Shown here one piece after another: positions 1 through 64,000 of a stretch of DNA of 64,000 nucleotides. The DNA comes from Thermomonas sp. XSG (GTDB taxonomy: Bacteria > Pseudomonadota > Gammaproteobacteria > Xanthomonadales > Xanthomonadaceae): positions 2,620,001-2,684,000 of the forward strand of contig NZ_CP061497.1 in assembly GCF_014678725.1 (NCBI RefSeq). Direction: 5' to 3'. The position numbers and the translations under genes are program-made. Positions within the stretch are counted from its first letter, which is position 1, and every line of letters begins with the position of its first letter. The notes under the pieces were generated by a model that saw nothing but the letters and a program-made list of their open reading frames with translations, was not told the DNA's origin and ran no database searches.

Positions 1-611
1 TGTACACCTGGCGCACCGGCTCCAGCCAGATGCTGTCCGACAAGGGCATGCGGATCGGCAGCAACCTGTTCCACCTCGGCATCCTCGCCATCCTCGGTGG
101 CCACCTGGTCGGTCTGCTGACCCCGCACGCGATGTACGAGGACTTCATCACCGCGCCGCAGAAGCAGCTGCTGGCAATGGTGGCCGGCGGCGTGTTCGGC
201 GTGGTCTGCCTGGTTGGCATCACCATCCTCACCGTTCGCCGGCTGACCAATCCGCGGGTCAAGGCCACCGGCACCACCGGTGACACCGTGATCCTGCTGC
301 TGCTTTTCGCGCAGCTGCTGCTGGGCATGTACACCATCGTCGAGTCCACCCACCACATGGACGGCAGCGTGATGATGATGCTGGCCGAATGGGCGCAGCA
401 CATCGTCACCTTCCGTGGCGGCGCGGCCGAGTTCGTGGCGCCGGTGGCCTGGGTCTACAAGGCGCACATCTTCCTCGGCCTGACCCTGTTCCTGGTGGCG
501 CCGTTCACCCGTCTGGTGCACGTGTGGAGCATCCCGGTCAGCTACCTGTGGCGTCCGTACCAGGTGGTGCGTCGCCGCCAGCCGGCGCTGCGCTACGGGC
601 CGAGGGCGTAA
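1..611 (+). CDS. narI: Respiratory nitrate reductase gamma subunit, 5' end cut off by the window
   Basis: This is the membrane cytochrome b subunit that passes electrons from quinol to the NarGH nitrate reductase. The frame is open from base 3, reading YTWRTGSSQ into the visible methionine at base 30, which matches the conserved segment before the second helix of NarI. The gene is therefore truncated by the window edge and the ATG at 30 is internal. About 202 residues are visible of a usual 225-240. Several hydrophobic helices are present, with histidines in SNLFHLGILA, ESTHHM and KAHIFLGL suited to b-heme ligation. The gene continues directly into a parvulin gene and then narK, so narGHJ should lie just upstream. 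Confidence 0.95.
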   Translation, partial: YTWRTGSSQMLSDKGMRIGSNLFHLGILAILGGHLVGLLTPHAMYEDFITAPQKQLLAMVAGGVFGVVCLVGITILTVRRLTNPRVKATGTTGDTVILLLLFAQLLLGMYTIVESTHHMDGSVMMMLAEWAQHIVTFRGGAAEFVAPVAWVYKAHIFLGLTLFLVAPFTRLVHVWSIPVSYLWRPYQVVRRRQPALRYGPRA

Positions 612-614
612 ACG

Positions 615-1520
615 ATGGAAGAAGGCAAGCCGCGGCGCGAACTTCCCATCACCGTCATCGACAGCGGCAAGTCGGTGACCGAGGAAGCGCATGCGCACCA
701 CCACGACCATGCCGACGAAGGCCCCCGTTCGCTGGGCCAGGCGGCGCCGACGTACCTGTTCGTCGGCGGCGTGGCGATCAGCGAGGCGGACATCGCGCGC
801 GAGATGCAGTTCCATCGCGCGATGACCCCGGAACACTCGCGTGCCGACGCGGCGCGCGCGCTGGTGGTGCGCGAACTGCTGCGGCAGGAAGCCGCGCGAC
901 TGGGCCTGCAGGATGCAGTGCAGCCGATTGGCGGCGAGGCGGTGGAGGAAGCCTGCATCCGCGTGCTGCTGGAGCAGGAAATCGAGGATCGCGTGCCCAG
1001 CGAGGAAGATTGCCGCCGCTATTACGCGCAGAACCCGGAGCGCTTCCGCGCGCCGGATCGTATCCGCGTGCGCCACATCCTGCTGGGCGCCGCCGCCGAT
1101 GACGTCAGTGGTCGGTTTGCCGCGCGTGAGCAGGCGGAAAAGCTCATCGCCGAGCTGAAGGCGCAACCGCACCTGTTCGCCGACTTCGCCATGCGCCATT
1201 CCGATTGTCCATCGAAGGACGAGGGGGGCGATCTGGGCTGGCTGGAGCGCGGCCAGGCCACCCCCGAGTTCGACCGCCAGGTGTTCCGCCTGCGCTCGGG
1301 GCTGGCGGCGTTCCCGGTGGAGTCGCGCTGGGGTTACCACGTGGTCAGCGTGGACGCGATCGAAAGCGGCGAGGAACTTGCGTTCGATCAAGTCCACCAG
1401 CGCATTTCCGACTACCTTGAATTGCAGGTCCGGCAACGCGAACTCCAGCAGTACCTGCAGGGCTTGCAGGAGCGCTACGAGGTCCGCGGGCTGGACGCCA
1501 TCGAAGCCGAAGCGGCCTGA
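615..1520 (+). CDS. Parvulin-type peptidyl-prolyl isomerase of the nar cluster
   Basis: The 301-residue protein has a SurA/NifM-like layout. An N-terminal helical region covers about residues 45-150. A parvulin domain follows at about 155-255, with the hallmarks VRHILL, FADFAMRHSDCPSKDEGGDLGWL and WGYHVVSV. No signal peptide or membrane segment is seen, so it should act in the cytoplasm, unlike SurA or PpiD. A histidine-rich stretch (AHAHHHDHAD, about residues 26-35) near the N-terminus could bind metal. It starts three bases after the narI stop, so translation is probably coupled. Such parvulins occur in nar operons of beta- and gammaproteobacteria. A role in folding or maturing nitrate reductase is likely but inferred. 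Confidence 0.85.
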   Translation: MEEGKPRRELPITVIDSGKSVTEEAHAHHHDHADEGPRSLGQAAPTYLFVGGVAISEADIAREMQFHRAMTPEHSRADAARALVVRELLRQEAARLGLQDAVQPIGGEAVEEACIRVLLEQEIEDRVPSEEDCRRYYAQNPERFRAPDRIRVRHILLGAAADDVSGRFAAREQAEKLIAELKAQPHLFADFAMRHSDCPSKDEGGDLGWLERGQATPEFDRQVFRLRSGLAAFPVESRWGYHVVSVDAIESGEELAFDQVHQRISDYLELQVRQRELQQYLQGLQERYEVRGLDAIEAEAA

Positions 1521-1579
1521 TCGCACGGTACGGTCGCCACGGCAACAACGCGTTTCCCAACCTCGACCGGAAGTGACCC

Positions 1580-2893
1580 ATGCAAGACCTTTCGCAAGTC
1601 AGCAGCGCCCGCCAGCAGCGGGCGCTGTGGTTGAGCACGTTCGCCTTCACCACGTGCTTTGCCGTCTGGATGATCTTTTCGATCATCGGCATCCAGATCA
1701 AGAAAGACCTGGGCCTCAATGACACCCAGTTCGGCCTGCTGATCGCAACGCCGGTGCTCAGCGGGTCGCTGCTGCGCATCTTCCTCGGCGTCTGGGCCGA
1801 TCAGCTCGGCGGGCGCAAGGTGCTCACCGGGGTGATGCTGGCCGGCGCTATCGCCACCTGGCTGCTGACCCATGCGCAGACCTATCCGCAGTTCCTCCTG
1901 GCTGCGCTGGGCGTGGGCATCGCCGGCAGTTCGTTTTCGGTCGGCGTGGCCTACGTCTCGAAGTGGTTTCCGGCGGAGAAGCAGGGAACCGCGCTGGGTA
2001 TTTTCGGCGCCGGCAACATCGGTTCCGCGGTCACCAAGCTGCTGGCGCCTATGGTGATGGTGGCGGCGGGTTGGACGATGGTGGCCAAGGTCTGGGCGGT
2101 AGGATTGGCGGTGGCGGCGATCCTCTATTTCCTGTTCTCGCAGGAAGATCCGTCGCTGGAGCAGCGCCGCAAGTCCGGCGTCAAGCCGATGCCGTTCCGC
2201 GACCAGATGGCACCGCTGAAGAACCTGCAGGTCTGGCGCTTCGCCCTGTACTACTTCTTCGTGTTCGGCGGCTTCGTCGCACTGGCGCTGTGGCTGCCGC
2301 GCTACCTGATCGGCGCCTACGGCATGGACGTTAAGACCGCCGGCGTGCTGGCCGCGTGCTACTCGATTCCGGCCAGCCTGTTCCGCGTGGTCGGCGGCTG
2401 GATGTCCGACCGGATGGGCGCGCGCAAGGTGATGTACTGGACCTTCGGCGTCTCGGTGGTCTGCTGCTTCCTGCTGGCCTACCCGGATACGCAGTACGTG
2501 GTGAAAGGCATCGAGGGCGACATCACCTTCCACCTCGCCATCGGCGTGGTGCCGTTCACGATGCTGGTGTTCGTGCTCGGCTTCTTCATGTCGCTGGGCA
2601 AGGCGGCGGTGTACAAGCACATCCCGGTGTACTACCCGCAGTACGTCGGCTCGGTTGGCGGCGTGGTCGGGATGATCGGCGGGCTGGGCGGCTTCCTGCT
2701 GCCGATCGCGTTCGGCGCGCTCAATGACCTGACCGGCATCTGGACCAGCTGCTTCATGCTGCTGTTCGTGCTGGTGGGCAGCGCACTGGCATGGATGCAC
2801 TTCGCGATCCGCCGGATGGAGCGCAGCAAGTTCCCGCAGCTGGACCGCGAGACCGACCTGCCGGAGATCATCAACGCCAGGGCGGGGCGCTGA
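1580..2893 (+). CDS. narK: NarK-type nitrate/nitrite MFS transporter
   Basis: The 437-residue protein of the major facilitator superfamily has about 12 predicted membrane helices. It brings nitrate in and/or exports nitrite for the cytoplasmic active site of NarG. NNP-family marks are visible: the early FTTCFAVWMIFSIIGIQIKKDLGL segment (shown here in two parts, FTTCFAVWMIFS then IIGIQIKKDLGL), a glycine-rich signature GIAGSSFSVGVAYVSKWFP and a second one near GSVGGVVGMIGGLGGF. A Shine-Dalgarno-like GGAAG lies upstream of the ATG. It lies 59 bases after the parvulin gene and converges with the TDT transporter gene. Nitrate/proton symport versus nitrate/nitrite exchange cannot be decided from sequence alone. 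Confidence 0.92.
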   Translation: MQDLSQVSSARQQRALWLSTFAFTTCFAVWMIFSIIGIQIKKDLGLNDTQFGLLIATPVLSGSLLRIFLGVWADQLGGRKVLTGVMLAGAIATWLLTHAQTYPQFLLAALGVGIAGSSFSVGVAYVSKWFPAEKQGTALGIFGAGNIGSAVTKLLAPMVMVAAGWTMVAKVWAVGLAVAAILYFLFSQEDPSLEQRRKSGVKPMPFRDQMAPLKNLQVWRFALYYFFVFGGFVALALWLPRYLIGAYGMDVKTAGVLAACYSIPASLFRVVGGWMSDRMGARKVMYWTFGVSVVCCFLLAYPDTQYVVKGIEGDITFHLAIGVVPFTMLVFVLGFFMSLGKAAVYKHIPVYYPQYVGSVGGVVGMIGGLGGFLLPIAFGALNDLTGIWTSCFMLLFVLVGSALAWMHFAIRRMERSKFPQLDRETDLPEIINARAGR

Positions 2894-2941
2894 GACTGGT
2901 CCATGGCGCCGCCGCGGGGATAGCGCGGCGGCGCATCGGCC

Positions 2942-3997
2942 TCAACCGGCGCCTGCCGACCGCCATTGCCGGTGAAGTGCGCGCAGCTGGCCGCTGAACA
3001 GCAGCACCCAGGCGGTCAGGGCGACCCCGAACATCACCTGCGGCAGCGGGTGCAGGAAGCCGAGTTCCATCGCCTGCATCATCCGCAGCGTGCTGGCGGC
3101 GTACATGCCCAGCGGGAACACCGCCCCCCAGTACATCGGGTCGTAGCTGAAGGGGAAGCGGCGCACGCCGTGGCGCCAGATCGCCAGCACCACCAGCATC
3201 GGGATCCACCAGGTGCCGGTGGCCCAGTAGAACACCGTGAAGCCCTTGATGAAGGGCAGCATCGAGTGCAGGAACGGCGCGTGCGGCGTGTTGAGGATCA
3301 GCAGCGATCCGGCCAGGGTGGAAATGGCCATCGCCCCCATGTTGATCCAGTACGGCGGCGACAGGTCGGCGGGGGAGAACGCGAAGAAGGTGTAGCGGTA
3401 GAAGATCAGCGACATCATCCAGATGTAGAGCATGCCTCCCCACAGCCACATCGACAGGGCGAAGAAGTTCAGCTCCAGCCGCAGCGGCTGCGCCACTTCG
3501 GGTGCGATCAGCGCGGCCAGTACCGCCATCGACTGGGTGGCCACCACCGCCAGCAGCCAGCCGCCATTGATCCCGCGCGCCAGCTCGGGCTTGTCCTGCT
3601 TGACCGTGAGCACGGTGAAGATGGTGTAGGTGAAGGCGATCCAGGCCAGCAGCCCGGCGATCCCCAGCGCCGCCGCCACCCGCAGGCTGCCGCCGATCAG
3701 CAGGCTCTGGCTGCCCAGCACCGAGCAGGCGGCGACGAAGGTGAAGAAGCCCGGCGCGTTGAGGTGGTTGAACAGGTCGTCCAGCACGCGCCGCGGATGC
3801 CAGTACAGGTGCGCCAGCGCCAGCACGCCGATGACCACGAACAGGCACCAGTTCAGTACCAGCAGGGCGATGGGCAATATCGGCAGGCGCAGCATGTGCG
3901 CGGCCAGCGACAGGATGCCGGTGGCCATCACCATGCTGAAATAGCCCGGCGACAGGTTCTCTGTGGAGGCACGGACGTGCTGGAGCAGGGCAGGCAT
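2942..3997 (-). CDS. TDT/SLAC1-family membrane transporter (TehA-like)
   Basis: The 351-residue integral membrane protein has about ten hydrophobic helices, the size and pattern of the tellurite-resistance/dicarboxylate transporter (TDT) family, which includes TehA, malate permeases and plant SLAC1 anion channels. The N-terminus LSPGYFSMVMATGILSLA is the typical family opening. The ATG at 3997 is preceded by GGGAG. The substrate is unknown; nitrite, nitrate or another small anion would fit the neighbourhood and the SLAC1 relationship. The gene converges with narK and has a perfect FNR-type box about 92 bases upstream of its start codon, so it is probably induced in low oxygen together with nitrate respiration. 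Confidence 0.85.
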   Translation of the reverse strand: MPALLQHVRASTENLSPGYFSMVMATGILSLAAHMLRLPILPIALLVLNWCLFVVIGVLALAHLYWHPRRVLDDLFNHLNAPGFFTFVAACSVLGSQSLLIGGSLRVAAALGIAGLLAWIAFTYTIFTVLTVKQDKPELARGINGGWLLAVVATQSMAVLAALIAPEVAQPLRLELNFFALSMWLWGGMLYIWMMSLIFYRYTFFAFSPADLSPPYWINMGAMAISTLAGSLLILNTPHAPFLHSMLPFIKGFTVFYWATGTWWIPMLVVLAIWRHGVRRFPFSYDPMYWGAVFPLGMYAASTLRMMQAMELGFLHPLPQVMFGVALTAWVLLFSGQLRALHRQWRSAGAG

Positions 3998-4047
3998 GGC
4001 GGTTCTCCCGTGGCGGGCTGGGGCGGTGGGCCGGTGCCGTGGGGAGG

Positions 4048-4096
4048 CAGATCGAGACTAGTGGCGGCGGCGTGCAGGCCGTTTGATCGGGATCAA
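4048..4096 (-). promoter_or_regulatory. Candidate class II FNR/Anr promoter of the TDT transporter gene
   Basis: TTGATCGGGATCAA at 4083-4096 matches the FNR consensus TTGAT-N4-ATCAA exactly. Reading leftwards, TAGTCT (4060 to 4055) is a fair -10 hexamer, which puts the transcript start near 4048. The box centre is then at about -41.5, the standard position for FNR activation. The transcription start is inferred from spacing only. Confidence 0.65.
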
Positions 4097-4121
4097 GCCG
4101 GTGGCATGCGGATATCGCCGC

Positions 4122-5207
4122 TCACACCAGCAGCGCCACCGCCTTCACCTGCGCCCACAGCGACATGCCCGGTTGCAGCCCCAGCCGTTCCACCGATCGA
4201 TGCGAAATGCGCGCCAGCAGCGTCTGGCCCTGCGCTTCCAGTCGCGCCTGCACCTGCCCGCCGGGCAGGTCGGACAACGCGACCAGCGTTGCGGGCAATG
4301 AGTTGAGCAGGCTGGAATCATCGTGCCGGCTCAGCGCCAGGCTGACGTCGCGGGCCTGGACGCGCACGCGCAGGCGGGTGCCGGGCGCGTGCGCGCCGCC
4401 GTGCGCGTGCACGGTGCCGACGGGTGTGTGCAGGGTGAGCAGGCCGTGCGTATCGCGCGCGGTGACCTCCGCCTCCAGCACCACCCCGGCATCGTCGCGC
4501 AGCGCCAGCGGCAGGTCGTCGCGGTTCAGCACCTCCAGCGCGGGCCCGGCGGCGGTGACCCGGCCGGCGTCCAGCAGGACCAGGTGATCGGCCATGCGCG
4601 CGACTTCCTCGATCGCGTGGGTCACGTACAGCACCGGGATGCCGGCTTCGCGACGCACCGCTTCCAGGTACGGCAGGATTTCGGCGCGACGCGGCGCGTC
4701 CAGCGCACTCAGTGGTTCGTCCAGCAGCAGCAGGCGTGGATTGCTGACCAGTGCGCGCGCCAACGCCACCCGCTGCCGCTCGCCACCTGATAGCGAGTCC
4801 GGCCTGCGGGCAAGCAGCGGCGCCAGTGCCAGCCGCTCGATCCAGGTTTCCAGCAATGCCCGCGGCGCGCCCGCGCGCTTCCAGCCGTAGCGCAGGTTGT
4901 CGCCCGCCGAGAGGTGCGGCAGCAGGGCGCTGTGCTGGAACACCATGCCGACCCCGCGCCGGTGCGCCGGCAGCGCGCTGCGCGCGTCCTGCCAGGTTGC
5001 CTCGCCGACCCGGATTTCACCGCGTGCGCGTGGCTCCAGCCCGGCGATGGCGCGCAGCAGGGTGCTCTTGCCGCAGCCGGAGGGGCCGAACACAACGCTG
5101 CAGCCGCTCCCCGGCAGGCGCAGGTCGAGATCCATGCGGAAGTCGCCGCGGGCAAGCCGCAGCGCGATGCGGATGTCGTCCACGCGCTCAGCCATATGCT
5201 CAGCCAT
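4122..5207 (-). CDS. modC: Molybdate ABC transporter ATP-binding protein
   Basis: The 361-residue ABC ATPase drives molybdate import, supplying the molybdopterin cofactor of nitrate reductase. Visible motifs are Walker A GPSGCGKST (about residues 38-46), the Q-loop FQHSALLP, the signature LSGGERQRVALARAL, Walker B LLLLDEPLSALD and the switch histidine in VTHAIEEV. The C-terminal 120 residues form a MOP/TOBE molybdate-binding domain (ARDVSLAL, LARISHRSVERLGLQPG). The start codon overlaps the end of modB by 8 bases, so translation is coupled. An alternative start lies four codons downstream. It is the last gene of modABC. Confidence 0.95.
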   Translation of the reverse strand: MAEHMAERVDDIRIALRLARGDFRMDLDLRLPGSGCSVVFGPSGCGKSTLLRAIAGLEPRARGEIRVGEATWQDARSALPAHRRGVGMVFQHSALLPHLSAGDNLRYGWKRAGAPRALLETWIERLALAPLLARRPDSLSGGERQRVALARALVSNPRLLLLDEPLSALDAPRRAEILPYLEAVRREAGIPVLYVTHAIEEVARMADHLVLLDAGRVTAAGPALEVLNRDDLPLALRDDAGVVLEAEVTARDTHGLLTLHTPVGTVHAHGGAHAPGTRLRVRVQARDVSLALSRHDDSSLLNSLPATLVALSDLPGGQVQARLEAQGQTLLARISHRSVERLGLQPGMSLWAQVKAVALLV

Positions 5208-5886
5208 GCGCCACCACCGTGCGCCGGCCCAGCCACTGCATCAGCAGCAGCAGCGCGAACGAAAAGCCCAGCAGCCCGGCCGCCAGCAGGTGCGCATCGG
5301 CGTAGGCCATGCCTTCCACCTGGTCGTACAGCAGCACCGACAGCACGCGCGTCTCGCCTTCGATATTCCCGCCCACCATCAGTACCACCCCGAACTCGCC
5401 CACGGTATGGGCGAAGCCGAGCAGGCTGGCTGTGACCAGCGACGGCCGCGACAAAGGCAGTACTACGCTGAAGAAACGGTCCAGCGGCGAGGCGCGAAGG
5501 GTGGCGGCCGCTTCCAGAAGCGACGGCGGCAGCGCGGCGAATCCCGCCTGCAGCGGATGCACCACGAACGGCAGCGAGTACAGCACCGAGGCCAGCAGCA
5601 GCCCCTTGAAGGTGAACGCCAGCGTGCCCAGCCCCAGTGCGTTGGTGAGCTGGCCGATCGGGCCATCGGGGGCGAGGCCGATCAGCAGGTAGAAGCCCAG
5701 CACGGTCGGCGGCAGCACCATCGGCAGCGCCACCACCGCGCCCACGGGCGCGCGCCAGCGCGAGCGCGTATGCGCCAGCCACCATGCCAGCGGCATCCCC
5801 AGCACCAGCAGGATGAGGGTGGTCAGGCCGGCCAGCTTCAGGGTCACCCAGCTGGCGGCCAGCCAGGCCGGAGTGGCGGCGTCCAT
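5200..5886 (-). CDS. modB: Molybdate ABC transporter permease
   Basis: The 228-residue inner-membrane permease has five or six hydrophobic helices. It carries the EAA loop typical of binding-protein-dependent permeases (EAAATLRASPLDRFFSVVLP), which contacts ModC. The size matches the ModB family. It begins 7 bases after the modA stop and overlaps modC by 8 bases. Together with ModA and ModC it forms the high-affinity molybdate importer. Confidence 0.95.
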   Translation of the reverse strand: MDAATPAWLAASWVTLKLAGLTTLILLVLGMPLAWWLAHTRSRWRAPVGAVVALPMVLPPTVLGFYLLIGLAPDGPIGQLTNALGLGTLAFTFKGLLLASVLYSLPFVVHPLQAGFAALPPSLLEAAATLRASPLDRFFSVVLPLSRPSLVTASLLGFAHTVGEFGVVLMVGGNIEGETRVLSVLLYDQVEGMAYADAHLLAAGLLGFSFALLLLMQWLGRRTVVAHG

Positions 5887-5893
5887 TGGGAGA

Positions 5894-6682
5894 TCAGTCG
5901 TAGCCGAAGGCGCGGATACGCTGCTTCGCCGCGGGGCTCTGCAGGTATTTCAGGAAGCCGCGCGCAGCGGGATTGCGCTCACCGCGCTGGAGCAGCACCG
6001 CGCTCTGCACGATCGGTGCATGCCAGCTCGCCGGTATCTCCCAGCCGGAACCGGGGTGGCTCTTGCGCGCTTCCTGCACCAGCGAGCGCGGCAGCAGGCC
6101 CAGCGGCGCGGCGCCGCTGACCACGAACTGGGTGGCCTGGCCGACGTTTTCGCCCAGCACCAGCTTGGGCCGCAGCTCTTCCCAGCGACGCAGGTAGTCC
6201 AGCGACTCGCGCGCCGCCGCGCCGTACGGGGCAAGGTCGGGATTGGCGATCGCCAGCCGTTCGATCGCACCCTTGCGCAGCAGCGCCTCGCCGTCCTTCA
6301 CCCGCGAAGGATCGCGGCTCCACAGCACCAGCCGGCCGATGGCGTAGTCCTGCAGGGTGTCGCCATCGGCCAGCCCTTCTTCCACCAGCATGCGCGGCGT
6401 TTCGGCATCGGCCGACAGCAGTACGTCGAACGGCGCCCCGCTGCGGATCTGCGCGTACAGCTTGCCGGTGGAGGCCGAGCTGATCTCGATCTTGTGCCCG
6501 CTCTGCTTGCCGTAGGCGGCGGCCATTTGCCTGGCTGCGTCGGCAAAGTTGGAGGCCACCGCCACCCGCGCCACCACCGGTGCGGGTGGCTTCCCGGGTT
6601 TGGCCTGGGTTTGGCCCTGGGCGGCGACAGGCAGGAGGCCGGCGAGCACCAGCAGTACGCCGATGAACCGATAGCGGGTCAT
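5894..6682 (-). CDS. modA: Molybdate-binding periplasmic protein
   Basis: The 262-residue solute-binding protein captures molybdate in the periplasm. The ATG at 6682 was chosen because it opens a signal peptide (MTRYRFIGVLLVLAGLLPV, cleavage near AAQGQ). The frame stays open further upstream, but that part has shadow-like composition. Conserved ModA features include VAVASNFADAARQMAAAY, the oxyanion-binding SSASTGKLYAQIRSGAPFDV and FVVSGAAPLGLLP. It is the first gene of modABC and divergent from ffh. No ModE site was recognised. Confidence 0.93.
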   Translation of the reverse strand: MTRYRFIGVLLVLAGLLPVAAQGQTQAKPGKPPAPVVARVAVASNFADAARQMAAAYGKQSGHKIEISSASTGKLYAQIRSGAPFDVLLSADAETPRMLVEEGLADGDTLQDYAIGRLVLWSRDPSRVKDGEALLRKGAIERLAIANPDLAPYGAAARESLDYLRRWEELRPKLVLGENVGQATQFVVSGAAPLGLLPRSLVQEARKSHPGSGWEIPASWHAPIVQSAVLLQRGERNPAARGFLKYLQSPAAKQRIRAFGYD

Positions 6683-6789
6683 ATCCGTTCCTTGGGGATG
6701 AACGGGGCCCAGTGTAGGGCAAGGTCGCGCTGGCGCCGCGCCCATGCCGCTTGCCTGCGGCCTCCGATCGGGCAGGCGCCCCATGGCCT

Positions 6790-6795
6790 TATAAT
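6790..6795 (+). promoter_or_regulatory. -10 element of the ffh promoter
   Basis: A perfect TATAAT lies 37 bases before the ffh start codon. No good -35 hexamer is seen at the right spacing; a weaker or extended -10 promoter is possible. Confidence 0.5.
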
Positions 6796-6832
6796 TCGCG
6801 GTTCCCGTTTTCCCGTCGAAGGTCACGCCCGC

Positions 6833-8200
6833 GTGTTCGAATCCCTGACCCAGCGCCTGTCCGGCACCATCGAGCGCCTGCGCGGCCGCGGCCGCCTGAC
6901 CGAGTCCAACATCAGCGAGGCCGTGCGCGAGGTTCGCATCGCGCTGCTGGAAGCCGACGTGGCGCTGCCGGTGGTGCAGGCGCTGATCCAGCGCATCAAG
7001 GTGCGCGCGGTGGGCCAGGAGGTGATGCGTTCGCTCTCGCCCGGCCAGGTGCTGGTCAAGATCGTGCGCGATGAACTGGCGGCGGTGATGGGCGCGCAGG
7101 CGTCCGACCTCAACCTCAACGTGCCGGCCCCGGCGGTCATCCTGATGGCCGGCCTGCAGGGCGCGGGCAAGACCACCACCGTGGCCAAGCTCGCCAAGCA
7201 CCTGAAGGACAAGCGCAAGAAGAAGGTGATGGTGGTCAGCGCCGACGTCTACCGCCCGGCCGCGATCGAGCAGTTGCAGACGCTGGCGGGGCAGGTGGGC
7301 GCGGTGTTCTTCCCGTCGCAGGCCTCGCAGAAGCCCGAGGCCATCGTCAAGGCCGCCATCGACGAGGCGAAGAAGACGTTTGCCGACGTGCTGATCGTCG
7401 ATACCGCCGGCCGCACCAGCATCGACGACGCGATGATGGCCGAGATCAAGGCGCTGCACGGCGCGGTGAACCCGGTCGAGACCCTGTTCGTGGTCGACTC
7501 GATGACCGGCCAGGACGCGGCGGTGACCGCCAAGCACTTCGGCGAGGCGTTGCCGCTAACCGGCGTGGTGCTGACCAAGACCGACGGTGACGCCCGCGGC
7601 GGTGCGGCGCTGTCGGTGCGCTACATCACGGGCAAGCCGATCAAGTTCATCGGCGTGGGCGAAAAGCCCGACGGCCTGGACGTGTTCCATCCGGATCGCG
7701 CCGCCGGCCGCATCCTCGACATGGGCGACGTGCTGTCGCTGGTCGAGCAGGTCGAGGCGCAGGTCGACAAGGACAAGGCGCAGAAGCTGGCCGAGAAGGT
7801 CGCCAAGGGCAAGAAGTTCGACCTCAACGACATGCGCGACCAGCTCGAGCAGATGCAGAACATGGGCGGTCTGTCCGGGCTGATGGACAAGCTGCCCGGC
7901 GTCGGCCAGTTGCCGGAGCACGTCAAGCAGCAGGTCACCGGCAAGGAAGTGCCGCGGATGATCGCCATCATCAATTCGATGACGAAGAAGGAGCGCCGCA
8001 ACCCGGATCTCCTCAACGGCTCGCGGCGCGCCCGCGTGGCGCGCGGCAGCGGCCTCACCCCCGCCGACGTCAACAAAGTGCTCAAGCAGTACCAGCAGAT
8101 GGAAAAGATGATGGGCAAGCTGGGACGCGGCGGCATGAAGGGCATGATGCGCGGGCTGTCCGGGATGATGGGCGGGCGCGGCGGACTGCCGTTCCGCTGA
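6833..8200 (+). CDS. ffh: Signal recognition particle protein Ffh
   Basis: The 455-residue SRP54 GTPase binds signal sequences of nascent membrane proteins together with 4.5S RNA and delivers them to FtsY. A GTG start at 6833 (FESLTQRLSGTIERLRGRG) gives the standard N-terminus; a long open extension upstream is not part of the gene. Domains are the N domain (1-90), then the G domain with GLQGAGKTTT, DVYRPAA, DTAGR and TKTDGDARGG, then a C-terminal M domain with methionine-rich helices (MEKMMGKLGRGGMKGMMRGLSGMM, here only cited by its parts MEKMMGKL and GMKGMMRGL) binding signal peptide and RNA. Confidence 0.97.
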   Translation: MFESLTQRLSGTIERLRGRGRLTESNISEAVREVRIALLEADVALPVVQALIQRIKVRAVGQEVMRSLSPGQVLVKIVRDELAAVMGAQASDLNLNVPAPAVILMAGLQGAGKTTTVAKLAKHLKDKRKKKVMVVSADVYRPAAIEQLQTLAGQVGAVFFPSQASQKPEAIVKAAIDEAKKTFADVLIVDTAGRTSIDDAMMAEIKALHGAVNPVETLFVVDSMTGQDAAVTAKHFGEALPLTGVVLTKTDGDARGGAALSVRYITGKPIKFIGVGEKPDGLDVFHPDRAAGRILDMGDVLSLVEQVEAQVDKDKAQKLAEKVAKGKKFDLNDMRDQLEQMQNMGGLSGLMDKLPGVGQLPEHVKQQVTGKEVPRMIAIINSMTKKERRNPDLLNGSRRARVARGSGLTPADVNKVLKQYQQMEKMMGKLGRGGMKGMMRGLSGMMGGRGGLPFR

Positions 8201-8295
8201 GCCTGCAGTCCGCCTGCCGCAACCGCTACCGTCAATCATTCGCGACGATGCAGGAAACCTGCGGTTAAGCTTCGCCCTCGCGTCGGGGGACGCGC

Positions 8296-9420
8296 ATGGG
8301 GAAAGCCACGATGTTCGAAGGGGAATCCGGTACGCCGGAGCATGTGTCTGCCGCGCCGGCGGAAACGCCGGTGGTCCGCCACCAGCCGGAGTTCTCCGGC
8401 CGCGTTGGCGAGTGCTTTGGTATCTGGTTCGTCAACCTGCTGCTGGGCATCGTCACCCTGGGCATCTATTCGGCCTGGGCGAAGGTGCGCACCGAGCGCT
8501 ATTTCTACGGGAATACCCGGCTGGCGGGTTCCAGCTTCGATTACCTGGCCGACCCGATCGCCATCCTCAAGGGGCGGCTGATCGCCTATGCGGTGTTGAT
8601 CGCGCTGGGCCTGTCGTCGCATTTCCTGCCACTGCTGTACGTGGTGATCCTGTTGGCACTGGCGGCGCTGATGCCGCTGATCATCGTGTTGGGCCTGCGC
8701 TTCCGTGCGCGCAATTCGGCCTGGCGCGGGCTGAGCTTCCGCTTCGACCGCGGCGGCGGGGAAGCCTACGGCCCGTTCCTGGGCTGGCCGATCCTCAGTG
8801 GCCTGACCGCCACCCTGCTGTATCCGCTGATGAAGCTGCGGCAGCACGAGTTCGTCGTTGCCGGCCACGGCTTCGGGCGCCAGCGCTTCGGCTATGCCGG
8901 CGATGCCGGGCGCTACTACGTGCCGTACCTGATCGCGCTGGGGATCGGCGTGGGCCTGATGGTGCTGTTCTTCCTGGCCTTCGGCGCGGTGATCGCGGCG
9001 GGCGTGGTCGCCGGCAAGGGCGAGGCCAATGGTGCCGGCGGCGCGGCGCTGGGCGTCGGGATGGTGGCTGCGCTGCTGCTGCTCTACGGCGGCATGTTCG
9101 GCGTCGGCATCTTCCTGCGGGTGAAGTTCGCCAACCTGCTGTGGAACAGCGCGCGGCTGGGCCCGCACCGCTTCGAATCCACCCTGCGCGTGCGCGACAT
9201 GCTGTGGATCTACTTCAGCAACCTGGTCGCCATCGTCTGCACGCTGGGCCTGGCGGTGCCGTGGGCGATGATCCGGCTGGCCCGCTACCGCGCAGCGCAC
9301 TTCGCGGTGTGGGTCGAGGGCAGCTTGGAGGAGTTCGTGCACGACAGCGGGCGTGACCATGGCGCCGCGGGCGCGGAGCTGGTCGACGCGCTGGACGTGG
9401 GCGTCGACCTGGGCTTCTGA
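8296..9420 (+). CDS. DUF898 (YjgN-like) inner-membrane protein
   Basis: The 374-residue polytopic membrane protein of the YjgN/DUF898 family has unknown function. Family marks are FWFVNLLLGIVTLGIYSAWAKVR-type segments (here LLLGIVTLGIYSAWAKVRTE), repeated later in diverged form as FSNLVAIVCTLGLAVPWAMI, and RYFYGNTRLAGSSFDYLADP. About six to eight hydrophobic segments follow a 35-residue cytoplasmic lead. Its stop codon overlaps the start of the downstream M48 protease gene by one base, so the two are translated together. This pairing suggests a shared envelope role, but nothing in the sequence shows which. Confidence 0.85.
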   Translation: MGKATMFEGESGTPEHVSAAPAETPVVRHQPEFSGRVGECFGIWFVNLLLGIVTLGIYSAWAKVRTERYFYGNTRLAGSSFDYLADPIAILKGRLIAYAVLIALGLSSHFLPLLYVVILLALAALMPLIIVLGLRFRARNSAWRGLSFRFDRGGGEAYGPFLGWPILSGLTATLLYPLMKLRQHEFVVAGHGFGRQRFGYAGDAGRYYVPYLIALGIGVGLMVLFFLAFGAVIAAGVVAGKGEANGAGGAALGVGMVAALLLLYGGMFGVGIFLRVKFANLLWNSARLGPHRFESTLRVRDMLWIYFSNLVAIVCTLGLAVPWAMIRLARYRAAHFAVWVEGSLEEFVHDSGRDHGAAGAELVDALDVGVDLGF

Positions 9421-10466
9421 TGCCGCTCACCGCGCACTGCTACGACGGTCAGTCCAGCCGCATGCGCACGGCGCGGCTGGACTGCACCGACGGTTTCCTG
9501 CAGCTGGCGTTCGAGGATGGCCGGTTGCAGCAGTGGCCACTGGAGGCGGTGCGGATCCGGCCGCGGCTGGGCAATACCCCGCGGGTGCTGCAGCTGCCCG
9601 ATGGCGGCCGCGTGGAAGTGGCGGACAGTCCCGAGATGGAGCGGTGGTTCCCGGATGGCGGTAGCCGCATCGAAGGCTGGGCCGACTGGCTGGAGCGCCG
9701 CCGCGGCGCGATCCTGGGGTCGGCGCTGCTGGTGCTGGCGGCGACCGTGCTGTTCCTCCGCCACGGCATGCCGTGGCTGGCGCGCGAGGCCGCCGAGCGC
9801 ATGCCGGCGGCGGTCGAGCGGCATGTCAGCGAGCAGGTGGCCGTGCTGCTCGCGCGGCTGCATTTCGACCCGAGCAAGGTGCCGGCCGCGCGGCGGACGG
9901 CGCTGGTGCAGCGCTTCCGGCAGCTGGTGCGGGGCGAGCCGCGTTCGGAGCAGATGCGGATCGTGTTCGTCGACGCGGAGGGAATCGGGGCGAATGCATT
10001 CGCGCTGCCGGACGGGCGCATTTTCGTCACCGATCAAATGCTGGAACTGGGCGGCAGTGACGACGAGGTGCTGGCCGTGCTCGCCCACGAGGCCGGGCAC
10101 CACGTGCACCGGCACGGCATGCGCAGGGCCTTGGAGCAGTCTTCGGTTTTCGTCGTTGCCGGCTTGCTGTTCGGCGACGCCTCGGGCTCGTCGCTGGCGG
10201 TGTCGATTCCGGCCACGCTGCTCGGCAGCGGATTTTCCCGCGGCCACGAGCGCGAGGCCGACGCCTACGCGTTCGACCTGCTGCGCCGGCACGGGCAATC
10301 GCCCAGGACGTTCGCCGCGATGATGCGGCGGCTGTCGGCGCAGGTACCGGAGGCGCTGGAAAAAGGCCCGATGGGTTACCTGTCCACCCATCCGCCCAGT
10401 CCCGAGCGGATCGGGGCGGCCGAACAGGCGGCCATGAACGCTGAAGCGGGGGCGGCTTCCCCGTAG
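9420..10466 (+). CDS. M48-family membrane metalloprotease
   Basis: The 348-residue zinc peptidase has the signature HEAGHH (His223, Glu224, His227) and a downstream third-ligand segment GHEREADAYAFDLL, as in HtpX, BepA and LoiP relatives. An N-terminal domain of about 90 residues (YDGQSSRMRTARLDC to VADSPEMERWF) precedes one membrane helix at about residues 96-115, so the catalytic domain faces the periplasm or is membrane-tethered. It ends with the common STHPPSPERI motif. It overlaps the DUF898 gene by one base. The substrate is unknown; outer-membrane protein quality control is the usual role of relatives. Confidence 0.88.
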   Translation: MPLTAHCYDGQSSRMRTARLDCTDGFLQLAFEDGRLQQWPLEAVRIRPRLGNTPRVLQLPDGGRVEVADSPEMERWFPDGGSRIEGWADWLERRRGAILGSALLVLAATVLFLRHGMPWLAREAAERMPAAVERHVSEQVAVLLARLHFDPSKVPAARRTALVQRFRQLVRGEPRSEQMRIVFVDAEGIGANAFALPDGRIFVTDQMLELGGSDDEVLAVLAHEAGHHVHRHGMRRALEQSSVFVVAGLLFGDASGSSLAVSIPATLLGSGFSRGHEREADAYAFDLLRRHGQSPRTFAAMMRRLSAQVPEALEKGPMGYLSTHPPSPERIGAAEQAAMNAEAGAASP

Positions 10467-10479
10467 CGGCCGGTGCGGC

Positions 10480-10485
10480 TATACT
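10480..10485 (+). promoter_or_regulatory. -10 element upstream of rpsP
   Basis: TATACT lies 51 bases before the rpsP start in the short gap after the protease gene. No clear -35 hexamer is visible. Confidence 0.4.
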
Positions 10486-10535
10486 TGGCGGCTTACCCGG
10501 CCATCCCGGCCGCTGGGCAACACCGAGAAAGCACC

Positions 10536-10784
10536 ATGGTCAAGATCCGCCTTACCCGTGGCGGCGCCAAGAAGCGCCCCTTCTACCACATCATCGTCAC
10601 CGACAGCCGCAGCGCCCGCGATGGCCGCAACATCGAGCGCGTGGGCTTCTACAACCCGGTGGCGCAGGGCCAGGAAAAGCGCATCGAGCTGAACGTCGAG
10701 CGCATGAAGTTCTGGCTGGACAACGGCGCGCAGCTGACCGACAAGGTCGCCGACCTGTACAAGCAGGCCGCCAAGGCCGCCTGA
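10536..10784 (+). CDS. rpsP: 30S ribosomal protein bS16
   Basis: The 82-residue protein begins [19 protein letters not shown], the canonical bS16 N-terminus, and contains [14 protein letters not shown]. The ATG at 10536 is preferred over an earlier in-frame start that would add 21 atypical residues. It is the first gene of the widespread rpsP-rimM-trmD-rplS cluster, which links ribosome assembly and tRNA modification. Confidence 0.98.
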
Positions 10785-10790
10785 CGGTTT

Positions 10791-10811
10791 CGGGCCGCGT
10801 TGCGCGGCCCG
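10791..10811 (+). terminator. Perfect hairpin between rpsP and rimM, possible attenuator
   Basis: CGGGCCGCG (10791-10799) and CGCGGCCCG (10803-10811) form a 9-bp stem with a three-base loop right after the rpsP stop. No T-run follows, so it is more likely a transcript-processing or partial-attenuation structure than a strong terminator. It could set the high bS16 to RimM ratio. Confidence 0.45.
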
Positions 10812-10824
10812 TTGCATCGAACGC

Positions 10825-11361
10825 ATGAACGCACCGGACGCCGGCCAGCGGAAGAATCCAGAACGGATGATCCCGATGGGCCGGTTGCACGGTGCGTTCG
10901 GCGTGCGCGGCGAAGTGAAGCTGGAAAGCTACGCCGACCCGCTGCGTGCCATCGCCCGCTACCAGCCGTGGACGCTGCGCGACGCGCGCGGCAACCAGCG
11001 GCTGTGCGAGGGCGCGAAGGTGCGCGAGGGCGGCAAGGGGCTGATCGCCACCTTGCCGGGCGTGGATGACCGCGATGCCGCCGAGGCGCTGCGCGGCACG
11101 GACATCCTGGTGCCGCGTTCCGCGCTGCCGCCGCCGGCACCCGGCGAGTATTACTGGGTCGACCTGGAAGGCCTGCGCGTGGTCAACCTGGACGGGGCCG
11201 ATTTCGGCGTGGTCTCGCATCTGTTCAACAACGGCGCCAACGATGTGCTGGTGGCGCAGGGCGAGCGCGAGCGGATGATCCCGTTCGCACAGCCGGCGTA
11301 CGTGCGCAGCGTCGACTTCGATGCCGGCGTCATCACCGTGGACTGGGACGCCGAGTTCTAG
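10825..11361 (+). CDS. rimM: Ribosome maturation factor RimM
   Basis: The 178-residue 30S assembly factor binds uS19 and helps mature the 3' domain of 16S rRNA. The N-terminal RimM barrel starts with MGRLHGAFGVRGEVKLESY. The C-terminal PRC barrel contains YYWVDLEGLRVVNLDGADFG and ends IPFAQPAYVRSVD. Its length is typical. It lies 40 bases after rpsP, separated by a hairpin. Confidence 0.96.
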   Translation: MNAPDAGQRKNPERMIPMGRLHGAFGVRGEVKLESYADPLRAIARYQPWTLRDARGNQRLCEGAKVREGGKGLIATLPGVDDRDAAEALRGTDILVPRSALPPPAPGEYYWVDLEGLRVVNLDGADFGVVSHLFNNGANDVLVAQGERERMIPFAQPAYVRSVDFDAGVITVDWDAEF

Positions 11362-11457
11362 GATGTGGCGGCGCGCCGCAGCGGCGCGGACTGCTTCCGG
11401 CGGGATCAGGCAAAGCCTTTGCGCCGTGGGGCGGGTTTCCGCCCAATGGAGATACCC

Positions 11458-12231
11458 ATGCGCTTCGACATCGTCAGCCTGTTCCCCGACTTCGTCGCCC
11501 AGATCGCCGCGCATGGCGTGGTGGGGCGCGCCGGCGAGCGCGGGCTGCTGTCGCTGCACGGCTGGAATCCGCGCGACTACGCCGAAGGCAACTACCGCCG
11601 GGTCGACGACCGCCCGTTTGGCGGTGGTCCCGGCATGGTGATGATGATCGACCCGCTGCGTGCGGCGATCCGTGCGGCGCGCGACGCCGATCCGGCGCCG
11701 GCGCGGGTGGTCTACTTGAGCCCGCAAGGCGGCCGGCTGGACCAGCGCAAGGTCCGCGAACTGGCGGCGCTGCCGCGGCTGGTGCTGCTGTGCGGCCGCT
11801 ACGAAGGCGTCGACGAGCGCCTGCTGCAGGCCGAGGTGGACGAGGAAATCTCCATCGGCGACTACGTGCTGTCCGGCGGCGAGCTGGCCGCGGCGGTGCT
11901 GGTGGACGCGGTCGCGCGGCTGCAGGAGGGCGCGCTGAACGACGCCGAGTCCGCCGTGCAGGACAGTTTCGAGGGCGATGGCCTGCTGGACTGCCCGCAC
12001 TACACCCGGCCGGTCGAGCACGCGCTCGGCGCGGTACCGGAGGTTCTGCTGTCCGGCAACCACGCCGGGATCGCCCGCTGGCGCCGGCAGCAGTCGCTGG
12101 GCCGCACCTGGCTGCGCCGCCCGGACCTGCTGGACGAGGCGGCGCTGTCGAAGGCCGATCGGGCGCTGCTGGATGCATTCCGCGCGCGCTGGCTGCAGGC
12201 GGTGGGCGAACCTCCCGCAGGCGACGCCTGA
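11458..12231 (+). CDS. trmD: tRNA (guanine-N1-)-methyltransferase
   Basis: The 257-residue SPOUT enzyme makes m1G37 in tRNAs with G36, preventing frameshifting. The start [16 protein letters not shown] is the family N-terminus; the open frame extends 31 codons upstream but without conservation. The knotted AdoMet-binding region shows [25 protein letters not shown] and [13 protein letters not shown]. It lies 96 bases after rimM. Confidence 0.97.
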
Positions 12232-12257
12232 CCCCGGCACCGCGGCTGGATTTCCGC

Positions 12258-12263
12258 TACAAT
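12258..12263 (+). promoter_or_regulatory. Possible -10 element upstream of rplS
   Basis: TACAAT lies 127 bases before the rplS start in a 158-base gap after trmD, suggesting an additional promoter for rplS. The -35 region is weak. Confidence 0.35.
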
Positions 12264-12389
12264 GCGCGGCTGGGCCCTGCCCATGTACCACGCTGCACCG
12301 AGCCATGACGCGGGTCCACGTGCACTCGCGCAACAACGACACCAACAGGCGCGTGCCAATGCACGCAACAAAAATCCAAGGTTGATCCC

Positions 12390-12800
12390 ATGAACAAGCC
12401 CTCGATCCACACCCTGCTGCAGGACTTCGAAACCGCGCAGATCTCGCGCAAGCTGCCCGACTTCGGCCCCGGCGACACCGTCGTCGTCAACGTCAAGGTG
12501 AAGGAAGGCAACCGCGAACGCGTGCAGGCCTACGAAGGCGTTGTCATCGGCAAGAAGAACGCCGGCCTGAACTCCGCGTTCACCGTGCGCAAGATTTCCC
12601 ACGGCTTCGGCGTGGAGCGCGTGTTCCAGACCCACAGCGCCGCCATCGACTCGGTGGAAGTGAAGCGCCGTGGTGCCGTGCGCGCGAGCAAGCTGTACTA
12701 CCTGCGTGGCCTGGAAGGCAAGAAGGCGCGCATCAAGGAAGATCTGGCCGGCAACGCCAAGGCGCGCGCCAAGGCCGCTGCCGAAGCCGCCGCCGAGTAA
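12390..12800 (+). CDS. rplS: 50S ribosomal protein bL19
   Basis: The 136-residue protein sits at the 30S-50S interface. It matches bL19 throughout ([24 protein letters not shown] shown as [62 protein letters not shown]). It has a lysine/alanine-rich C-terminal tail about 15-20 residues longer than in E. coli, which is common in this group. It closes the rpsP-rimM-trmD-rplS cluster and is followed by a strong terminator. Confidence 0.98.
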
Positions 12801-12822
12801 TTCCGGCGCAGCGTCCGCACGA

Positions 12823-12851
12823 CGGCCACCTCCGGGTGGCCGTTTGCGTTT
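12823..12851 (+). terminator. Rho-independent terminator after rplS
   Basis: CGGCCACC (12823-12830), loop TCCG and GGTGGCCG (12835-12842) form an 8-bp GC-rich stem followed by TTTGCGTTT. Confidence 0.8.
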
Positions 12852-12872
12852 CCGGGGCCGCAAGACCACGCC

Positions 12873-13283
<411 letters not shown>

Positions 13284-13343
13284 GCAGGCGGCGCCTGCCC
13301 GCAGGCGCGGGTATCCTGCGGTGCCTTTCCCGCGTATCCGACG

Positions 13344-14036
13344 ATGACGCAGCGCGCCACCCGCCTCCTGCAGCTGCTGGATGATCTCCGGCGCAGGCGC
13401 CGTCCCGTCCGCGGCGCGCAGCTGGCAGCCCAGCTCGGGGTCAGCCTGCGCACCCTGTACCGCGATATCGAGGCCTTGCGCGGGCAGGGCGCCGACATCG
13501 CCGGCGACCCCGGCATCGGCTACCTGCTGCGCCCCGGTTTCCTGCTGCCACCGATGATGTTCTCGGAGGAGGAGCTGGAAGCGATGGTGCTTGGGACCCG
13601 CTGGGTGGCCTCGCACGCCGATCCCGAGCTGGCGCTGGCGGCGCGCGGCGCGATGGACCGCATCCTCGGCATCCTGCCCGCTGGGCTGCGCCTGCAGGTG
13701 GAGACCGGCGGCCTGTTCGCGCCGGACTGGTGCCCGAAGACCCCCGAGCCCTGGCTGCCCACGCTGCGCCACGCCATCCGCAATCAGCGCGTGCTGCACC
13801 TGGCCTATGCCGATGCAGGCGACCGGGTGTCACAACGCACGATCTGGCCGTTTGCGATGGCCTTCCTCGACGATCGCCGGCTGCTGGCGGCGTGGTGCGA
13901 GTTGCGCGGCGATTTCCGCCACTTCCGCGCCGACCGCGTGCTGGGACTGGAGGATGCCGGCCGGCACTACCCGCAGACACGGCATGGATTGCTGCAGTGC
14001 TGGCGCGAACACGAGCGGATCCGCCAGCGCGACTGA
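13344..14036 (+). CDS. YafY-type transcriptional regulator with HTH and WYL domains
   Basis: The 230-residue regulator has an N-terminal HTH_11 domain (TRLLQLLDDLRRRRRPVRGA, LAAQLGVSLRTLYRDIEALR) and a C-terminal WYL-like sensor domain at about residues 135-220 (IRNQRVLHLAYADAGDRVSQ, RTIWPFAMAFLDDRRLLAAW). YafY relatives repress or activate a neighbouring gene in response to an unknown ligand, often a nucleotide or small metabolite. The glutathione S-transferase gene 67 bases downstream on the same strand is the likely partner or target. Confidence 0.88.
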   Translation: MTQRATRLLQLLDDLRRRRRPVRGAQLAAQLGVSLRTLYRDIEALRGQGADIAGDPGIGYLLRPGFLLPPMMFSEEELEAMVLGTRWVASHADPELALAARGAMDRILGILPAGLRLQVETGGLFAPDWCPKTPEPWLPTLRHAIRNQRVLHLAYADAGDRVSQRTIWPFAMAFLDDRRLLAAWCELRGDFRHFRADRVLGLEDAGRHYPQTRHGLLQCWREHERIRQRD

Positions 14037-14103
14037 AGGCTGCTGCCAGCAGCTGTCAGCAGGGCCGGCGCAGACTGCGCGTCCACCCAACGCAGGACCC
14101 GCC

Positions 14104-14742
14104 ATGACCCCGCAGCTGCGCTTCTACACCAACCCGATGTCGCGCGCCCGCATCACCCGCTGGATGCTGGAGGAAACCGGCCTGCCATACGACGAGGTGC
14201 AACTCGAATTCGGCCCCAGCATGAAGTCGCCGGAGTTCCTCGCCGTCAACCCGATGGGCAAGGTGCCGGCGCTGGTGCACGACGGCGTGGCGATCACCGA
14301 GAACGCCGCCATCTGCCTGCATCTGGCCGATCTGGTGCCGGAACTGGGCCTGTTGCCGCCGCCGGGCACGCCGGAGCGCGGCGCCTGCTACCGCTGGATG
14401 CTGTTCGCCAGCCCGCTGGAGTTCTTCATCACCGCGCGCCGGCACGGCACCATCGCGCCGTCGATGGAAGCAGGTTACGGCAACGAGGCCGACCTTCTGC
14501 GCACGCTGGAAGGCGCGGTGGCGGGCAAGCGATATCTGGTCGGTGACCGCTTCACCGTGGCCGATCTCTACATCGCCGCGTTCATCGGTTACTACATCCA
14601 GATTGGCGAGCTCGAGCCCAGGCAGGTGTTCCAGGACTACGCGATGCCGCACCTGCAGCGCGCCGCTGCCCAGCGTGCGAACGACCGCGACGACGCGCTC
14701 GCAAGGCCGGCATCGAAGCCGGCGCAGGACGAAGCCCACTGA
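14104..14742 (+). CDS. Glutathione S-transferase family protein
   Basis: The 212-residue protein has a thioredoxin-like N-terminal domain (LRFYTNPMSRARITRWMLEE, PYDEVQLEFG, NPMGKVPALVHDGVAITENA) and a helical C-terminal domain ending in DRFTVADLYIAAFIGYYIQ. It should conjugate glutathione to electrophiles or reduce organic peroxides; the substrate is unknown. The ATG at 14104 gives the usual N-terminus. It sits just downstream of the YafY-type regulator. The last 20 residues are a charged, low-complexity tail. Confidence 0.9.
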   Translation: MTPQLRFYTNPMSRARITRWMLEETGLPYDEVQLEFGPSMKSPEFLAVNPMGKVPALVHDGVAITENAAICLHLADLVPELGLLPPPGTPERGACYRWMLFASPLEFFITARRHGTIAPSMEAGYGNEADLLRTLEGAVAGKRYLVGDRFTVADLYIAAFIGYYIQIGELEPRQVFQDYAMPHLQRAAAQRANDRDDALARPASKPAQDEAH

Positions 14743-14762
14743 AGGCGTGCACTCGCCCGGCC

Positions 14763-14784
14763 GGCTTCCCGTGCACGGGAAGCC
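14763..14784. terminator. 22-bp perfect palindrome after the GST gene
   Basis: GGCTTCCCGTG at 14763-14773 is followed directly by its exact reverse complement CACGGGAAGCC at 14774-14784. As RNA it gives a strong hairpin 20 bases after the GST stop, but no T-run follows. It may protect the 3' end or stop transcription with Rho. The rest of the gap to 14895 holds nothing recognisable. Confidence 0.45.
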
Positions 14785-14895
14785 GCCTGGCGCAGCCGTC
14801 CCGGAGGTGCAGCCCCGGCTCCCCGCGCAGGACAGCGCCGCGGAGCCGCTGCGGAATGGATTAGGCGGAATGCGCTAGGCCCGGCGGCCGCGGTT

Positions 14896-14953
14896 AGTGC
14901 TTCCAGCAAATGGCGGTGCGTGCCGTGCATTGCCAACATGCGCTGGAAGCACT
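14896..14953. promoter_or_regulatory. 12-bp inverted repeat in the leader of the broken peptidase gene
   Basis: AGTGCTTCCAGC (14896-14907) and GCTGGAAGCACT (14942-14953) are exact reverse complements 34 bases apart. The second arm ends 7 bases before the AGGAG ribosome-binding site. The pair could form a long-loop hairpin in the leader RNA or bind a dimeric regulator. Confidence 0.5.
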
Positions 14954-14972
14954 GGAGGCAAGGAGCCGCGCC

Positions 14973-15713
14973 ATGGCCGTTACGGTATTGAGGATGGGGT
15001 CGAAGGGAAGCGAGGTAAGGCGCCTGCAGGAGGCGCTCAACCGCAAGTTGCCGGGCTGCAGCCTGCGTCCCGACGGCGACTTCGGCAACCAGACCCGCAA
15101 TGCGGTGCGCCGTTACCAGGACCAGGCCTGGCTGGTGGTCGATGGCGAGGCGGGCCAGTGCACGCAGAACGCGCTGTTCGATGCGGAAGCCTATGCGCCG
15201 GCCCGGCACCAGCGGCCGTTCATCCCCCAGCCCACCAACAGCACCTGCTGGGCGGCGGCCACGGCCATGCTCAAGCGCAGCAGCGTGTCCGCGGTGAAGG
15301 CGGCGACGCCCGCCGACATGTGGGACGACACCAACGGGTTGTACAACCAGTCGGATGCGGCCAACTGGGTGCCGCAGACCTAGCGTTATGCGCGGGTGCA
15401 CGGCCTGCGCTCGTACCCACCGGCGTCGTGGACGCCGCAGGCCTTCGCGGCGATGGTGCGGCAGGGGCCGGTGATGGTGGATACGCTGTGGAATCCTGGC
15501 GGTTACCTGCAGCGGATTCCCGGCGGCTACCAGGGCAGCCCGGGGCACATGACCCTGGTGGTGGGGATCCGCGGTGACAACGATCCGACCGGGCGCGGCA
15601 CCTCCCTGATGGTGTACGACCCTTGGGAACCGAACATCGGGCGGCAATGGCGGGTCAGCTACCTGCGCTGGGTCTCCGAGGTCAGCACCCGCACCTACCG
15701 GCTGTTCCAGTGA
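14973..15713 (+). pseudogene. Papain-like (AvrRpt2-type) cysteine peptidase with peptidoglycan-binding domain, interrupted by an in-frame TAG
   Basis: One reading frame encodes a 246-codon protein split by TAG at 15381-15383 (codon 137). AGGAG at 14961-14965 supports the ATG at 14973. The N-terminal half has a PG_binding_1-type domain (GSEVRRLQEALNRK, DGDFGNQTRNAVRRYQ, residues 8-70). The catalytic cysteine follows in QPTNSTCWAAATAML (Cys92). The C-terminal half, in the same frame, holds the likely catalytic His192 (SPGHMTLVVGI) and Asp216 (MVYDPWEP). The truncated product would have the cysteine but not the histidine, so it should be inactive unless the TAG is read through. A CAG-to-TAG change explains the break. 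No signal peptide is visible. A sequencing error is possible. Confidence 0.75.
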
Positions 15714-15725
15714 GGCGTCGGCGGC

Positions 15726-16193
15726 TCACGCCCCGGTTTCCCGCGGCGGCAGCTCCACGTTGCGCTGGAACTCGAAGATCAGCCGCGTCTCGATGTGGGC
15801 CACTTCCTCGCGCTCGGTCAGCGCGGCGAGGGTGAACTGGCGCAGGTGCTCGCTGTCGTGCACGCCGACGTGGGCAAGGAAGTCGTCCGCGCCGGCCACG
15901 TGGTAGCAGGCCAATACCTCGGGCAGACCCAGCAGGTGCTGGTGGAAGCCGTCGACCAGCGCGCGCGAGTGCCGGGCCAGCCGCACCGAGATCATCGCCT
16001 GCAGCCCCACGCCCATGGCTTCGGGGGCGATCTCTGCGTGGTAGCCCAGCAGGATCTTCGCTTCGCGCATCCGCCGCACCCGCTCCAGCGCGGTGGATGG
16101 CGCGATGCCGACCTTTTCGGCCAGATCCTTGTTGGGCAGCCGCGCATTCTTCCGCAGCAGGCGGAGCAGGGCGTAATCGATTCGGTCCAGCAT
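15726..16193 (-). CDS. Lrp/AsnC-family transcriptional regulator
   Basis: The regulator has an N-terminal HTH (LRLLRKNARLPNKDLAEKVG, IAPSTALERVRRM) and a C-terminal RAM effector-binding domain (LPEVLACYHVAGADDFLAHV). The ATG at 16193 gives 155 residues beginning MLDRIDYALL, the common Lrp opening. A GTG twelve codons upstream (16229) would lie inside an inverted repeat that looks like an operator, so the ATG is preferred. It is divergent from a PLP-dependent sulfur amino acid enzyme and most likely controls it, as MdeR does for methionine gamma-lyase in Pseudomonas putida. Confidence 0.88.
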   Translation of the reverse strand: MLDRIDYALLRLLRKNARLPNKDLAEKVGIAPSTALERVRRMREAKILLGYHAEIAPEAMGVGLQAMISVRLARHSRALVDGFHQHLLGLPEVLACYHVAGADDFLAHVGVHDSEHLRQFTLAALTEREEVAHIETRLIFEFQRNVELPPRETGA

Positions 16194-16220
16194 GGTGGTT
16201 TGGTGCCTTGGCGAAATATC

Positions 16221-16247
16221 GTTCGACACGACGGTTTGCAGTCGAAC
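16221..16247. promoter_or_regulatory. Inverted repeat, candidate Lrp-type operator
   Basis: GTTCGAC (16221-16227) and GTCGAAC (16241-16247) are perfect inverted repeats 13 bases apart, about two helical turns centre to centre. They lie between the divergent Lrp regulator and PLP enzyme genes, 43 bases before the latter's start. Confidence 0.5.
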
Positions 16248-16289
16248 AGGGTTCTAGGATAGCGGTATCCCATCGCACCCGAGGCCGCC

Positions 16290-17462
16290 ATGCACCGTTT
16301 CCAGACCACTGCCGTCCACGCCGGCCGCGAGGACTTCGGCGACCTCTGCGTGCACGCGCCGCCGCTGGACCTGTCCACTACCTATCCGATCGCCGACCTC
16401 GATGTTGGCAGCGCTAGTTTCGATGCGCTGGTCGGCGGCCACGCCAGCGCCGCCAACCCGATCTACGCGCGCCTGCACAACCCCACCGTGGCCCGTGCCG
16501 AAAACGCCATCGCCGCGCTCGAGGGCACCCAGGCCTGCGTGGCCTACGCCTCCGGCATGGCGGCGATGACGGCCGTGCTGCTGGATCGCGCCCAGCACGG
16601 CAAGCACGTGCTGGTGGTGCGCCCGCTGTACGGCACCGCCGACCACCTGCTGGCCACCGGCATGTGCGGGCTGGAGGCGGAGTTCGTGAAGGCCGAGGAC
16701 ATCGCCGCGCGTCTTCGCCCCGATACCGCGCTGGTGGTGATCGAAACCCCTGCCAATCCCACCCTCAACCTGGTCGACATCCGGGCGGTGGTCGCGGCTG
16801 CCGGCAGCGTGCCGGTGCTGGTGGACTCCACCTTTGCCACCCCGGTGCTGCAGCGCCCCGCGGAGCTCGGCGCGGCCTACGTCCTGCACAGCGCCACCAA
16901 GTTCCTCGGCGGCCACGGCGACGTGATCGCCGGGGTGGTCTGCTGCGATGAAGCCCGCGCCGCGCCGCTGCGCACCGTGCGCGCGGCCACCGGCGCGCTG
17001 TTGCACCCGCTGGCCGCCTACCTGCTGCACCGCGGCCTGCCCACGCTGAAGCTGCGGGTGGAAGCCGCGCAGGCCAATGCGCAGGTGCTGGCGCAGCGGC
17101 TGAGCGAACACCCGGCGGTGTCGAAGGTGTTCTATCCGAGCCTGCCGGGCGCGCACGGCGCGCACCTTGTCGGCACCCAGATGCGCGGGCCGGGCTGCCT
17201 GATGGCGTTCGAATTGCGCGGCGGCCATGACGCAGCCGCCAAGGTGATGGCGTCGGTGAAGGTGATGACCGCGGCGGTGAGCCTTGGCTCGGTGGACAGC
17301 CTGATCCAGCATCCCGCCGGCCTGACCCATCGCATGGTGGACGAGCAGGTCAAGGCCGCCACCGGCATCACCGCCGGCCTGCTGCGCCTGTCGGTGGGGA
17401 TCGAGGACGTGGAAGACCTGTGGGATGACCTGGCGCAGGCGATGGCAGCCAGCGGCGCCTGA
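16290..17462 (+). CDS. Cys/Met metabolism PLP-dependent enzyme, methionine gamma-lyase-like
   Basis: The 390-residue enzyme belongs to the gamma family of PLP enzymes that includes cystathionine lyases and methionine gamma-lyase. The PLP lysine is Lys204 in LHSATKFLGGHGDVIAG. PIYARLHNPTVARAENAIAALE and SGMAAMTAV form the phosphate-binding region (cited in part: PIYARLHNPTVARAENAI). DSTFATP is the pyridine-binding aspartate. In classic methionine gamma-lyase the motif near residue 116 is LYGCT; here it is LYGTA, so the characteristic cysteine is missing and substrate preference is open. Divergence from an Lrp-type regulator supports amino acid catabolism. Confidence 0.85.
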   Translation: MHRFQTTAVHAGREDFGDLCVHAPPLDLSTTYPIADLDVGSASFDALVGGHASAANPIYARLHNPTVARAENAIAALEGTQACVAYASGMAAMTAVLLDRAQHGKHVLVVRPLYGTADHLLATGMCGLEAEFVKAEDIAARLRPDTALVVIETPANPTLNLVDIRAVVAAAGSVPVLVDSTFATPVLQRPAELGAAYVLHSATKFLGGHGDVIAGVVCCDEARAAPLRTVRAATGALLHPLAAYLLHRGLPTLKLRVEAAQANAQVLAQRLSEHPAVSKVFYPSLPGAHGAHLVGTQMRGPGCLMAFELRGGHDAAAKVMASVKVMTAAVSLGSVDSLIQHPAGLTHRMVDEQVKAATGITAGLLRLSVGIEDVEDLWDDLAQAMAASGA

Positions 17463-17501
17463 GTCCAAGAGAGGCCGGCGCCGGCTCGCGGCGCCGCGGC
17501 T

Positions 17502-17687
17502 TCAGCCCGTCCGGCCACCGACCGGTGGCAGCAGGACGATCAGCAGCGTCGCCAGCGGCCCGCCAAGCAGCGAGCCCAGCCACCAGCCGAAGCCGCTGCG
17601 GCCCTTGGATTGGGCCAGCCCGGCATTGATCAGCGACAGGGTTCCCCAGCCGACGAAAAAGCTGGAACCTGCTTGCGGAAGGGTCAT
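17502..17687 (-). CDS. Small hydrophobic protein of unknown function
   Basis: A 61-residue protein with two likely membrane segments (SSFFVGWGTLSLINAGLA and LGSLLGGPLATLLIVLLPPV). The ATG at 17687 follows GGAG at a good distance; an upstream in-frame extension is proline/arginine-rich and unlikely. It is 74 bases downstream of the DUF937 gene's end and shares its strand, so they may be co-transcribed. I do not recognise the family. The spacing and glycine pattern resemble small inner-membrane proteins common in xanthomonads. Confidence 0.6.
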   Translation of the reverse strand: MTLPQAGSSFFVGWGTLSLINAGLAQSKGRSGFGWWLGSLLGGPLATLLIVLLPPVGGRTG

Positions 17688-17761
17688 GCGTTGCGCTCCA
17701 TTCGGGGAGGACGTGCGGGGTGGGGTGCGCGGACGGGGAGGTCCGCGCACCCAGCGGGGCG

Positions 17762-18376
17762 TCAGCGCCCGCCGCCGAGCAGCCCGCCGCCGATCTTCAT
17801 CAGATCGCCCAAACCCAGCTGGCCGTCGCCGTCCTGGTCGAGCACGGCGCCCAGCAGTCCGCCGCCGAGGCCACCGGCCTGCCGCACCTGCGCGTGTTCC
17901 TGGCCGAGGATGTCGCCCAGCGCCTGCGGCGATGCCGCTTCCTGCTGGCCGCCGAACATGCGCTTGGCCAGATAGGCCATGACGATGGGGGCCAGGATCT
18001 TCAGCAGTATCTGCGCCTTGTCCCCGCCCAGCCCGGTGGCCTGGCCGAGGCCGCTTTCCGCACGCGGCAGTTGGCCGCCGAAAATGTGGCCGAGCTGGCC
18101 GAGGCCGTCGGTCTGGCGGCCCTGCTGGCCACCCAGCACCGCGCCGAGGACGTCGCCGAGCCCGCCGCCGCCGTTGTGGTCGCGGCCCAGCGCGCCGAAC
18201 AGGGCTTCCGCGCCGCCCGGCTGGGCGGTGTTGCGGCCCATCGCGCCGAGGATCATCGGCAGCGCGGCGGCAATCGCCCCCGAGGTCTGCGCGGGGTCGG
18301 TGCCCAGTTGCTGGCTGATCTGCTGCAGGGCGGGGCCGGAGAGCTGGGAAAAGAGGTCATCGGTCAGGGACGGCAT
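17762..18376 (-). CDS. DUF937 domain protein with an EF-hand-like calcium loop
   Basis: The 204-residue protein starts at 18376 with AGGAG upstream. The DUF937 region shows DLFSQLSGPALQQISQQLGT, AIAAALPMILGAMGRN and LLKILAPIVMAYLAKRMFG. Near the C-terminus, VLDQDGDGQLGLGDLMK (about residues 177-193) fits the DxDxDGxxxxxD calcium-binding loop, followed by glycine-rich GGGLLGGGR. Its function is unknown; relatives are small abundant proteins, some secreted without signal. No signal peptide is seen. The glycine content is high throughout. Confidence 0.75.
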   Translation of the reverse strand: MPSLTDDLFSQLSGPALQQISQQLGTDPAQTSGAIAAALPMILGAMGRNTAQPGGAEALFGALGRDHNGGGGLGDVLGAVLGGQQGRQTDGLGQLGHIFGGQLPRAESGLGQATGLGGDKAQILLKILAPIVMAYLAKRMFGGQQEAASPQALGDILGQEHAQVRQAGGLGGGLLGAVLDQDGDGQLGLGDLMKIGGGLLGGGR

Positions 18377-18482
18377 GCGGGACTCCTGCGCGGTCGCCGG
18401 TTGGCGAGTGCGGCTAGGGTAACCCCGCACTGAAAGCGCCGGCAGGCGAACCTGCCGGCGTCCAGGCGGGATGCCGAAGTCG

Positions 18483-19985
18483 TCAGCCCAGGCTGTTCGG
18501 GGATTGCTCGCCGGCGAAGGCGCCGAGCTTGCGCAGCGCGGCCTCCACCCCGGCGCCGTAGGCGGGGTCGGCCTTCGTGCAGTTGTCCACGTGACGGCGC
18601 TTGATGAAGTCGGGCGCGTCGCCCATCGCACGGGCGGTGTTGTCGAACAGCAGTTTCTGTTTTTCCGGCGTCATCAGGCGGAACAGGTCGCCGGGCTGCT
18701 TGAAGTAGTCGGCATCGTCCTCTCGGTAGTTGAACCAGTCCGCGAGGTTGCCGCTGATCTTCAACGGCGGTTCGCGGAACTGCGGCTGTTCCTGCCACTG
18801 CTGGAAGCTGTTGGGCTCGTAATGCGGCAGGCCGCCGTAGTTGCCGTCGACCCGGCCGATGCCGTCACGGTGGTTGCTGTGCACCGGGCAGCGCGCGGCG
18901 TTGACCGGGATCTGCTGGTAGTTGGTGCCGAGCCGGTAGCGCTGCGCGTCGGCGTAGTTGAACAGCCGGGCCTGCAGCATCTTGTCCGGCGACACGCCGA
19001 TGCCCGGCACCAGGTTGGACGGCGCGAACGCGCTCTGCTCGACGTCGGCGAAGAAGTTCTCGGGATTGCGGTTCAGCTCGAACTCTCCGACCTCGATCAG
19101 CGGGTAGTCCGCTTTCGGCCACACCTTGGTGAGGTCGAACGGGTGGTAGGGGACCTTCTCGGCGTCGGTCTCCGGCATCACCTGAACGTACATCGTCCAC
19201 TTCGGGAAGTCGCCGCGCTCGATGGCGTCGAACAGGTCGCGCTGGTGGGTCTCGCGGTCGTTGCCGATCGCTTCGGCGGCCTCGGCGTCGGTGAGGTTCC
19301 TGATGCCCTGCTGGGTGCGGAAGTGGAACTTCACCCAGAAGCGCTCGCCGGCCGCATTCCAGAAGCTGTAGGTATGCGAGCCGAAGCCGTGCATGTGGCG
19401 GTAGCTGGCGGGGATGCCGCGGTCGCTCATCACGATGGTGATCTGGTGCAGTGCCTCCGGCAGCAGCGTCCACCAGTCCCAGTTGTTGGTGGCGCTGCGC
19501 AGGTTGGTGCGCGGGTCGCGTTTGACCACCTTGTTGAGGTCGGGGAACTTGCGCGGGTCGCGGATGAAGAACACCGGGGTGTTGTTGCCCACCATGTCCC
19601 AGTTGCCTTCCTCGGTGTAGAACTTCAGCGCGAAGCCGCGGATGTCGCGCTCGGCGTCGGCCGCGCCGCGCTCGCCGGCGACGGTGGTGAAGCGGGCGAA
19701 CATCTCGGTCTTCTTGCCGACCACGCTGAAGATCTTCGCGCGGGTGTACCTCGTGATGTCGTGGGTGACGGTGAAGGTGCCGAAGGCGCCGGAGCCCTTG
19801 GCGTGCATGCGCCGCTCCGGGATCACCTCGCGCACGAAGTTGCCCAGTTTCTCGTGCAGCCAGACGTCCTGCGAAAGGAGCGGGCCGCGTGGCCCGGCGG
19901 TCAGGCTGTTCTGGTTGTCGGGTACCGGCGCGCCGAAGTCGGTGGTCAGGTAGCTGGGCTTGGGGGGATCGGTGGGCTTGCGCAT
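18483..19985 (-). CDS. Monofunctional heme catalase
   Basis: The 500-residue small-subunit catalase turns hydrogen peroxide into water and oxygen. The distal histidine lies in [14 protein letters not shown] (His61), the distal asparagine in [14 protein letters not shown] (about 134), and the proximal tyrosine ligand in the [14 protein letters not shown] segment. Size and lack of signal peptide fit a cytoplasmic KatA-type enzyme. It is monocistronic. A candidate promoter region with two ATCGAT copies lies just upstream. Confidence 0.97.
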
Positions 19986-20014
19986 CGCACTGGCTCCGTG
20001 GCGGGTGATGCGGC

Positions 20015-20050
20015 CACTCTAGGAGCCCTGATCGATGATTGGAAATCGAT
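20015..20050 (-). promoter_or_regulatory. Candidate catalase promoter with repeated ATCGAT
   Basis: Two ATCGAT hexamers (20031-20036 and 20045-20050) flank GATTGGAA. On the catalase strand they sit just before TAGAGT, a fair -10. The arrangement resembles a peroxide-responsive OxyR region but does not match the full four-tetrad consensus, so the regulator is uncertain. Confidence 0.3.
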
Positions 20051-20098
20051 TGGCGGGATCATTCTGATTGTTTCTGGCTATGTACCAGCCGTCTGCGA

Positions 20099-20800
20099 TC
20101 AAAGCCCTGATGGACCGTCGACGCGTCGGCTCCAGTCCTCTACCGCGCCCTGTTCCAGACGGCGTTCGATCAGTTTGCGGTGCGACGGCACCAGCGGCAG
20201 CGCCAGTGCGGGTTCCAGCTGGATCGGGTCGAGCACGCGCTGGTACAGCAGCGCGCCCAGGCGCTGCAGCGTCCAACCCGGGTGCGGGCGCTCGGTCAGC
20301 ACCAGCACGTCGCCGGCGCGCGCCGTGCCGGGCCGCAGCACCCGGTAATACCAGCCAGTACGGCCGGTGGCCTGTACCCGGCGGGCCATGTCGGCCACGC
20401 CGAAGCGGTCGTTGAGCTTCCAGCAGGGCTGCCGGCCCTGGCTGACTTCCAGCAGTGCGTCTCCCAGCACGAAGCGGTCGCCCAGGCATACATCGGCTTC
20501 GGTCAGGCCGCGGGTGCTGATGTTTTCGCCGAACGCGCCAGGCGCCTGCAGCAGTGGCAGCACACCCAGATCCTGGCGCCAGGCGGTGTAGTGGTCGAAG
20601 GCGTACTGGTGCACCGCCTTGTCCACGCCGCCGTGCACGCGCAGGTCGCCCTGTTCGTCGCCTTCGAGGCCCAGCTCGCCAATGTGTACCGCTCCAGCCA
20701 ATGGCCGCTTGTCGATGGCGCTGCTTGTGCCGGGCCGGGTATAGGCGCGTGCCTTGCCAGCCAGCAGGGCATCCACGGCGACGGCGGTCGAGCCGCTCAT
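20099..20800 (-). CDS. MOSC domain protein, YiiM family
   Basis: The 233-residue protein has a MOSC domain (about residues 28-165; [40 protein letters not shown]) with the conserved cysteine in [13 protein letters not shown] that could bind the molybdenum cofactor, and a C-terminal 3-alpha domain. YiiM proteins use molybdenum cofactor to reduce N-hydroxylated compounds such as 6-hydroxylaminopurine. The start overlaps the end of mutS by four bases (ATGA), so the two are co-translated. Pairing a base-analogue detoxifier with mismatch repair makes sense as joint mutation avoidance, though this is inference. Confidence 0.88.
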
Positions 20801-23394
20801 GCCAGCGCCTTCAGCCGGTACAGCGCTTCCAGTGCCTGCTTCGGGGTCAGGTCGTCGGGATCGATGCCGGCCAGCGCGTCCAGCGCCGCGCTGGACGGGG
20901 CGAACAGGCCGAACTGCTGCGGCTGGTCCAGGGCAGGCGCGCTCAGTGGGACATGCGGCGCGTTGCGGCTCTGCGCCTCGAGCTCCGCCAGTCGCGTCCT
21001 GGCCTGCTGCAGCGCGGCTTTCGGCAGGCCGGCCAGCGCGGCCACCTGCAGGCCGAAGCTGCGGTTGGCCGGGCCGGGACGGACCGCGTGCATGAACACC
21101 AGCGCGTCGCCGTGCTCCACCGCGTCCAGATGCAGGTTGGCGATGCCGCTGCCCGGTTCGGCCAGCGCGGTCAGCTCGAAGTAGTGGGTCGCGAACAGCG
21201 TGTAGCTGCGGTTGCCGGCAGCCAGCTGCCGCGCCACCGCGTCGGCCAGGGCCAGACCGTCGTAGGTGGAGGTGCCGCGGCCGATCTCGTCCATCAGCAC
21301 CAGCGACTGCTCGCTGGCGTGGTGGAGGATGTAGGCGGTTTCGCTCATCTCCACCATGAAAGTGGACTGGCCGCGGGCGAGGTCGTCGCCGGCGCCGATG
21401 CGGGTGAGGATGCGGTCGATCGGCCCAATCTCCGCCTGCGCCGCCGGCACGAAGCTGCCGATGCAGGCCAGCAGCACGATCAGCGCGTTCTGGCGCATGA
21501 AGGTCGACTTGCCGCCCATGTTCGGGCCGGTGATGACGTACATACGCGTTGCGTCATCGAAGACAAGATCGTTCGGCTCGAACGGCGCGTCGCGAAGCGC
21601 TTCCACCACCGGGTGGCGACCGCGTTCGATGCGGATGCCGGGGTCGTCGTGCAGCGTCGGCCGGCTCCAGTCCAGCGCCTGCGCGCGCTCGGCGAAACCG
21701 GCCAGCACGTCCAGTTCGCTCAGCGCCAGCGCGCAGTGGCGCAGCGGTTCCAGCACGGCGTTCAGTGCGTCCAACACCCCTTCGTACAGCAGCTTCTCGC
21801 GCGCCAGCGCCCGCTCGCGCGCGGACAGCACCTTGTCCTCGAAGCCCTTCAGCTCCTCGGTGATGTAGCGCTCCGCGCCGGTCAGGGTCTGGCGGCGGGT
21901 GTAATGCACCGGCGCCTTGTCGCTCTGGCCCTTGCTGATCTCGATGAAATAGCCGTGCACGCGGTTGTAGCCGACCTTGAGGTTGGCGATGCCGGTGGCC
22001 TCGCGCTCGCGCGCTTCCAGGTCGATCAGGAACCGGTCGGCATTGGTCGAGAGCTGCCGTAGTTCGTCGAGTTCGGCATCAAAGCCCTCCTCGATCACGC
22101 CGCCGTCGCGCGCCAGCAGCGGCGGCTGGCCGACGATGGCGGCGCGCAGCATGCGCGCGGTGTCTTCGTGTTCGCCGAGTTCGGCGTGCAGCGCGGCCAG
22201 CCGCGGCGAATCCAGAGGAGCGAGGATCCCGCGCACGGCCGGCAGCAGCGACAGTCCGTCGCGCAGGGTGGACAGGTCGCGGGGGCGGGCGCTGCGCAGG
22301 GCGACGCGTGCGAGGATGCGTTCCATGTCGCCGAGGCCTCGGAACGCCTCGCGCAGGGCATCATCGGCCCGATGCTCGAGCAGCGTCTGCACCGCGTGGT
22401 GGCGTTCGCCGACCACCCGGCGGTCGCGCAGCGGGCGGTGCAGCCAGCGTCGCAACAGGCGGCCGCCCATCGGGGTGACGGTGGAGTCCAGTACGCCCAG
22501 CAGGGTGGCTTTCACATCGCCGTCGACGCGCGTGTCCAGCTCCAGGTGGCGGCGCGTCGCGGCGTTCATCGCGATGGCGTCGTCGCTGGTCTCGAGGGCG
22601 ATGCTGCGCAGGTGCGGCAACCGCTGCTTCTGGGTTTCCTCCACGTAGCCCAGCACCGCCGCGGCGGCGGCGACCGCCAGCGGGCGGTCTTCCAGGCCGA
22701 AGGCGGTGAGGTCGTGCACGGCGAAGAACTGCAGCAGCTGGCGGCGACCGGAGTCGGCGTCGAACAGCCACGGCGGGCGCCGGCGCAGCCCGCGCGATTC
22801 CAGCGCGCAGGCGGGCCAGCCGTCCTCGTCGGCGAGCAGCGTTTCCGCCGGCTGCAGGCGCGCCAGCTCGGCTTCCAGCGCGTCTTCGCCGGCCACTTCG
22901 TTGGCGCGCAGGCGGCCGCTGGCAAGGTCGGCCCAAGCGAGGCCGTATCCTTGCTTGCCGCGGCTGATCGCCAGCAGCAGGGTGTCGCGGCGTTCGTCCA
23001 GCAGCGCCTCGTCGGTCACCGTGCCGGGGGTGACGATGCGCACCACCTTGCGTTCCACGATGCCCTTGGAGGTCGCGGGATCGCCGATCTGCTCGCAGAT
23101 CGCCACCGATTCGCCCAGCGCCACCAGCCGCGCCAGATAACCTTCGGCCGCATGGTGCGGCACCCCCGCCATCGGGATCGGCTGGCCGGCCGACTGCCCG
23201 CGCTGGGTCAGGGTGATGTCCAGCAGCCGCGCCGCCTTGCGGGCGTCATCGAAGAACAGCTCGTAGAAATCGCCCATGCGGAAGAACAGCAGCACGTCCG
23301 GGTGCTCCGCCTTGGCGGCGAAGAACTGCTTCATCAGCGGGGTGTGTTCTGTGGGAGGCGTGGGCTTTCCCTGGGGGTCTTTCGTTTCGAGCAT
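20797..23394 (-). CDS. mutS: DNA mismatch repair protein MutS
   Basis: The 865-residue mismatch recognition ATPase has full family length. The N-terminal mismatch-binding domain holds [15 protein letters not shown] with the Phe-x-Glu-like wedge (MGDFYELF). The connector, lever and clamp regions follow. The C-terminal ATPase has Walker [14 protein letters not shown] (about residue 620), [16 protein letters not shown] and [11 protein letters not shown]. The start [20 protein letters not shown] precedes [13 protein letters not shown], the usual N-terminus. The MOSC gene follows with an ATGA overlap. Confidence 0.98.
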
Positions 23395-23567
23395 TTGCCG
23401 CGGAGTGCCGGAATCGGGGAGGTGGCTGCGGATTCGCAGCGGAGGGCAGCCATCTTAGTGGGCAACGCCGGCGAAGGGGGCGTGGGCACGGCCCAGCGGC
23501 GGTGCTGCTGGCGGGAACGAACGGCTGGCGGTTGTCGTCGGTCCGATCCTCGCGGCCGCCGGCTGGG

Positions 23568-24182
23568 TCAGGGCCTGCGTGGCCGGACCGAGACATGCGG
23601 GTGGTCGGGAACGTGCCAGCGCCACGGGAAATCGGTGGCCTTGCTGATGCCGATGCGCGGGCCCACCACGGGATCGGCGGGTGGCGGGGTGCCATCGCTG
23701 ACGATGCGGATGCCGCGATCGCCGAGCACGAGGTCGGCGCCATCCAGTTCGCGGGTGATGCCGAATGCCTGCGACAGCTTGCCGGGACCGCTGGCCAGGT
23801 CGGTGTCGCGGCGCGCAGCCGGACGCGCAGCGCGCATGGACTCGATGCCCAGAACCGGTTCGGCGGCGCGGAGGAGCACGCCCACGCCTTCGCCCACTTC
23901 GCCGCAGACCGCGTTGCTGCCCCAGTGCATGCCGTAGGTGAAATAGACATACAGGTGGCCGGGCGGGCCGAACATGGTGGCGTTGCGCGCGGTCGGTCCG
24001 CGGAACGAATGCGCGGCCGGGTCCTCGTGGCCGGCATAGGCTTCCACCTCCACGATCCGGGCGGCGCGTCCGTCGGCCCGCACAAGCAGTTTGTTCAGCA
24101 GTTCCGGGGCCACCATCGCCGGGTGCCGGCGATAGAAGTCCCGCGGCAGTGCCGGCCAGCCGTGCTCAATGGCGGATGGCAC
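23568..24182 (-). CDS. 3-methyladenine DNA glycosylase (AAG/MPG family)
   Basis: The 204-residue DNA repair glycosylase removes alkylated purines. Family motifs are LPRDFYRRHPAMVAPELLNK, RIVEVEAYAGHEDPAAHSFR, YVYFTYGMHWGSNAVC and GPGKLSQAFGI. No ATG lies before the conserved N-terminus. A GTG at 24182 is the best start, which overlaps the upstream small gene by 17 bases; the ribosome-binding site there is weak. The frame stays open further upstream without conservation. Confidence 0.9.
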   Translation of the reverse strand: MPSAIEHGWPALPRDFYRRHPAMVAPELLNKLLVRADGRAARIVEVEAYAGHEDPAAHSFRGPTARNATMFGPPGHLYVYFTYGMHWGSNAVCGEVGEGVGVLLRAAEPVLGIESMRAARPAARRDTDLASGPGKLSQAFGITRELDGADLVLGDRGIRIVSDGTPPPADPVVGPRIGISKATDFPWRWHVPDHPHVSVRPRRP

Positions 24183-24366
24183 GGCCCACCGTGACGTCGT
24201 GGCGGTCGAGGTGCTGCTGCGGATCCGTGGCCGCTTGCGGCGCCGGAGTGGACGACGCGGTGCGCCCGCCGATATCCGCGAACACGCGATCCAGGTCCTG
24301 GCGGAAACGCGGCATCTGCGTGGCAATGGCATCCAGCCGCGCGTCCAGGTCGGTTCTGTTCGGCAT
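24166..24366 (-). CDS. Small protein of unknown function upstream of the glycosylase
   Basis: A 66-residue hydrophilic protein, MPNRTDLDARLDAIATQMPR at the start, starting at 24366 with GGAGG upstream. The first 35 residues should form an amphipathic helix; the rest is low complexity with Ala, Gln and His. No family is recognised. Its stop lies inside the start region of the DNA glycosylase gene, so both are probably on one transcript. Confidence 0.55.
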   Translation of the reverse strand: MPNRTDLDARLDAIATQMPRFRQDLDRVFADIGGRTASSTPAPQAATDPQQHLDRHDVTVGRAIRH

Positions 24367-24641
24367 GACGGCCTCCTGTGTCTTCCGTGGAAGTGTATTG
24401 CGGCGCCTGTCAGGGCGGTTCACAAGCCGATCACCGGCGGCGGGCAGGGCAGGTCGCAGCGGTGCCGACGCGATCCTGCGAGGGGCTCCGGCGATGCCCT
24501 GGGGCGGCGCATGCCGGACGTCTGGTCGCCCTGTTGCAGGTGTGCTAGCGTCCTTGGCATGCGGCCATCCCCCACGTGGTCGCAGCCACAGCAGCAGCTG
24601 TCCATAACGATTCCATCGAAACCACCAGTGGGGGGAAGGTC

Positions 24642-27242
24642 ATGCTTCGCAAGCAACCGCAACGTAGTCCGCTGTCCGTGGCTGTCATCGCCGGACTGGT
24701 TTCCACGCTCGCCCTGCCTGCGTTCGCGCAGGACGCCGCCCCGGCGGCGAAGCAGGAGGCCAAGACCCTCGATACCCTGGTCGTCACCGCGCAGAAGCGC
24801 GAAGAGGTGATGCAGGACGTGCCGATCGCCGTCACCGCGCTGTCCGAACAGACCTTGCAGGACACCGGCGTGCGCGACATCAAGGACCTGCAGATCCTGG
24901 TGCCGGGCCTGACCGTTACCAGCACCCAGAGCGAGACCATCACCACCGCGCGCATCCGCGGCATCGGTACGGTGGGTGACAACGTCGGCCTGGAGTCGTC
25001 CGTCGGCGTCGTGATCGACGGCGTGTACCGCCCGCGCAACTCGGTCGGCTTCGGCGACCTCGGAGAACTCGAGCGCGTCGAGGTGCTGAAGGGTCCGCAG
25101 GGCACCCTGTTCGGCAAGAACACTTCGTCTGGCGTCATCAACGTGGTCACCCGTAAGCCGGGCTTCGAGCGCTCCGCCGACGCCGAGGTCACCTTCGGCA
25201 ACTATTCCGCGCTGGGGCTGGCCGGCTCGTTCAACACCCCGCTGGGCGACTACGCCGCGCTGCGCGTGTATGCCGCGCACCGCAACCGCGACGGCTGGAT
25301 GTCGGTCAGGACCGGTGCCGGCCCGCGCAGCGAGGATCGCGACTACGACCAGGATTTCAACACCTTCCGGGCGAAGCTGCTGATCGCGCCGGCCGACAAC
25401 GTGGAGATCGTGCTTTCGGCCGACAGCACCCGCCGCGACGAGAACTGCTGCACCGCCGTCCAGCTGGTCAGCGGGCAGAGCTCGACCCTGATCAACGCGC
25501 TGGCCGGCGGCGGTGCCATCGCCCCCACCGGTCAGGCCGACCCGTGGTCGCGCGTCGCCTACAGCAACCGCAGCACCGCGCAGGAGATCAGCGACCGCGG
25601 CGTGCAGGGCGAGGTCAACATCGACCTGGACATGCTGGGCGGGGCGCGCCTCACCTCCATCACCGCCGGTCGCGACTGGGACGCGGTCAACGGGCGCGAC
25701 TTCGACTTCACCACCGCCGACATCCTCTACATGGATCCGCGCGAGGACGAATCGTACGCACGCTTCAAGACCTTCAGCCAGGAATTCCACCTGACCGGCG
25801 CCACCGACAAGGTCGACTGGCTGTTCGGCGGCTTCTATACGAAGGAAACCATCAACCGCACCGAAAGCTACCGCATCGGCGCGCACTACGAGCCCTATCT
25901 GTCGATCGGGTTGCTGTCGATGATCAACCCGGCGCTGGCATCGCTGCCAAACGCGGCGACCTTCCTGTCGGCCGCGACCGGCAAGCCCTACGGCACCACC
26001 TTCGCCGGGCTGGGCTCGCTGGACCGCTACACCCAGGATGCCAAGAGCACCGCGCTGTTCGGCAACACCACCTGGCACGCCACCGATGCGCTCGATTTCA
26101 CCCTGGGCCTGCGCTACACCCGCGAGACCAAGGACCTGCACTCGGTCTACACCAACCCCAACGGCAGCCCCGGCTGCGCTTCCTACTTCGGCCCGACCGG
26201 GGTCAGTGCGGCAGCGATCGGCCGCATCGCCGCCGCGCTGACCGCACGCGGGGTGCCGTTCGCCTCGCTGCCTGCCGCCAACCAGCAGGCGCTGATCAGC
26301 AACATCGTCGGCTACAGCTGCCTGCCGTGGGCCAATGCCATGCACAACGGCCGGGTCACCGACCAGTCGCGCAGCGAGAACGAGTGGTCGGGCACGGTCA
26401 AGGCGGCCTACCGCTGGAACGAGCACGCCATGACCTATCTGTCCTATGCGCGCGGATACAAGGCGGGCGGCTTCAACATGGACCGCGTGCAGTCGTCCAC
26501 CGGGCTGTCCAGCGGCGGTGCCGGCATCACCCCGGTCAACGACACGTCGTTCCCGGGTGAATTCGTGGACAGCTGGGAACTGGGCGCCAAGACCACCTGG
26601 GCCGGCGGCAACCTGCTGCTCAACGCGGCGCTGTTCCACCAGACCTACAGCGATTTCCAGCTCAACAGCTTCCTCGGCACCAGCTTCGTGGTGCGCTCGA
26701 TCCCGGAAGTGGTCTCCAAGGGCCTGGACGCCGAGCTGCTGTGGCAGGCCACGCCGGGCCTGATGCTGCAGGCTGGCGCGATGTACGCCGACACCAAGTA
26801 CGGCAACGACATCCCGGGTGCGGACTTCACTTATCCGGGCGCGCTGTACAAGCTCCCGGGCGCGCAGATGAGCTTCGCGCCGAAGTTTTCCGGCTCGCTG
26901 TCGGCGACCTATGAATGGGACATCGGTGCGAATCTGGAAGGTCGCTTCAACATCGGGGCCAAGTACATGTCCAGCTACAACACCGGCTCCGACCTGGACG
27001 CCGAGAAGGCCCAGGACGCGTACACGGTGGCGAACGCACGCCTCGGCATCGGTTCCCGCGACCGCAAGTGGCAGCTGGAGCTGTGGGCACAGAACCTGTT
27101 CGACGAGGACTACGTGCAGGTCGGTTTCGACGGCCCGCTGCAGGCGCTGGGCACGCCCGAGCCGGGCAACCCGAAGAACACCTACAACGCCTTCCTCGGC
27201 GCCCCGCGGATGTACGGCGCCACCCTGCGGTTCCGCTTCTGA
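24642..27242 (+). CDS. TonB-dependent outer-membrane receptor, substrate unknown
   Basis: The 866-residue outer-membrane transporter starts at 24642 behind GGGGGAAGG. A signal peptide ends near LALPAFAQ. A TonB box-like segment LDTLVVTAQKREE and a plug domain (QDVPIAVTALSEQTLQDTGV, VLKGPQGTLFGKNTSSGVIN) follow, then a beta-barrel ending with a terminal phenylalanine in LRFRF. The closest type is the FyuA/IroN-like siderophore receptor architecture frequent in sphingomonads and xanthomonads. No neighbouring genes show the substrate. The 275-base gap upstream holds no clear operator. Confidence 0.92.
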   Translation: MLRKQPQRSPLSVAVIAGLVSTLALPAFAQDAAPAAKQEAKTLDTLVVTAQKREEVMQDVPIAVTALSEQTLQDTGVRDIKDLQILVPGLTVTSTQSETITTARIRGIGTVGDNVGLESSVGVVIDGVYRPRNSVGFGDLGELERVEVLKGPQGTLFGKNTSSGVINVVTRKPGFERSADAEVTFGNYSALGLAGSFNTPLGDYAALRVYAAHRNRDGWMSVRTGAGPRSEDRDYDQDFNTFRAKLLIAPADNVEIVLSADSTRRDENCCTAVQLVSGQSSTLINALAGGGAIAPTGQADPWSRVAYSNRSTAQEISDRGVQGEVNIDLDMLGGARLTSITAGRDWDAVNGRDFDFTTADILYMDPREDESYARFKTFSQEFHLTGATDKVDWLFGGFYTKETINRTESYRIGAHYEPYLSIGLLSMINPALASLPNAATFLSAATGKPYGTTFAGLGSLDRYTQDAKSTALFGNTTWHATDALDFTLGLRYTRETKDLHSVYTNPNGSPGCASYFGPTGVSAAAIGRIAAALTARGVPFASLPAANQQALISNIVGYSCLPWANAMHNGRVTDQSRSENEWSGTVKAAYRWNEHAMTYLSYARGYKAGGFNMDRVQSSTGLSSGGAGITPVNDTSFPGEFVDSWELGAKTTWAGGNLLLNAALFHQTYSDFQLNSFLGTSFVVRSIPEVVSKGLDAELLWQATPGLMLQAGAMYADTKYGNDIPGADFTYPGALYKLPGAQMSFAPKFSGSLSATYEWDIGANLEGRFNIGAKYMSSYNTGSDLDAEKAQDAYTVANARLGIGSRDRKWQLELWAQNLFDEDYVQVGFDGPLQALGTPEPGNPKNTYNAFLGAPRMYGATLRFRF

Positions 27243-27267
27243 GGCCAGCCGCCAGCGATCCAGCCCA

Positions 27268-27298
27268 CCGGCCCGCGCAAGCGGGCCGGTTTTGTTTT
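27268..27298 (+). terminator. Rho-independent terminator after the TonB-dependent receptor
   Basis: CCGGCCCGC (27268-27276), loop GCAA and GCGGGCCGG (27281-27289) form a perfect 9-bp stem with a GNRA tetraloop, followed by TTTTGTTTT. Confidence 0.92.
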
Positions 27299-27347
27299 CG
27301 GCCGCGGATGCGCTACAACGCCCGCAGGTCTTCCTCCGGTTCCGTTG

Positions 27348-27845
27348 ATGACAGCCCCCACCGACGCCGAGCTTGATGCCCTGTCCCGCGCCACCGGCGA
27401 GCGCCTGCTGGCGATGCGGCACATGCTGGTCACGGCCGAAAGTTGCACCGGTGGCTGGATCGCCAAGTGCATGACCGACGTGCCGGGATCCTCCGGTTGG
27501 TTCGATTGCGGCATGGCGGCCTACAGCTACGAGGCAAAGCAGGCGCTGCTGGGCGTGCGCCCGCAGACGCTGGAGGAGTTCGGCGCGGTCAGTCGCGAGA
27601 CCGTGGTGGAAATGGTGTCCGGTGCGCTGGTGCATTCCGGTGCGACCATCGCGGTAGCGGTGACCGGCATCGCCGGACCCGGTGGCGGCAGCGAGGACAA
27701 GCCCGTGGGCACCGTCTGGATCGGCTGGAAACGCCGTGGTGGCTACGCCCGCGCCGAAATCTTCCATTTCGAGGGCGACCGCGACGCGGTCCGCCGCCAG
27801 ACCGTGGCCGCGGCCCTGCGCGGCCTGGAGTCGCAGCTGGCCTGA
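27348..27845 (+). CDS. pncC: Nicotinamide-nucleotide amidase (CinA C-terminal domain)
   Basis: The 165-residue protein is a stand-alone CinA C-terminal domain. It deamidates nicotinamide mononucleotide to nicotinate mononucleotide in the pyridine nucleotide cycle. Motifs are LVTAESCTGGWIAKCMTDVP, GSSGWFDCGMAAYSYEAKQ, AVSRETVVEMVSGAL and AVTGIAGPGGGSEDKPVGTV. The ATG at 27348 is used; a TTG one codon earlier is less likely. It lies just upstream of lexA-recA, a common gammaproteobacterial order. Confidence 0.95.
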   Translation: MTAPTDAELDALSRATGERLLAMRHMLVTAESCTGGWIAKCMTDVPGSSGWFDCGMAAYSYEAKQALLGVRPQTLEEFGAVSRETVVEMVSGALVHSGATIAVAVTGIAGPGGGSEDKPVGTVWIGWKRRGGYARAEIFHFEGDRDAVRRQTVAAALRGLESQLA

Positions 27846-27852
27846 CCGGGCG

Positions 27853-27888
27853 TTGACGGCCGGGGTTGTTAGTAGTATTACTACTAAC
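27853..27888 (+). promoter_or_regulatory. lexA promoter with SOS box, probable leaderless start
   Basis: TTAGTAGTATTACTACTAA at 27869-27887 is a perfect palindrome of the xanthomonad LexA-box type, extended by G/C on each side. TTGACG (27853-27858), 17 bases, then TATTAC (27876-27881) form a strong sigma-70 promoter whose -10 is the middle of the box. The transcript should start near 27888-27890, at the lexA ATG. There is no room for a Shine-Dalgarno site. Confidence 0.85.
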
Positions 27889-27889
27889 C

Positions 27890-28525
27890 ATGAGCCTGAC
27901 CGAAACCCAGCGCGCCATCCACGCATTTCTCGCCGAGCGCATCGAAGCGGACGGCTTCGCCCCCTCGCAGGCGGAGATCGCCCGTGCCTTCGGCTTCAAG
28001 GGCGTGCGCGCCGCCCAGTACCACCTGGAAGCCCTGGAAGCGGCCGGCATCGTGGAGCGCAGCCCCGGCCGCGCGCGCAGCCTGCGCCTGCTGCAGCAGC
28101 CCGGCGGCCCGCGCCAGCTCGACCTGCCCGCCAACGACGATGCCTTGCAGCTGCCGGTGTTGGGACAAGTGGCCGCTGGCGTGCCGATCGGTGCCGATAT
28201 CGGCAGCGACCAGATGGTGCTGATGGACCGCGCGCTGTTTTCGCCCACGCCGGACTACCTGCTCAAGGTGCGCGGCGACTCGATGCGCGACGAAGGCATC
28301 TTCGACGGCGATCTGATCGGCGTGCACCGCACTTCCGAGGCCCGCAGCGGCCAGATCGTGATCGCCCGCATCGACGACGAGATCACGGTCAAGCTGCTTC
28401 GGATCGGGCAGGGCCGGATCCGCCTGCTGCCGCGAAATCCCGATTACGCACCGATCGAGGTGAAGCCGGGGCAGGACTTCGCCATCGAAGGCCTGTACTG
28501 CGGCCTGGTCCGCCCCAATGCGTGA
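27890..28525 (+). CDS. lexA: SOS repressor LexA
   Basis: The 211-residue repressor-protease has a winged HTH (PSQAEIARAFGFKGVRAAQY) and a C-terminal S24 peptidase domain. The self-cleavage site is Ala96-Gly97 (GQVAAGVPI), with catalytic Ser131 (RGDSMRDEGI) and Lys168 (ITVKLLRI). It represses the SOS regulon until RecA filaments trigger cleavage. The ATG at 27890 starts two bases after the SOS palindrome, so LexA shuts off its own gene. recA and recX follow on the same strand. Confidence 0.97.
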   Translation: MSLTETQRAIHAFLAERIEADGFAPSQAEIARAFGFKGVRAAQYHLEALEAAGIVERSPGRARSLRLLQQPGGPRQLDLPANDDALQLPVLGQVAAGVPIGADIGSDQMVLMDRALFSPTPDYLLKVRGDSMRDEGIFDGDLIGVHRTSEARSGQIVIARIDDEITVKLLRIGQGRIRLLPRNPDYAPIEVKPGQDFAIEGLYCGLVRPNA

Positions 28526-28675
28526 AGCGCCGAGCCGGCGGCAGGGCATTCCCCGATGCCCGGCGTGCGGTGCGGATGCGATTTTCATCCTGCGGTCCGG
28601 CGCGTCGCAGTCCGTGCGACCGGCCCCGCCTAAGCTGACCCCAATCCAGAGATCACCGACTTGAGGAGCACCACG

Positions 28676-29707
28676 ATGGACGAGAACAAGAAGCGCGCGC
28701 TTGCGGCGGCCCTGGGCCAGATCGAACGCCAGTTCGGCAAGGGCTCGGTGATGCGCATGGGCGACCGCACCGTGGAAGCGGTGGAAACCATCGGCACCGG
28801 GTCGCTGATGCTGGACATCGCGCTGGGCATCGGTGGCCTGCCCAAGGGCCGCGTGGTCGAGATCTACGGGCCGGAATCCTCGGGCAAGACCACCCTCACC
28901 CTGCAGGCCATCGCCGAGTGCCAGAAGGCCGGCGGCACCTGCGCCTTCATCGATGCCGAGCACGCGCTGGATCCGATCTACGCGCAGAAGCTGGGGGTGA
29001 ACCTCGATGACCTGTACCTGTCGCAGCCGGATACCGGCGAGCAGGCGCTGGAAATCGCCGACATGCTGGTGCGCTCCAACGCCGTCGACATGGTGGTGGT
29101 GGATTCGGTGGCCGCGCTGACCCCCAAGGCCGAGATCGAAGGCGAGATGGGCGATCAGCTCCCCGGCCTGCAGGCCCGCCTGATGAGCCAGGCGCTGCGC
29201 AAGCTGACCGGCAACATCAAGCGCAGCAACACGCTGGTGATCTTCATCAACCAGCTGCGCATGAAGATCGGCGTGATGATGCCGGGCCAGAGCCCGGAAG
29301 TGACCACCGGCGGCAATGCGTTGAAGTTCTACGCCTCGGTGCGTCTGGACATCCGCCGCATCGGCAGCATCAAGAAGGGCGATGAGATCATCGGCAACCA
29401 GACCCGCATCAAGGTGGTCAAGAACAAGCTGGCCCCCCCGTTCAAGCAGGTGGTCACCGAGATCCTCTACGGCGAAGGCATCAGCCGCGAGGGCGAACTG
29501 ATCGAGATGGGCGTGAATGCCAAGCTGGTGGAGAAGGCGGGTGCCTGGTACAGCTACGACGGCGAGCGCATCGGGCAGGGCAAGGAGAACGCCCGCCAGT
29601 ACCTCAAGGAGAATCCCGCCGCCGCGGCGAAGCTGGAAGCCGCGCTGCGCGAGCAGTTCGTGCCGGAAGAGTCCTCGCGTGACGAGGGCGAGGCCGGCGA
29701 AGAATGA
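28676..29707 (+). CDS. recA: Recombinase RecA
   Basis: The 343-residue recombinase starts at 28676, behind GAGGAG. Walker A is [13 protein letters not shown], Walker [21 protein letters not shown], and the L2 and C-terminal regions are standard, ending with an acidic tail. It drives homologous recombination and LexA self-cleavage. It lies 150 bases after lexA; no second SOS box is visible there, so at least part of its transcription probably comes from the lexA promoter. The stop overlaps the recX start. Confidence 0.99.
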
Positions 29708-30204
29708 CCGGGTCGGGCGGCGGCGACGACGGGGTAGCCTCGTCAGCGCCGAAGCGTCGCCGCCGCCCGGAACCCACCCCCTTGCAGCGCGCGCTGGGCC
29801 TTTTGACCCGACGCGAGCATTCCCGGCTGGAGCTGGCGCGCAAGCTCCAGCAGCGCGGGGTGGAGCGTGACCAGGCCGAGGCCGCCATCGGCAAACTGAC
29901 CGAGGCGGGCTGGCAGGACGATGGCCGTTTTGCCGAATCGCTGCTGCGCAGCCGCGCCAGCAGCGGCTATGGCCCCGCCTACATCCGCGCGGAGCTGGCC
30001 ACCCACGGACTGGGCAGCGAAGTCATCGCCGTCGTCATGGAGGGGTTCGAGGGCGATTGGGTCGAGAACGCCCGCGACCTGCTGCAGCGCCGCCATCCGC
30101 AGGCGCTGGCCGGCGACCGCGACGCCCGCCGCAAGGCCGCGGATTTCCTGCTGCGCAGGGGCTTCGGAATGGAGCATGTTCGCGCCGCAATGGAGGCGGA
30201 GTAG
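29704..30204 (+). CDS. recX: RecA regulator RecX
   Basis: The 166-residue protein has three RecX helical repeats ([60 protein letters not shown]). RecX limits RecA filament growth. Its ATG overlaps the recA stop (ATGA). The first 20 residues are a glycine- and basic-rich lead. Confidence 0.95.
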
Positions 30205-30311
30205 GGGGTCTCGCCTGTAAACTGGCAGCCTTGGGTTGCCAACTCGGTTTCGCGGCTGCATCTTGAGCGGTTCGCGGGCGCAGCGCTGCCCGCCACCTCC
30301 CCGATGCCCGC

Positions 30312-32963
30312 ATGAACACGCCAGCCAAGACCACCTCCGACATCCGCCGCGACTTCCTCGATTTCTTCGCCTCCAAGGGCCACACCATCGTGCCGTCGGC
30401 GCCGCTGGTGCCGGGCAACGACCCGACCCTGCTGTTCACCAATTCCGGCATGGTGCAGTTCAAGGACGTGTTCCTGGGCGCGGAGAAGCGCAGCTACGTG
30501 CGCGCGGCGGACGTGCAGCGCTGCCTGCGCGCGGGCGGCAAGCACAACGATCTGGACTCGGTGGGCTATACCGCGCGCCACCACACCTTCTTCGAAATGC
30601 TCGGCAACTGGTCGTTCGGCGACTACTTCAAGAAGGAGGCCATCGCCTGGGCCTGGGAATTGCTGACCGAGGTCTGGAAGCTGCCGAAGGAGCGCCTGCT
30701 GGCCACCGTCTACCACACCGACGACGAGGCCTACGCGATCTGGCGCGATGACATCGGGCTGCCGGAAGACCGGATCATCCGCATCGGCGACAACAAGGGT
30801 GCGCCGTTTGCTTCCGACAATTTCTGGCAGATGGCCGACACCGGTCCCTGCGGTCCGTGCAGCGAGATCTTCTACGACCACGGCCCCAGCCATTTCGGCG
30901 GCCCGCCGGGCTCGCCCGACGAGGACGGCGACCGCTACATCGAGATCTGGAACAACGTCTTCATGCAGTTCGACCGCGCCGCGGACGGCACCCTGACGCC
31001 GCTGCCCGCGCCCTGCGTGGACACCGGTATGGGCCTGGAACGCATCACCGCGATCCTGCAGCATGTGCATTCCAACTACGAGATCGACCTGTTCCAGGCG
31101 TTGATCAAGCATGCGGCCGAGCTGACCGGCACGGCAGACCTGGAGAACAAGTCGCTGCGCGTGATCGCCGACCACATCCGTGCCTGTGCCTTCCTGATTG
31201 TCGACGGCGTGCTGCCGTCCAACGAGGGCCGCGGCTACGTGCTGCGCCGGATCATCCGCCGCGCCCTGCGCCATGGCTGGATGCTGGGCGTGCGCGAGCC
31301 GTTCTTCCACAAGCTCGTCGCCACGCTGGACGAGCTGATGGGCGAGGCCTATCCGGTGCTGCGCGAGGGCCGCGCCACCGCCGAGCGTGCGCTCAAGGCC
31401 GAGGAGGAGCGCTTCGCCGAGACGCTGGACTCCGGCATGAAGATCTTCGAGGACGTGGCCGGCCGGGTCGATGACAAGGTCATCCCCGGTGCCGACGCCT
31501 TCCGCCTGTACGACACCTACGGCTTCCCGCTCGACCTCACCCAGGACATGGCGCGCGAGCGCGGCATGTCGGTGGACGTGGCCGGCTTCGATGCCGCGAT
31601 GGAGCACCAGAAGGAAACCGCCCGTGCGGCCGGTAAGTTCGGCGGTGGCGTGCAGCTGCCGGCGGATCTGGTCGCCAAGCTCGCGCCCACCGCCTTCCTC
31701 GGCTACGACGAACTTGCAGCTGGCAGCCTGCAGGTGCTGGCGCTGCTGAAGGACGGCAAGCCGGTGGAAGTGGTGGAGGCCGGTGATGACGCCATCGTCA
31801 TCCTCGACCGCACGCCGTTCTACGCCGAGTCCGGCGGCCAGGTCGGCGACACCGGCGACCTCGACGGCGTCGAGAGCCGCTTCAACGTCAACGACACCCT
31901 CAAGCTGGCCGGGCAGTTCCACGGCCACGCCGGCCGGCTGCAGTTCGGCCGCCTGCGCGTGGGCGACCACGTGCGCGGCGAGATCGATGCCGGCCGCCGT
32001 GGCGCCACCATCCTCAACCACAGCGCCACCCACCTGCTGCACGCCGCCCTGCGCAACGTGCTGGGCACGCATGTGCAGCAGAAGGGCTCGCTGGTCGCGC
32101 CTGATCGCCTGCGCTTCGACTTCTCGCATTTCCAGCCGATGACCGCGGCCGAACTGGCCGAGGTCGAGCGCCGCGTGAATGCCGAAGTGCGCGCCAACCA
32201 CGAGGGCGAAGTGCGCCACATGGGCATGCAGGAAGCGCTGGATTTTGGCGCGATGGCGCTGTTCGGCGAGAAGTACGGCGAGCGCGTGCGCGTGTTGCGC
32301 TTCGGCCCGACTTCGACCGAACTGTGCGGCGGTACCCACGTCGGCCGCACCGGCGACATCGGCCTGTTCAAGATCGTGTCCGAAGGCGGCGTGTCCGCAG
32401 GCGTGCGCCGCATCGAGGCGGTCACCGGGCAGGGCGCGCTGGATTTCGTGGCCGAAGAAGAGCATCGCCTGCACGAGGCCGCGCAGTTGCTGGGCGGCAA
32501 TGCGGCCGACCTTTCCGGCAAGTTGCATGCGCTGCTCGACCGCCAGAAGAAGCTGGAACGCGAGGTCGAGGCACTCAAGGCCAAGGCCGCCTCCAATGCC
32601 ACTGGCGACCTCGCCGGACAGGCGCAAGACGTCGGTGGCATCAAGGTGCTGGCGGCGCGGCTGGAAGGGTTCGACGCCAAGGCGCTGCGCGACGCGATGG
32701 ACCGGCTCAAGCAGCAGCTGGGCGATGCGGTTGTGGTGCTGGCCGGGACCGGGGACGGCAAGGCTGCGCTGGTGGCCGGCGTCAGTGGTGCAGCACTGGG
32801 CCGGATCAAGGCCGGCGACGTGCTGGGTGAAGTCGCCAGGCAGATCAACGGCAAGGGCGGCGGTCGCCCGGACATGGCGCAGGGTGGCGGCGAAGATGGG
32901 CCGGCACTGGTTGCCGCACTGGAAGGCGTGCCGGTCCGCGTGCGCGAAACCCTCCAATCATGA
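30312..32963 (+). CDS. alaS: Alanyl-tRNA synthetase
   Basis: The 883-residue class II synthetase charges tRNA-Ala. The aminoacylation domain opens with [20 protein letters not shown] and contains GMGLERI. The editing domain has the zinc-site motifs [12 protein letters not shown] and [13 protein letters not shown]. The C-terminal oligomerisation/C-Ala region contains a coiled coil and ends with [12 protein letters not shown]. Its length is typical. It sits 107 bases after recX, in the order recA-recX-alaS-csrA found in many gammaproteobacteria. Confidence 0.98.
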
Positions 32964-33087
32964 GGGCGGGAGTGCATTGCGTTGGGTTGTCCAACCTGAA
33001 GCCGCGCCAGTATGATCGGGGGGACTGGATGTCTGCGCTCCCGTATGGTCGGTAACGCATGAAAGCCAGCGACAGGGGAGTTGCGCG

Positions 33088-33282
33088 ATGTTGATCTTGA
33101 CCAGACGGGTAGGCGAAACCTTGATGATCGGAGATGCGATTACCGTCACCGTGCTTGGCGTGAAGGGCAACCAGGTGCGGATCGGCATCACCGCGCCCAA
33201 GGACGTGGCCGTCCATCGGGAAGAGATCTATCAGCGGATCCAGGGTGGCGAGGACAACCGGGACGAAGAAAAGTCGTCCTGA
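33088..33282 (+). CDS. csrA: Carbon storage regulator CsrA
   Basis: The 64-residue RNA-binding post-transcriptional regulator binds GGA motifs in leader RNAs and controls biofilm, motility and carbon storage. [16 protein letters not shown] and [19 protein letters not shown] are canonical, including the RNA-contacting Arg44 region VHREE. The acidic/lysine tail [12 protein letters not shown] is slightly longer than in E. coli. It follows alaS by 124 bases and precedes tRNA-Ser. Confidence 0.98.
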
Positions 33283-33337
33283 GGTTTGCCGGAACACCTT
33301 ATTGCCTGTATTCTTTCGGGCTCGCGTTTCGCCTCAC

Positions 33338-33430
33338 GGAGACTTGCCCGAGAGGCCGAAGGGGCTCCCCTGCTAAGGGAGTATGGGGTCAAAAGCTCCA
33401 TCGAGGGTTCGAATCCCTCAGTCTCCGCCA
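33338..33430 (+). tRNA. tRNA-Ser (GCU)
   Basis: A 93-base tRNA with acceptor stem GGAGACT/AGTCTCC, discriminator G and encoded CCA. The anticodon arm is CTCCC-CTGCTAA-GGGAG, giving anticodon GCT. It has a long variable arm, as expected for serine. The T arm contains GGTTCGAATCC. Confidence 0.96.
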
Positions 33431-33514
33431 CTTGCGGCGAAACGCGAAAAACCTGCGCTGACACGGAAATTTTCCGTTGACGCGCAACCAGCGGATCTGC
33501 ATAATTCCGCTTCT

Positions 33515-33591
33515 GCGCCCGTAGCTCAGTTGGATAGAGCACCAGGCTACGAACTTGGGGGTCGGAGGTTCGAATCCTTCCGGGCGCGCCA
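33515..33591 (+). tRNA. tRNA-Arg (ACG), integration target
   Basis: A 77-base tRNA with acceptor GCGCCCG/CGGGCGC, discriminator G and encoded CCA. The anticodon arm is CCAGG-CTACGAA-CTTGG, giving anticodon ACG. Its 3' half from the anticodon loop onwards is duplicated at 35390, so this gene is the attachment site of a mobile element and was restored by its integration. Confidence 0.96.
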
Positions 33592-33646
33592 CCTAAAACG
33601 CACAAGGGTCAATGGGTCAGCGCTCATTGGCCCTTTTGCTTTTGGG
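33547..33646. repeat. Left direct repeat (attL-like): tRNA-Arg 3' half and terminator
   Basis: These 100 bases, from the anticodon loop (CTACGAACTTGG) through the tRNA end and its terminator to CTTTTGGG, recur at 35390-35481. The right copy lacks 8 bases (ATCCTTCC of the T arm) and has two substitutions in the terminator loop. Starting at the anticodon loop is typical of tyrosine-integrase tRNA sites. Confidence 0.88.
33604..33637 (+). terminator. Terminator of tRNA-Arg
   Basis: AAGGGTCAATG (33604-33614) pairs with CATTGGCCCTT (33625-33635, one G-U pair), followed by TTTTGCTTTT. It belongs to the duplicated att segment. Confidence 0.8.
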
Positions 33647-33659
33647 GCTCCGGCCGGCC

Positions 33660-33713
33660 TCCGTGTCAGATCCGTGCCACATCCGTGCCACACGCATCCC
33701 CGTTCCGTGTCAC
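33660..33713 (+). repeat. Helically phased short repeats at the left element end
   Basis: Four 10-base units, TCCGTGTCAG (33660), TCCGTGCCAC (33671), TCCGTGCCAC (33682) and TCCGTGTCAC (33704), are spaced 11, 11 and 22 bases apart. They look like arm-type integrase sites just inside attL. Confidence 0.65.
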
Positions 33714-33768
33714 CTCGTGAGAACGGGGTCATGTAGATTGGAGGTCGCGAGTCACTTGGAGGGGGGGC

Positions 33769-33834
33769 ATGAGCAAAGCAAAAGGCGCGCAACCGCGCAA
33801 TTGGTTCCTTGACCGGTCGGGATCTGGTCGATGA
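33769..33834 (+). CDS. Very small open frame with a strong ribosome-binding site
   Basis: ATG at 33769 follows GGAGGGGGGGC and opens 21 codons (MSKAKGAQPRNWFLDRSGSG, then R and stop). It may be the leftover N-terminus of a lost gene of the element, possibly the integrase, given its place next to the left repeats. Nothing is recognisable in the sequence itself. Confidence 0.25.
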   Translation: MSKAKGAQPRNWFLDRSGSGR

Positions 33835-33870
33835 ATCCACAGGTCGCGGCACCAGAGCGGTCGGCATCGC

Positions 33871-33909
33871 TATCCAATTACTTGTGGTTTATACAAGTGT
33901 TTGGATAAT
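33871..33909 (+). promoter_or_regulatory. Nested palindromic operator and promoter of the XRE antitoxin
   Basis: Outer arms TATCCAA (33871-33877) and TTGGATA (33901-33907) enclose inner arms ACTTGT (33880-33885) and ACAAGT (33893-33898), all about one centre. TTGTGG (33882-33887), 16 bases, GATAAT (33904-33909) make a promoter inside this palindrome. Binding of the XRE protein here would block transcription. The start codon is at 33935. Confidence 0.65.
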
Positions 33910-33934
33910 TGATTTCAATGACAGGGAGGTGCCG

Positions 33935-34243
33935 ATGCGTAAGAGTGCCAAGGACGAAAACAAGATCACGACTTCCAGCGGCAATGTCTTCGCCGATCTC
34001 GGGTTTGATGAGGCCGAGGCCCAGGTGCTCGCGCTCCGTGCAGACCTGATGGCCCAGCTCGAGCAGACGCTCAAGGCACGTAAGATGACCCAGGTCGCGG
34101 CTTCCAAGGTATTGGGCGTGAGCCAAGGGCGGGTGTCCGACCTGGCCCGCGGCAAGGTCGAGAAGTTCAGTCTCGACATGCTGGTCACGTTTGCCGCCAA
34201 GCTCGGGAAGCCGGCAAAGATCGAGCTGGGTCAGGGTTCTTGA
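33935..34243 (+). CDS. XRE-family antitoxin-like regulator (COG5606 type), without a toxin gene
   Basis: The 102-residue protein has the TSSGNVFADLGFDEAEA lead and HTH (QTLKARKMTQVAASKVLGVS, QGRVSDLARGKVEKFSLDML) of the small XRE proteins usually paired with RelE/Gp49-like toxins. AGGGAGG precedes the ATG at 33935. No toxin gene lies upstream or downstream: the upstream 130 bases hold only a promoter palindrome, and the next gene belongs to another TA pair. It is therefore an orphan antitoxin or a free repressor. A decayed second copy of its 3' part lies at 35055-35158. Confidence 0.8.
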   Translation: MRKSAKDENKITTSSGNVFADLGFDEAEAQVLALRADLMAQLEQTLKARKMTQVAASKVLGVSQGRVSDLARGKVEKFSLDMLVTFAAKLGKPAKIELGQGS

Positions 34244-34276
34244 CTTCGGCGCCTTGTACGGTATTATTCCGTACAA
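34240..34276 (+). promoter_or_regulatory. Promoter with autoregulatory palindrome of the TacA/TacT operon
   Basis: TTGACT (34240-34245), 16 bases, TATTAT (34262-34267) form a good promoter. The arms TTGTACGG (34254-34261) and CCGTACAA (34269-34276) are perfect inverted repeats around the -10. This fits repression by the ribbon-helix-helix antitoxin encoded 14 bases downstream. Confidence 0.75.
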
Positions 34277-34289
34277 CTAGGAGTTAGCC

Positions 34290-34553
34290 ATGACCACTGC
34301 TGCCGCCCGTCTCGACCTGCGCTTGAATCCCGCCGACAAGGCGCGGATTTCCCGTGCCGCGGATCTGCGCGGCGTGCCGCTTTCGGCCTTCGTGCGCAAT
34401 GCGGTCATGCGCGAGGCGGAGAGTGTCATGGCGGCGGAGTTGACCGTGACCTTGTCGGTGGAGGAGTCCAAGCGCTTTCTGAAAGCGCTCGATGCGCCCT
34501 TCCAGCCCAATGCCAAGTTGAAGAAGGCGCTCGCCCGCGTTGCACAGAGTTGA
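34290..34553 (+). CDS. DUF1778 (TacA-type) antitoxin
   Basis: The 87-residue protein has an N-terminal ribbon-helix-helix (AARLDLRLNPADKARISRAA, RGVPLSAFVRNAVMREAE), which binds DNA, and a C-terminal tail (LSVEESKRFLKALDAPFQPN) that neutralises the toxin. The family is the antitoxin partner of GNAT tRNA-acetylating toxins. It is preceded by a perfect palindrome over its promoter and a GGAG site. The toxin gene starts three bases after its stop. Confidence 0.92.
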   Translation: MTTAAARLDLRLNPADKARISRAADLRGVPLSAFVRNAVMREAESVMAAELTVTLSVEESKRFLKALDAPFQPNAKLKKALARVAQS

Positions 34554-34556
34554 CCA

Positions 34557-35045
34557 GTGCTATTGGTCGAACAGCTGCAGCCCAAGCGACATGATCGTGC
34601 CGGGTTCGCATGTGGCGAGCCTGTGCTGGACAACTATCTGCGCCAACAGGCGGCGCAGCACCACCGGGATGGCATCAGCACGACCCATGTCCTGGTGGAA
34701 GCGGCAGCTTCTGGTCGCATCCTCGGCTATTACACCCTGTCAGCAGCCCAGCTCCTGCTGATGGAGTTGCAGGAGCAGGATCGCAAACGCCTTCCGGGTT
34801 ACCCCGTGCCCGCGATCCGCATGGGTCGCCTGGCTGTCACGGCCGCCGAGCAAGGGAAGGGGCTTGGAGACTATCTGCTGGGGCATGCGGTGGCCCGTTG
34901 CCTGAGCTTGCGGGAACAATTGGGGGTGCGTGTGCTGTTGGTCGATGCCCTGCATGAAAAGGCCGCCAAGTTCTATCGTGCCTACGGGTTCCGCGAAACG
35001 TCCGAGAACGCCACGACGCTCTATCTCCCACTGGGTACTTCGTAG
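34557..35045 (+). CDS. GNAT acetyltransferase toxin, TacT type
   Basis: The 162-residue protein starts with GTG three bases after the antitoxin stop. The acetyl-CoA loop is in RLAVTAAEQGKGLGDYLLGH (Q/R-x-x-G-x-G/A pattern), and the C-terminal part shows VDALHEKAAKFYRAYGF with the catalytic tyrosine, as in TacT/AtaT. These toxins acetylate the amino acid on charged tRNAs and block translation. The frame is intact, so the pair may be functional and could explain why the element fragment persists. Confidence 0.92.
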   Translation: MLLVEQLQPKRHDRAGFACGEPVLDNYLRQQAAQHHRDGISTTHVLVEAAASGRILGYYTLSAAQLLLMELQEQDRKRLPGYPVPAIRMGRLAVTAAEQGKGLGDYLLGHAVARCLSLREQLGVRVLLVDALHEKAAKFYRAYGFRETSENATTLYLPLGTS

Positions 35046-35054
35046 TCTGATCGG

Positions 35055-35158
35055 GTGTCCAACTTGGCTCGCGGCAAGGTCGAGAAGTTCAGTCTAGTAT
35101 GCTGGCCACGGTTGCCGCCAAACTCGGGAAGCCGGCAAAGATCGAGCTGTCTGCCTGA
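35055..35158 (+). pseudogene. Decayed duplicate of the XRE antitoxin 3' end
   Basis: GTGTCCAACTTGGCTCGCGG and onward match 34133-34236 of the intact XRE gene closely, ending IELSA in one frame, but indels around AGTCTAGTATGCTGG shift the frame and the HTH start is missing. It probably marks a deletion or recombination between two related modules. Confidence 0.75.
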
Positions 35159-35218
35159 CGGAATGACCTCCAAGCAGGGAGTGGCAGCGGGGCCGCGTGC
35201 GTACACTTGGTGGTCGCT

Positions 35219-35251
35219 TCCGTGCCAACGTCTGTGCCAATGCCGTGCTAA
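35219..35251 (+). repeat. Short phased repeats at the right element end
   Basis: TCCGTGCCAA (35219), TCTGTGCCAA (35231) and GCCGTGCTAA (35242) are spaced 12 and 11 bases apart and resemble the left-end TCCGTGCCAC units in the same orientation. The remaining sequence from 35252 to 35389 shows no gene. Confidence 0.5.
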
Positions 35252-35389
35252 AGGGCCCCGTGACGGCGAAAAACGGCACGCTCCGGGGTCAAATGTGTTG
35301 GAGGCAAAGCCCCGTAATTTCAGTGGCTTGCCGCTTGGAGCCGATTCCGGACCCATTGGCGCCATCTGAGCCCGACCCCAAATCGCCGC

Positions 35390-35481
35390 CTACGAACTTG
35401 GGGGTCGGAGGTTCGAGGGCGCGCCACCTAAAACGCACAAGGGTCAATGAGTTAGCGCTCATTGGCCCTTTTGCTTTTGGG
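35390..35481. repeat. Right direct repeat (attR-like)
   Basis: A copy of the tRNA-Arg 3' half from the anticodon loop plus terminator, 92 bases. The T arm has lost 8 bases, so it cannot be part of a functional tRNA. The terminator copy (35439-35472) is intact, with a 13-bp stem AAGGGTCAATGAG/CTCATTGGCCCTT. Confidence 0.88.
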
Positions 35482-35566
35482 CGCTACAAGCCCCGGTGAC
35501 ATGTTGACCGCCAGTGCACCGTGCGGATGCCGCACCGGCGATCCAGGACACCGGTTGCGCTGTACC

Positions 35567-38428
35567 TCACCCAAGCTGGCGTGCACTCCCCGCATCCATC
35601 GGCCTTGGGGCGGGGATGGCGGGAAATTCATCGTGCAGCCGGGCAAGGGCCTCGCCCAGCCGGATCGCGCAGGTGTCCAGTCCGACAGGGTCCTGGCGGC
35701 GGCATGCGTCTTCGATGTCCACACAGAGGTCCGCGATCAGCGAGGCGCCCATCGCACGGGATGAGGACTTCAGCCGGTGGGCCTCGGCGGAGGCCCGTGC
35801 GTAGTCCCGTACGCGGGTTGTCGCCAGCATGTCCCCGATCGACACCGGCGCCATCCTGCAGTACTCCGACAGCAGGTCCCGGATCGCGGCTTCGTCGTCG
35901 CCGATCAGGCCTCTCAGCACGGACAGGTCGATGATGGGGCCATTGCTGGTTCGCGCGGATGGTGCCGGGGCAAGGGATGCAATGTCGGCACCGGCGTTGT
36001 CCGCCATGTGCTTCTCCAGCGCGCCTTCCAGCTGTTTCAGCCGCAGCGGTTTGGTCAGGTAATCGTCCATGCCGGCGGCGAAGGCAGCTGTGGCCTCGCC
36101 GCGCAATGCGTTCGCGGTCAACGCGATGATCGGCATCCGCCCGCCGCCCGCTTCTTCGTCGCGGATGCTGCGGGCGAGGGTGTAGCCGTCCATCAGTGGC
36201 ATGTGCAGGTCGGTGATGAGCATGCCGAAGCCGCCCTTGCGCCACAGCGCCAGCGCCTCCTCGCCATTGCCCGCCACTTCGGCGGCGTACCCCAGGATCT
36301 CCAGCTGGCGCAGGATGACCTTCTGGTTGATCGCGTCATCCTCGGCCACCAGCACCAGCTGGCCTGCCGCGCGCGCCGCCGCGACGCTGGGCGGCGGGGC
36401 GGGTTTCGTCCTGGATGGGGCGGAAGGAATCCATGCCGGCCTCGTGATGGTGAAATGGCCGGTCGCGGCGGCGACCGCGCGGATCAGCGCGTCCCGCCTG
36501 AGTATGTTGCCGTCCAGCGACACGATGCCTTGCGCTTCCAGGCGCGGGGTCCTGCGGTTACCGCGGGTGATGATGACCCGGGCCTGGGTGCCGGAGCGGG
36601 CGCGGGCGTGTTCCAGCAGGCGCCCCTGCTCGGCCCGGTCGGCGATGCCCTCGATGGCGACGTGTTGCGACGGGGATGCCGACAGGAATGCATCCAGGTC
36701 CTCCACCGGGCCGATGACCTCGGCCCCGGCGGCCCGCAGGTAGTCGCCGATGTCGATGAGTTCGTCCACGTCGCCATCCGCAAGGACGCAGGTGATCCCG
36801 TCCAGCCGGAGCTCCCGGGCGTCCTCCCCGTGGCTGTCCGCGCGCGCCATCGGCAGGAACACAGAGAAGGTGGACCCGATCGACAGCCGGCTCGAGACCT
36901 TGATGCTCCCGCCCATCAGGTCGACCAGACGCTTGCAGATTGCAAGCCCGAGGCCGGTGCCGCCAAAGCGGCGGGTGGTCGAGGCTTCTCCTTGCTTGAA
37001 CGGACTGAAGAGCCCGGCCATCACCTCGTCCGACATGCCGATGCCGTTGTCGGACACCGAGATCGAGTAGGAGTCCGACAGTGCGTGCATCCGCACTTCG
37101 ACCCGGCCCGGCTTGTCGCTGCCGCTTGGGCTGAACTTGATGGAGTTGCCCATCAGATTCACCAGCACCTGCCGCAGCCGCGTCGGGTCGGTATGGATCC
37201 AGTCGGGAAGCGATGGATCCACGTAGAGCGAGAGCTGGGTGCCACGATGCCTGGCGACCGGCAGCAGGTTGTCGCATACCTGCTCGGCCAGTTCGCGCAG
37301 GTTGACCGGCTCGCGTTCCAGCTCCATGTGGCCGGCTTCGATCTTGGAGAAGTCCAGGATTTCGTCGATCAGGCCCAGCAGGGAAAAGGCGGATTCGCGG
37401 ATGGTTTGCACCGCATCGGTCTGCGCATCGTTCAGTGCGCTGTGCGCCAGCACCTCGATCATCCCGATCACGCCATTCATCGGCGTGCGGATCTCGTGGC
37501 TCATGGCGGCAAGGAACGCGGACTTCGCGTGGTTGGCCTGTTCCGCCTCCACCCGCGCCCGGGTCAGGTCCTGGATCAGCCGCTCGCGTTCGCTCAGGTC
37601 CCGCAGGGTGCCGATGAAGAAGCGCTCCCCGTGCGCGCTGTACTGGCTGATCGACAGTTCCAGCAGCACCGCTTTCCCGCTCCTGTGGATCGCCCGCACC
37701 GAGTGCGCGACGAACGCGGGTGATGTTCCGGTGCGCGATGCCTGCAGCCGCAGGAAGCCGCGGTACCGCGTCCGATCCTCCACGGTCATCAGCATCGAGA
37801 CATTGCGGCCCACGACCTCGTCGATCCGGTAGCCGAGCATCCGGCTCACCGCGGGATTCGCGCTGCGGATCGTGCCGGCCTGGTCGATCGAGATGACGCA
37901 GTCGTTGAGGTTGTCGAGGAGGGCGCGGTGCTCCTGTTCCTTTTCGTTGAGTTCGGCCAGCGCGCCCTGGTGTTGCTTCACCCGCAGCGCGAGGTCCGCG
38001 GCGAGGGCCTGGGTGCGCAACTCCGCGTCGTGCTGGCCGGTGATTTCCCTGCCCACGGCGAGGACGTGGCCGGGATTCGACGCGTCGGATCCCAGCGGAC
38101 TGGTCTGCACGTCCCACCAGGCGAAGCTTCCGTCCCAGCGCCGGATGAAGGCCCGGAACCGTCCGACTTCACCGGCAAGGGACTGGTCGAGTGCGGCCTG
38201 GGCGGCATGGCGCTCATCGCTCCACAGGTCGAACCAGTTGCTGCCGACCGGATCCTGGCCAGCAGGCACGCGCAGCATCTCGCGGGCGGCGCCGGCGACC
38301 TGGGTGATCCTGCCTTCCGCATCCAGTACCACGATGCAGTCCCGGCTGGCCGCCGCGATCAGCTGCGCGGAAACCGGCGCTTCCTGCGCCGACGGGACAG
38401 GGCTCGGGTTGTCGGCGTCCGTGGTCAT
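35567..38428 (-). CDS. Hybrid histidine kinase with PAS, receiver and HPt domains
   Basis: This is a 953-residue soluble, BarA-like hybrid kinase without membrane helices. It has PAS domains at about 20-130 and 165-285, and a HisKA domain with His311 in SHEIRTPMNGVIGMIE. The HATPase has N428, VSDNGIGMSDEV and GGTGLGLAICKRL. A degenerate receiver-like region lies at about 541-655, an intact receiver at 690-805 with Asp740 in LITDLHMPLMDG, and a C-terminal HPt with His884 in AEAHRLKSSSRAMGA. The ATG at 38428 was preferred to a longer arginine-rich upstream frame. It follows the receiver-EAL gene by 35 bases on the same strand, so the two probably form a phosphorelay. The signal is unknown; PAS domains suggest a cytoplasmic cue. 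Confidence 0.93.
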   Translation of the reverse strand: MTTDADNPSPVPSAQEAPVSAQLIAAASRDCIVVLDAEGRITQVAGAAREMLRVPAGQDPVGSNWFDLWSDERHAAQAALDQSLAGEVGRFRAFIRRWDGSFAWWDVQTSPLGSDASNPGHVLAVGREITGQHDAELRTQALAADLALRVKQHQGALAELNEKEQEHRALLDNLNDCVISIDQAGTIRSANPAVSRMLGYRIDEVVGRNVSMLMTVEDRTRYRGFLRLQASRTGTSPAFVAHSVRAIHRSGKAVLLELSISQYSAHGERFFIGTLRDLSERERLIQDLTRARVEAEQANHAKSAFLAAMSHEIRTPMNGVIGMIEVLAHSALNDAQTDAVQTIRESAFSLLGLIDEILDFSKIEAGHMELEREPVNLRELAEQVCDNLLPVARHRGTQLSLYVDPSLPDWIHTDPTRLRQVLVNLMGNSIKFSPSGSDKPGRVEVRMHALSDSYSISVSDNGIGMSDEVMAGLFSPFKQGEASTTRRFGGTGLGLAICKRLVDLMGGSIKVSSRLSIGSTFSVFLPMARADSHGEDARELRLDGITCVLADGDVDELIDIGDYLRAAGAEVIGPVEDLDAFLSASPSQHVAIEGIADRAEQGRLLEHARARSGTQARVIITRGNRRTPRLEAQGIVSLDGNILRRDALIRAVAAATGHFTITRPAWIPSAPSRTKPAPPPSVAAARAAGQLVLVAEDDAINQKVILRQLEILGYAAEVAGNGEEALALWRKGGFGMLITDLHMPLMDGYTLARSIRDEEAGGGRMPIIALTANALRGEATAAFAAGMDDYLTKPLRLKQLEGALEKHMADNAGADIASLAPAPSARTSNGPIIDLSVLRGLIGDDEAAIRDLLSEYCRMAPVSIGDMLATTRVRDYARASAEAHRLKSSSRAMGASLIADLCVDIEDACRRQDPVGLDTCAIRLGEALARLHDEFPAIPAPRPMDAGSARQLG

Positions 38429-38463
38429 TGCCGCATCGCCTGCGTTGCCGCTTCGGCGACGGG

Positions 38464-39678
38464 TCAGGTCCCGTCCGCGGGGACGGGCGCTGCGGGTTGC
38501 GCCCACTCCGACAGCCAATGGCCGAGTTCGGCGATGGACAGGCCGGGGGCGACGAAGAACCCCTGCGCGCGCGCGCAGCCGTGCCGGGTGCAGGCTTGCC
38601 ACTGTTCGAGCGACTCGATGGCCACGGCCGTGCAGCGGAGTCCGTGGTCCGCGGCCAACGTCCCCAGTGCGTTGAAAGCTTCCTGCTTGCCGGCCACCTC
38701 CACCTCATCCGCGTTGCCGGCGCCCGCTCCGATCCGGATTTTCACCTCGTCGAAGGGCGTGCCGTTGAGGGCCGCGGGATGCAGGCCGCCGCTGCCGAAC
38801 CGGTCGACGGCCAGCCCGACCCCCTGCATTGCAAGCCTTGCCAGATTGGCGAGCAGGGTGGCGTCCGGGCCCGGGCCCAGATCGGCGTCCTGGATCTCGA
38901 GCCGCAGCGCGCCCGCAGGTACGCCGGCGGTGGCCAGAAGATCGGAGAGTCGATCGGGGAAGCCATCCGTGCCTGCCAGGGAGGCGGACACGTTCACGCT
39001 CACGAACGCCCCATCGACCAGTTCGCGTACTGCCGCCAGATCGGATGCCACGCGCAGCAGCACCTGCCAGTCCAGCTGCGCCATGCCATCCGCGTGTTGC
39101 AGGACGGGCAGGAACTCGGTCGGTAGCGCCAGTCGGCCGCCGGGCACCGGCAGGCGCGCCAGCGCCTCGAATCCCGCGGGCCGCCCGCTGGCGAGGTCGA
39201 TGACGGGCTGGTAGAGGATTCGGGTCTGCTGCAGGGCCAGCACCTTGTGGATGCCGTCCGCGGTGATCGTGGCGCTCGGTGGGGCATCGCCGCGATAGGC
39301 CTGCAATAAGTGCGTGAGCACATCGGGAGGCACGGGTTTCTCGGCGTACGCCACCATGTTCAGCCCGTACGCCTTGCCCACCGCGAAAGCGGTCTTCAGG
39401 GTGGCGGCGCCCGCACCCGAGAGCAGCACCACGCCGCCGCGGAAACCGATGTCGGACAGGTGCCGGAGGAACTCGATGCCGTCGATTTCCGGCATGACCA
39501 GGTCGCAGAACAGCAGCCCGATGTCATGGTCCGCGTCGGCCAGCAGCTCGACGGCGGGCCTGGCCCGGTCCAGCGAAGTCACCCCGGTGAAGCCCCGGTC
39601 CTTCAGGCGCAGGTTGCGCAGCTGGATGTCCAGGAGCCGGGGGAGAAAGGGGTCGTCGTCGACGATGAGGATCTTCAT
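38464..39678 (-). CDS. Response regulator with a degenerate EAL domain
   Basis: The 404-residue protein has an N-terminal receiver (KILIVDDDPFLPRLLDIQLR, phospho-acceptor Asp59, Lys114) and a C-terminal EAL domain (about 135-390). EAL itself is present (GFEALARL, 171-173), as is the Asn of SVNVSAS (229), but the catalytic DDFGTG motif is VDRFGSG (292-297), the KID motif is KIR (313-315) and the LEITE-type motif is LEIQD. c-di-GMP hydrolysis is therefore doubtful and a binding or signalling role is more likely. The kinase gene follows on the same strand. Confidence 0.9.
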   Translation of the reverse strand: MKILIVDDDPFLPRLLDIQLRNLRLKDRGFTGVTSLDRARPAVELLADADHDIGLLFCDLVMPEIDGIEFLRHLSDIGFRGGVVLLSGAGAATLKTAFAVGKAYGLNMVAYAEKPVPPDVLTHLLQAYRGDAPPSATITADGIHKVLALQQTRILYQPVIDLASGRPAGFEALARLPVPGGRLALPTEFLPVLQHADGMAQLDWQVLLRVASDLAAVRELVDGAFVSVNVSASLAGTDGFPDRLSDLLATAGVPAGALRLEIQDADLGPGPDATLLANLARLAMQGVGLAVDRFGSGGLHPAALNGTPFDEVKIRIGAGAGNADEVEVAGKQEAFNALGTLAADHGLRCTAVAIESLEQWQACTRHGCARAQGFFVAPGLSIAELGHWLSEWAQPAAPVPADGT

Positions 39679-39998
39679 GGATGCTGTCCTGACGCTGCCG
39701 AGTTGGATGCGGGGTGCAACAGCCTTGCCGGTACGACCATAACGCCGGGTGGATGAGAAGGACAGCAGATCGCGAAGGGGGCATGCTGTTCCGGGCTGTT
39801 GCAGCCGGCGGGAGGTGCCGGCGCGTGCCTGCTGCAGCCCGCCCCGTGCGGACTGGTGAACGCATTGCACAAAGTACAACGGTCAACCGGCGTTACGCTG
39901 CATGCGGTCTTCACACGCTCGGTCCGCGATTGCGGCGGACCCGATAACATCGGCGCTTCCGCCAGATCGCTGGCATCCACCGCATTCCGGGCGCTCCG
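39679..39998. other. 320-base divergent intergenic region
   Basis: This gap separates the receiver-EAL gene (leftward) from the AAA ATPase gene (rightward) and should contain both promoters. No clear sigma-70 promoter, operator or small gene could be identified. The only hints are TTGCAC near 39866 and GATAAC near 39943. Confidence 0.5.
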
Positions 39999-41285
39999 AT
40001 GTTCACCAGGCTTCACCTGATCCGCTTCAAGGCCTGGCAGGACACCGGCGAGCTGGCGCTCAGGCCGGTGACGCTGCTGCTGGGCACCAACTCCTCCGGT
40101 AAGTCGTCGCTGGTGCAGAGCCTGCTGCTGCTCAAGCAGACGGTGCAGTCGCCCGATCGCACGATCCACCTGGACCTCGGCGGCGACGAGGCCAGCGACC
40201 TGTTCGATTTCGGTGGCTTCGACGACGTGTTGCACCGGCAGGACGGCGCGCCGCGACGGTTTTCGCTGGCGTTCTCGTTCGCGCATCCGGGCCCGAGTCG
40301 GGTGGCTGCGGGCAGTTTCGCGTGCAGCTACGGGCGGTCCCCGGCCGGCGGTGCGGTGGTCGAGGAGATGGCGATGGCCGCTGGCGGGCGCCGGTTCCGT
40401 GCGGTCCGCCGCGAACGCGGCGCGTATTCGGTATTCGTGGATGACGAGGCTCGGCCACGGCTGAAGGGCGGCCAGTACGCGCCGGAGCGCTCCATCGCGC
40501 TGCCTGCGGATGCGATCGCCGCGCTGGACAAGGACGGCCAGCTGGCCGAGGACCTGAGCCTGGCGATCCGTCGCGAACTCGAGGGGATCCACTACCTCGG
40601 CCCGCTGCGACGCAGGCCAGAGCGCGCGTACGCGTGGAGCAGGTCGCGGCCCGGCGAGGTGGGCAGCGACGGCCGCGCCGCGATCGACGCGCTGCTGGCC
40701 AGCGTGCTGCTGCGCGGCGACGGGCAACCGGATGTGCTTGAGGGCGTCGCGCGCTGGCTGTCGCGGATGCGCCTGGCCGACCGGCTGGAGGTGCGCCAGC
40801 AGGGGCGCTCCGGCCGCTACGAACTGCTGGTCCATCGCGACGGCGTGGCCAGCAACCTGCGCGACGTCGGCATCGGCGTATCGCAGGTGCTGCCGGTGCT
40901 GGTGCTGGCGCATTTCGCCCCGGCCGGCAGCACGATCATGCTCGAGGAGCCCGAGATCCACCTGCATCCGCTGGCGCAATCGGTGCTGGCCGAGCTGTTC
41001 GTCGAGGTCAGCCAACGGCGCCAGGTGCAGTTCATCGTCGAGACCCACTCGGAGCACCTGTTCCGGCGCATGCAGACGCTGGTCGCGGCGCAGAAGGCCG
41101 GCCGCGAGGCGGTGGCGTTGTACTTCGTCGAACGCAACGGCGGTGGGGCGCAGCTGCGCGACCTGGCGCTGGACGACTATGGCCGCGTCACCGTCTGGCC
41201 GAAGGACTTCTTCGGCGATGCGCTGGGGGAAACCCGCGAGCAGGCGCGGCTGATGTTCGAGCGCCAGCAGCGGACGCCGCGATGA
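39999..41285 (+). CDS. AAA ATPase with DUF3696-like C-terminus (OLD/PARIS-like ABC-type ATPase)
   Basis: The 428-residue ATPase of the SMC/ABC-like AAA_15/AAA_21 group opens with MFTRLHLIRFKAWQDTGELA. Walker A is GTNSSGKSS (29-37). A signature-like DVGIGVSQVLPVLVLA lies at 289-304, Walker B STIMLEEPEIHLHP at 311-324 and a switch-histidine segment VETHSEHLF at 348-355. The last 30 residues (VWPKDFFGDALGETREQARL) resemble DUF3696. Such ATPases are sensors in several phage-defence modules, where they control a neighbouring nuclease. The next gene overlaps by four bases (ATGA) and encodes a PIN-like nuclease. Confidence 0.85.
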   Translation: MFTRLHLIRFKAWQDTGELALRPVTLLLGTNSSGKSSLVQSLLLLKQTVQSPDRTIHLDLGGDEASDLFDFGGFDDVLHRQDGAPRRFSLAFSFAHPGPSRVAAGSFACSYGRSPAGGAVVEEMAMAAGGRRFRAVRRERGAYSVFVDDEARPRLKGGQYAPERSIALPADAIAALDKDGQLAEDLSLAIRRELEGIHYLGPLRRRPERAYAWSRSRPGEVGSDGRAAIDALLASVLLRGDGQPDVLEGVARWLSRMRLADRLEVRQQGRSGRYELLVHRDGVASNLRDVGIGVSQVLPVLVLAHFAPAGSTIMLEEPEIHLHPLAQSVLAELFVEVSQRRQVQFIVETHSEHLFRRMQTLVAAQKAGREAVALYFVERNGGGAQLRDLALDDYGRVTVWPKDFFGDALGETREQARLMFERQQRTPR

Positions 41286-41809
41286 GGGCGCGCTACGTGG
41301 TCGATACCAACGTGCTGATCGCGGCGAGCGCGGTGGACGGGGAGCATCCCAGCGCCATCGACGCCACCCCAGGGGATCCGGCGCTGCGCAGGGTGGTGTG
41401 GGAGTGGCTGGACCGCTTCCAGCGCAGCGACGCCCGACTGGTGCTGGACGGCGCCGGCGGGATCTTCGCCGAATACCACAACAAGCTCGGCTTCAACGAT
41501 TACGGCATCCAGGTGGTGCTGCACAAATGGAGCATCGCGGCGGTGGACAATGTCGCGGTCGAATATGACGGCAACGGCGAGGCCATCCTGCCGGCATCGC
41601 TCGCGCAGGTGGTGCACGACGGCGCCGACCGCAAGATGGTGGCAGCGGCGCTGGCCTCGCATGCGCAGTTCGGCGAGGGCTGCGTGGCCTTCGCCGGCGA
41701 TACCGACTGGCATGATTGGGAAGACGCACTGGCCGAACACGCGGTGCTGCTCGAGCCGATCATCGAGGCCTGGTCGCGCGCCAAGCACGCGGCCAAGCAG
41801 CAGCGCTAG
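41282..41809 (+). CDS. PIN-domain-like nuclease
   Basis: The 175-residue protein opens with YVVDTNVLIAAS (Asp8), the first PIN acidic motif. Further acidic residues sit at GIFAEYHNKLG (Glu64), VHDGADRKMVAAAL (Asp116) and FAGDTDWHDWE (Asp140, Asp142), giving a complete set for a metal-dependent RNase. It overlaps the ATPase gene by four bases and is followed after 8 bases by an RNA ligase gene. It probably cleaves RNA under control of the ATPase. No antitoxin gene is attached, which differs from VapC pairs. Confidence 0.75.
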   Translation: MRARYVVDTNVLIAASAVDGEHPSAIDATPGDPALRRVVWEWLDRFQRSDARLVLDGAGGIFAEYHNKLGFNDYGIQVVLHKWSIAAVDNVAVEYDGNGEAILPASLAQVVHDGADRKMVAAALASHAQFGEGCVAFAGDTDWHDWEDALAEHAVLLEPIIEAWSRAKHAAKQQR

Positions 41810-41817
41810 AGGAGCGA

Positions 41818-42534
41818 ATGGACGATTTCTTCCGTTTTCCGCACACCCCCCACATCGCCTGGCTGGGCGAGGGCATGCCGCGCGACGACAAGGTGCTCGC
41901 GCCCGACGAGGTGCGCACCCTGTTGGAGGGCCCGGTGGTGGTGGAGGAGAAGTTGGACGGCGCCAACCTCGGGTTTTCGCTGGGGCCGGACGGCCGGCTG
42001 CGCGCACAGAACCGCGGGCAGTACCTCGAGCTGCCGCACGCCGGCCAGTTCCAGCGCCTGCCGGAATGGATGGCCGGGCACGGCGAGGCGCTGGCCGCGC
42101 TGCTGGGAACGGAGCTGATGGCGTTTGGCGAATGGTGCGCCGCGCGGCATTCGCTGGATTACCCTGCGCTGCCCGACTGGTGGCTGCTGTTCGACGTCTA
42201 CGATCGCCGCCGGCAGCGCTTCTGGAGCACCGGCCGCCGCGACGGGCTGGCGCGCGAGGCCGGGCTGGTGGCGGTGCCGAGGATCGCCGAGGGCGAACAC
42301 ACCGTGGCGATGTTGGAGGCACGCGTGGCCGAGGGCCGCAGCCGCTTCCGCGAGGGCGTGCTGGAAGGCGTGGTGGTGCGGCGCGAGAACGAGGACTGGC
42401 TGCTCGCCCGCGGCAAGCTGGTGCGCGCCGATTTCACCCAGGCCATCGAAGGCCACTGGCGCAGCCGCAAGCTGGAGTGGAACCGGATCGACTGGCAGGC
42501 GGCCGCATCCGGGACGCGGGACCCCGCCGAATGA
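41818..42534 (+). CDS. RNA ligase family nucleotidyltransferase
   Basis: The 238-residue protein starts at 41818 behind GAGGAGCG, 8 bases after the PIN gene. Motifs of the covalent nucleotidyltransferase superfamily are in order: motif I VVEEKLDGANLGF with the AMP-accepting Lys45, motif III-like MAFGEWCAARHSLDY, IIIa LLFDVYDRR, motif IV EGVVVRRE and motif V GKLVRADF. This arrangement fits T4 Rnl2/DraRnl-like RNA ligases (PF09414) that reseal RNA breaks. It lacks an obvious additional domain. Together with a PIN RNase it suggests RNA cutting and repair within one operon. Confidence 0.82.
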   Translation: MDDFFRFPHTPHIAWLGEGMPRDDKVLAPDEVRTLLEGPVVVEEKLDGANLGFSLGPDGRLRAQNRGQYLELPHAGQFQRLPEWMAGHGEALAALLGTELMAFGEWCAARHSLDYPALPDWWLLFDVYDRRRQRFWSTGRRDGLAREAGLVAVPRIAEGEHTVAMLEARVAEGRSRFREGVLEGVVVRRENEDWLLARGKLVRADFTQAIEGHWRSRKLEWNRIDWQAAASGTRDPAE

Positions 42535-42574
42535 CGCGTCCCCGGCAGGCGGCCGGGCCAGCGCGGCGATCTGG

Positions 42575-42590
42575 GATAATTCCACGGAAT
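42575..42590 (+). promoter_or_regulatory. Candidate -10 and small palindrome before jetA
   Basis: GATAAT (42575-42580) lies 79 bases before the jetA start and overlaps ATTCC-AC-GGAAT (42579-42590). No good -35 is seen. It suggests that jetABC has its own promoter in the 124-base gap after the RNA ligase gene. Confidence 0.35.
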
Positions 42591-42658
42591 CTTGGGGGCA
42601 GGGTGCGCAGGTCGCGGGCCGCCCGCGGCGCGCATGGAACGGGAGGGCGGTAGACACG

Positions 42659-44092
42659 ATGCATGGAAGCGCGCCCCTGTTCGAGGTGGTCCCTGCCGGC
42701 ATTTTCGGCCCGCTGGCATCGGCCAACCGGCAGCACCACTGGGTGCTGCTGTGCCGGCTGTACGAGGAATTCTTCGGGCCCGATGCGCCGCTGGCGCCGC
42801 CGGTGGGATTCCAGCGCCGCGAGATCACCGCCGCCATCGAGCGCTACCTGCTCAGCGACGATCCCTGGGAGGACGAGGACGCGCAGGCGCCCGATGCGCC
42901 GCTGAACGTGCGCGCCAACGCGATCCACGAGCGTTTCCGCGCGGCCGGCTGGCTGCGCCAGGAGCGAGTGGGCGCGCGCGAGATGGTCAGCATGCCGCCG
43001 CTGGTGGCGCAGTTCCTGGCTACGCTGGTGGAGTTCGCCGAGCACGGGCCGACCTTCGTGTCGGTGAAGGTCCGCTCGATCGAATGGCAGCTGCGCCAGG
43101 TGGTGGAGGGCCGGGCCGGCGGCGACGCGCTGGACGAAGCCGCCGACCAGGCGCGGCGGCTGCTGGTGTCGCTGAGTTCGATGAGCCTGAAGGTGCGCGA
43201 CCTGATGCCCGAGCTGTCGCGCGCCGAGAGCACCGCGCAGTTCGCACGGCTGTGGTTCGAGCGCTACGTGTCCAGCTTCTTCGTCGGCGACTACGCCGAG
43301 CTGCACAAGGCCGACCACCCGCTGGCGCGGCGCGGCGCGATCCTCGGGATGGCGCGCGAGATCGAGACCGGCGACCGGCGCGCGGCGGTGCTGGGCTGGT
43401 ACGCCGAGCACCTGACCTCGGGCGACGCCGGGCGGGCCGAGGCGCGATTGGCGCGCAGCCTGCGCCGGCTGCACGAGCTGGAACGCATCGACGAATATCT
43501 GGGCCGGCTGGACGAGGACATCCGTCAGGCCAATCGCCGCGCGCTGGCGTTCCTCGACTACCGCCTGCGCGCGCCGGCCAAGCTCGATGTGCTGCTTGCG
43601 CGCGCGATCCGCGGCGCACTGGCGGCGCCGGACGATGCGCTGCGGCTGCCGGTGGCGCCGGGTGCATTGATGGACGAGGAGCAGCTGCGCCCGCCGCGGC
43701 GCAAGCCCGCCGCCATCGCCCGCAGCGCCAATGCCGTGGCCCGGCCCACGACCGAGCAGCAGGCGCGGTTGGCGCTGCTGCGGCGGATCAAGCGCGCGCG
43801 GCTGGTGACGGCGGAAGACATGGCCCGCTACGTCGGCCGCCACTTGCCAGCGGACGGGCGGGTGGACTCCGCCGAGCTTGCCATCGACAGCATCGCCGAC
43901 CTGCGCGCCTACCAGACCCTGCTCACCCTGGCCCTGCGCAGCCACCGCATCGGCGGCCTGCGCCGCGACGACCCGTTGACCCGGCTTGCCAAGGGCTTCC
44001 GGGTGGAGCTCGTCGACGCCGGCGAGCGCAACGACAACGGCTACCTGCGCGCCCCGCGCTTCGCCATCCACCGCATCCGAAAGACCGCATGA
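42659..44092 (+). CDS. jetA: JetA-family (MksF/kleisin-like) protein of a Wadjet/MksBEF complex
   Basis: The 477-residue kleisin-like subunit has the JetA/DUF5716-type opening (LFEVVPAGIFGPLASANRQH, WVLLCRLYEEFFGPD) and the winged-helix LNVRANAIHERFRAAGWLRQ. A long helical middle and a C-terminal winged-helix region (VTAEDMARYVGRHLPADGRV) follow. It should bridge the JetC ATPase heads and bind JetB. GGGAGG lies upstream of the ATG at 42659, although the frame stays open further upstream in the ligase region. It overlaps jetB by four bases (ATGA). Assignment to Wadjet type III is likely but not certain. Confidence 0.82.
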   Translation: MHGSAPLFEVVPAGIFGPLASANRQHHWVLLCRLYEEFFGPDAPLAPPVGFQRREITAAIERYLLSDDPWEDEDAQAPDAPLNVRANAIHERFRAAGWLRQERVGAREMVSMPPLVAQFLATLVEFAEHGPTFVSVKVRSIEWQLRQVVEGRAGGDALDEAADQARRLLVSLSSMSLKVRDLMPELSRAESTAQFARLWFERYVSSFFVGDYAELHKADHPLARRGAILGMAREIETGDRRAAVLGWYAEHLTSGDAGRAEARLARSLRRLHELERIDEYLGRLDEDIRQANRRALAFLDYRLRAPAKLDVLLARAIRGALAAPDDALRLPVAPGALMDEEQLRPPRRKPAAIARSANAVARPTTEQQARLALLRRIKRARLVTAEDMARYVGRHLPADGRVDSAELAIDSIADLRAYQTLLTLALRSHRIGGLRRDDPLTRLAKGFRVELVDAGERNDNGYLRAPRFAIHRIRKTA

Positions 44093-44727
44093 AACGCAGC
44101 TGGAACGTCCTCTCGCAACTCTCGAACGGCATCCACGCGGTGGCGGATTTCGAGAGCGCCGCCTATCGCCTGGTCACCGAGCAGGTGCTGTATGCCAGCG
44201 ACCGCGGCACGCGCACCGCCTACCACCTGGTGGAGGACCATTTCGACGATTACGTGGCCGCGCTGGCGCCGCTGGGCATCCGGCTGGAGCGCAACGCGCA
44301 TTACCGATACGTCGTCGCGCTGCCGGCGCACGCCGAGGGCGTGCCGGTGACGCTGGAGGAAACCCTGCTGCTGCTGGTGTTGCGCCAGCGCTACGACGCG
44401 GCGGCGCGGCAGGGCAACATCGAGGAACTGGGCGAGGTGGTGGTGGAGCTGCCCGAGCTGCAGGAGGCCTATCAGGCACTGATTGCGCGGCCGATGCCGG
44501 AAGTCGGCACGCTGCGCGCGCTGGCGCGCACGGTCAGGCGCTGGGGCGTGGCGCGGCTGGTGGACTCCGAACCGGACGACCCGCAGCCGTTCCACCTGCG
44601 CGTGCGCCCGGCCATCGTGGACATCGTCGGCGAAACCTGGCTGCAGCGGCTGGACCAGCACAACCGCGACGACGAGGCCGAAGACGCCGAAGTCGAGGCG
44701 ATGGGGGACGACGATGCAGCTGCTTGA
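44089..44727 (+). CDS. jetB: JetB-family (MksE/KITE-like, DUF4194) protein
   Basis: The 212-residue protein fits the DUF4194/MksE family of tandem winged-helix subunits that bind the JetA kleisin. The region HAVADFESAAYRLVTEQVLY, TLEETLLLLVLRQRYDAAAR and the C-terminal winged helix with DDPQPFHLRVRPAIVDIVGE are the conserved parts. It overlaps jetA (4 bases) and jetC (14 bases), so the three subunits are tightly co-translated. It ends in an acidic tail. Confidence 0.85.
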   Translation: MKRSWNVLSQLSNGIHAVADFESAAYRLVTEQVLYASDRGTRTAYHLVEDHFDDYVAALAPLGIRLERNAHYRYVVALPAHAEGVPVTLEETLLLLVLRQRYDAAARQGNIEELGEVVVELPELQEAYQALIARPMPEVGTLRALARTVRRWGVARLVDSEPDDPQPFHLRVRPAIVDIVGETWLQRLDQHNRDDEAEDAEVEAMGDDDAAA

Positions 44728-47700
44728 GCGCGTGCACCTGGTGCAGTTCTTCCTGTTCGAGGCGCAGACGCTCGAGCTGTCTCCCACCAGCGCCATCATC
44801 GCGCCCAACGGCGCCGGCAAGAGCGCGCTGCTGGACGCGCTGCAGATCGTGCTGCTGGGCGGCGACCGCTCGCGCATCCGCTTCAACGCCCAGGCCGGCG
44901 GCAGCGCCCGCGCCCGCTCGATCCGCGACTACTGCCTGGGCACCTGGCGCAGCGGCGAGGAAGGGCGCAAGCGGCGCACCGCCACCACCTACATCAGCCT
45001 GGTGTTCCGCGACCAGGACAGCGGCCTGCCTCTGACCGCCGGCATCGCGCTGGGGGCCAGCGCGGATGAGCCCGATCATCGCGTCTACGGCCAGTACATC
45101 GTGCCGGGTGTGGCGCTGACGCTGGACGACCACCTGGAGCGTGCCAACGGCCGCGAACTGCCGCTGGCCTGGGCCGGCTTCAAGGATCTGCTGGCAAGGC
45201 GCTGCCGCGAAGCGGGCAGCGGGCCGGGCCCGGAGCTGCATGCCGGCAGCGAGCGCTTCCTCAAGGATCTGCTGCTGCGCCTGCGCGCCTCGCCCGCCGG
45301 CCAACCCGACGTCAGCGCCTACCGCAAGGCGTTCCAGAACGCGCTGAACCTGCAGCGGGTGGAGGACGTGGACCTGTTCGTGCGCACGCTGGTGGCCGAG
45401 GACCGGCCGACCGACATCGCCCGTTTCCACGCGCTGCTGGATACCTTCCGCCAGCTCAAGGAGAAGATCGAACAGGTGGTGGCGCGGATCGCGGCGGCCG
45501 AGGGCGTGGACGCGCAGTACGAGAAGATCGCCCAGCAGGCCACCCGCGCCGCCAGCTGCCGCGCACTGGCCGCGGAATACGCGCGCGACCTGCTGTCGGA
45601 ACAGGTGGAGCAGGCCGAGGCGGCTTGCGAAGCGGCCACCCGCCAGCTGGCCGACACCCGCCGCGCGCTGGGCGAAGCCAGCAGCGAACAGGCGGCCATC
45701 GAGGATGCACACGCGCAGGCGCAGGCGCGCCTGCAGGGCAGCGCAGGCTACGGCGAGCAGGCGCAGATCGACGAGCTGGCCGGGCGCGACCGCGGCGAGC
45801 TGGCGCGGCTCAAGCGCGAACTCACCCGCAGCGTCGGCATGGTGCGCGAGCAGTGGCAGGCGGCCGCCAGGCTCGAGCTTCCCGCGCTGGACGCGGCCGC
45901 GCTGGCGCAGGCGCAGGCGGCTTGGCAGCGTTGGTATGACGCGCTGGCGGCTTTGCCGGTCGATGCCGAACTGCCGTGGCAACCCCCCGCGCTGTTCGCC
46001 GAGGCGCACCAGGCGCTGGCCGCCGCGCAGCCGCTGATCGCCGCCGTCGACGGCCACGCCCGCGCCCTGCATGCTGGTGTGGACGAGGCGCAGGGCCGGC
46101 TGGCCGCGGCGCGGCAGAACCAGAAGCGCCTCGCCGCAGGCAAGGCGGAGCTGCATCCCGACGTGGTGCGGCTGATGCACTACCTGCAGGACGAAGGCAT
46201 CTCCGCGCGCCCGGTCTGCGACTTGGTGCGGGTGCGCGATCCGGCCTGGCAGGGCGCCATCGAGGCCTATCTGCGCGGCAATGTCGAGGCGCTGCTGATC
46301 CCTGCCGCCGACGAGGAGCGCGCGGTGAAGTTGTATCGCGCGCTCAGCGGCGGGCGCAGCGTGTACGGCGTCAAGCTGGCGCTGTCCAGCGCGGCGCGGC
46401 GCGGAGGCGAGGACCCCAGGCCGGGCAGCGTTGCCGCCTTGCTGGAAGGCGACAACGTCGAGGCGCTGGCGTTCCTGCGCCGCACCCTCGGCGAACTGCG
46501 TTGCGTGGACAGCGAAGCGGAACTGGTCGCCAGCCGCCAGGGCCTGACCCGCGACGGCCTGCTGGCCAAGGGCGGCAGCATCGAGCGCCGGCGCCTGCCC
46601 GCGGCCGACGAGCTGAAGATCGGCGCCAGCGACAATCGCGCGCGCCTGCGCGTGCTGCGCGAGGACATCGACGCCGCCGAGCGCGAGCTGCGCGAGCTTG
46701 AACCGGCGCTGCGCCGCGCCGATGCCTGCCAGCGCGGCCTGGCACCGCTAGCCGATCCCGAAGCGCTGGCGCAGGCACTGCGCGATGCGGCGCTCGAACA
46801 CCGTCAGGTGTTGCGCCGCTACCGCGACGCGCAGGAGGGCCGCGAGGCCGCGCAGAACCCCGACCTGTTGCGTGCGTCCGAGCAGCTGCGCGAGTTGGCC
46901 GACCTGCTGGCCGCCTGCCGCAGCCGGCGCGATGCGCTGCTGGGCAGGGTGGCGCTGGACGAGGGTGCGGAGACCGCCGCGCAACGCCTGCTGGACGGCC
47001 TGCGCGGCCAGGAAGACCTGGTCGCGCGGCGTGCGGTGGAAGCCTTCCGCGATGCCGACGTGGATCCCAACCGGGTCGAACGCCTGCGCGAGGAAATGGA
47101 CGCCAAGTGGCCCGCGCTGGAAGAGCGCGGCGCGCGCTGCGAGGAGCGCGCGAGGGACAGCGACCGCCAGCTGGACAACCTCAAACCCGAGGCCTGGGGC
47201 ACGCTGTCGCAGTACGCCAAGGACCACGGGCTGGCGCTGGCGCTGGCCCCCGGAGACTGGCGCGCAGCGCGCAGCCTTCTGGCGAAGGAACTGGCGCAGC
47301 TGCGCGAGTCCGAACTGGCCAACTACCAGCGCCAGGCCGACGAGGCCTACGCCACCGCCACCGAGACTTTCCGCAGCAACGTCGCTTCGGCGCTGTACGA
47401 CAATTTCAGCAAGCTGAAATACCAGATCGGCACGCTCAACCGCACGCTGCGCGCCAGCCCCGCGTTTTCCAACAACGAGCGCTACCAGTTCCACTACGAG
47501 GTCGCGCCCGAATACCGCGAGTTGCACCGCTTCATCCAGCGGGTGGCCGACGTCGGGGGCGAAGACGGCCTGTTCGGCAGCGCGGGCGAAGTGCCGGCCG
47601 CGTTCCGCGAACTGATCGAGGACAACGCCGCGCAGCGCGGCGCTGCCTCGGCGCTGGACGACTACCGCCGCTTCTTCCGCTTCGAGGTGCAGATCCGCCA

Positions 47701-48145
47701 GGACGACAAGGTGATCGGCTCGCTGTCCGAGCGCATGCGCTCCGGCTCCGGCGGTGAACACCGCGCGCCGCTGTACGTGATTGCCGGCGCCGCGCTGGCC
47801 GCCGCCTACGGCAAGAGCACGGCGCATCCGGGCGGGCTGGGGCTGATCCTGCTGGACGAGTTCGGCGACAAGATCGATGCGCAGAACGCACGCGCCACCG
47901 TCGACTACCTGCGCTCATTGGGCCTCCAGTTGATCCTCGCTGCGCCCGACACCGCACAGGGCACGCTGTCCGGCGTGCTGGACAGCTACATCGAACTGTT
48001 CCGCGACGGCGACCTGCTGCAGGCCGAACGCATCGAAGTCGGCGAAGCGGCGCGGGCACTGCTGCTCTCCGACCAGTTCGACCTGCACCCGCAGCTGCTG
48101 GCCGAGGAGGCCGCGCGCATCGCCGCCGGCAAGGGCGAGGCGTGA
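44714..48145 (+). CDS. jetC: JetC-family (MksB/SMC-like) ATPase
   Basis: The 1143-residue SMC-like ATPase has an AAA_29-type N-terminal head with Walker A APNGAGKSALLDALQIVLLG (Lys36), about 800 residues rich in Ala, Arg, Glu and Gln that should form an antiparallel coiled coil with a hinge near 480-560, and a C-terminal head. The signature is SGSGGEHRAPLY (1010-1021) and Walker B LGLILLDEFGDKID (Asp1048, Glu1049). It would extrude DNA loops as in Wadjet or MksB. The start at 44714 overlaps jetB by 14 bases. The usual downstream nuclease gene jetD/mksG (DUF3322/DUF2220) is absent; a LacI regulator gene follows. Confidence 0.9.
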   Translation: MQLLERVHLVQFFLFEAQTLELSPTSAIIAPNGAGKSALLDALQIVLLGGDRSRIRFNAQAGGSARARSIRDYCLGTWRSGEEGRKRRTATTYISLVFRDQDSGLPLTAGIALGASADEPDHRVYGQYIVPGVALTLDDHLERANGRELPLAWAGFKDLLARRCREAGSGPGPELHAGSERFLKDLLLRLRASPAGQPDVSAYRKAFQNALNLQRVEDVDLFVRTLVAEDRPTDIARFHALLDTFRQLKEKIEQVVARIAAAEGVDAQYEKIAQQATRAASCRALAAEYARDLLSEQVEQAEAACEAATRQLADTRRALGEASSEQAAIEDAHAQAQARLQGSAGYGEQAQIDELAGRDRGELARLKRELTRSVGMVREQWQAAARLELPALDAAALAQAQAAWQRWYDALAALPVDAELPWQPPALFAEAHQALAAAQPLIAAVDGHARALHAGVDEAQGRLAAARQNQKRLAAGKAELHPDVVRLMHYLQDEGISARPVCDLVRVRDPAWQGAIEAYLRGNVEALLIPAADEERAVKLYRALSGGRSVYGVKLALSSAARRGGEDPRPGSVAALLEGDNVEALAFLRRTLGELRCVDSEAELVASRQGLTRDGLLAKGGSIERRRLPAADELKIGASDNRARLRVLREDIDAAERELRELEPALRRADACQRGLAPLADPEALAQALRDAALEHRQVLRRYRDAQEGREAAQNPDLLRASEQLRELADLLAACRSRRDALLGRVALDEGAETAAQRLLDGLRGQEDLVARRAVEAFRDADVDPNRVERLREEMDAKWPALEERGARCEERARDSDRQLDNLKPEAWGTLSQYAKDHGLALALAPGDWRAARSLLAKELAQLRESELANYQRQADEAYATATETFRSNVASALYDNFSKLKYQIGTLNRTLRASPAFSNNERYQFHYEVAPEYRELHRFIQRVADVGGEDGLFGSAGEVPAAFRELIEDNAAQRGAASALDDYRRFFRFEVQIRQDDKVIGSLSERMRSGSGGEHRAPLYVIAGAALAAAYGKSTAHPGGLGLILLDEFGDKIDAQNARATVDYLRSLGLQLILAAPDTAQGTLSGVLDSYIELFRDGDLLQAERIEVGEAARALLLSDQFDLHPQLLAEEAARIAAGKGEA

Positions 48146-48246
48146 GCGCGGCGGCTGCGTTGCGGACCGGAGCCTGATCTTTCGCCGCTGCCCCGGCCCG
48201 GGCCGAATCCGGGCCAGTCGCGCGCAGCCGTTGCTACACTCGGCCC

Positions 48247-49293
48247 ATGACCGAAGCGCGCCGCTCCCGCAAGAAAACCCGGGTCACCTCGCTGGATATC
48301 GCCCACCGGGCCGGGGTGTCGCAGGCCACGGTGTCGCGGGTGCTGGCCGGAAGCCCGCTGGTCAACGCGGAGACGCGCCGGCGGGTGGAGCTGGCGGTGC
48401 GCGAGCTCAACTACAAGGTCGACCGCCACGCCTCCAGCCTGCGCACGCAGCGCGCCGGCACGCTGGCGCTGCTGCTGTTCGAGGACCCCACCCAGGACGA
48501 TTCGCACATCAACCCGTTCTTCCTGTCGATGCTGGGTTCGATCACCCGCGCCTGCGCCCGCCACGGCCACGACCTGCTGGTGTCGTTCCAGCAGCTGTCC
48601 GACGACTGGCACGCCGACTACGAGGACAGCATGAAGGCCGACGGGCTGATCCTGCTGGGCTACGGCGATTACCTGGCCTACGAGAGCAAGCTCGCGCGGC
48701 TGGTGGAGCAGGGCACGCATTTCGTACGCTGGGGCCAGGTGCAGCCTGGCCAACCGGGCATTTCCATCGGCTGCGACAACCATGCTGGCGGGGTGTTGGC
48801 TGGCCGGCACCTGCTGGCGCAGGGACGGCGCAGGATCGCGTTCCTGGGCGATGCCTCCACCCGTTTCCCGGAGTTCTTCGCCCGCTACCAGGGCTGCGAC
48901 GCGGCGCTGCGCGAGGCCGGTGCGGCGATGCTGCCGGAACTGCAGGTGGACGCCGATAGCACCGAACAGGCCGGCGCCGATGCCGCCAGTACGCTGCTGG
49001 CGCGCGGGCTGCCGTTCGACGCGGTGTTCGCCGCCAGCGACCTGATCGCGATCGGCGCGATGCATGCGCTCAAGCAGGCCGGGCTGCGCATTCCCGAGGA
49101 CGTGGCGGTGGTGGGCTTCGACGGTACGTCGATGGCGCTGTATGCCAACCCGCCACTCACCACGGTGGTGCAGGACACTTCGAAAGCCGGCGAGTTGCTG
49201 GTGCAGGCGCTGTTGCAGCAGGTCCGCGAACAGCCGGCGCAGAGCGCGATGCTGCAGCCCACCCTCGTGGTGCGGGCGTCCAGCGGCGGCTGA
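48247..49293 (+). CDS. LacI-family regulator of the alpha-glucan locus (MalR-like)
   Basis: The 348-residue repressor has an N-terminal HTH (VTSLDIAHRAGVSQATVSRV, LAGSPLVNAETRRRVELAVR) and a sugar-binding periplasmic-like domain (LIALGAMHALKQAGLRIPED-like end as IAIGAMHALKQAGLRIPEDV, VAVVGFDGTSMALYANPPLT). It is convergent with the amylase gene and next to transport and hydrolase genes for alpha-glucans. The motif TGAATACGTwTrCA found twice nearby is the expected type of LacI operator, so autonomous control of this locus by maltose or a derivative is likely. Confidence 0.9.
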   Translation: MTEARRSRKKTRVTSLDIAHRAGVSQATVSRVLAGSPLVNAETRRRVELAVRELNYKVDRHASSLRTQRAGTLALLLFEDPTQDDSHINPFFLSMLGSITRACARHGHDLLVSFQQLSDDWHADYEDSMKADGLILLGYGDYLAYESKLARLVEQGTHFVRWGQVQPGQPGISIGCDNHAGGVLAGRHLLAQGRRRIAFLGDASTRFPEFFARYQGCDAALREAGAAMLPELQVDADSTEQAGADAASTLLARGLPFDAVFAASDLIAIGAMHALKQAGLRIPEDVAVVGFDGTSMALYANPPLTTVVQDTSKAGELLVQALLQQVREQPAQSAMLQPTLVVRASSGG

Positions 49294-49294
49294 A

Positions 49295-51004
49295 TTATCG
49301 CGGCAGCCGCGCGCCCGCCATCGCCCCATCCAGTGCCGCCATCAGCGCCGGATCGGCGACCGGCGCATCCAGCAGGTAGACCTGCACACCATGCGCCGGC
49401 ACGCTGGCTTCGAGTTTTCCGCCCGCGGCGACCTCGATCACCCCGCCATCCAGCGCCGACGTCCAGCGTCCCGCCTGCAGCATCGAATCGATGGTGAAGC
49501 GCGCCGTCGCATCGCCCTTGTTCAGCAGCACCAGTGCGATCTGCGCATTGCCAGCGTGCTGGTACACCCGGTAGAACGCCGCGCGCGTGCCCTGCAGCTC
49601 GACATTGACCTGCAGGCCACGCTGCAGTGCCGGCGAGGCTTCACGCACCCTGGCGATGCGCGCCAGCGCGGCGCGGATCGGGCTGGCCTTGGCCGCGGTG
49701 ATGCCCTCCACGCCGAAGTAGTTGCGGTTGCCGCCGTGCTCGGGCCGGCCGCGCATGAAGCCCATCTCCGAGCCGTAATAGACCACCGGGATGCCGCGCG
49801 CGGTGAACAGCCAGTTGTGCGCGTCTATGAAGCCGGCATCGCTGGCGTCCATCCGCGGCATGTCGTGGTTGTCGTAGAAGGTGGCCAGATCGTAGGGGTT
49901 CGCATACGGCCCGCCGGTCAGGTGCAACGCCGGCGCCAGCCGTTCGAAGCCGGCCTGCTTGTGGCCGAAGGCCTCTTCCATCGCCTGCTTCATCGGGAAG
50001 TCCAGCACGCTGGTTTCGCCGTGGCCGGGCAGGGTGTGGCGGGCGATGGTGGCGGCGTTGTAATCGAAGGCTTCGCCGAACATGAAGAAGCCGGGATGTT
50101 TCGCGCGGATGCGACTGGTGAACTGCTGCCAGAACGCATCCGGCATCCACGCGATGGTGTCGATGCGGAAGGCGTCCGCGCCCTGTTCGATCCACTGCTC
50201 GTAGGCGCCCGCCAGATAGTCCAGCACCGCGGGGTTGCGTTCGTTGAGGTCCGCGAGCTGGGCAAGGTTGCCGCTGGCGTATTTCTCGCCATCCACCGGA
50301 CCGGTCGTGTTGTAGAAGCGGTGCAGCGGGTTGTGTGCCGGGTCGAGCTGCTGCGGCGGCAGGTTCTGGTGGTCGGCGATCAGCTTGCCGTCACGGTCGT
50401 AGATCTTGCCGAAGCCGGGTTGGTCGCGCTCCATCCCCCACGCCGGCGAACCGTGGTTGCCCACGATGTCCAGCACCAGCTTCATGCCCTTGCCGTGCAC
50501 CGCGTCGGCCAGCCCGCGGAAGTCCAGCCCGGCGCTGGGCAGGTGCTCGTCGAGCTGGTAGAAGTTCACGCCCCAGTAGCCGTGGTAGCCGGTCTTGCCC
50601 TTGTCGGCGAGGCTGCCGCCGCAGGTCGGCGCGGTGCCGCCGGTGAACGGCTCGTCGGGGTTGTCCACGACGGGGGTGATCCACACCGAGGTGAAACCCA
50701 TCTCGCGGATGTAGCCGAGGTTGTCCGCCAGCCCGCGGAAGTCGCCGCCGAGGTAGCCGATGTTGCCGGCCACGCCGTTGCAGGGCGCCAGCGGGATGTC
50801 GAAGGTGCCCTGGTCGCGTTGGTCGTTGGCGGTGTCGCCGTTGACGAAGCGGTCGGTCACCACGAAGTACACCGCCTCGCGGGCGAACGGTTCCAGCGTG
50901 CCGTAGTAGTCGCTGGACTGGCGCGCGGAGGACGGCGCGGTGCTGGCGCAGCCGCTGGCCGCGGCGATCAGTGCGAGGGTGAGCAGGGTGCGGATCGGGC
51001 GCAT
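49295..51004 (-). CDS. GH13 alpha-amylase family lipoprotein
   Basis: This 569-residue secreted glycoside hydrolase has a lipoprotein signal MRPIRTLLTLALIAAASGC with the lipobox cysteine at residue 19, so it is probably anchored to the outer membrane or periplasmic face. The catalytic residues are Asp282 (DAFRIDTIAW), Glu311 (FMFGEAFD) and Asp381 (FYDNHDMPR). The region VYFVVTDRFVNGDTANDQ is typical of cyclomaltodextrinase/CGTase-like GH13 enzymes. A beta-sandwich domain closes the protein. It should break starch or dextrins into maltooligosaccharides. It starts 8 bases after the MFS gene stop, so they share a transcript. Confidence 0.93.
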   Translation of the reverse strand: MRPIRTLLTLALIAAASGCASTAPSSARQSSDYYGTLEPFAREAVYFVVTDRFVNGDTANDQRDQGTFDIPLAPCNGVAGNIGYLGGDFRGLADNLGYIREMGFTSVWITPVVDNPDEPFTGGTAPTCGGSLADKGKTGYHGYWGVNFYQLDEHLPSAGLDFRGLADAVHGKGMKLVLDIVGNHGSPAWGMERDQPGFGKIYDRDGKLIADHQNLPPQQLDPAHNPLHRFYNTTGPVDGEKYASGNLAQLADLNERNPAVLDYLAGAYEQWIEQGADAFRIDTIAWMPDAFWQQFTSRIRAKHPGFFMFGEAFDYNAATIARHTLPGHGETSVLDFPMKQAMEEAFGHKQAGFERLAPALHLTGGPYANPYDLATFYDNHDMPRMDASDAGFIDAHNWLFTARGIPVVYYGSEMGFMRGRPEHGGNRNYFGVEGITAAKASPIRAALARIARVREASPALQRGLQVNVELQGTRAAFYRVYQHAGNAQIALVLLNKGDATARFTIDSMLQAGRWTSALDGGVIEVAAGGKLEASVPAHGVQVYLLDAPVADPALMAALDGAMAGARLPR

Positions 51005-51012
51005 GGCGGGCC

Positions 51013-52500
51013 TCAGGCGTGGGCGATGGGTTCGGGCACGCGCAGCACGCACAGCCCGGCGACGAGCATGCTGGCGCCACCCAGCACGAGGATCTTCGAC
51101 GGCTCGTCGGCGAACACGTGCTTGAGGATGTAGCCCAGCGTGGCCACCGCCACCAGCTGCGGGATGACGATGAAGAAATTGAAGATGCCCATGTACACGC
51201 CCATCTTTGGGGCGGGCACGCTGTCGGACAGCAGCGCGTAAGGCAGCGACAGGATCGAGGCCCAGGCGATGCCGACCCCGGCCATCGACAGCAGCAGCCA
51301 GTTCTCGTCGGGCATGAACGGAATCGAGGCCAGCCCCAGCCCGCCCAGCGACACGTTGACCAGGTGGCTGCCGCGCAGGCCGAAGCGGCGCGCCATCCAC
51401 GGGATCGCGATCGCCGCCAGCGCGGCGAAGCCGTTGTAGGCGGCGAACAGCACGCCCACCCAGTTGGCGCCGGTGTTGTATGCGGCCGAGGCGGTGTCGG
51501 TGCTGCCGTAATACACGCTGGTGACGGTGGCGGTGGTGTAGATCCACATCGCGAACAGCGCGAACCAGGAGAAGAACTGCACCACCGCCAGCCGGCGCAT
51601 GGCAGTCGGCATTGCGTAGATGTCGTGCATGACGTGGGCAAAGCCGTTGTCGCGCCCCACTGTGTTCAGTGCCAGCAGGGCTACGCCGTAGGCGGCCAGC
51701 AGCGCGCCCAGCAGGTACAGCTCTCGCGGCAGGCCCTGCCAGGCCACGCCGGCAAGACCCAGCGCGCCCACCGCCAGCCACAGCAGGCCGAAGCGGGTAG
51801 CGCGCGGCCGGTCGAGCGGCGCGCGATCCAGCGGCGGCGCCTGGTCGAAGGCGTGCAGCGCTTCCGGCGGATATTCGCGGGTGCGCAACACCGTCCACGC
51901 GATCGCGCCCAGCAGCACGCCTGCGCCTGCATAGAAGGCATAACGCACGGTGTCCGGCACTTCGCCGGGCCCGGCGGTATTGGCCACGCCCCATTTCTCC
52001 AGTATCCACGGCAGCAGGCTGGCCACTACCGAGCCGATGCCGATGAAGAAGCTCTGCATCGCATAGCCCTTGGCGCGCTGCGATACCGGCAGCTGGTCGC
52101 CGACGAAGGCGCGGAAGGGTTCCATCGACACGTTGATGGACGCATCCAGCACCCACAGCAGCCCGGCGGCGATCCACAGTGTCGGCGAGTCGGGCATGAA
52201 CAGCAGTGCCAGCGAGGCGAGCAGGGCGCCGGCGAGGAAGTACGGCCGGCGCCGGCCCAGCCCGGTCCAGGTGCGATCGGACAGGTAGCCGATCACCGGT
52301 TGCACCAGCAGGCCGGTCAGCGGCGCGGCGATCCACAGGCCCGGCAGCGAATCCATCTCCGCACCCAGGGTCTGGAAGATGCGGCTGACGTTGGCGTTCT
52401 GCAGGGCGAAGCCGAACTGGATACCCAGAAAACCGAAGCACATGTTCCAGATCTGCCAGAACGACAGCTGCGGTTTGGCGGTGGTGCCGGTGATGTGCAT
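51013..52500 (-). CDS. SLC45-like sugar:proton MFS transporter
   Basis: The 495-residue inner-membrane transporter has about 12 helices of the glycoside-pentoside-hexuronide/SLC45 type. Its opening FWQIWNMCFGFLGIQFGFAL and the motif GYLSDRTWTGLGRRRPYFLA are characteristic of SLC45 and MalY-like maltose/sucrose symporters of xanthomonads and Caulobacter. It should bring maltose or short dextrins into the cytoplasm for the GH13_23 glucosidase. It is divergent from that gene, with a LacI-type operator 80 bases upstream of its start. Confidence 0.9.
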   Translation of the reverse strand: MHITGTTAKPQLSFWQIWNMCFGFLGIQFGFALQNANVSRIFQTLGAEMDSLPGLWIAAPLTGLLVQPVIGYLSDRTWTGLGRRRPYFLAGALLASLALLFMPDSPTLWIAAGLLWVLDASINVSMEPFRAFVGDQLPVSQRAKGYAMQSFFIGIGSVVASLLPWILEKWGVANTAGPGEVPDTVRYAFYAGAGVLLGAIAWTVLRTREYPPEALHAFDQAPPLDRAPLDRPRATRFGLLWLAVGALGLAGVAWQGLPRELYLLGALLAAYGVALLALNTVGRDNGFAHVMHDIYAMPTAMRRLAVVQFFSWFALFAMWIYTTATVTSVYYGSTDTASAAYNTGANWVGVLFAAYNGFAALAAIAIPWMARRFGLRGSHLVNVSLGGLGLASIPFMPDENWLLLSMAGVGIAWASILSLPYALLSDSVPAPKMGVYMGIFNFFIVIPQLVAVATLGYILKHVFADEPSKILVLGGASMLVAGLCVLRVPEPIAHA

Positions 52501-52579
52501 GCGGTCCCCTGTGCGCGCGATGGCCAGCCGATACGGGCGGCGGGGTAGATATACCGCACCGCTTCCACCGGCCCGTGCA

Positions 52580-52593
52580 TGTAAACGTATTCA
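52580..52593. promoter_or_regulatory. LacI-type operator 1
   Basis: TGTAAACGTATTCA (reverse complement TGAATACGTTTACA) lies between the divergent MFS transporter and GH13_23 glucosidase genes. It shares 12 of 14 bases with the operator at 56466 and fits the palindrome TGAATACGTATTCA. Confidence 0.65.
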
Positions 52594-52664
52594 CGCGCCG
52601 CCGGTGTCGCAGCCGCGGTGGTGCGCGGCATAGTCCGCGCTTGTCGCAGGGGCGTGGAGCGGGA

Positions 52665-54275
52665 ATGGCTGGACAGAACTGGTGGCGCGGCGCGGTGATC
52701 TACCAGATCTACCCGCGCAGCTTCCTCGACACCGATGGCGACGGCGTGGGCGACCTGCCGGGCATCCTGGCGCGCCTGGACTACATCGCCTCGTTGGGCG
52801 TGGACGCGATCTGGATCTCGCCGTTCTTCACCTCGCCGATGGCCGATTTCGGCTACGACATCGCCGACTTCCGCGGCGTCGATCCGCTGTTCGGCACGCT
52901 GGCCGATTTCGACCGCGTGCTGGAAAAGGCGCACGCGCTTGGCCTGAAGGTGATGATCGACCAGGTGCTCAGCCACTGCTCGGTCGATCACCCCTGGTTC
53001 CAGGAGAGCCGGCAGGACCGCGACAACGCGAAGGCCGACTGGTTCGTCTGGGCCGACGCCAGGCCCGATGGCACCCCGCCCAACAACTGGCTTTCGATCT
53101 TCGGCGGGGTGGCATGGACGTGGGAGCCGCGCCGCGGCCAGTACTACCTGCACAACTTCCTGTCGTCGCAACCCCAGCTCAACTTCCACAACCGTGAAGT
53201 GCGCGCGGCGCAACTGGATAACCTGAAGTTCTGGCTGGACCGGGGCGTCGACGGGTTCCGCCTCGACTCCATCAATTTTCCTTTCCACGACGCGCAGCTG
53301 CGCGACAACCCGCCCAAGCCCGCGCACCTGCGCACGGGGCGTGGCTTCAGCGCCGACAACCCCTACGCATTCCAGTACCACCTGCACAACAACACCCAGC
53401 CGGAAAACCTGGGCCTGCTGGAGGAAGTGCGCGCGCTGCTGGACCGCTATCCCGACGCCGGCGCGCTGGGCGAGATTTCCTCCGAGGATTCGCTGGCCAC
53501 CACCGCCGAGTACTGCACGCCGCAGCGGCTGCACATGGGCTACAGCTTCGAGCTGCTGACCACCGATTGCAGCCCGGCCTACATCCGCGCCACGGTGGAA
53601 GCGCTGGAAGCGAAGATAACCGAGGGCTGGCCCTGCTGGGCCATCTCCAACCACGACGTGCAGCGCGCGGTGACGCGCTGGGGCGGTGGCGACGATGCGG
53701 CGATGGCCAGGCAATTGCTGGCGCTGGTGTGCTCGCTGCGCGGCTCGGTCTGTCTGTACCAGGGCGAGGAGCTGGGCCTGCCCGAAGCCGAGGTGCCGTT
53801 CGAGGCGCTGCAGGATCCCTACGGAAAGGCGTTCTGGCCCAACTTCAAGGGCCGCGACGGTTGCCGCACGCCGATGCCATGGACCGGCGCGGACGACGCC
53901 GGCTTCAGCAGCGCCGTGCCGTGGCTGCCGGTGCCGCCGTCGCACCGCGCCCTGAGCGTGGAGGCGCAGGAGCGCGATCCGGCCTCGGTGCTGCACGCCG
54001 CGCGCGCCTTCCTGCGCTGGCGCAGGCAGCAGCCGGCATTGGTGCAGGGCACGATCCGCTTCCTAGATGCGCCGGCGCAGGTGCTGGCAGTGGTGCGTGA
54101 ACACGCCGGGCAGCGGCTGCTGCTGGCGTTCAACCTGTCCGCACAGGCCTGTGACTGGACGCTGCCGGCGCCGGCCACCCTGCTGGATGTGCCGGGCTTG
54201 CCAACACCCGCCGTGGAGGCCGATGTGCTGCGGCTGCCGCCGCGCGGCGTGGCCTGCGCGGTGCTGGCGGACTGA
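52665..54275 (+). CDS. GH13_23 alpha-glucosidase, XgtA-like
   Basis: The 536-residue cytoplasmic enzyme has no signal peptide. The ATG at 52665 gives MAGQNWWRGAVIYQIYPRSF, the standard N-terminus. It matches the Xanthomonas campestris XgtA alpha-glucosyl transferase/glucosidase in length and key residues: Asp201 nucleophile (DGFRLDSINF), Glu270 acid/base (LGEISSEDSL) and Asp331 (AISNHDVQRA). It also carries NNWLSIFGGVAWTWEPRRGQ. It cleaves maltose and short alpha-1,4 glucosides and may transfer glucose to phenolic acceptors. The GH97 gene follows after 15 bases. Confidence 0.95.
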   Translation: MAGQNWWRGAVIYQIYPRSFLDTDGDGVGDLPGILARLDYIASLGVDAIWISPFFTSPMADFGYDIADFRGVDPLFGTLADFDRVLEKAHALGLKVMIDQVLSHCSVDHPWFQESRQDRDNAKADWFVWADARPDGTPPNNWLSIFGGVAWTWEPRRGQYYLHNFLSSQPQLNFHNREVRAAQLDNLKFWLDRGVDGFRLDSINFPFHDAQLRDNPPKPAHLRTGRGFSADNPYAFQYHLHNNTQPENLGLLEEVRALLDRYPDAGALGEISSEDSLATTAEYCTPQRLHMGYSFELLTTDCSPAYIRATVEALEAKITEGWPCWAISNHDVQRAVTRWGGGDDAAMARQLLALVCSLRGSVCLYQGEELGLPEAEVPFEALQDPYGKAFWPNFKGRDGCRTPMPWTGADDAGFSSAVPWLPVPPSHRALSVEAQERDPASVLHAARAFLRWRRQQPALVQGTIRFLDAPAQVLAVVREHAGQRLLLAFNLSAQACDWTLPAPATLLDVPGLPTPAVEADVLRLPPRGVACAVLAD

Positions 54276-54290
54276 CCGGAGGAGCGGATC

Positions 54291-56375
54291 ATGCAGGGGA
54301 AGACGATGGGTATCCCGATGCGCGTTTCGCTGCTGGCGATGGCGCTGGTACTGGCGGTGCCGGGCGTGGCGCTTGCCGAACAGGTGGCGCAGGTGAAGTC
54401 GCCGGATGGCCGCATCGCGGTGCAGCTGGATCTCAACGGCGAAGGCCGGTTGGCCTACCGCGTGCTGCGCGACGGCAAGCCGGTGATCCGGGACTCGCGG
54501 CTGGGCTTCATCTTCCGCAACGGCCGCCAGCTGCTGCGCAACCTGGCGTTGGAAAAACAGGCGCAGCGCAGCGCCGACAGTACCTGGGAGCAGCCCTGGG
54601 GCGAGCGCCGCTACGTGCGCGACCACTTCAACGAACTGCGCGCCGGCTTCGTCGAGAAGGACGGCGACCATCGCCGCTTCGACATGGTGTTCCGCGTGTT
54701 CGACGACGGCATCGGCTTCCGCTACGACGTGCCGGCGCAGCCAGCGCTGCGCGAGGCGCAGATCGTGCAGGAACTGACCGAGTTCGCCGTCGCCCGTCCG
54801 GCCACCGCGTGGTGGATTCCGGCGCTGGAATGGAACCGCGAGGAATACCTCTACCACCGCACGCCGCTTTCCGAGGTGGCGGTGGTGCAGACGCCGATCA
54901 CCCTGCGCACCGAAGATGGCCTGCACCTGAGCATCCACGAAGCGGCGCTGGTCGACTATGCCGGCATGAACCTGATGCGCGGCGGCGACGGCGAGTTGCG
55001 CGCGCTGCTGACGCCCGGCAGCCCGGCGCCGGTGGTGCGCAGGACGCCGTTCGCCACCCCGTGGCGCACGATCACGATCAGCGAGCGCGCCGGCGGGCTG
55101 GTCGAATCCAACCTGGTCCTCAACCTCAACGAGCCCAACGCGCTGGGCGACGTGGGCTGGTTCAAGCCGTCGAAATACGTCGGCGTCTGGTGGTCGCTGC
55201 ACTTGGATACCGAAAGCTGGGCGACTGGCCCGAAGCACGGCGCAACAACGGAACACACCAAGCGCTACATCGACTTCGCCGCCGCCAACGGTTTCCGCGG
55301 CGTGCTGGTGGAAGGCTGGAACGTGGGCTGGGACGGTGACTGGTTCGCCAACGGCTGGGGCTTCGATTTCAGCAAACCCACCCCGGACTACGACCTTGCC
55401 GCACTGTCGAGGTACGCCGGCGGAAAAGGCGTGCACTTGATCGGCCACCACGAAACCGCCTGTGCGGTCAGCCACTACGAGCGGCAGATGGATGCCGCGT
55501 TCGCGAAGTTCGCAGCGCTGGGCATCGACGCGGTCAAGACCGGCTATGTCTGCGATGCCGGCCAGATCGAGCGCCAGGACGCAGCCGGCGCGCCGGTGCT
55601 GCGCGAATGGCATGAGGGCCAGTGGATGAGCAACCACCACCTGCGGGTGGTGCGCGACGCGGCCAGGCACCACGTGGCGATCAATGCCCACGAGCCGATC
55701 AAGGACACCGGCCTGCGCCGCACGTATCCCAACTGGATCTCGCGCGAAGGCGCACGCGGGATGGAGTTCAACGCCTGGGGCAATCCGCCCAATCCGCCGG
55801 AGCACGAGGTCACGCTGGTATTCACCCGCCTGCTGGCCGGGCCGATGGACTACACCCCGGGCGTGCTCAGCCTCACCGGCCGCAACGGGCAGGAAATCCA
55901 GAGCACGCTGGCGCGCCAGCTGGCCCTCTACGTCGGCATCTACAGCCCGATCCAGATGGTGGCGGACCTGCCGGAGCATTACGCCGCGCATCCCGAAGCG
56001 TTCCGCTTCATCAGGGATGTCGCGGTGGACTGGGACGAGTCGAAGGTGCTGGCCGGCGAGGTGGGCGAGTACGTGGCGATCGCGCGCAAGGCGCGCGGCG
56101 CGCCGGAGTGGTTCATCGGTGCGCTGAACGACCGCAGCCCGCGCACGCTGGCGCTGGCGCTGGACTTCCTCGAACCCGGCAAGCGTTACCGCGCGGAGAT
56201 CTACCGCGACGGCGAGGGTGCTGGGTTCACCGGCGATGCCCGCTTCCGCTTCGTCCGCGAGGAAAAAACCGTGACCCGCGGCGACGTGCTGCCGCTGTGG
56301 CTGGCCGGCGGTGGCGGCGCGGCGGTGCACTTGCTGCCGGTTGCGCCGGAAGCGGTTTCCGCGGCGTCGCCCTGA
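54291..56375 (+). CDS. GH97 alpha-glucosidase (SusB-like)
   Basis: The 694-residue periplasmic enzyme has a signal peptide ending near VPGVALAEQ. It has an N-terminal beta-sandwich, a TIM barrel (KPSKYVGVWWSLHLDTESWA, EGWNVGWDGDWFANGWGFDF) and a C-terminal beta domain. INAHEPIKDTGLRRTYPN with Glu468 and ARGMEFNAWGN with Glu492 fit the inverting SusB subgroup that uses glutamates as general base and acid. It releases glucose from the non-reducing ends of maltooligosaccharides in the periplasm. It lies 15 bases after the GH13_23 gene in an operon. Confidence 0.93.
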   Translation: MQGKTMGIPMRVSLLAMALVLAVPGVALAEQVAQVKSPDGRIAVQLDLNGEGRLAYRVLRDGKPVIRDSRLGFIFRNGRQLLRNLALEKQAQRSADSTWEQPWGERRYVRDHFNELRAGFVEKDGDHRRFDMVFRVFDDGIGFRYDVPAQPALREAQIVQELTEFAVARPATAWWIPALEWNREEYLYHRTPLSEVAVVQTPITLRTEDGLHLSIHEAALVDYAGMNLMRGGDGELRALLTPGSPAPVVRRTPFATPWRTITISERAGGLVESNLVLNLNEPNALGDVGWFKPSKYVGVWWSLHLDTESWATGPKHGATTEHTKRYIDFAAANGFRGVLVEGWNVGWDGDWFANGWGFDFSKPTPDYDLAALSRYAGGKGVHLIGHHETACAVSHYERQMDAAFAKFAALGIDAVKTGYVCDAGQIERQDAAGAPVLREWHEGQWMSNHHLRVVRDAARHHVAINAHEPIKDTGLRRTYPNWISREGARGMEFNAWGNPPNPPEHEVTLVFTRLLAGPMDYTPGVLSLTGRNGQEIQSTLARQLALYVGIYSPIQMVADLPEHYAAHPEAFRFIRDVAVDWDESKVLAGEVGEYVAIARKARGAPEWFIGALNDRSPRTLALALDFLEPGKRYRAEIYRDGEGAGFTGDARFRFVREEKTVTRGDVLPLWLAGGGGAAVHLLPVAPEAVSAASP

Positions 56376-56465
56376 GCCTTGCGCGGACGCTTCGGCGGGC
56401 GCCATTGGTTTTTTGCTGCAGGCCAGCATTGGTGCGGGTTGCAGGGCATCTGGCCGCCGCCGCAA

Positions 56466-56479
56466 TGAATACGTATGCA
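56466..56479. promoter_or_regulatory. LacI-type operator 2
   Basis: TGAATACGTATGCA lies in the 225-base gap before the TonB-dependent receptor, 122 bases upstream of its start. It fits the same near-palindrome as the operator at 52580. No other feature is seen in this gap apart from the receptor's GGAGGGG ribosome-binding site. Confidence 0.65.
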
Positions 56480-56600
56480 GCATCTTCTGTTGGCCGATGG
56501 CACGACTACCATCGCAATGTTCATGTGATGCGCGCCGCGCAGGCATGAGGAGCGGGCGACCACAGTCCGCCATTTCCGAGAACCATTTCTGGAGGGGAAC

Positions 56601-59384
56601 ATGGTGCAGTTGAAGCGAAACCTGTTGAGCGTGGCGCTGGCGTCGGCCGCGATGATGCTGACCGCCCAGGCGTCCGCGCAGGAGGCGCAGCCCGCCGCGC
56701 AGGACGCGCCGGCCGCGAAGAAGAAGGCGGACGCCAAGAACCTGGATACCGTGGTGGTGACCGGCATCCGCGGCGGCATCGAGCGCGCCATCGACATCAA
56801 GAAGGATTCCACCTCGATCGTCGAGGCGATCTCCGCCGAGGACATCGGCAAGCTGCCCGACGTCAGCATCGCCGAATCGATCGCGCGCCTGCCCGGCATT
56901 GCTGCGCAGCGCGTGGCAGGCCGTGCGCAGGTCGTCAGCGTGCGCGGCCTGTCGCCCGACTTCTCCACCACGCTGCTCAACGGCCGCGAGCTGGTCAGCA
57001 CCGGCGACAACCGCAGCGTCGAGTTCGACCAGTATCCGTCCGAGCTGATGGCCGGCGTCACCATCTACAAGACGCCCGACGCCGCGCTGGTGGGCCAGGG
57101 TCTGTCCGGCACGATGGACATGCGCACCGTGCGTCCGCTGGACTACGACAAGCCGGTGATCGCGATCAGCGGCCGCTGGCAGCGCAACTCGTTGGGCTCG
57201 GCCGCCAACCAGGGCGCCACCGGCAACCGCTTCAACGCCAGCTTCATCGGCCAGTCCGCCAGCCGCACCATCGGTTATTCGATCGGCTACTCGCACTCGG
57301 ACACGCCGATCCAGGAAAACCAGGTGGGCCTGTACGAACCGTGGGAGAAGATCGGCGACAACTGGCGCCCCGGGGTGGCGGCGGGCACCTACTATTCCAA
57401 CGGCATCAAGGCGCTGCGCCGCACTGGTTACACCAAGCGCGACGGCGTCATGGCCACGCTCGAGTTCCGGCCGTCCGATGCGTGGATCAGCACGTTCGAC
57501 GCCTTCCACTCGCAAGCCAAGCAGGAAGACACCGCCAACCAGTTCGAGGTCAACCTCGGCGACTACAACGGTGGCTACGGCCGCCTGAACGTGACCGGCG
57601 CCCAGGTCAACGGCAATGGCACCTTCACCGGCGGCACCGCGGAGAACGTGTATCCGCTGGTGCGCGGCATGTACAACCGCCGCAAGGACGAGATCAACGC
57701 GTTCGGCTGGAAGAACGAGATGTTCCTCGGCCAGGTGAAGCTGCTCGCGGACGCCAGCTGGTCGAAGGCAAAGCGCAACGAGATCAACCTCGAGAACAAC
57801 ACCCAGCTGGTGCCGGCCCCGCAGCTGGATTCGGTGGTGCTGGACTATACCGGCGGCGGCTTCCCGCAGTTGGACCCGGGGCGTGACTACTCGAATCCCG
57901 ATGCGCTGTACCTGCGCGGCACCATCTACGGTTCGGGCTACGGCAAGACCCCGCGCGTCGAGGACGAGCTGAGCAGCTTCCGGCTCGGCGGCGAGTTCCC
58001 GGTGCCGGCGTCCATGGCCAACGTCTTCTCCGGATTCGACGCGGGCTTCAACTACGCCGACCGCCAGAAGCAGAAGTGGCAGCCGGAAGGCGGCATCAAC
58101 GTCGGCGCGCAGGGCGATACCACCATCGCTTCCGACCTGCAGTACGGGCTGGTCGACCTGGGCTTCGCGGGCGTGGGCATGATCCCGTCCTGGAACGTCC
58201 CGGGCGCCGTCGCCCGCTACATGACCTTCAACCCGGTCGATGACCTCGACTACCTGATCCCGAAGGCCTGGACCGTCACCGAGCGGATCTCCACCGGCTA
58301 CTTCAAGGCCAACATCGACACCACGTGGGGCTCGGTGCCGGTGCGCGGCAACCTCGGCGTGCAGGTGCAGTACACCGACCAGTCGTCCGATGCCCGCTAC
58401 TGGGACGCCACCCGGCCCGCGGGCAGCCGCGCGCTGCCGATCCACAAGGGCGCCAAGTACACCGACGTGCTGCCCAGCATGAACCTGGCGTTCTCGCTGG
58501 CCAACGACCAGACCGTGCGCGTGGCGCTGGCGCGCCAGGTGGCGCGCGCCCGCGTCGACCAGATGCGCGCTTCGCTCGACTTCGGCGTGGACACCACCAC
58601 CGGCAAGCCGGGCGGCGGCGGCGGCAACCCGGAGCTGGCGCCGTGGCGCGCCAATGCGTTCGACCTGTCGTGGGAGAAGTACTTCGGGTCCAAGGCGTAC
58701 ATCGCCGCGGCGTACTTCTACAAGGATCTCACCAGCTACATCTTCACCCAGACCCGCGACGGCTACGACTTCACCGACCAGGTGGCGTCGTGGCTGGAAG
58801 TCAACGGCAGCACCCTGCCGCCGGGCGTCACGGTGAAGAACACCGGCACCTACAGCGCACCGTTCAACGGCAAGGGCGGCAAGCTGCAGGGCCTGGAGCT
58901 GACCGCGTCGTTGCCGCTGGACCTGATGTTCGGCGATGCGTTCACCGGCTTCGGCATGGTGGCCAGCGCCAGCTTCACCGACAGCAGCATCAAGATCCTG
59001 GCCCCGGAGAATTCCAGCAGCATCGGCAACGATCCGATCACCCTGCCGGGCTTGTCCAAGCGCGTCTACAACTTCACTGCCTACTACGAGCGCAACGGCT
59101 TCGAGTTCCGCGTCAACAACCGTCGCCGCTCGGACTTCATCGGCGAAATCGGCAATTTCGATGGCGCCCGTTCGCTGCGTTACGTGGTCGGCGAGAACAT
59201 CACCGACGCGCAGGTCAGCTACAGCTTCAGCGACGACAGCAACCTGAAGGGCCTGAGCCTGCTCCTGCAGGCCAGCAACCTGGGAGACGAGTCCTATCGC
59301 ACCTATGCAGGGACCAAGGACCGTCCGCTGGAAACCATCAAGTGGGGCCGTACCCTGCTGCTGGGCGCCAGCTACAAGTTCTGA
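56601..59384 (+). CDS. TonB-dependent receptor for alpha-glucans (MalA-like)
   Basis: The 927-residue outer-membrane transporter has a signal peptide (MVQLKRNLLSVALASAAMML, cleavage near AQASAQ), an Ala/Lys-rich linker, TonB box-like LDTVVVTGIRG, a plug domain (DISAEDIGKLPDVSIAESIA-like segment AISAEDIGKLPDVSIAESIA, LPGIAAQRVAGRAQVVSVRG) and a beta-barrel ending in GASYKF. The plug type is that of carbohydrate receptors such as Caulobacter MalA. Its place in a glucosidase operon with a LacI-type operator in front supports maltodextrin uptake. Confidence 0.93.
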   Translation: MVQLKRNLLSVALASAAMMLTAQASAQEAQPAAQDAPAAKKKADAKNLDTVVVTGIRGGIERAIDIKKDSTSIVEAISAEDIGKLPDVSIAESIARLPGIAAQRVAGRAQVVSVRGLSPDFSTTLLNGRELVSTGDNRSVEFDQYPSELMAGVTIYKTPDAALVGQGLSGTMDMRTVRPLDYDKPVIAISGRWQRNSLGSAANQGATGNRFNASFIGQSASRTIGYSIGYSHSDTPIQENQVGLYEPWEKIGDNWRPGVAAGTYYSNGIKALRRTGYTKRDGVMATLEFRPSDAWISTFDAFHSQAKQEDTANQFEVNLGDYNGGYGRLNVTGAQVNGNGTFTGGTAENVYPLVRGMYNRRKDEINAFGWKNEMFLGQVKLLADASWSKAKRNEINLENNTQLVPAPQLDSVVLDYTGGGFPQLDPGRDYSNPDALYLRGTIYGSGYGKTPRVEDELSSFRLGGEFPVPASMANVFSGFDAGFNYADRQKQKWQPEGGINVGAQGDTTIASDLQYGLVDLGFAGVGMIPSWNVPGAVARYMTFNPVDDLDYLIPKAWTVTERISTGYFKANIDTTWGSVPVRGNLGVQVQYTDQSSDARYWDATRPAGSRALPIHKGAKYTDVLPSMNLAFSLANDQTVRVALARQVARARVDQMRASLDFGVDTTTGKPGGGGGNPELAPWRANAFDLSWEKYFGSKAYIAAAYFYKDLTSYIFTQTRDGYDFTDQVASWLEVNGSTLPPGVTVKNTGTYSAPFNGKGGKLQGLELTASLPLDLMFGDAFTGFGMVASASFTDSSIKILAPENSSSIGNDPITLPGLSKRVYNFTAYYERNGFEFRVNNRRRSDFIGEIGNFDGARSLRYVVGENITDAQVSYSFSDDSNLKGLSLLLQASNLGDESYRTYAGTKDRPLETIKWGRTLLLGASYKF

Positions 59385-59414
59385 AGCCAGCCGCATCCCT
59401 GGGCCACAAGCCAG

Positions 59415-59447
59415 CCCCGCCGGCGTCAGCCGGCGGGGTTTTTCTTT
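59415..59447 (+). terminator. Rho-independent terminator after the receptor gene
   Basis: CCCCGCCGGC (59415-59424), loop GTCA and GCCGGCGGGG (59429-59438) form a perfect 10-bp stem followed by TTTTTCTTT. It may also stop eda transcripts arriving from the right, although the T-run favours the receptor direction. Confidence 0.95.
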
Positions 59448-59489
59448 GCGGAAGCGCGGGTATGGCTGGCGCGGGGGAGTGCGCGGTGG

Positions 59490-60137
59490 TCAGCGCGGCA
59501 GCGCCGCCGCCTCGCGCGCCAGCCGGCCGATGCGTTCCCAGTCGCCGGCCTTGATGGCGTCGTCGGGCAGCATCCAAGATCCGCCCACGCAGGCCACGTT
59601 CGGCAGCGCCAGGTAGGCGGGCGCTTTCGCGATGTCGATCCCGCCGGTCGGGCAGAACCGCGCCATCGGCAGCGGGCCGGCGAAGCCCTTGAGCGCGGCC
59701 ACGCCGCCACTGGCCTGGGCGGGAAAGAACTTGAAGCGCTGCCAGCCGTGTTCCAGTCCGCGCATCAGCTCGGAGGCTGTCGCTATTCCGGGAATCAGCG
59801 GGATTGCACACGCCTTCGCGGCTTCATACAGCGCATCGGTGCAGCCGGGCGAGATGGCGAACTGCGCGCCGGCCGCTTCGACGCGATGCAGGTCGGCTTC
59901 GCCCAGCACCGTGCCGGCGCCAACGCAGGCCTGCGGCAGTTCGCGCGCCAGCAGGGCGATGGCGTCCAGTGCGCAGGCGGTGCGCAGGGTCACTTCCAGC
60001 ACCGGCAGGCCGTTATCGGCCAGCGCCCGGCACAGCGGCAGTGCATCTTCGATGCGTTCGATGGTGATGACCGGCACCACCGGCGCACGGGCGAACACGG
60101 CGTCGACGAGCTGGCTGTGGCGTGCGGTGTCGAGCAT
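59490..60137 (-). CDS. eda: 2-dehydro-3-deoxy-6-phosphogluconate aldolase
   Basis: The 215-residue class I aldolase splits KDPG into pyruvate and glyceraldehyde 3-phosphate, the last step of the Entner-Doudoroff pathway. Glu48 ([10 protein letters not shown]) and the Schiff-base Lys136 ([13 protein letters not shown]) are in place, with CVGAGTVL and FCPTGGI. It is the last gene of the operon and starts two bases after the glk stop. Confidence 0.97.
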
Positions 60138-60139
60138 GT

Positions 60140-61153
60140 TCAGAGCTCCGTGGCGCGCAGCGCGCAGGCGGCGCCGAGCAGGCCGGGGTGGGGGTGGGTG
60201 ATGACCTGGACCGGCAGGGACTCCAGCAGCGGCGCCATCCGTCCCTTGGCGAGGAAGCGTTCGCGGAACGCGCTGCTGCGCAGGAACGGGATGAAGCGCG
60301 GCACGATCCCACCGGCGATGACCACGCTGCGGGCGCCGTGGATCAGCGCGCAGTCGCCGGCCACGCTGCCGAGCACGGCGCAGAAGCGGGCGAGGGCGCG
60401 GCGCGCGGCCTGGTCGTGGCCGCCCAGCGCGGCCGCCACCACCTCGGCAGGATCGCGCAGGGCCGGGGCGCGCAGCGTGGTTTCCCCGGGTTGCGGCAGC
60501 TGCCCCGGCAGCACCGCGCCGCTGCCGCGCAGGACCGCGTCGATTTCGGACAGGCCCTTGCCGCACAGCAGGCGCTCGGTGGAGGTGCGCCCGTGCTGCG
60601 CCGTCAGCCACGCCGAGATCGCGCGCTCCTCGTCGCCGATCGGGGCGAAGCCGACGTGGCCGCCTTCGGTTTCCACCACGTGCCAGCCGTTCGCTTCCGA
60701 CCCCACCAGCATCGCAACGCCCAGTCCGGTACCGGGGCCGAGTACGCTGACCGGGCCGCGCTGCGGCGGCTCCGGCGCGCCGTGCAGGGTCAGCAGGTGT
60801 TCCGGCGACAGCGCCGGGATCGCCCAGGCCACCGCCCCGAAGTCGTTGAGCATGCGCAGTTCGGAAAGTCCCAGCGTGCGCTGCAGTTCGCTGCGCGAGA
60901 ACGACCAGGCCCGGTTGGTCAGGCGGATCTCATCGCTGCCCACCGGGCAGGCCACCGCCAGCGCCGCGCGTGCCGGCTGGTCGGCGACGCCGGCCAGGTA
61001 GTGTTCGATGGCGTGCTGCAGGCTGGCGAAGTCGGCATTCGGCAGCGACTTCGATTCGTGCAGTTTGATCGTCGGCGCAGCCAGGTCGACCAGCGCGAAG
61101 CGCGCGTTGGTGCCGCCGATGTCGCCGACCAGGGCGAGGCTGGAATGGCTCAT
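60140..61153 (-). CDS. glk: Glucokinase
   Basis: The 337-residue ROK-unrelated, E. coli-type glucokinase phosphorylates cytoplasmic glucose. Motifs are [16 protein letters not shown] (phosphate 1), [30 protein letters not shown] and the end [17 protein letters not shown]. The start [14 protein letters not shown] overlaps edd by four bases. Placing it in the ED operon links sugar released by the neighbouring glucosidases to the pathway. Confidence 0.96.
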
Positions 61154-62985
61154 GCGGGGTGCCCGAACAGCGAGCAGGCGCCACCCTCGGCCGAGCCGAC
61201 GCCGCTGCGCATCAGCGCGAACAGCTCGCGGCCCATTCCCGACTGGTTGCCGGCGAGCTCCGGCAGCACCACCTCGCGTGCCTGCCATTCGGCGGCGTCC
61301 ACCAGCACGTCCATGCTGCCGGCTTCGGCATCGATGCGGACCAGGTCGCCGTCGCGCAGTTTCGCCAGCGCGCCGCCATCGGCGGCCTCCGGGGTCACGT
61401 GGATGGCCGCCAGCACCTTGCCGGACGCGCCGGACATGCGGCCGTCGGTGAGCAGGGCGACGCGCTGGCCGCGGTCCTGCAACGCCGCCAGCGTCGGGGT
61501 GAGCTTGTGCAGTTCCGGCATGCCGTTGGCGCGCGGGCCCTGGCCGCGCACCACCGCGATGAAGTCGCCTTCCAGCCCGCCAGCCTTGAACGCCGCCAGC
61601 AGTGCGTCCTGCGATTCGAAGATCCTTGCCGGTGCCTGGTGGCGGCGGTACTGCGGCGCCACCGCCGAGATCTTGACCACCGCGCGGCCCAGGTTGCCCT
61701 GCAGCCGGCGCAGGCCGCCCTCGCTGTCGAACGGTGCGGAGACCGGGCGCACGATCTCGGTATCGCGCGAGGCGGCCGGCGGGTCGCGCCAGCGCAGCGC
61801 AAGATCATCCAGATAGGGCTGCCGGGCCTGCTGGCGCAGGCTGCCGCCGTGCACGCACAGGATGTCCTCGTGCAGAAGGCCAGCATCCAGCAGCTGCGAG
61901 ATCACGAAGCCCATGCCACCGGCGGCCTCGAAATGGTTCACGTCGGCGGCACCGTTCGGATACACCCGCGCCAGCAACGGGGTGGCCTTGGAGAGTTCGT
62001 CGAGGTCGTTCCAGTCGATCAGCAGGCCGGCGGCGCGCGCGACCGCGACCAGGTGCAGGGCGTGGTTGGTGGAGCCGCCGGTGGCCGCCAGCCCGACCAT
62101 CGCATTGACAATGGCTTTCTCGTTGACGGTCTGCGCGAGCGGGCGGTAGTCCGCGCCCAGCGCGGTGATGCGCAGCGCCTGTTCGGCCGCCGCCACGGTC
62201 AGCGCGCTGCGCAGCGGCCCGTTCGGCGGCACGAAGGCGGTGCCGGGCAGGTGCAGGCCCATCACTTCCATCAGCATCTGGTTGGAATTGGCGGTGCCAT
62301 AGAAGGTGCAGGTGCCGGGCGCGTGGTAGGACGCGGCTTCCGCATCCATCAGTTCGTCCTGCGTCGCTTGCCCCAGCGCATAACGCTGGCGCACCTCGGC
62401 CTTCTGCTTGTTGGGAATGCCGGAAGGCATCGGCCCGGCGGGCACGAAGATCACCGGCAGGTGGCCGAAGCTGAGCGCGCCGATCAGCAGGCCGGGCACG
62501 ATCTTGTCGCACACGCCCAGGCACAGGACCGCGTCGAAGCTGTCGTGCGAGAGCGAGACCGCGGTGGCCAGCGCGATCACGTCGCGCGAGAACAGCGACA
62601 GCTCCATGCCGTCGCGGCCCTGGGTCACGCCGTCGCACATCGCCGGCACGCCGCCGGCCACCTGCGCGCTGCCGCCGGCGTTGCGCGCGGCCATGCGGAT
62701 CAGCGAGGGGTACTGCTCCATCGGCTGGTGCGCGCTGAGCATGTCGTTGTAGGCCGTGACGATCCCGATGTTGCCGCCGCGCCCGCCGCGCAGCGCCGGC
62801 TTGTCCTCGCCGGAGGCGGCGAAGGCATGCGCCTGGTTGCCGCAGGACAGCTTGTAGCGGTACGGACCGGCCGCGCGCGCGGCGTCCATCCGCGCGAGGT
62901 AGTCGCGGCGCGTCGCCAGGCTGCGCTCGGCGATGCGGGCGGTGACGCGTTCGACGGCGGGATGCAGCGCGGCGGTGGACATCAT
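61150..62985 (-). CDS. edd: 6-phosphogluconate dehydratase
   Basis: The 611-residue [4Fe-4S] dehydratase of the IlvD/Edd family makes KDPG from 6-phosphogluconate. [37 protein letters not shown] and [20 protein letters not shown] hold the cluster cysteines and conserved surroundings. Two adjacent start codons (62985 and 62982) are possible. It overlaps pgl by four bases upstream and glk by four bases downstream. Confidence 0.98.
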
Positions 62986-63698
62986 GGGCTCCAGTGGATG
63001 TGGATGGGGGCCGGCGCGGGCGCGTGCAGCAGCGCGGCAACCGGGTACGGCGCGTGCGGCTCCTGCTGGACGCGGCGCAGGATCGCGCGTTTGTCCTGGC
63101 CGCTCACGACCAGGTGCACGGCGCGCGCGCGCAGCAGCCGCGGCAGGGTCAGGCTGATCCGCGCGAACGGGGCTTCCGGCGGCAGCGGATCGGGCAGGGT
63201 GGCGATGGCGTCCATGCCGCTGTCCATCGCCAGCCCGTCGGCGAGATTCGCGGCGCCGGGGAACAGCGAGGCGAAGTGGCCGTCCGCGCCCATGCCGAGC
63301 AGGACGGCGTCGAACGGTTCGGGATGGGCGGCCAGCAGCGTGCGCGCCTGCGCGAGCGAGGCATCGATATCCCCGTCGGTGGCGGTCAATGGCTGCACGC
63401 CGATGTTGGCGTCGCCCGCGAACGCCTTGCGCAGGTTGCCCAGGTTGCACGCCGGGTGATCGTGCGGCACGCAGCGCTCGTCGGTAGGCAGGGCCTCGAT
63501 GTGGCCGCCGAGCTGCGCGTTCGCCAGGTGCGCATACACCGGCAGCGGCGTGCGGCCGCCGGCCAGCGCGAGGAAGGCGCTGCCGCGCGCCGCGATGGCG
63601 GCGCGGCAGGCCGCTTCGAACGTTTCGGCGACGCCGGCCACCAGCGTGGAGGCATCGAGGTAATCGCGTTCGATCCAACCCATCGCTGCCGTCCTCAT
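62982..63698 (-). CDS. pgl: 6-phosphogluconolactonase
   Basis: The 238-residue enzyme hydrolyses 6-phosphogluconolactone. Family motifs are [37 protein letters not shown] and [19 protein letters not shown]. The ATG at 63698 overlaps the zwf stop (ATGA) and is preferred for coupling; [11 protein letters not shown] at 63683 would give 233 residues and is also possible. Its stop overlaps the edd start. Confidence 0.94.
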
Positions 63699-64000
63699 TC
63701 GCGCCAGCCGTGGCCGCTGCGGTCGATCAGCGACACCGACGCGCTGGGTCCCCACGTGCCGGCGGGGTAGGGTTTGGGGACCATGCCGATGCTGCGCCAG
63801 CCCTCGGCGATGGCATCGACCCACTGCCATGCCGCCTCGGTCTCGTCGCGGCGCACGAACAGCGTGCCGTTGCCCTCGATCGCATCCAGATAGAGGCGCT
63901 CGTAGGCGATGCGCTTGCGCGCGTTGAGGAATTCCTCGTGGAAGTCCAGGTCCAGCGCCACCTGCGACAGGCGCAGGCCGGCGCGATCCAGCCCCGGGGT
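63695..64000 (-). CDS. zwf: Glucose-6-phosphate dehydrogenase, C-terminal part
   Basis: The last 101 residues of the enzyme that oxidises glucose 6-phosphate are visible; the gene runs off the right edge, and the frame is open from base 64000. [40 protein letters not shown] and [20 protein letters not shown] are typical C-terminal Zwf sequences. It is the first gene of the zwf-pgl-edd-glk-eda operon. Confidence 0.95.

Follow-up and report, generated by a model that had tools for sequence, protein, structure and literature searches.

The locus raises the question of why an RNA ligase should be encoded directly behind an ATPase and a nuclease, and whether the three genes form a defence module that cuts RNA and is able to seal it again. 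They lie in the window (the whole stretch of 64,000 nucleotides of Thermomonas sp. XSG DNA that was analysed), and their positions are collected in Table 1.

Table 1. The three-gene locus and its downstream neighbour in the window.
Feature	Position	Strand	Description
ATPase gene	39999..41285	+	ABC-type, AAA_21/AAA_15 with C-terminal DUF3696; HEC-03B family
PIN-fold nuclease gene	41282..41809	+	divergent HEC-03A family (predicted fold)
RNA ligase gene	41818..42534	+	PF09414, nucleotidyltransferase domain only
jetA (42659-44092), jetB (44089-44727), jetC (44711-48145; start at 44711 chosen by us)	42659..48145	+	neighbour, outside the module

The first-pass annotation had read the locus as an OLD/PARIS-like ATPase, a PIN nuclease and an RNA ligase in one operon, all with intact active-site motifs, and this reading was confirmed. 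The ATPase stop and the PIN start share 4 bases, and a start-codon overlap of that size was found in 34 of 67 relatives, a figure that depends on the choice of start. The ATPase carries Walker A at residues 29-37, the Walker B pair EE at 316-317, His350 and, by our reading, a signature-like DVGIGVSQ at 289-296; Gly34-Lys35 of Walker A is present in 66/66 ATPase rows covering that site, and a Pfam search found no TOPRIM domain. The nuclease scored 16.2 bits against Pfam PIN_3, under the cut-off of 27, but its predicted structure is a PIN fold, with HARP among the fold matches of the model; a PDB sequence search returned nothing relevant. Its acidic residues are Asp8, Glu64, Asp113, Asp116 and Asp140, the first four being invariant and the last conserved in at least 90% of the PIN alignment (n=44). 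The ligase, with 107.2 bits against PF09414 (Pfam cut-off 27), has 238 residues, and Lys45 sits in the motif EEKLDGAN; K45, D47, G48, N50, E105, E183 and K200 are present in 81/81 ligase rows. The folds nearest to its model, which is of low confidence at residues 215-217 and 226-238, are those of the nick-sealing RNA ligases Naegleria RNA ligase, T4 Rnl2 and trypanosome REL1, so that by predicted fold it appears closest to an Rnl2/Rnl5-type nick-sealing enzyme. A PDB search with the single ligase sequence gave no relevant match, and one with the ligase profile gave weak RNA-ligase matches (best E 0.13).

Whether the three genes belong together was approached from the ligase and from the PIN protein. 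From the ligase scan of species genomes, which found at least 576 relatives, the 80 best were considered, a set that leans to close relatives and includes a near copy of the window locus (L002), and the ATPase was counted as present at 80 bits or more. Within this set, 69 of the 80 loci hold the full ATPase-PIN-ligase trio, ten hold PIN and ligase with no ATPase found, and one (L046) holds neither partner. Three of those ten (L026, L066 and L080) run off their contigs, L038 shows no more than a fragment of PIN, and the remaining six consist of two genes; as a separate observation, genes reading as ExeA/GspB adjoin five of these six. All six ATPase-less pairs retain the acidic set, which suggests that PIN and ligase work together directly.

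A fairer sample came from 398 genomes of the phylum, one of them the window's own: 16 gave a match to the ligase profile and 15 to the PIN profile. The ATPase gene lies directly upstream of PIN in all 15 PIN loci, and PIN and ligase adjoin in 11 genomes, that is, in 11/11 of the sampled genomes holding both close families. The ligase is missing at the remaining four ATPase-PIN loci (L113-L116), and the 16 ligase genomes include four with a distant, kinase-paired ligase and one with a ligase fragment (L117). The trio is also borne on plasmids and reaches the Alphaproteobacteria (Tistrella) and the Actinomycetota (Rhodococcus); within the window's genus, PIN was found in 3 of 25 genomes, counting its own. 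A conserved module, with co-function of the three genes, is thus well supported. A chance neighbourhood of three unrelated genes, of vanishingly small probability, is ruled out by the adjacency in 11/11 sampled genomes and by the 69 full trios among the 80 loci of the ligase scan, the best of at least 576. Rare adjacency, or a ligase found mainly beside unrelated genes, had been named at first pass as signs of such a neighbourhood; for the window's ligase clade neither was observed, and the partner of a separate and more distant clade of ligases is a kinase, not PIN. A phage-borne origin was rejected as well, 50,697 phage records having yielded three ligase matches, all of them distant. One HEC-03 PIN found no match in phage records; in viral contigs, no PIN relative was confirmed and four ligase relatives were, one of them close and cut at the contig end. 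E. coli genomes gave no match to two DNA queries taken from other genera, a search of low reach.

The identity of the module was sought among known systems. The layout of PARIS comprises a separate OLD-like ATPase and a nuclease effector, and the window ATPase matched the AriA profile (E 3.6e-23), AriA chains also being among the sequence matches of the ATPase profile. The window locus differs from PARIS in that its effector has a predicted PIN fold and a ligase is added; AriB was matched by neither PIN nor ligase at E up to 1 in PADLOC, a library that may have no AriB model. The ATPase also matched the NsnB profile of Menshen (NsnABC), with E 1.9e-54. Menshen, in which, according to the available part of the source, a DUF262 protein is the partner of a predicted OLD nuclease (PMC10952713), was discarded, since the partners differ and no DUF262 match was found in PIN or ligase at E up to 1 (Pfam). 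A third comparison was with HARP RNase P and the ligase Rnl3, where a PIN nuclease is likewise linked to an ATP-dependent RNA ligase, and whose authors weigh toxin-antitoxin against RNA-processing roles (PMC12153264, accessible portion). According to that same portion, the PIN and ligase families are others, the genes are typically divergent, no ATPase is mentioned and the hosts are mostly extremophiles. Identity with this pair was ruled out by the lack of any family match in sequence: no PIN_5 or Rnl3-domain match was found in the window proteins at E up to 1 (Pfam), and the ligase reached 12.9 bits against TIGR01209, whose cut-off is 136.9.

The closest likeness is to HEC-03. The window ATPase matched the PADLOC profile HEC-03B with E 6.3e-88, and the PIN protein matched HEC-03A weakly (E 3.8e-7, 28 bits); in two other trios, L003 and L132, the PIN scores are 99 and 85 bits and those of the ATPase 418 and 367 bits. 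As in HEC-03, ATPase and PIN are adjacent, an adjacency rule that we infer from the A and B names. The strongest HEC-03A matches among the loci scanned came from L115 (174 bits) and L116 (252 bits), both of which lack a ligase and have Gln at the Walker B catalytic position, whereas the window has a ligase and Glu; many other ligase-bearing loci also have Gln there, unlike the window. L116 comes from a contig of 6 kb, where its neighbours look like phage genes by our reading of the frames. On these profile matches, the locus is assigned to a ligase-bearing branch of the candidate system HEC-03, where HEC stands for "Hma-embedded candidate"; several such candidates are said to be active, HEC-06 being the only one named in the available part of the source (PMC12988326). 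The earlier statement that no named system holds the trio therefore stands in part: ATPase and PIN match HEC-03B and HEC-03A, and the ligase-bearing branch was found nowhere described in the literature searched, an earlier mention elsewhere being possible. The trio is not described in the accessible text of PMC7824862 or of PMC13356809, the latter of which names HEC-03, and a word search of PMC8565338 gave no match.

A role in defence was examined through the neighbours of the trio. The flanks of ten sampled trio loci (L118-L127), with genes called by our GC-by-codon-position rule, yielded 29 neighbour proteins that were scanned against PADLOC at E 1e-20 or 1e-15; the PIN of L136, outside the 29, was scanned too. 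The genes of L125 run PglX (truncated at the edge of the stretch), Ppl, an unmatched gene of 423 residues, ATPase, PIN, ligase, BrxHI, PglZ and BrxA; those of L127 run PglX, ATPase, PIN, ligase and BrxHI (truncated at the contig end). The trios of L119 and L123 are each flanked by an HmaB-like methylase and a PLD-type helicase, L119 also having an Orf5/HEC-06-like protein. Embedding in a BREX or Hma-like operon was thus seen at 4 of 10 trio loci, in two bacterial families (f11 and f47), a count taken without a random-gene baseline. Five of the other six scanned loci had no PADLOC match, and L124 had one, to REase_II (3e-23). Trio copies on Aeromonas plasmids lie near AbiE and a GASH system; around the plasmid trios of Azotobacter, Tistrella and Rhodococcus, the annotation mentions no defence system. 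According to the available part of PMC13092281, recent work has validated PIN domains in defence systems of other kinds. The defence role proposed at first pass is fairly supported because of the embedding at 4/10 loci. The adjoining jetABC, which had been noted together with it, contributes less. jetA, jetB and jetC are present, but JetD (PF09983, JetD_C; matched in 1 of 14 control genomes) found no match in the whole genome, which speaks against a complete Wadjet neighbour and makes jetABC weak evidence for defence. JetA occurs in 5 of 25 genomes of the window's genus, its own included, and jet genes beside the trio were seen only in the window genome and in the same-genus genome G421 among 155 loci, most of them covered for at most 8 kb per side.

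These observations also bear on the alternative of an RNA-processing or repair unit unrelated to phage, in which PIN would trim precursor or damaged RNA and the ligase would circularise or join it. A comparable processing role has been proposed for HARP RNase P and its Rnl3 ligase (PMC12153264, accessible portion), from which the trio families differ by sequence; and the patchy presence in the genus (3/25), the plasmids and the BREX or Hma-like embedding fit defence better, so that this alternative is considered unlikely.

What the ligase is likely to join can be approached by comparing its partners. Distant PF09414 ligases without PIN were collected in part from plasmids: 19 plasmid records matched the ligase, of which H1, H2, H5, H7, H9, H10, H11 and H14 were examined, and H12, H13 and H15-H19, also distant ligases, lay outside the examined set. 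An AAA_33-type kinase-like protein is encoded downstream in 8 of the 10 places examined, as the next gene in seven (L133, L134, L135 and L149-L152) and with one gene in between in L146; L134 and L135 gave a confirmed AAA_33 match, and L135 has an HD domain as well. The viral distant ligases L147 and L148 had neither a PIN nor a kinase match. Kinase and distant ligase look like a putative heal-and-seal cassette. Such kinase-ligase RNA repair cassettes (PF09414 with AAA_33, and HD in one scanned case) share the Pfam ligase family with the trio, but they have a separate ligase clade and a kinase-like protein nearby, and show no match to PIN or to the DUF3696 ATPase. Conversely, no kinase was found beside the PIN-linked ligase in any of 123 locus entries (some places entered twice), 88 of which have at least 2 kb downstream. 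On the ligase tree, the PIN/kinase label changes a single time over 47 ligases, L147 and L148 not being counted, with the kinase group on one side of a branch of 99/100 support; rooted on L147 and L148, the trio rows need two changes. Among the 39 PIN-type rows of this tree are four pairs without an ATPase and the solitary L046; L132 and L134 form long branches. VapC-type PIN cuts leave 3'-OH and 5'-phosphate, and ends of this kind are joined by an ATP-dependent ligase with no prior healing. The choice of ligase partner thus matches the expected end chemistry, since PIN ends would need no healing. RNA cut-and-reseal is therefore the favoured reading, on the basis of the lack of a kinase and of the nick-sealing-like predicted fold; its odds depend mainly on the ligase tree, on the absence of a kinase beside PIN and on the co-occurrence counts.

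The ligase is an add-on to ATPase-PIN, and dispensable, because it is missing from 4 of the 15 ATPase-PIN loci in the sample. On a tree of the ATPases, for which we chose L115 and L116 as the root and in which L011 and L131 are long branches, ligase presence takes three changes, L113 and L114 being nested among ligase-bearing loci, which would fit one gain and two losses; shuffled labels gave a mean of 3.9 changes, with 28 to 36 of 500 as low. Mean pairwise identity over 65 trios is 0.67 for the ligase, the slowest-changing of the three parts, 0.41 for PIN and 0.47 for the ATPase. ATPase and PIN distances are tightly correlated (Mantel r 0.91), whereas those of ATPase and PIN are only loosely related to ligase distances (0.36 and 0.35); for this reason, the ligase resembles an exchangeable partner rather than a dedicated antidote, which counts against the best explanation.

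The dispensability of the ligase and its slow change, as for a constant substrate, are also what would be expected of a counter-countermeasure, in which ATPase-PIN defends, possibly by acting on phage RNA, and the ligase repairs host RNA cut by toxins of phages or rivals. Known anticodon nucleases leave cyclic-phosphate ends. The ATPase-less PIN-ligase pairs and the kinase count of 0/123 tie the ligase to PIN-type ends instead, and such a role is regarded as rather improbable. A further alternative places the ligase in the attack itself, joining or 5'-adenylating the RNA ends exposed by PIN and so fixing the damage. With a nucleotidyltransferase domain only, strong adenylation with weak sealing would be possible, and behaviour of this kind is cited for one Rnl3 in the accessible portion of PMC12153264; but the catalytic motif residues of a sealing ligase are kept in 81/81 rows, and attack needs no ligase, since ATPase-PIN pairs without it exist, which makes this alternative quite improbable.

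Cut-and-reseal thus remains the preferred reading. Directly seen are the conserved trio, its intact motifs and predicted folds, the embedding at some loci and no kinase adjoining it. A mechanism may be proposed in which the ABC-type ATPase would act as sensor or gate and, once infection is sensed, would release or activate PIN, which would cut structured host RNA, most likely a stem or loop of tRNA or rRNA. The expected 3'-OH and 5'-phosphate ends could be sealed directly by the ligase with no end healing, so that low-level or false-alarm cuts would be kept harmless and survivors would recover, making the response reversible. Taken as ATPase-gated RNA cleavage with a built-in resealing enzyme, in a ligase-bearing branch of HEC-03, the proposal has about an even chance of being correct, with the sensing role, the RNA target, the end chemistry in this family and the reversal as its conjectural parts. 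The more specific version, an anti-phage undo in which the ATPase-gated PIN cuts an essential host RNA to halt the phage and a dedicated nick-sealing ligase of its operon restores that same RNA in a graded, reversible and not suicidal manner, is put at somewhat below even. The ATPase-less PIN-ligase form, with its ExeA/GspB-like neighbours at five of six loci, perhaps represents a non-defence use, which would count against the best explanation. Nuclease-based abortive systems are usually drawn as one-way, and a recurrent operon of cutter and sealer would show tuning or reversal of RNA-damaging immunity; the finding also marks out a branch within HEC-03 and sets RNA ligases paired with a kinase apart from those paired with PIN.

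A minor observation concerns position 317 of the ATPase, after Walker B, where 36 of 70 ATPases have Glu and 34 have Gln. The window ATPase has Glu; L115 and L116 have Gln, as do 30 of the 33 sequences in one group of ATPases, the other three not being read by the pattern. A Glu-to-Gln change at this site in ABC ATPases usually locks the ATP-bound form, and this hints that the ATPase of the Gln group may be a latch rather than a motor.

The residue occupying the catalytic Walker B position of the ATPase (residue 317) was Glu in 36 of 70 proteins, comprising that of the window and its relatives, and Gln in the remaining 34, with Gln found at this position in the ATPases of the HEC-03 loci L115 and L116. 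The ligase-less HEC-03 pair of L116 lies on a small contig that also carries apparent phage genes for lysis and portal proteins.

The PIN and ligase genes formed a pair in the absence of the ATPase in six loci, and in five of them (L071 served as the query) the pair was divergent to neighbours that we take to be ExeA/GspB. The lone intact ligase of L046 was surrounded by genes reading as glnS, cysS and ppiB.

Near the trio embedded in a BREX operon (L127), a PDC-M07A candidate defence ATPase was matched (E 1.1e-164). A weak BrxHI-like frame (54-89 bits) was present in six other loci, several kb upstream of the ligase.

As for the jetABC neighbour, JetD_C had no match anywhere in the whole genome, and jetABC without this domain may be a Mks-like condensin or else an incomplete Wadjet.

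Positions of the features within the window or the relatives' loci
Feature	Locus	Position
ATPase	window	39999-41285
jetABC	window	42659-48145
PIN-ligase pair	L057, L058, L071, L076, L081	~7400-8700
PIN-ligase pair	L067	5742-7010
PDC-M07A	L127	6587-7846
BrxHI-like frame	L011, L021, L022, L043, L070, L079	within 1-2051
Contig with ligase-less pair	L116	1-6199
Solitary ligase	L046	8001-8753
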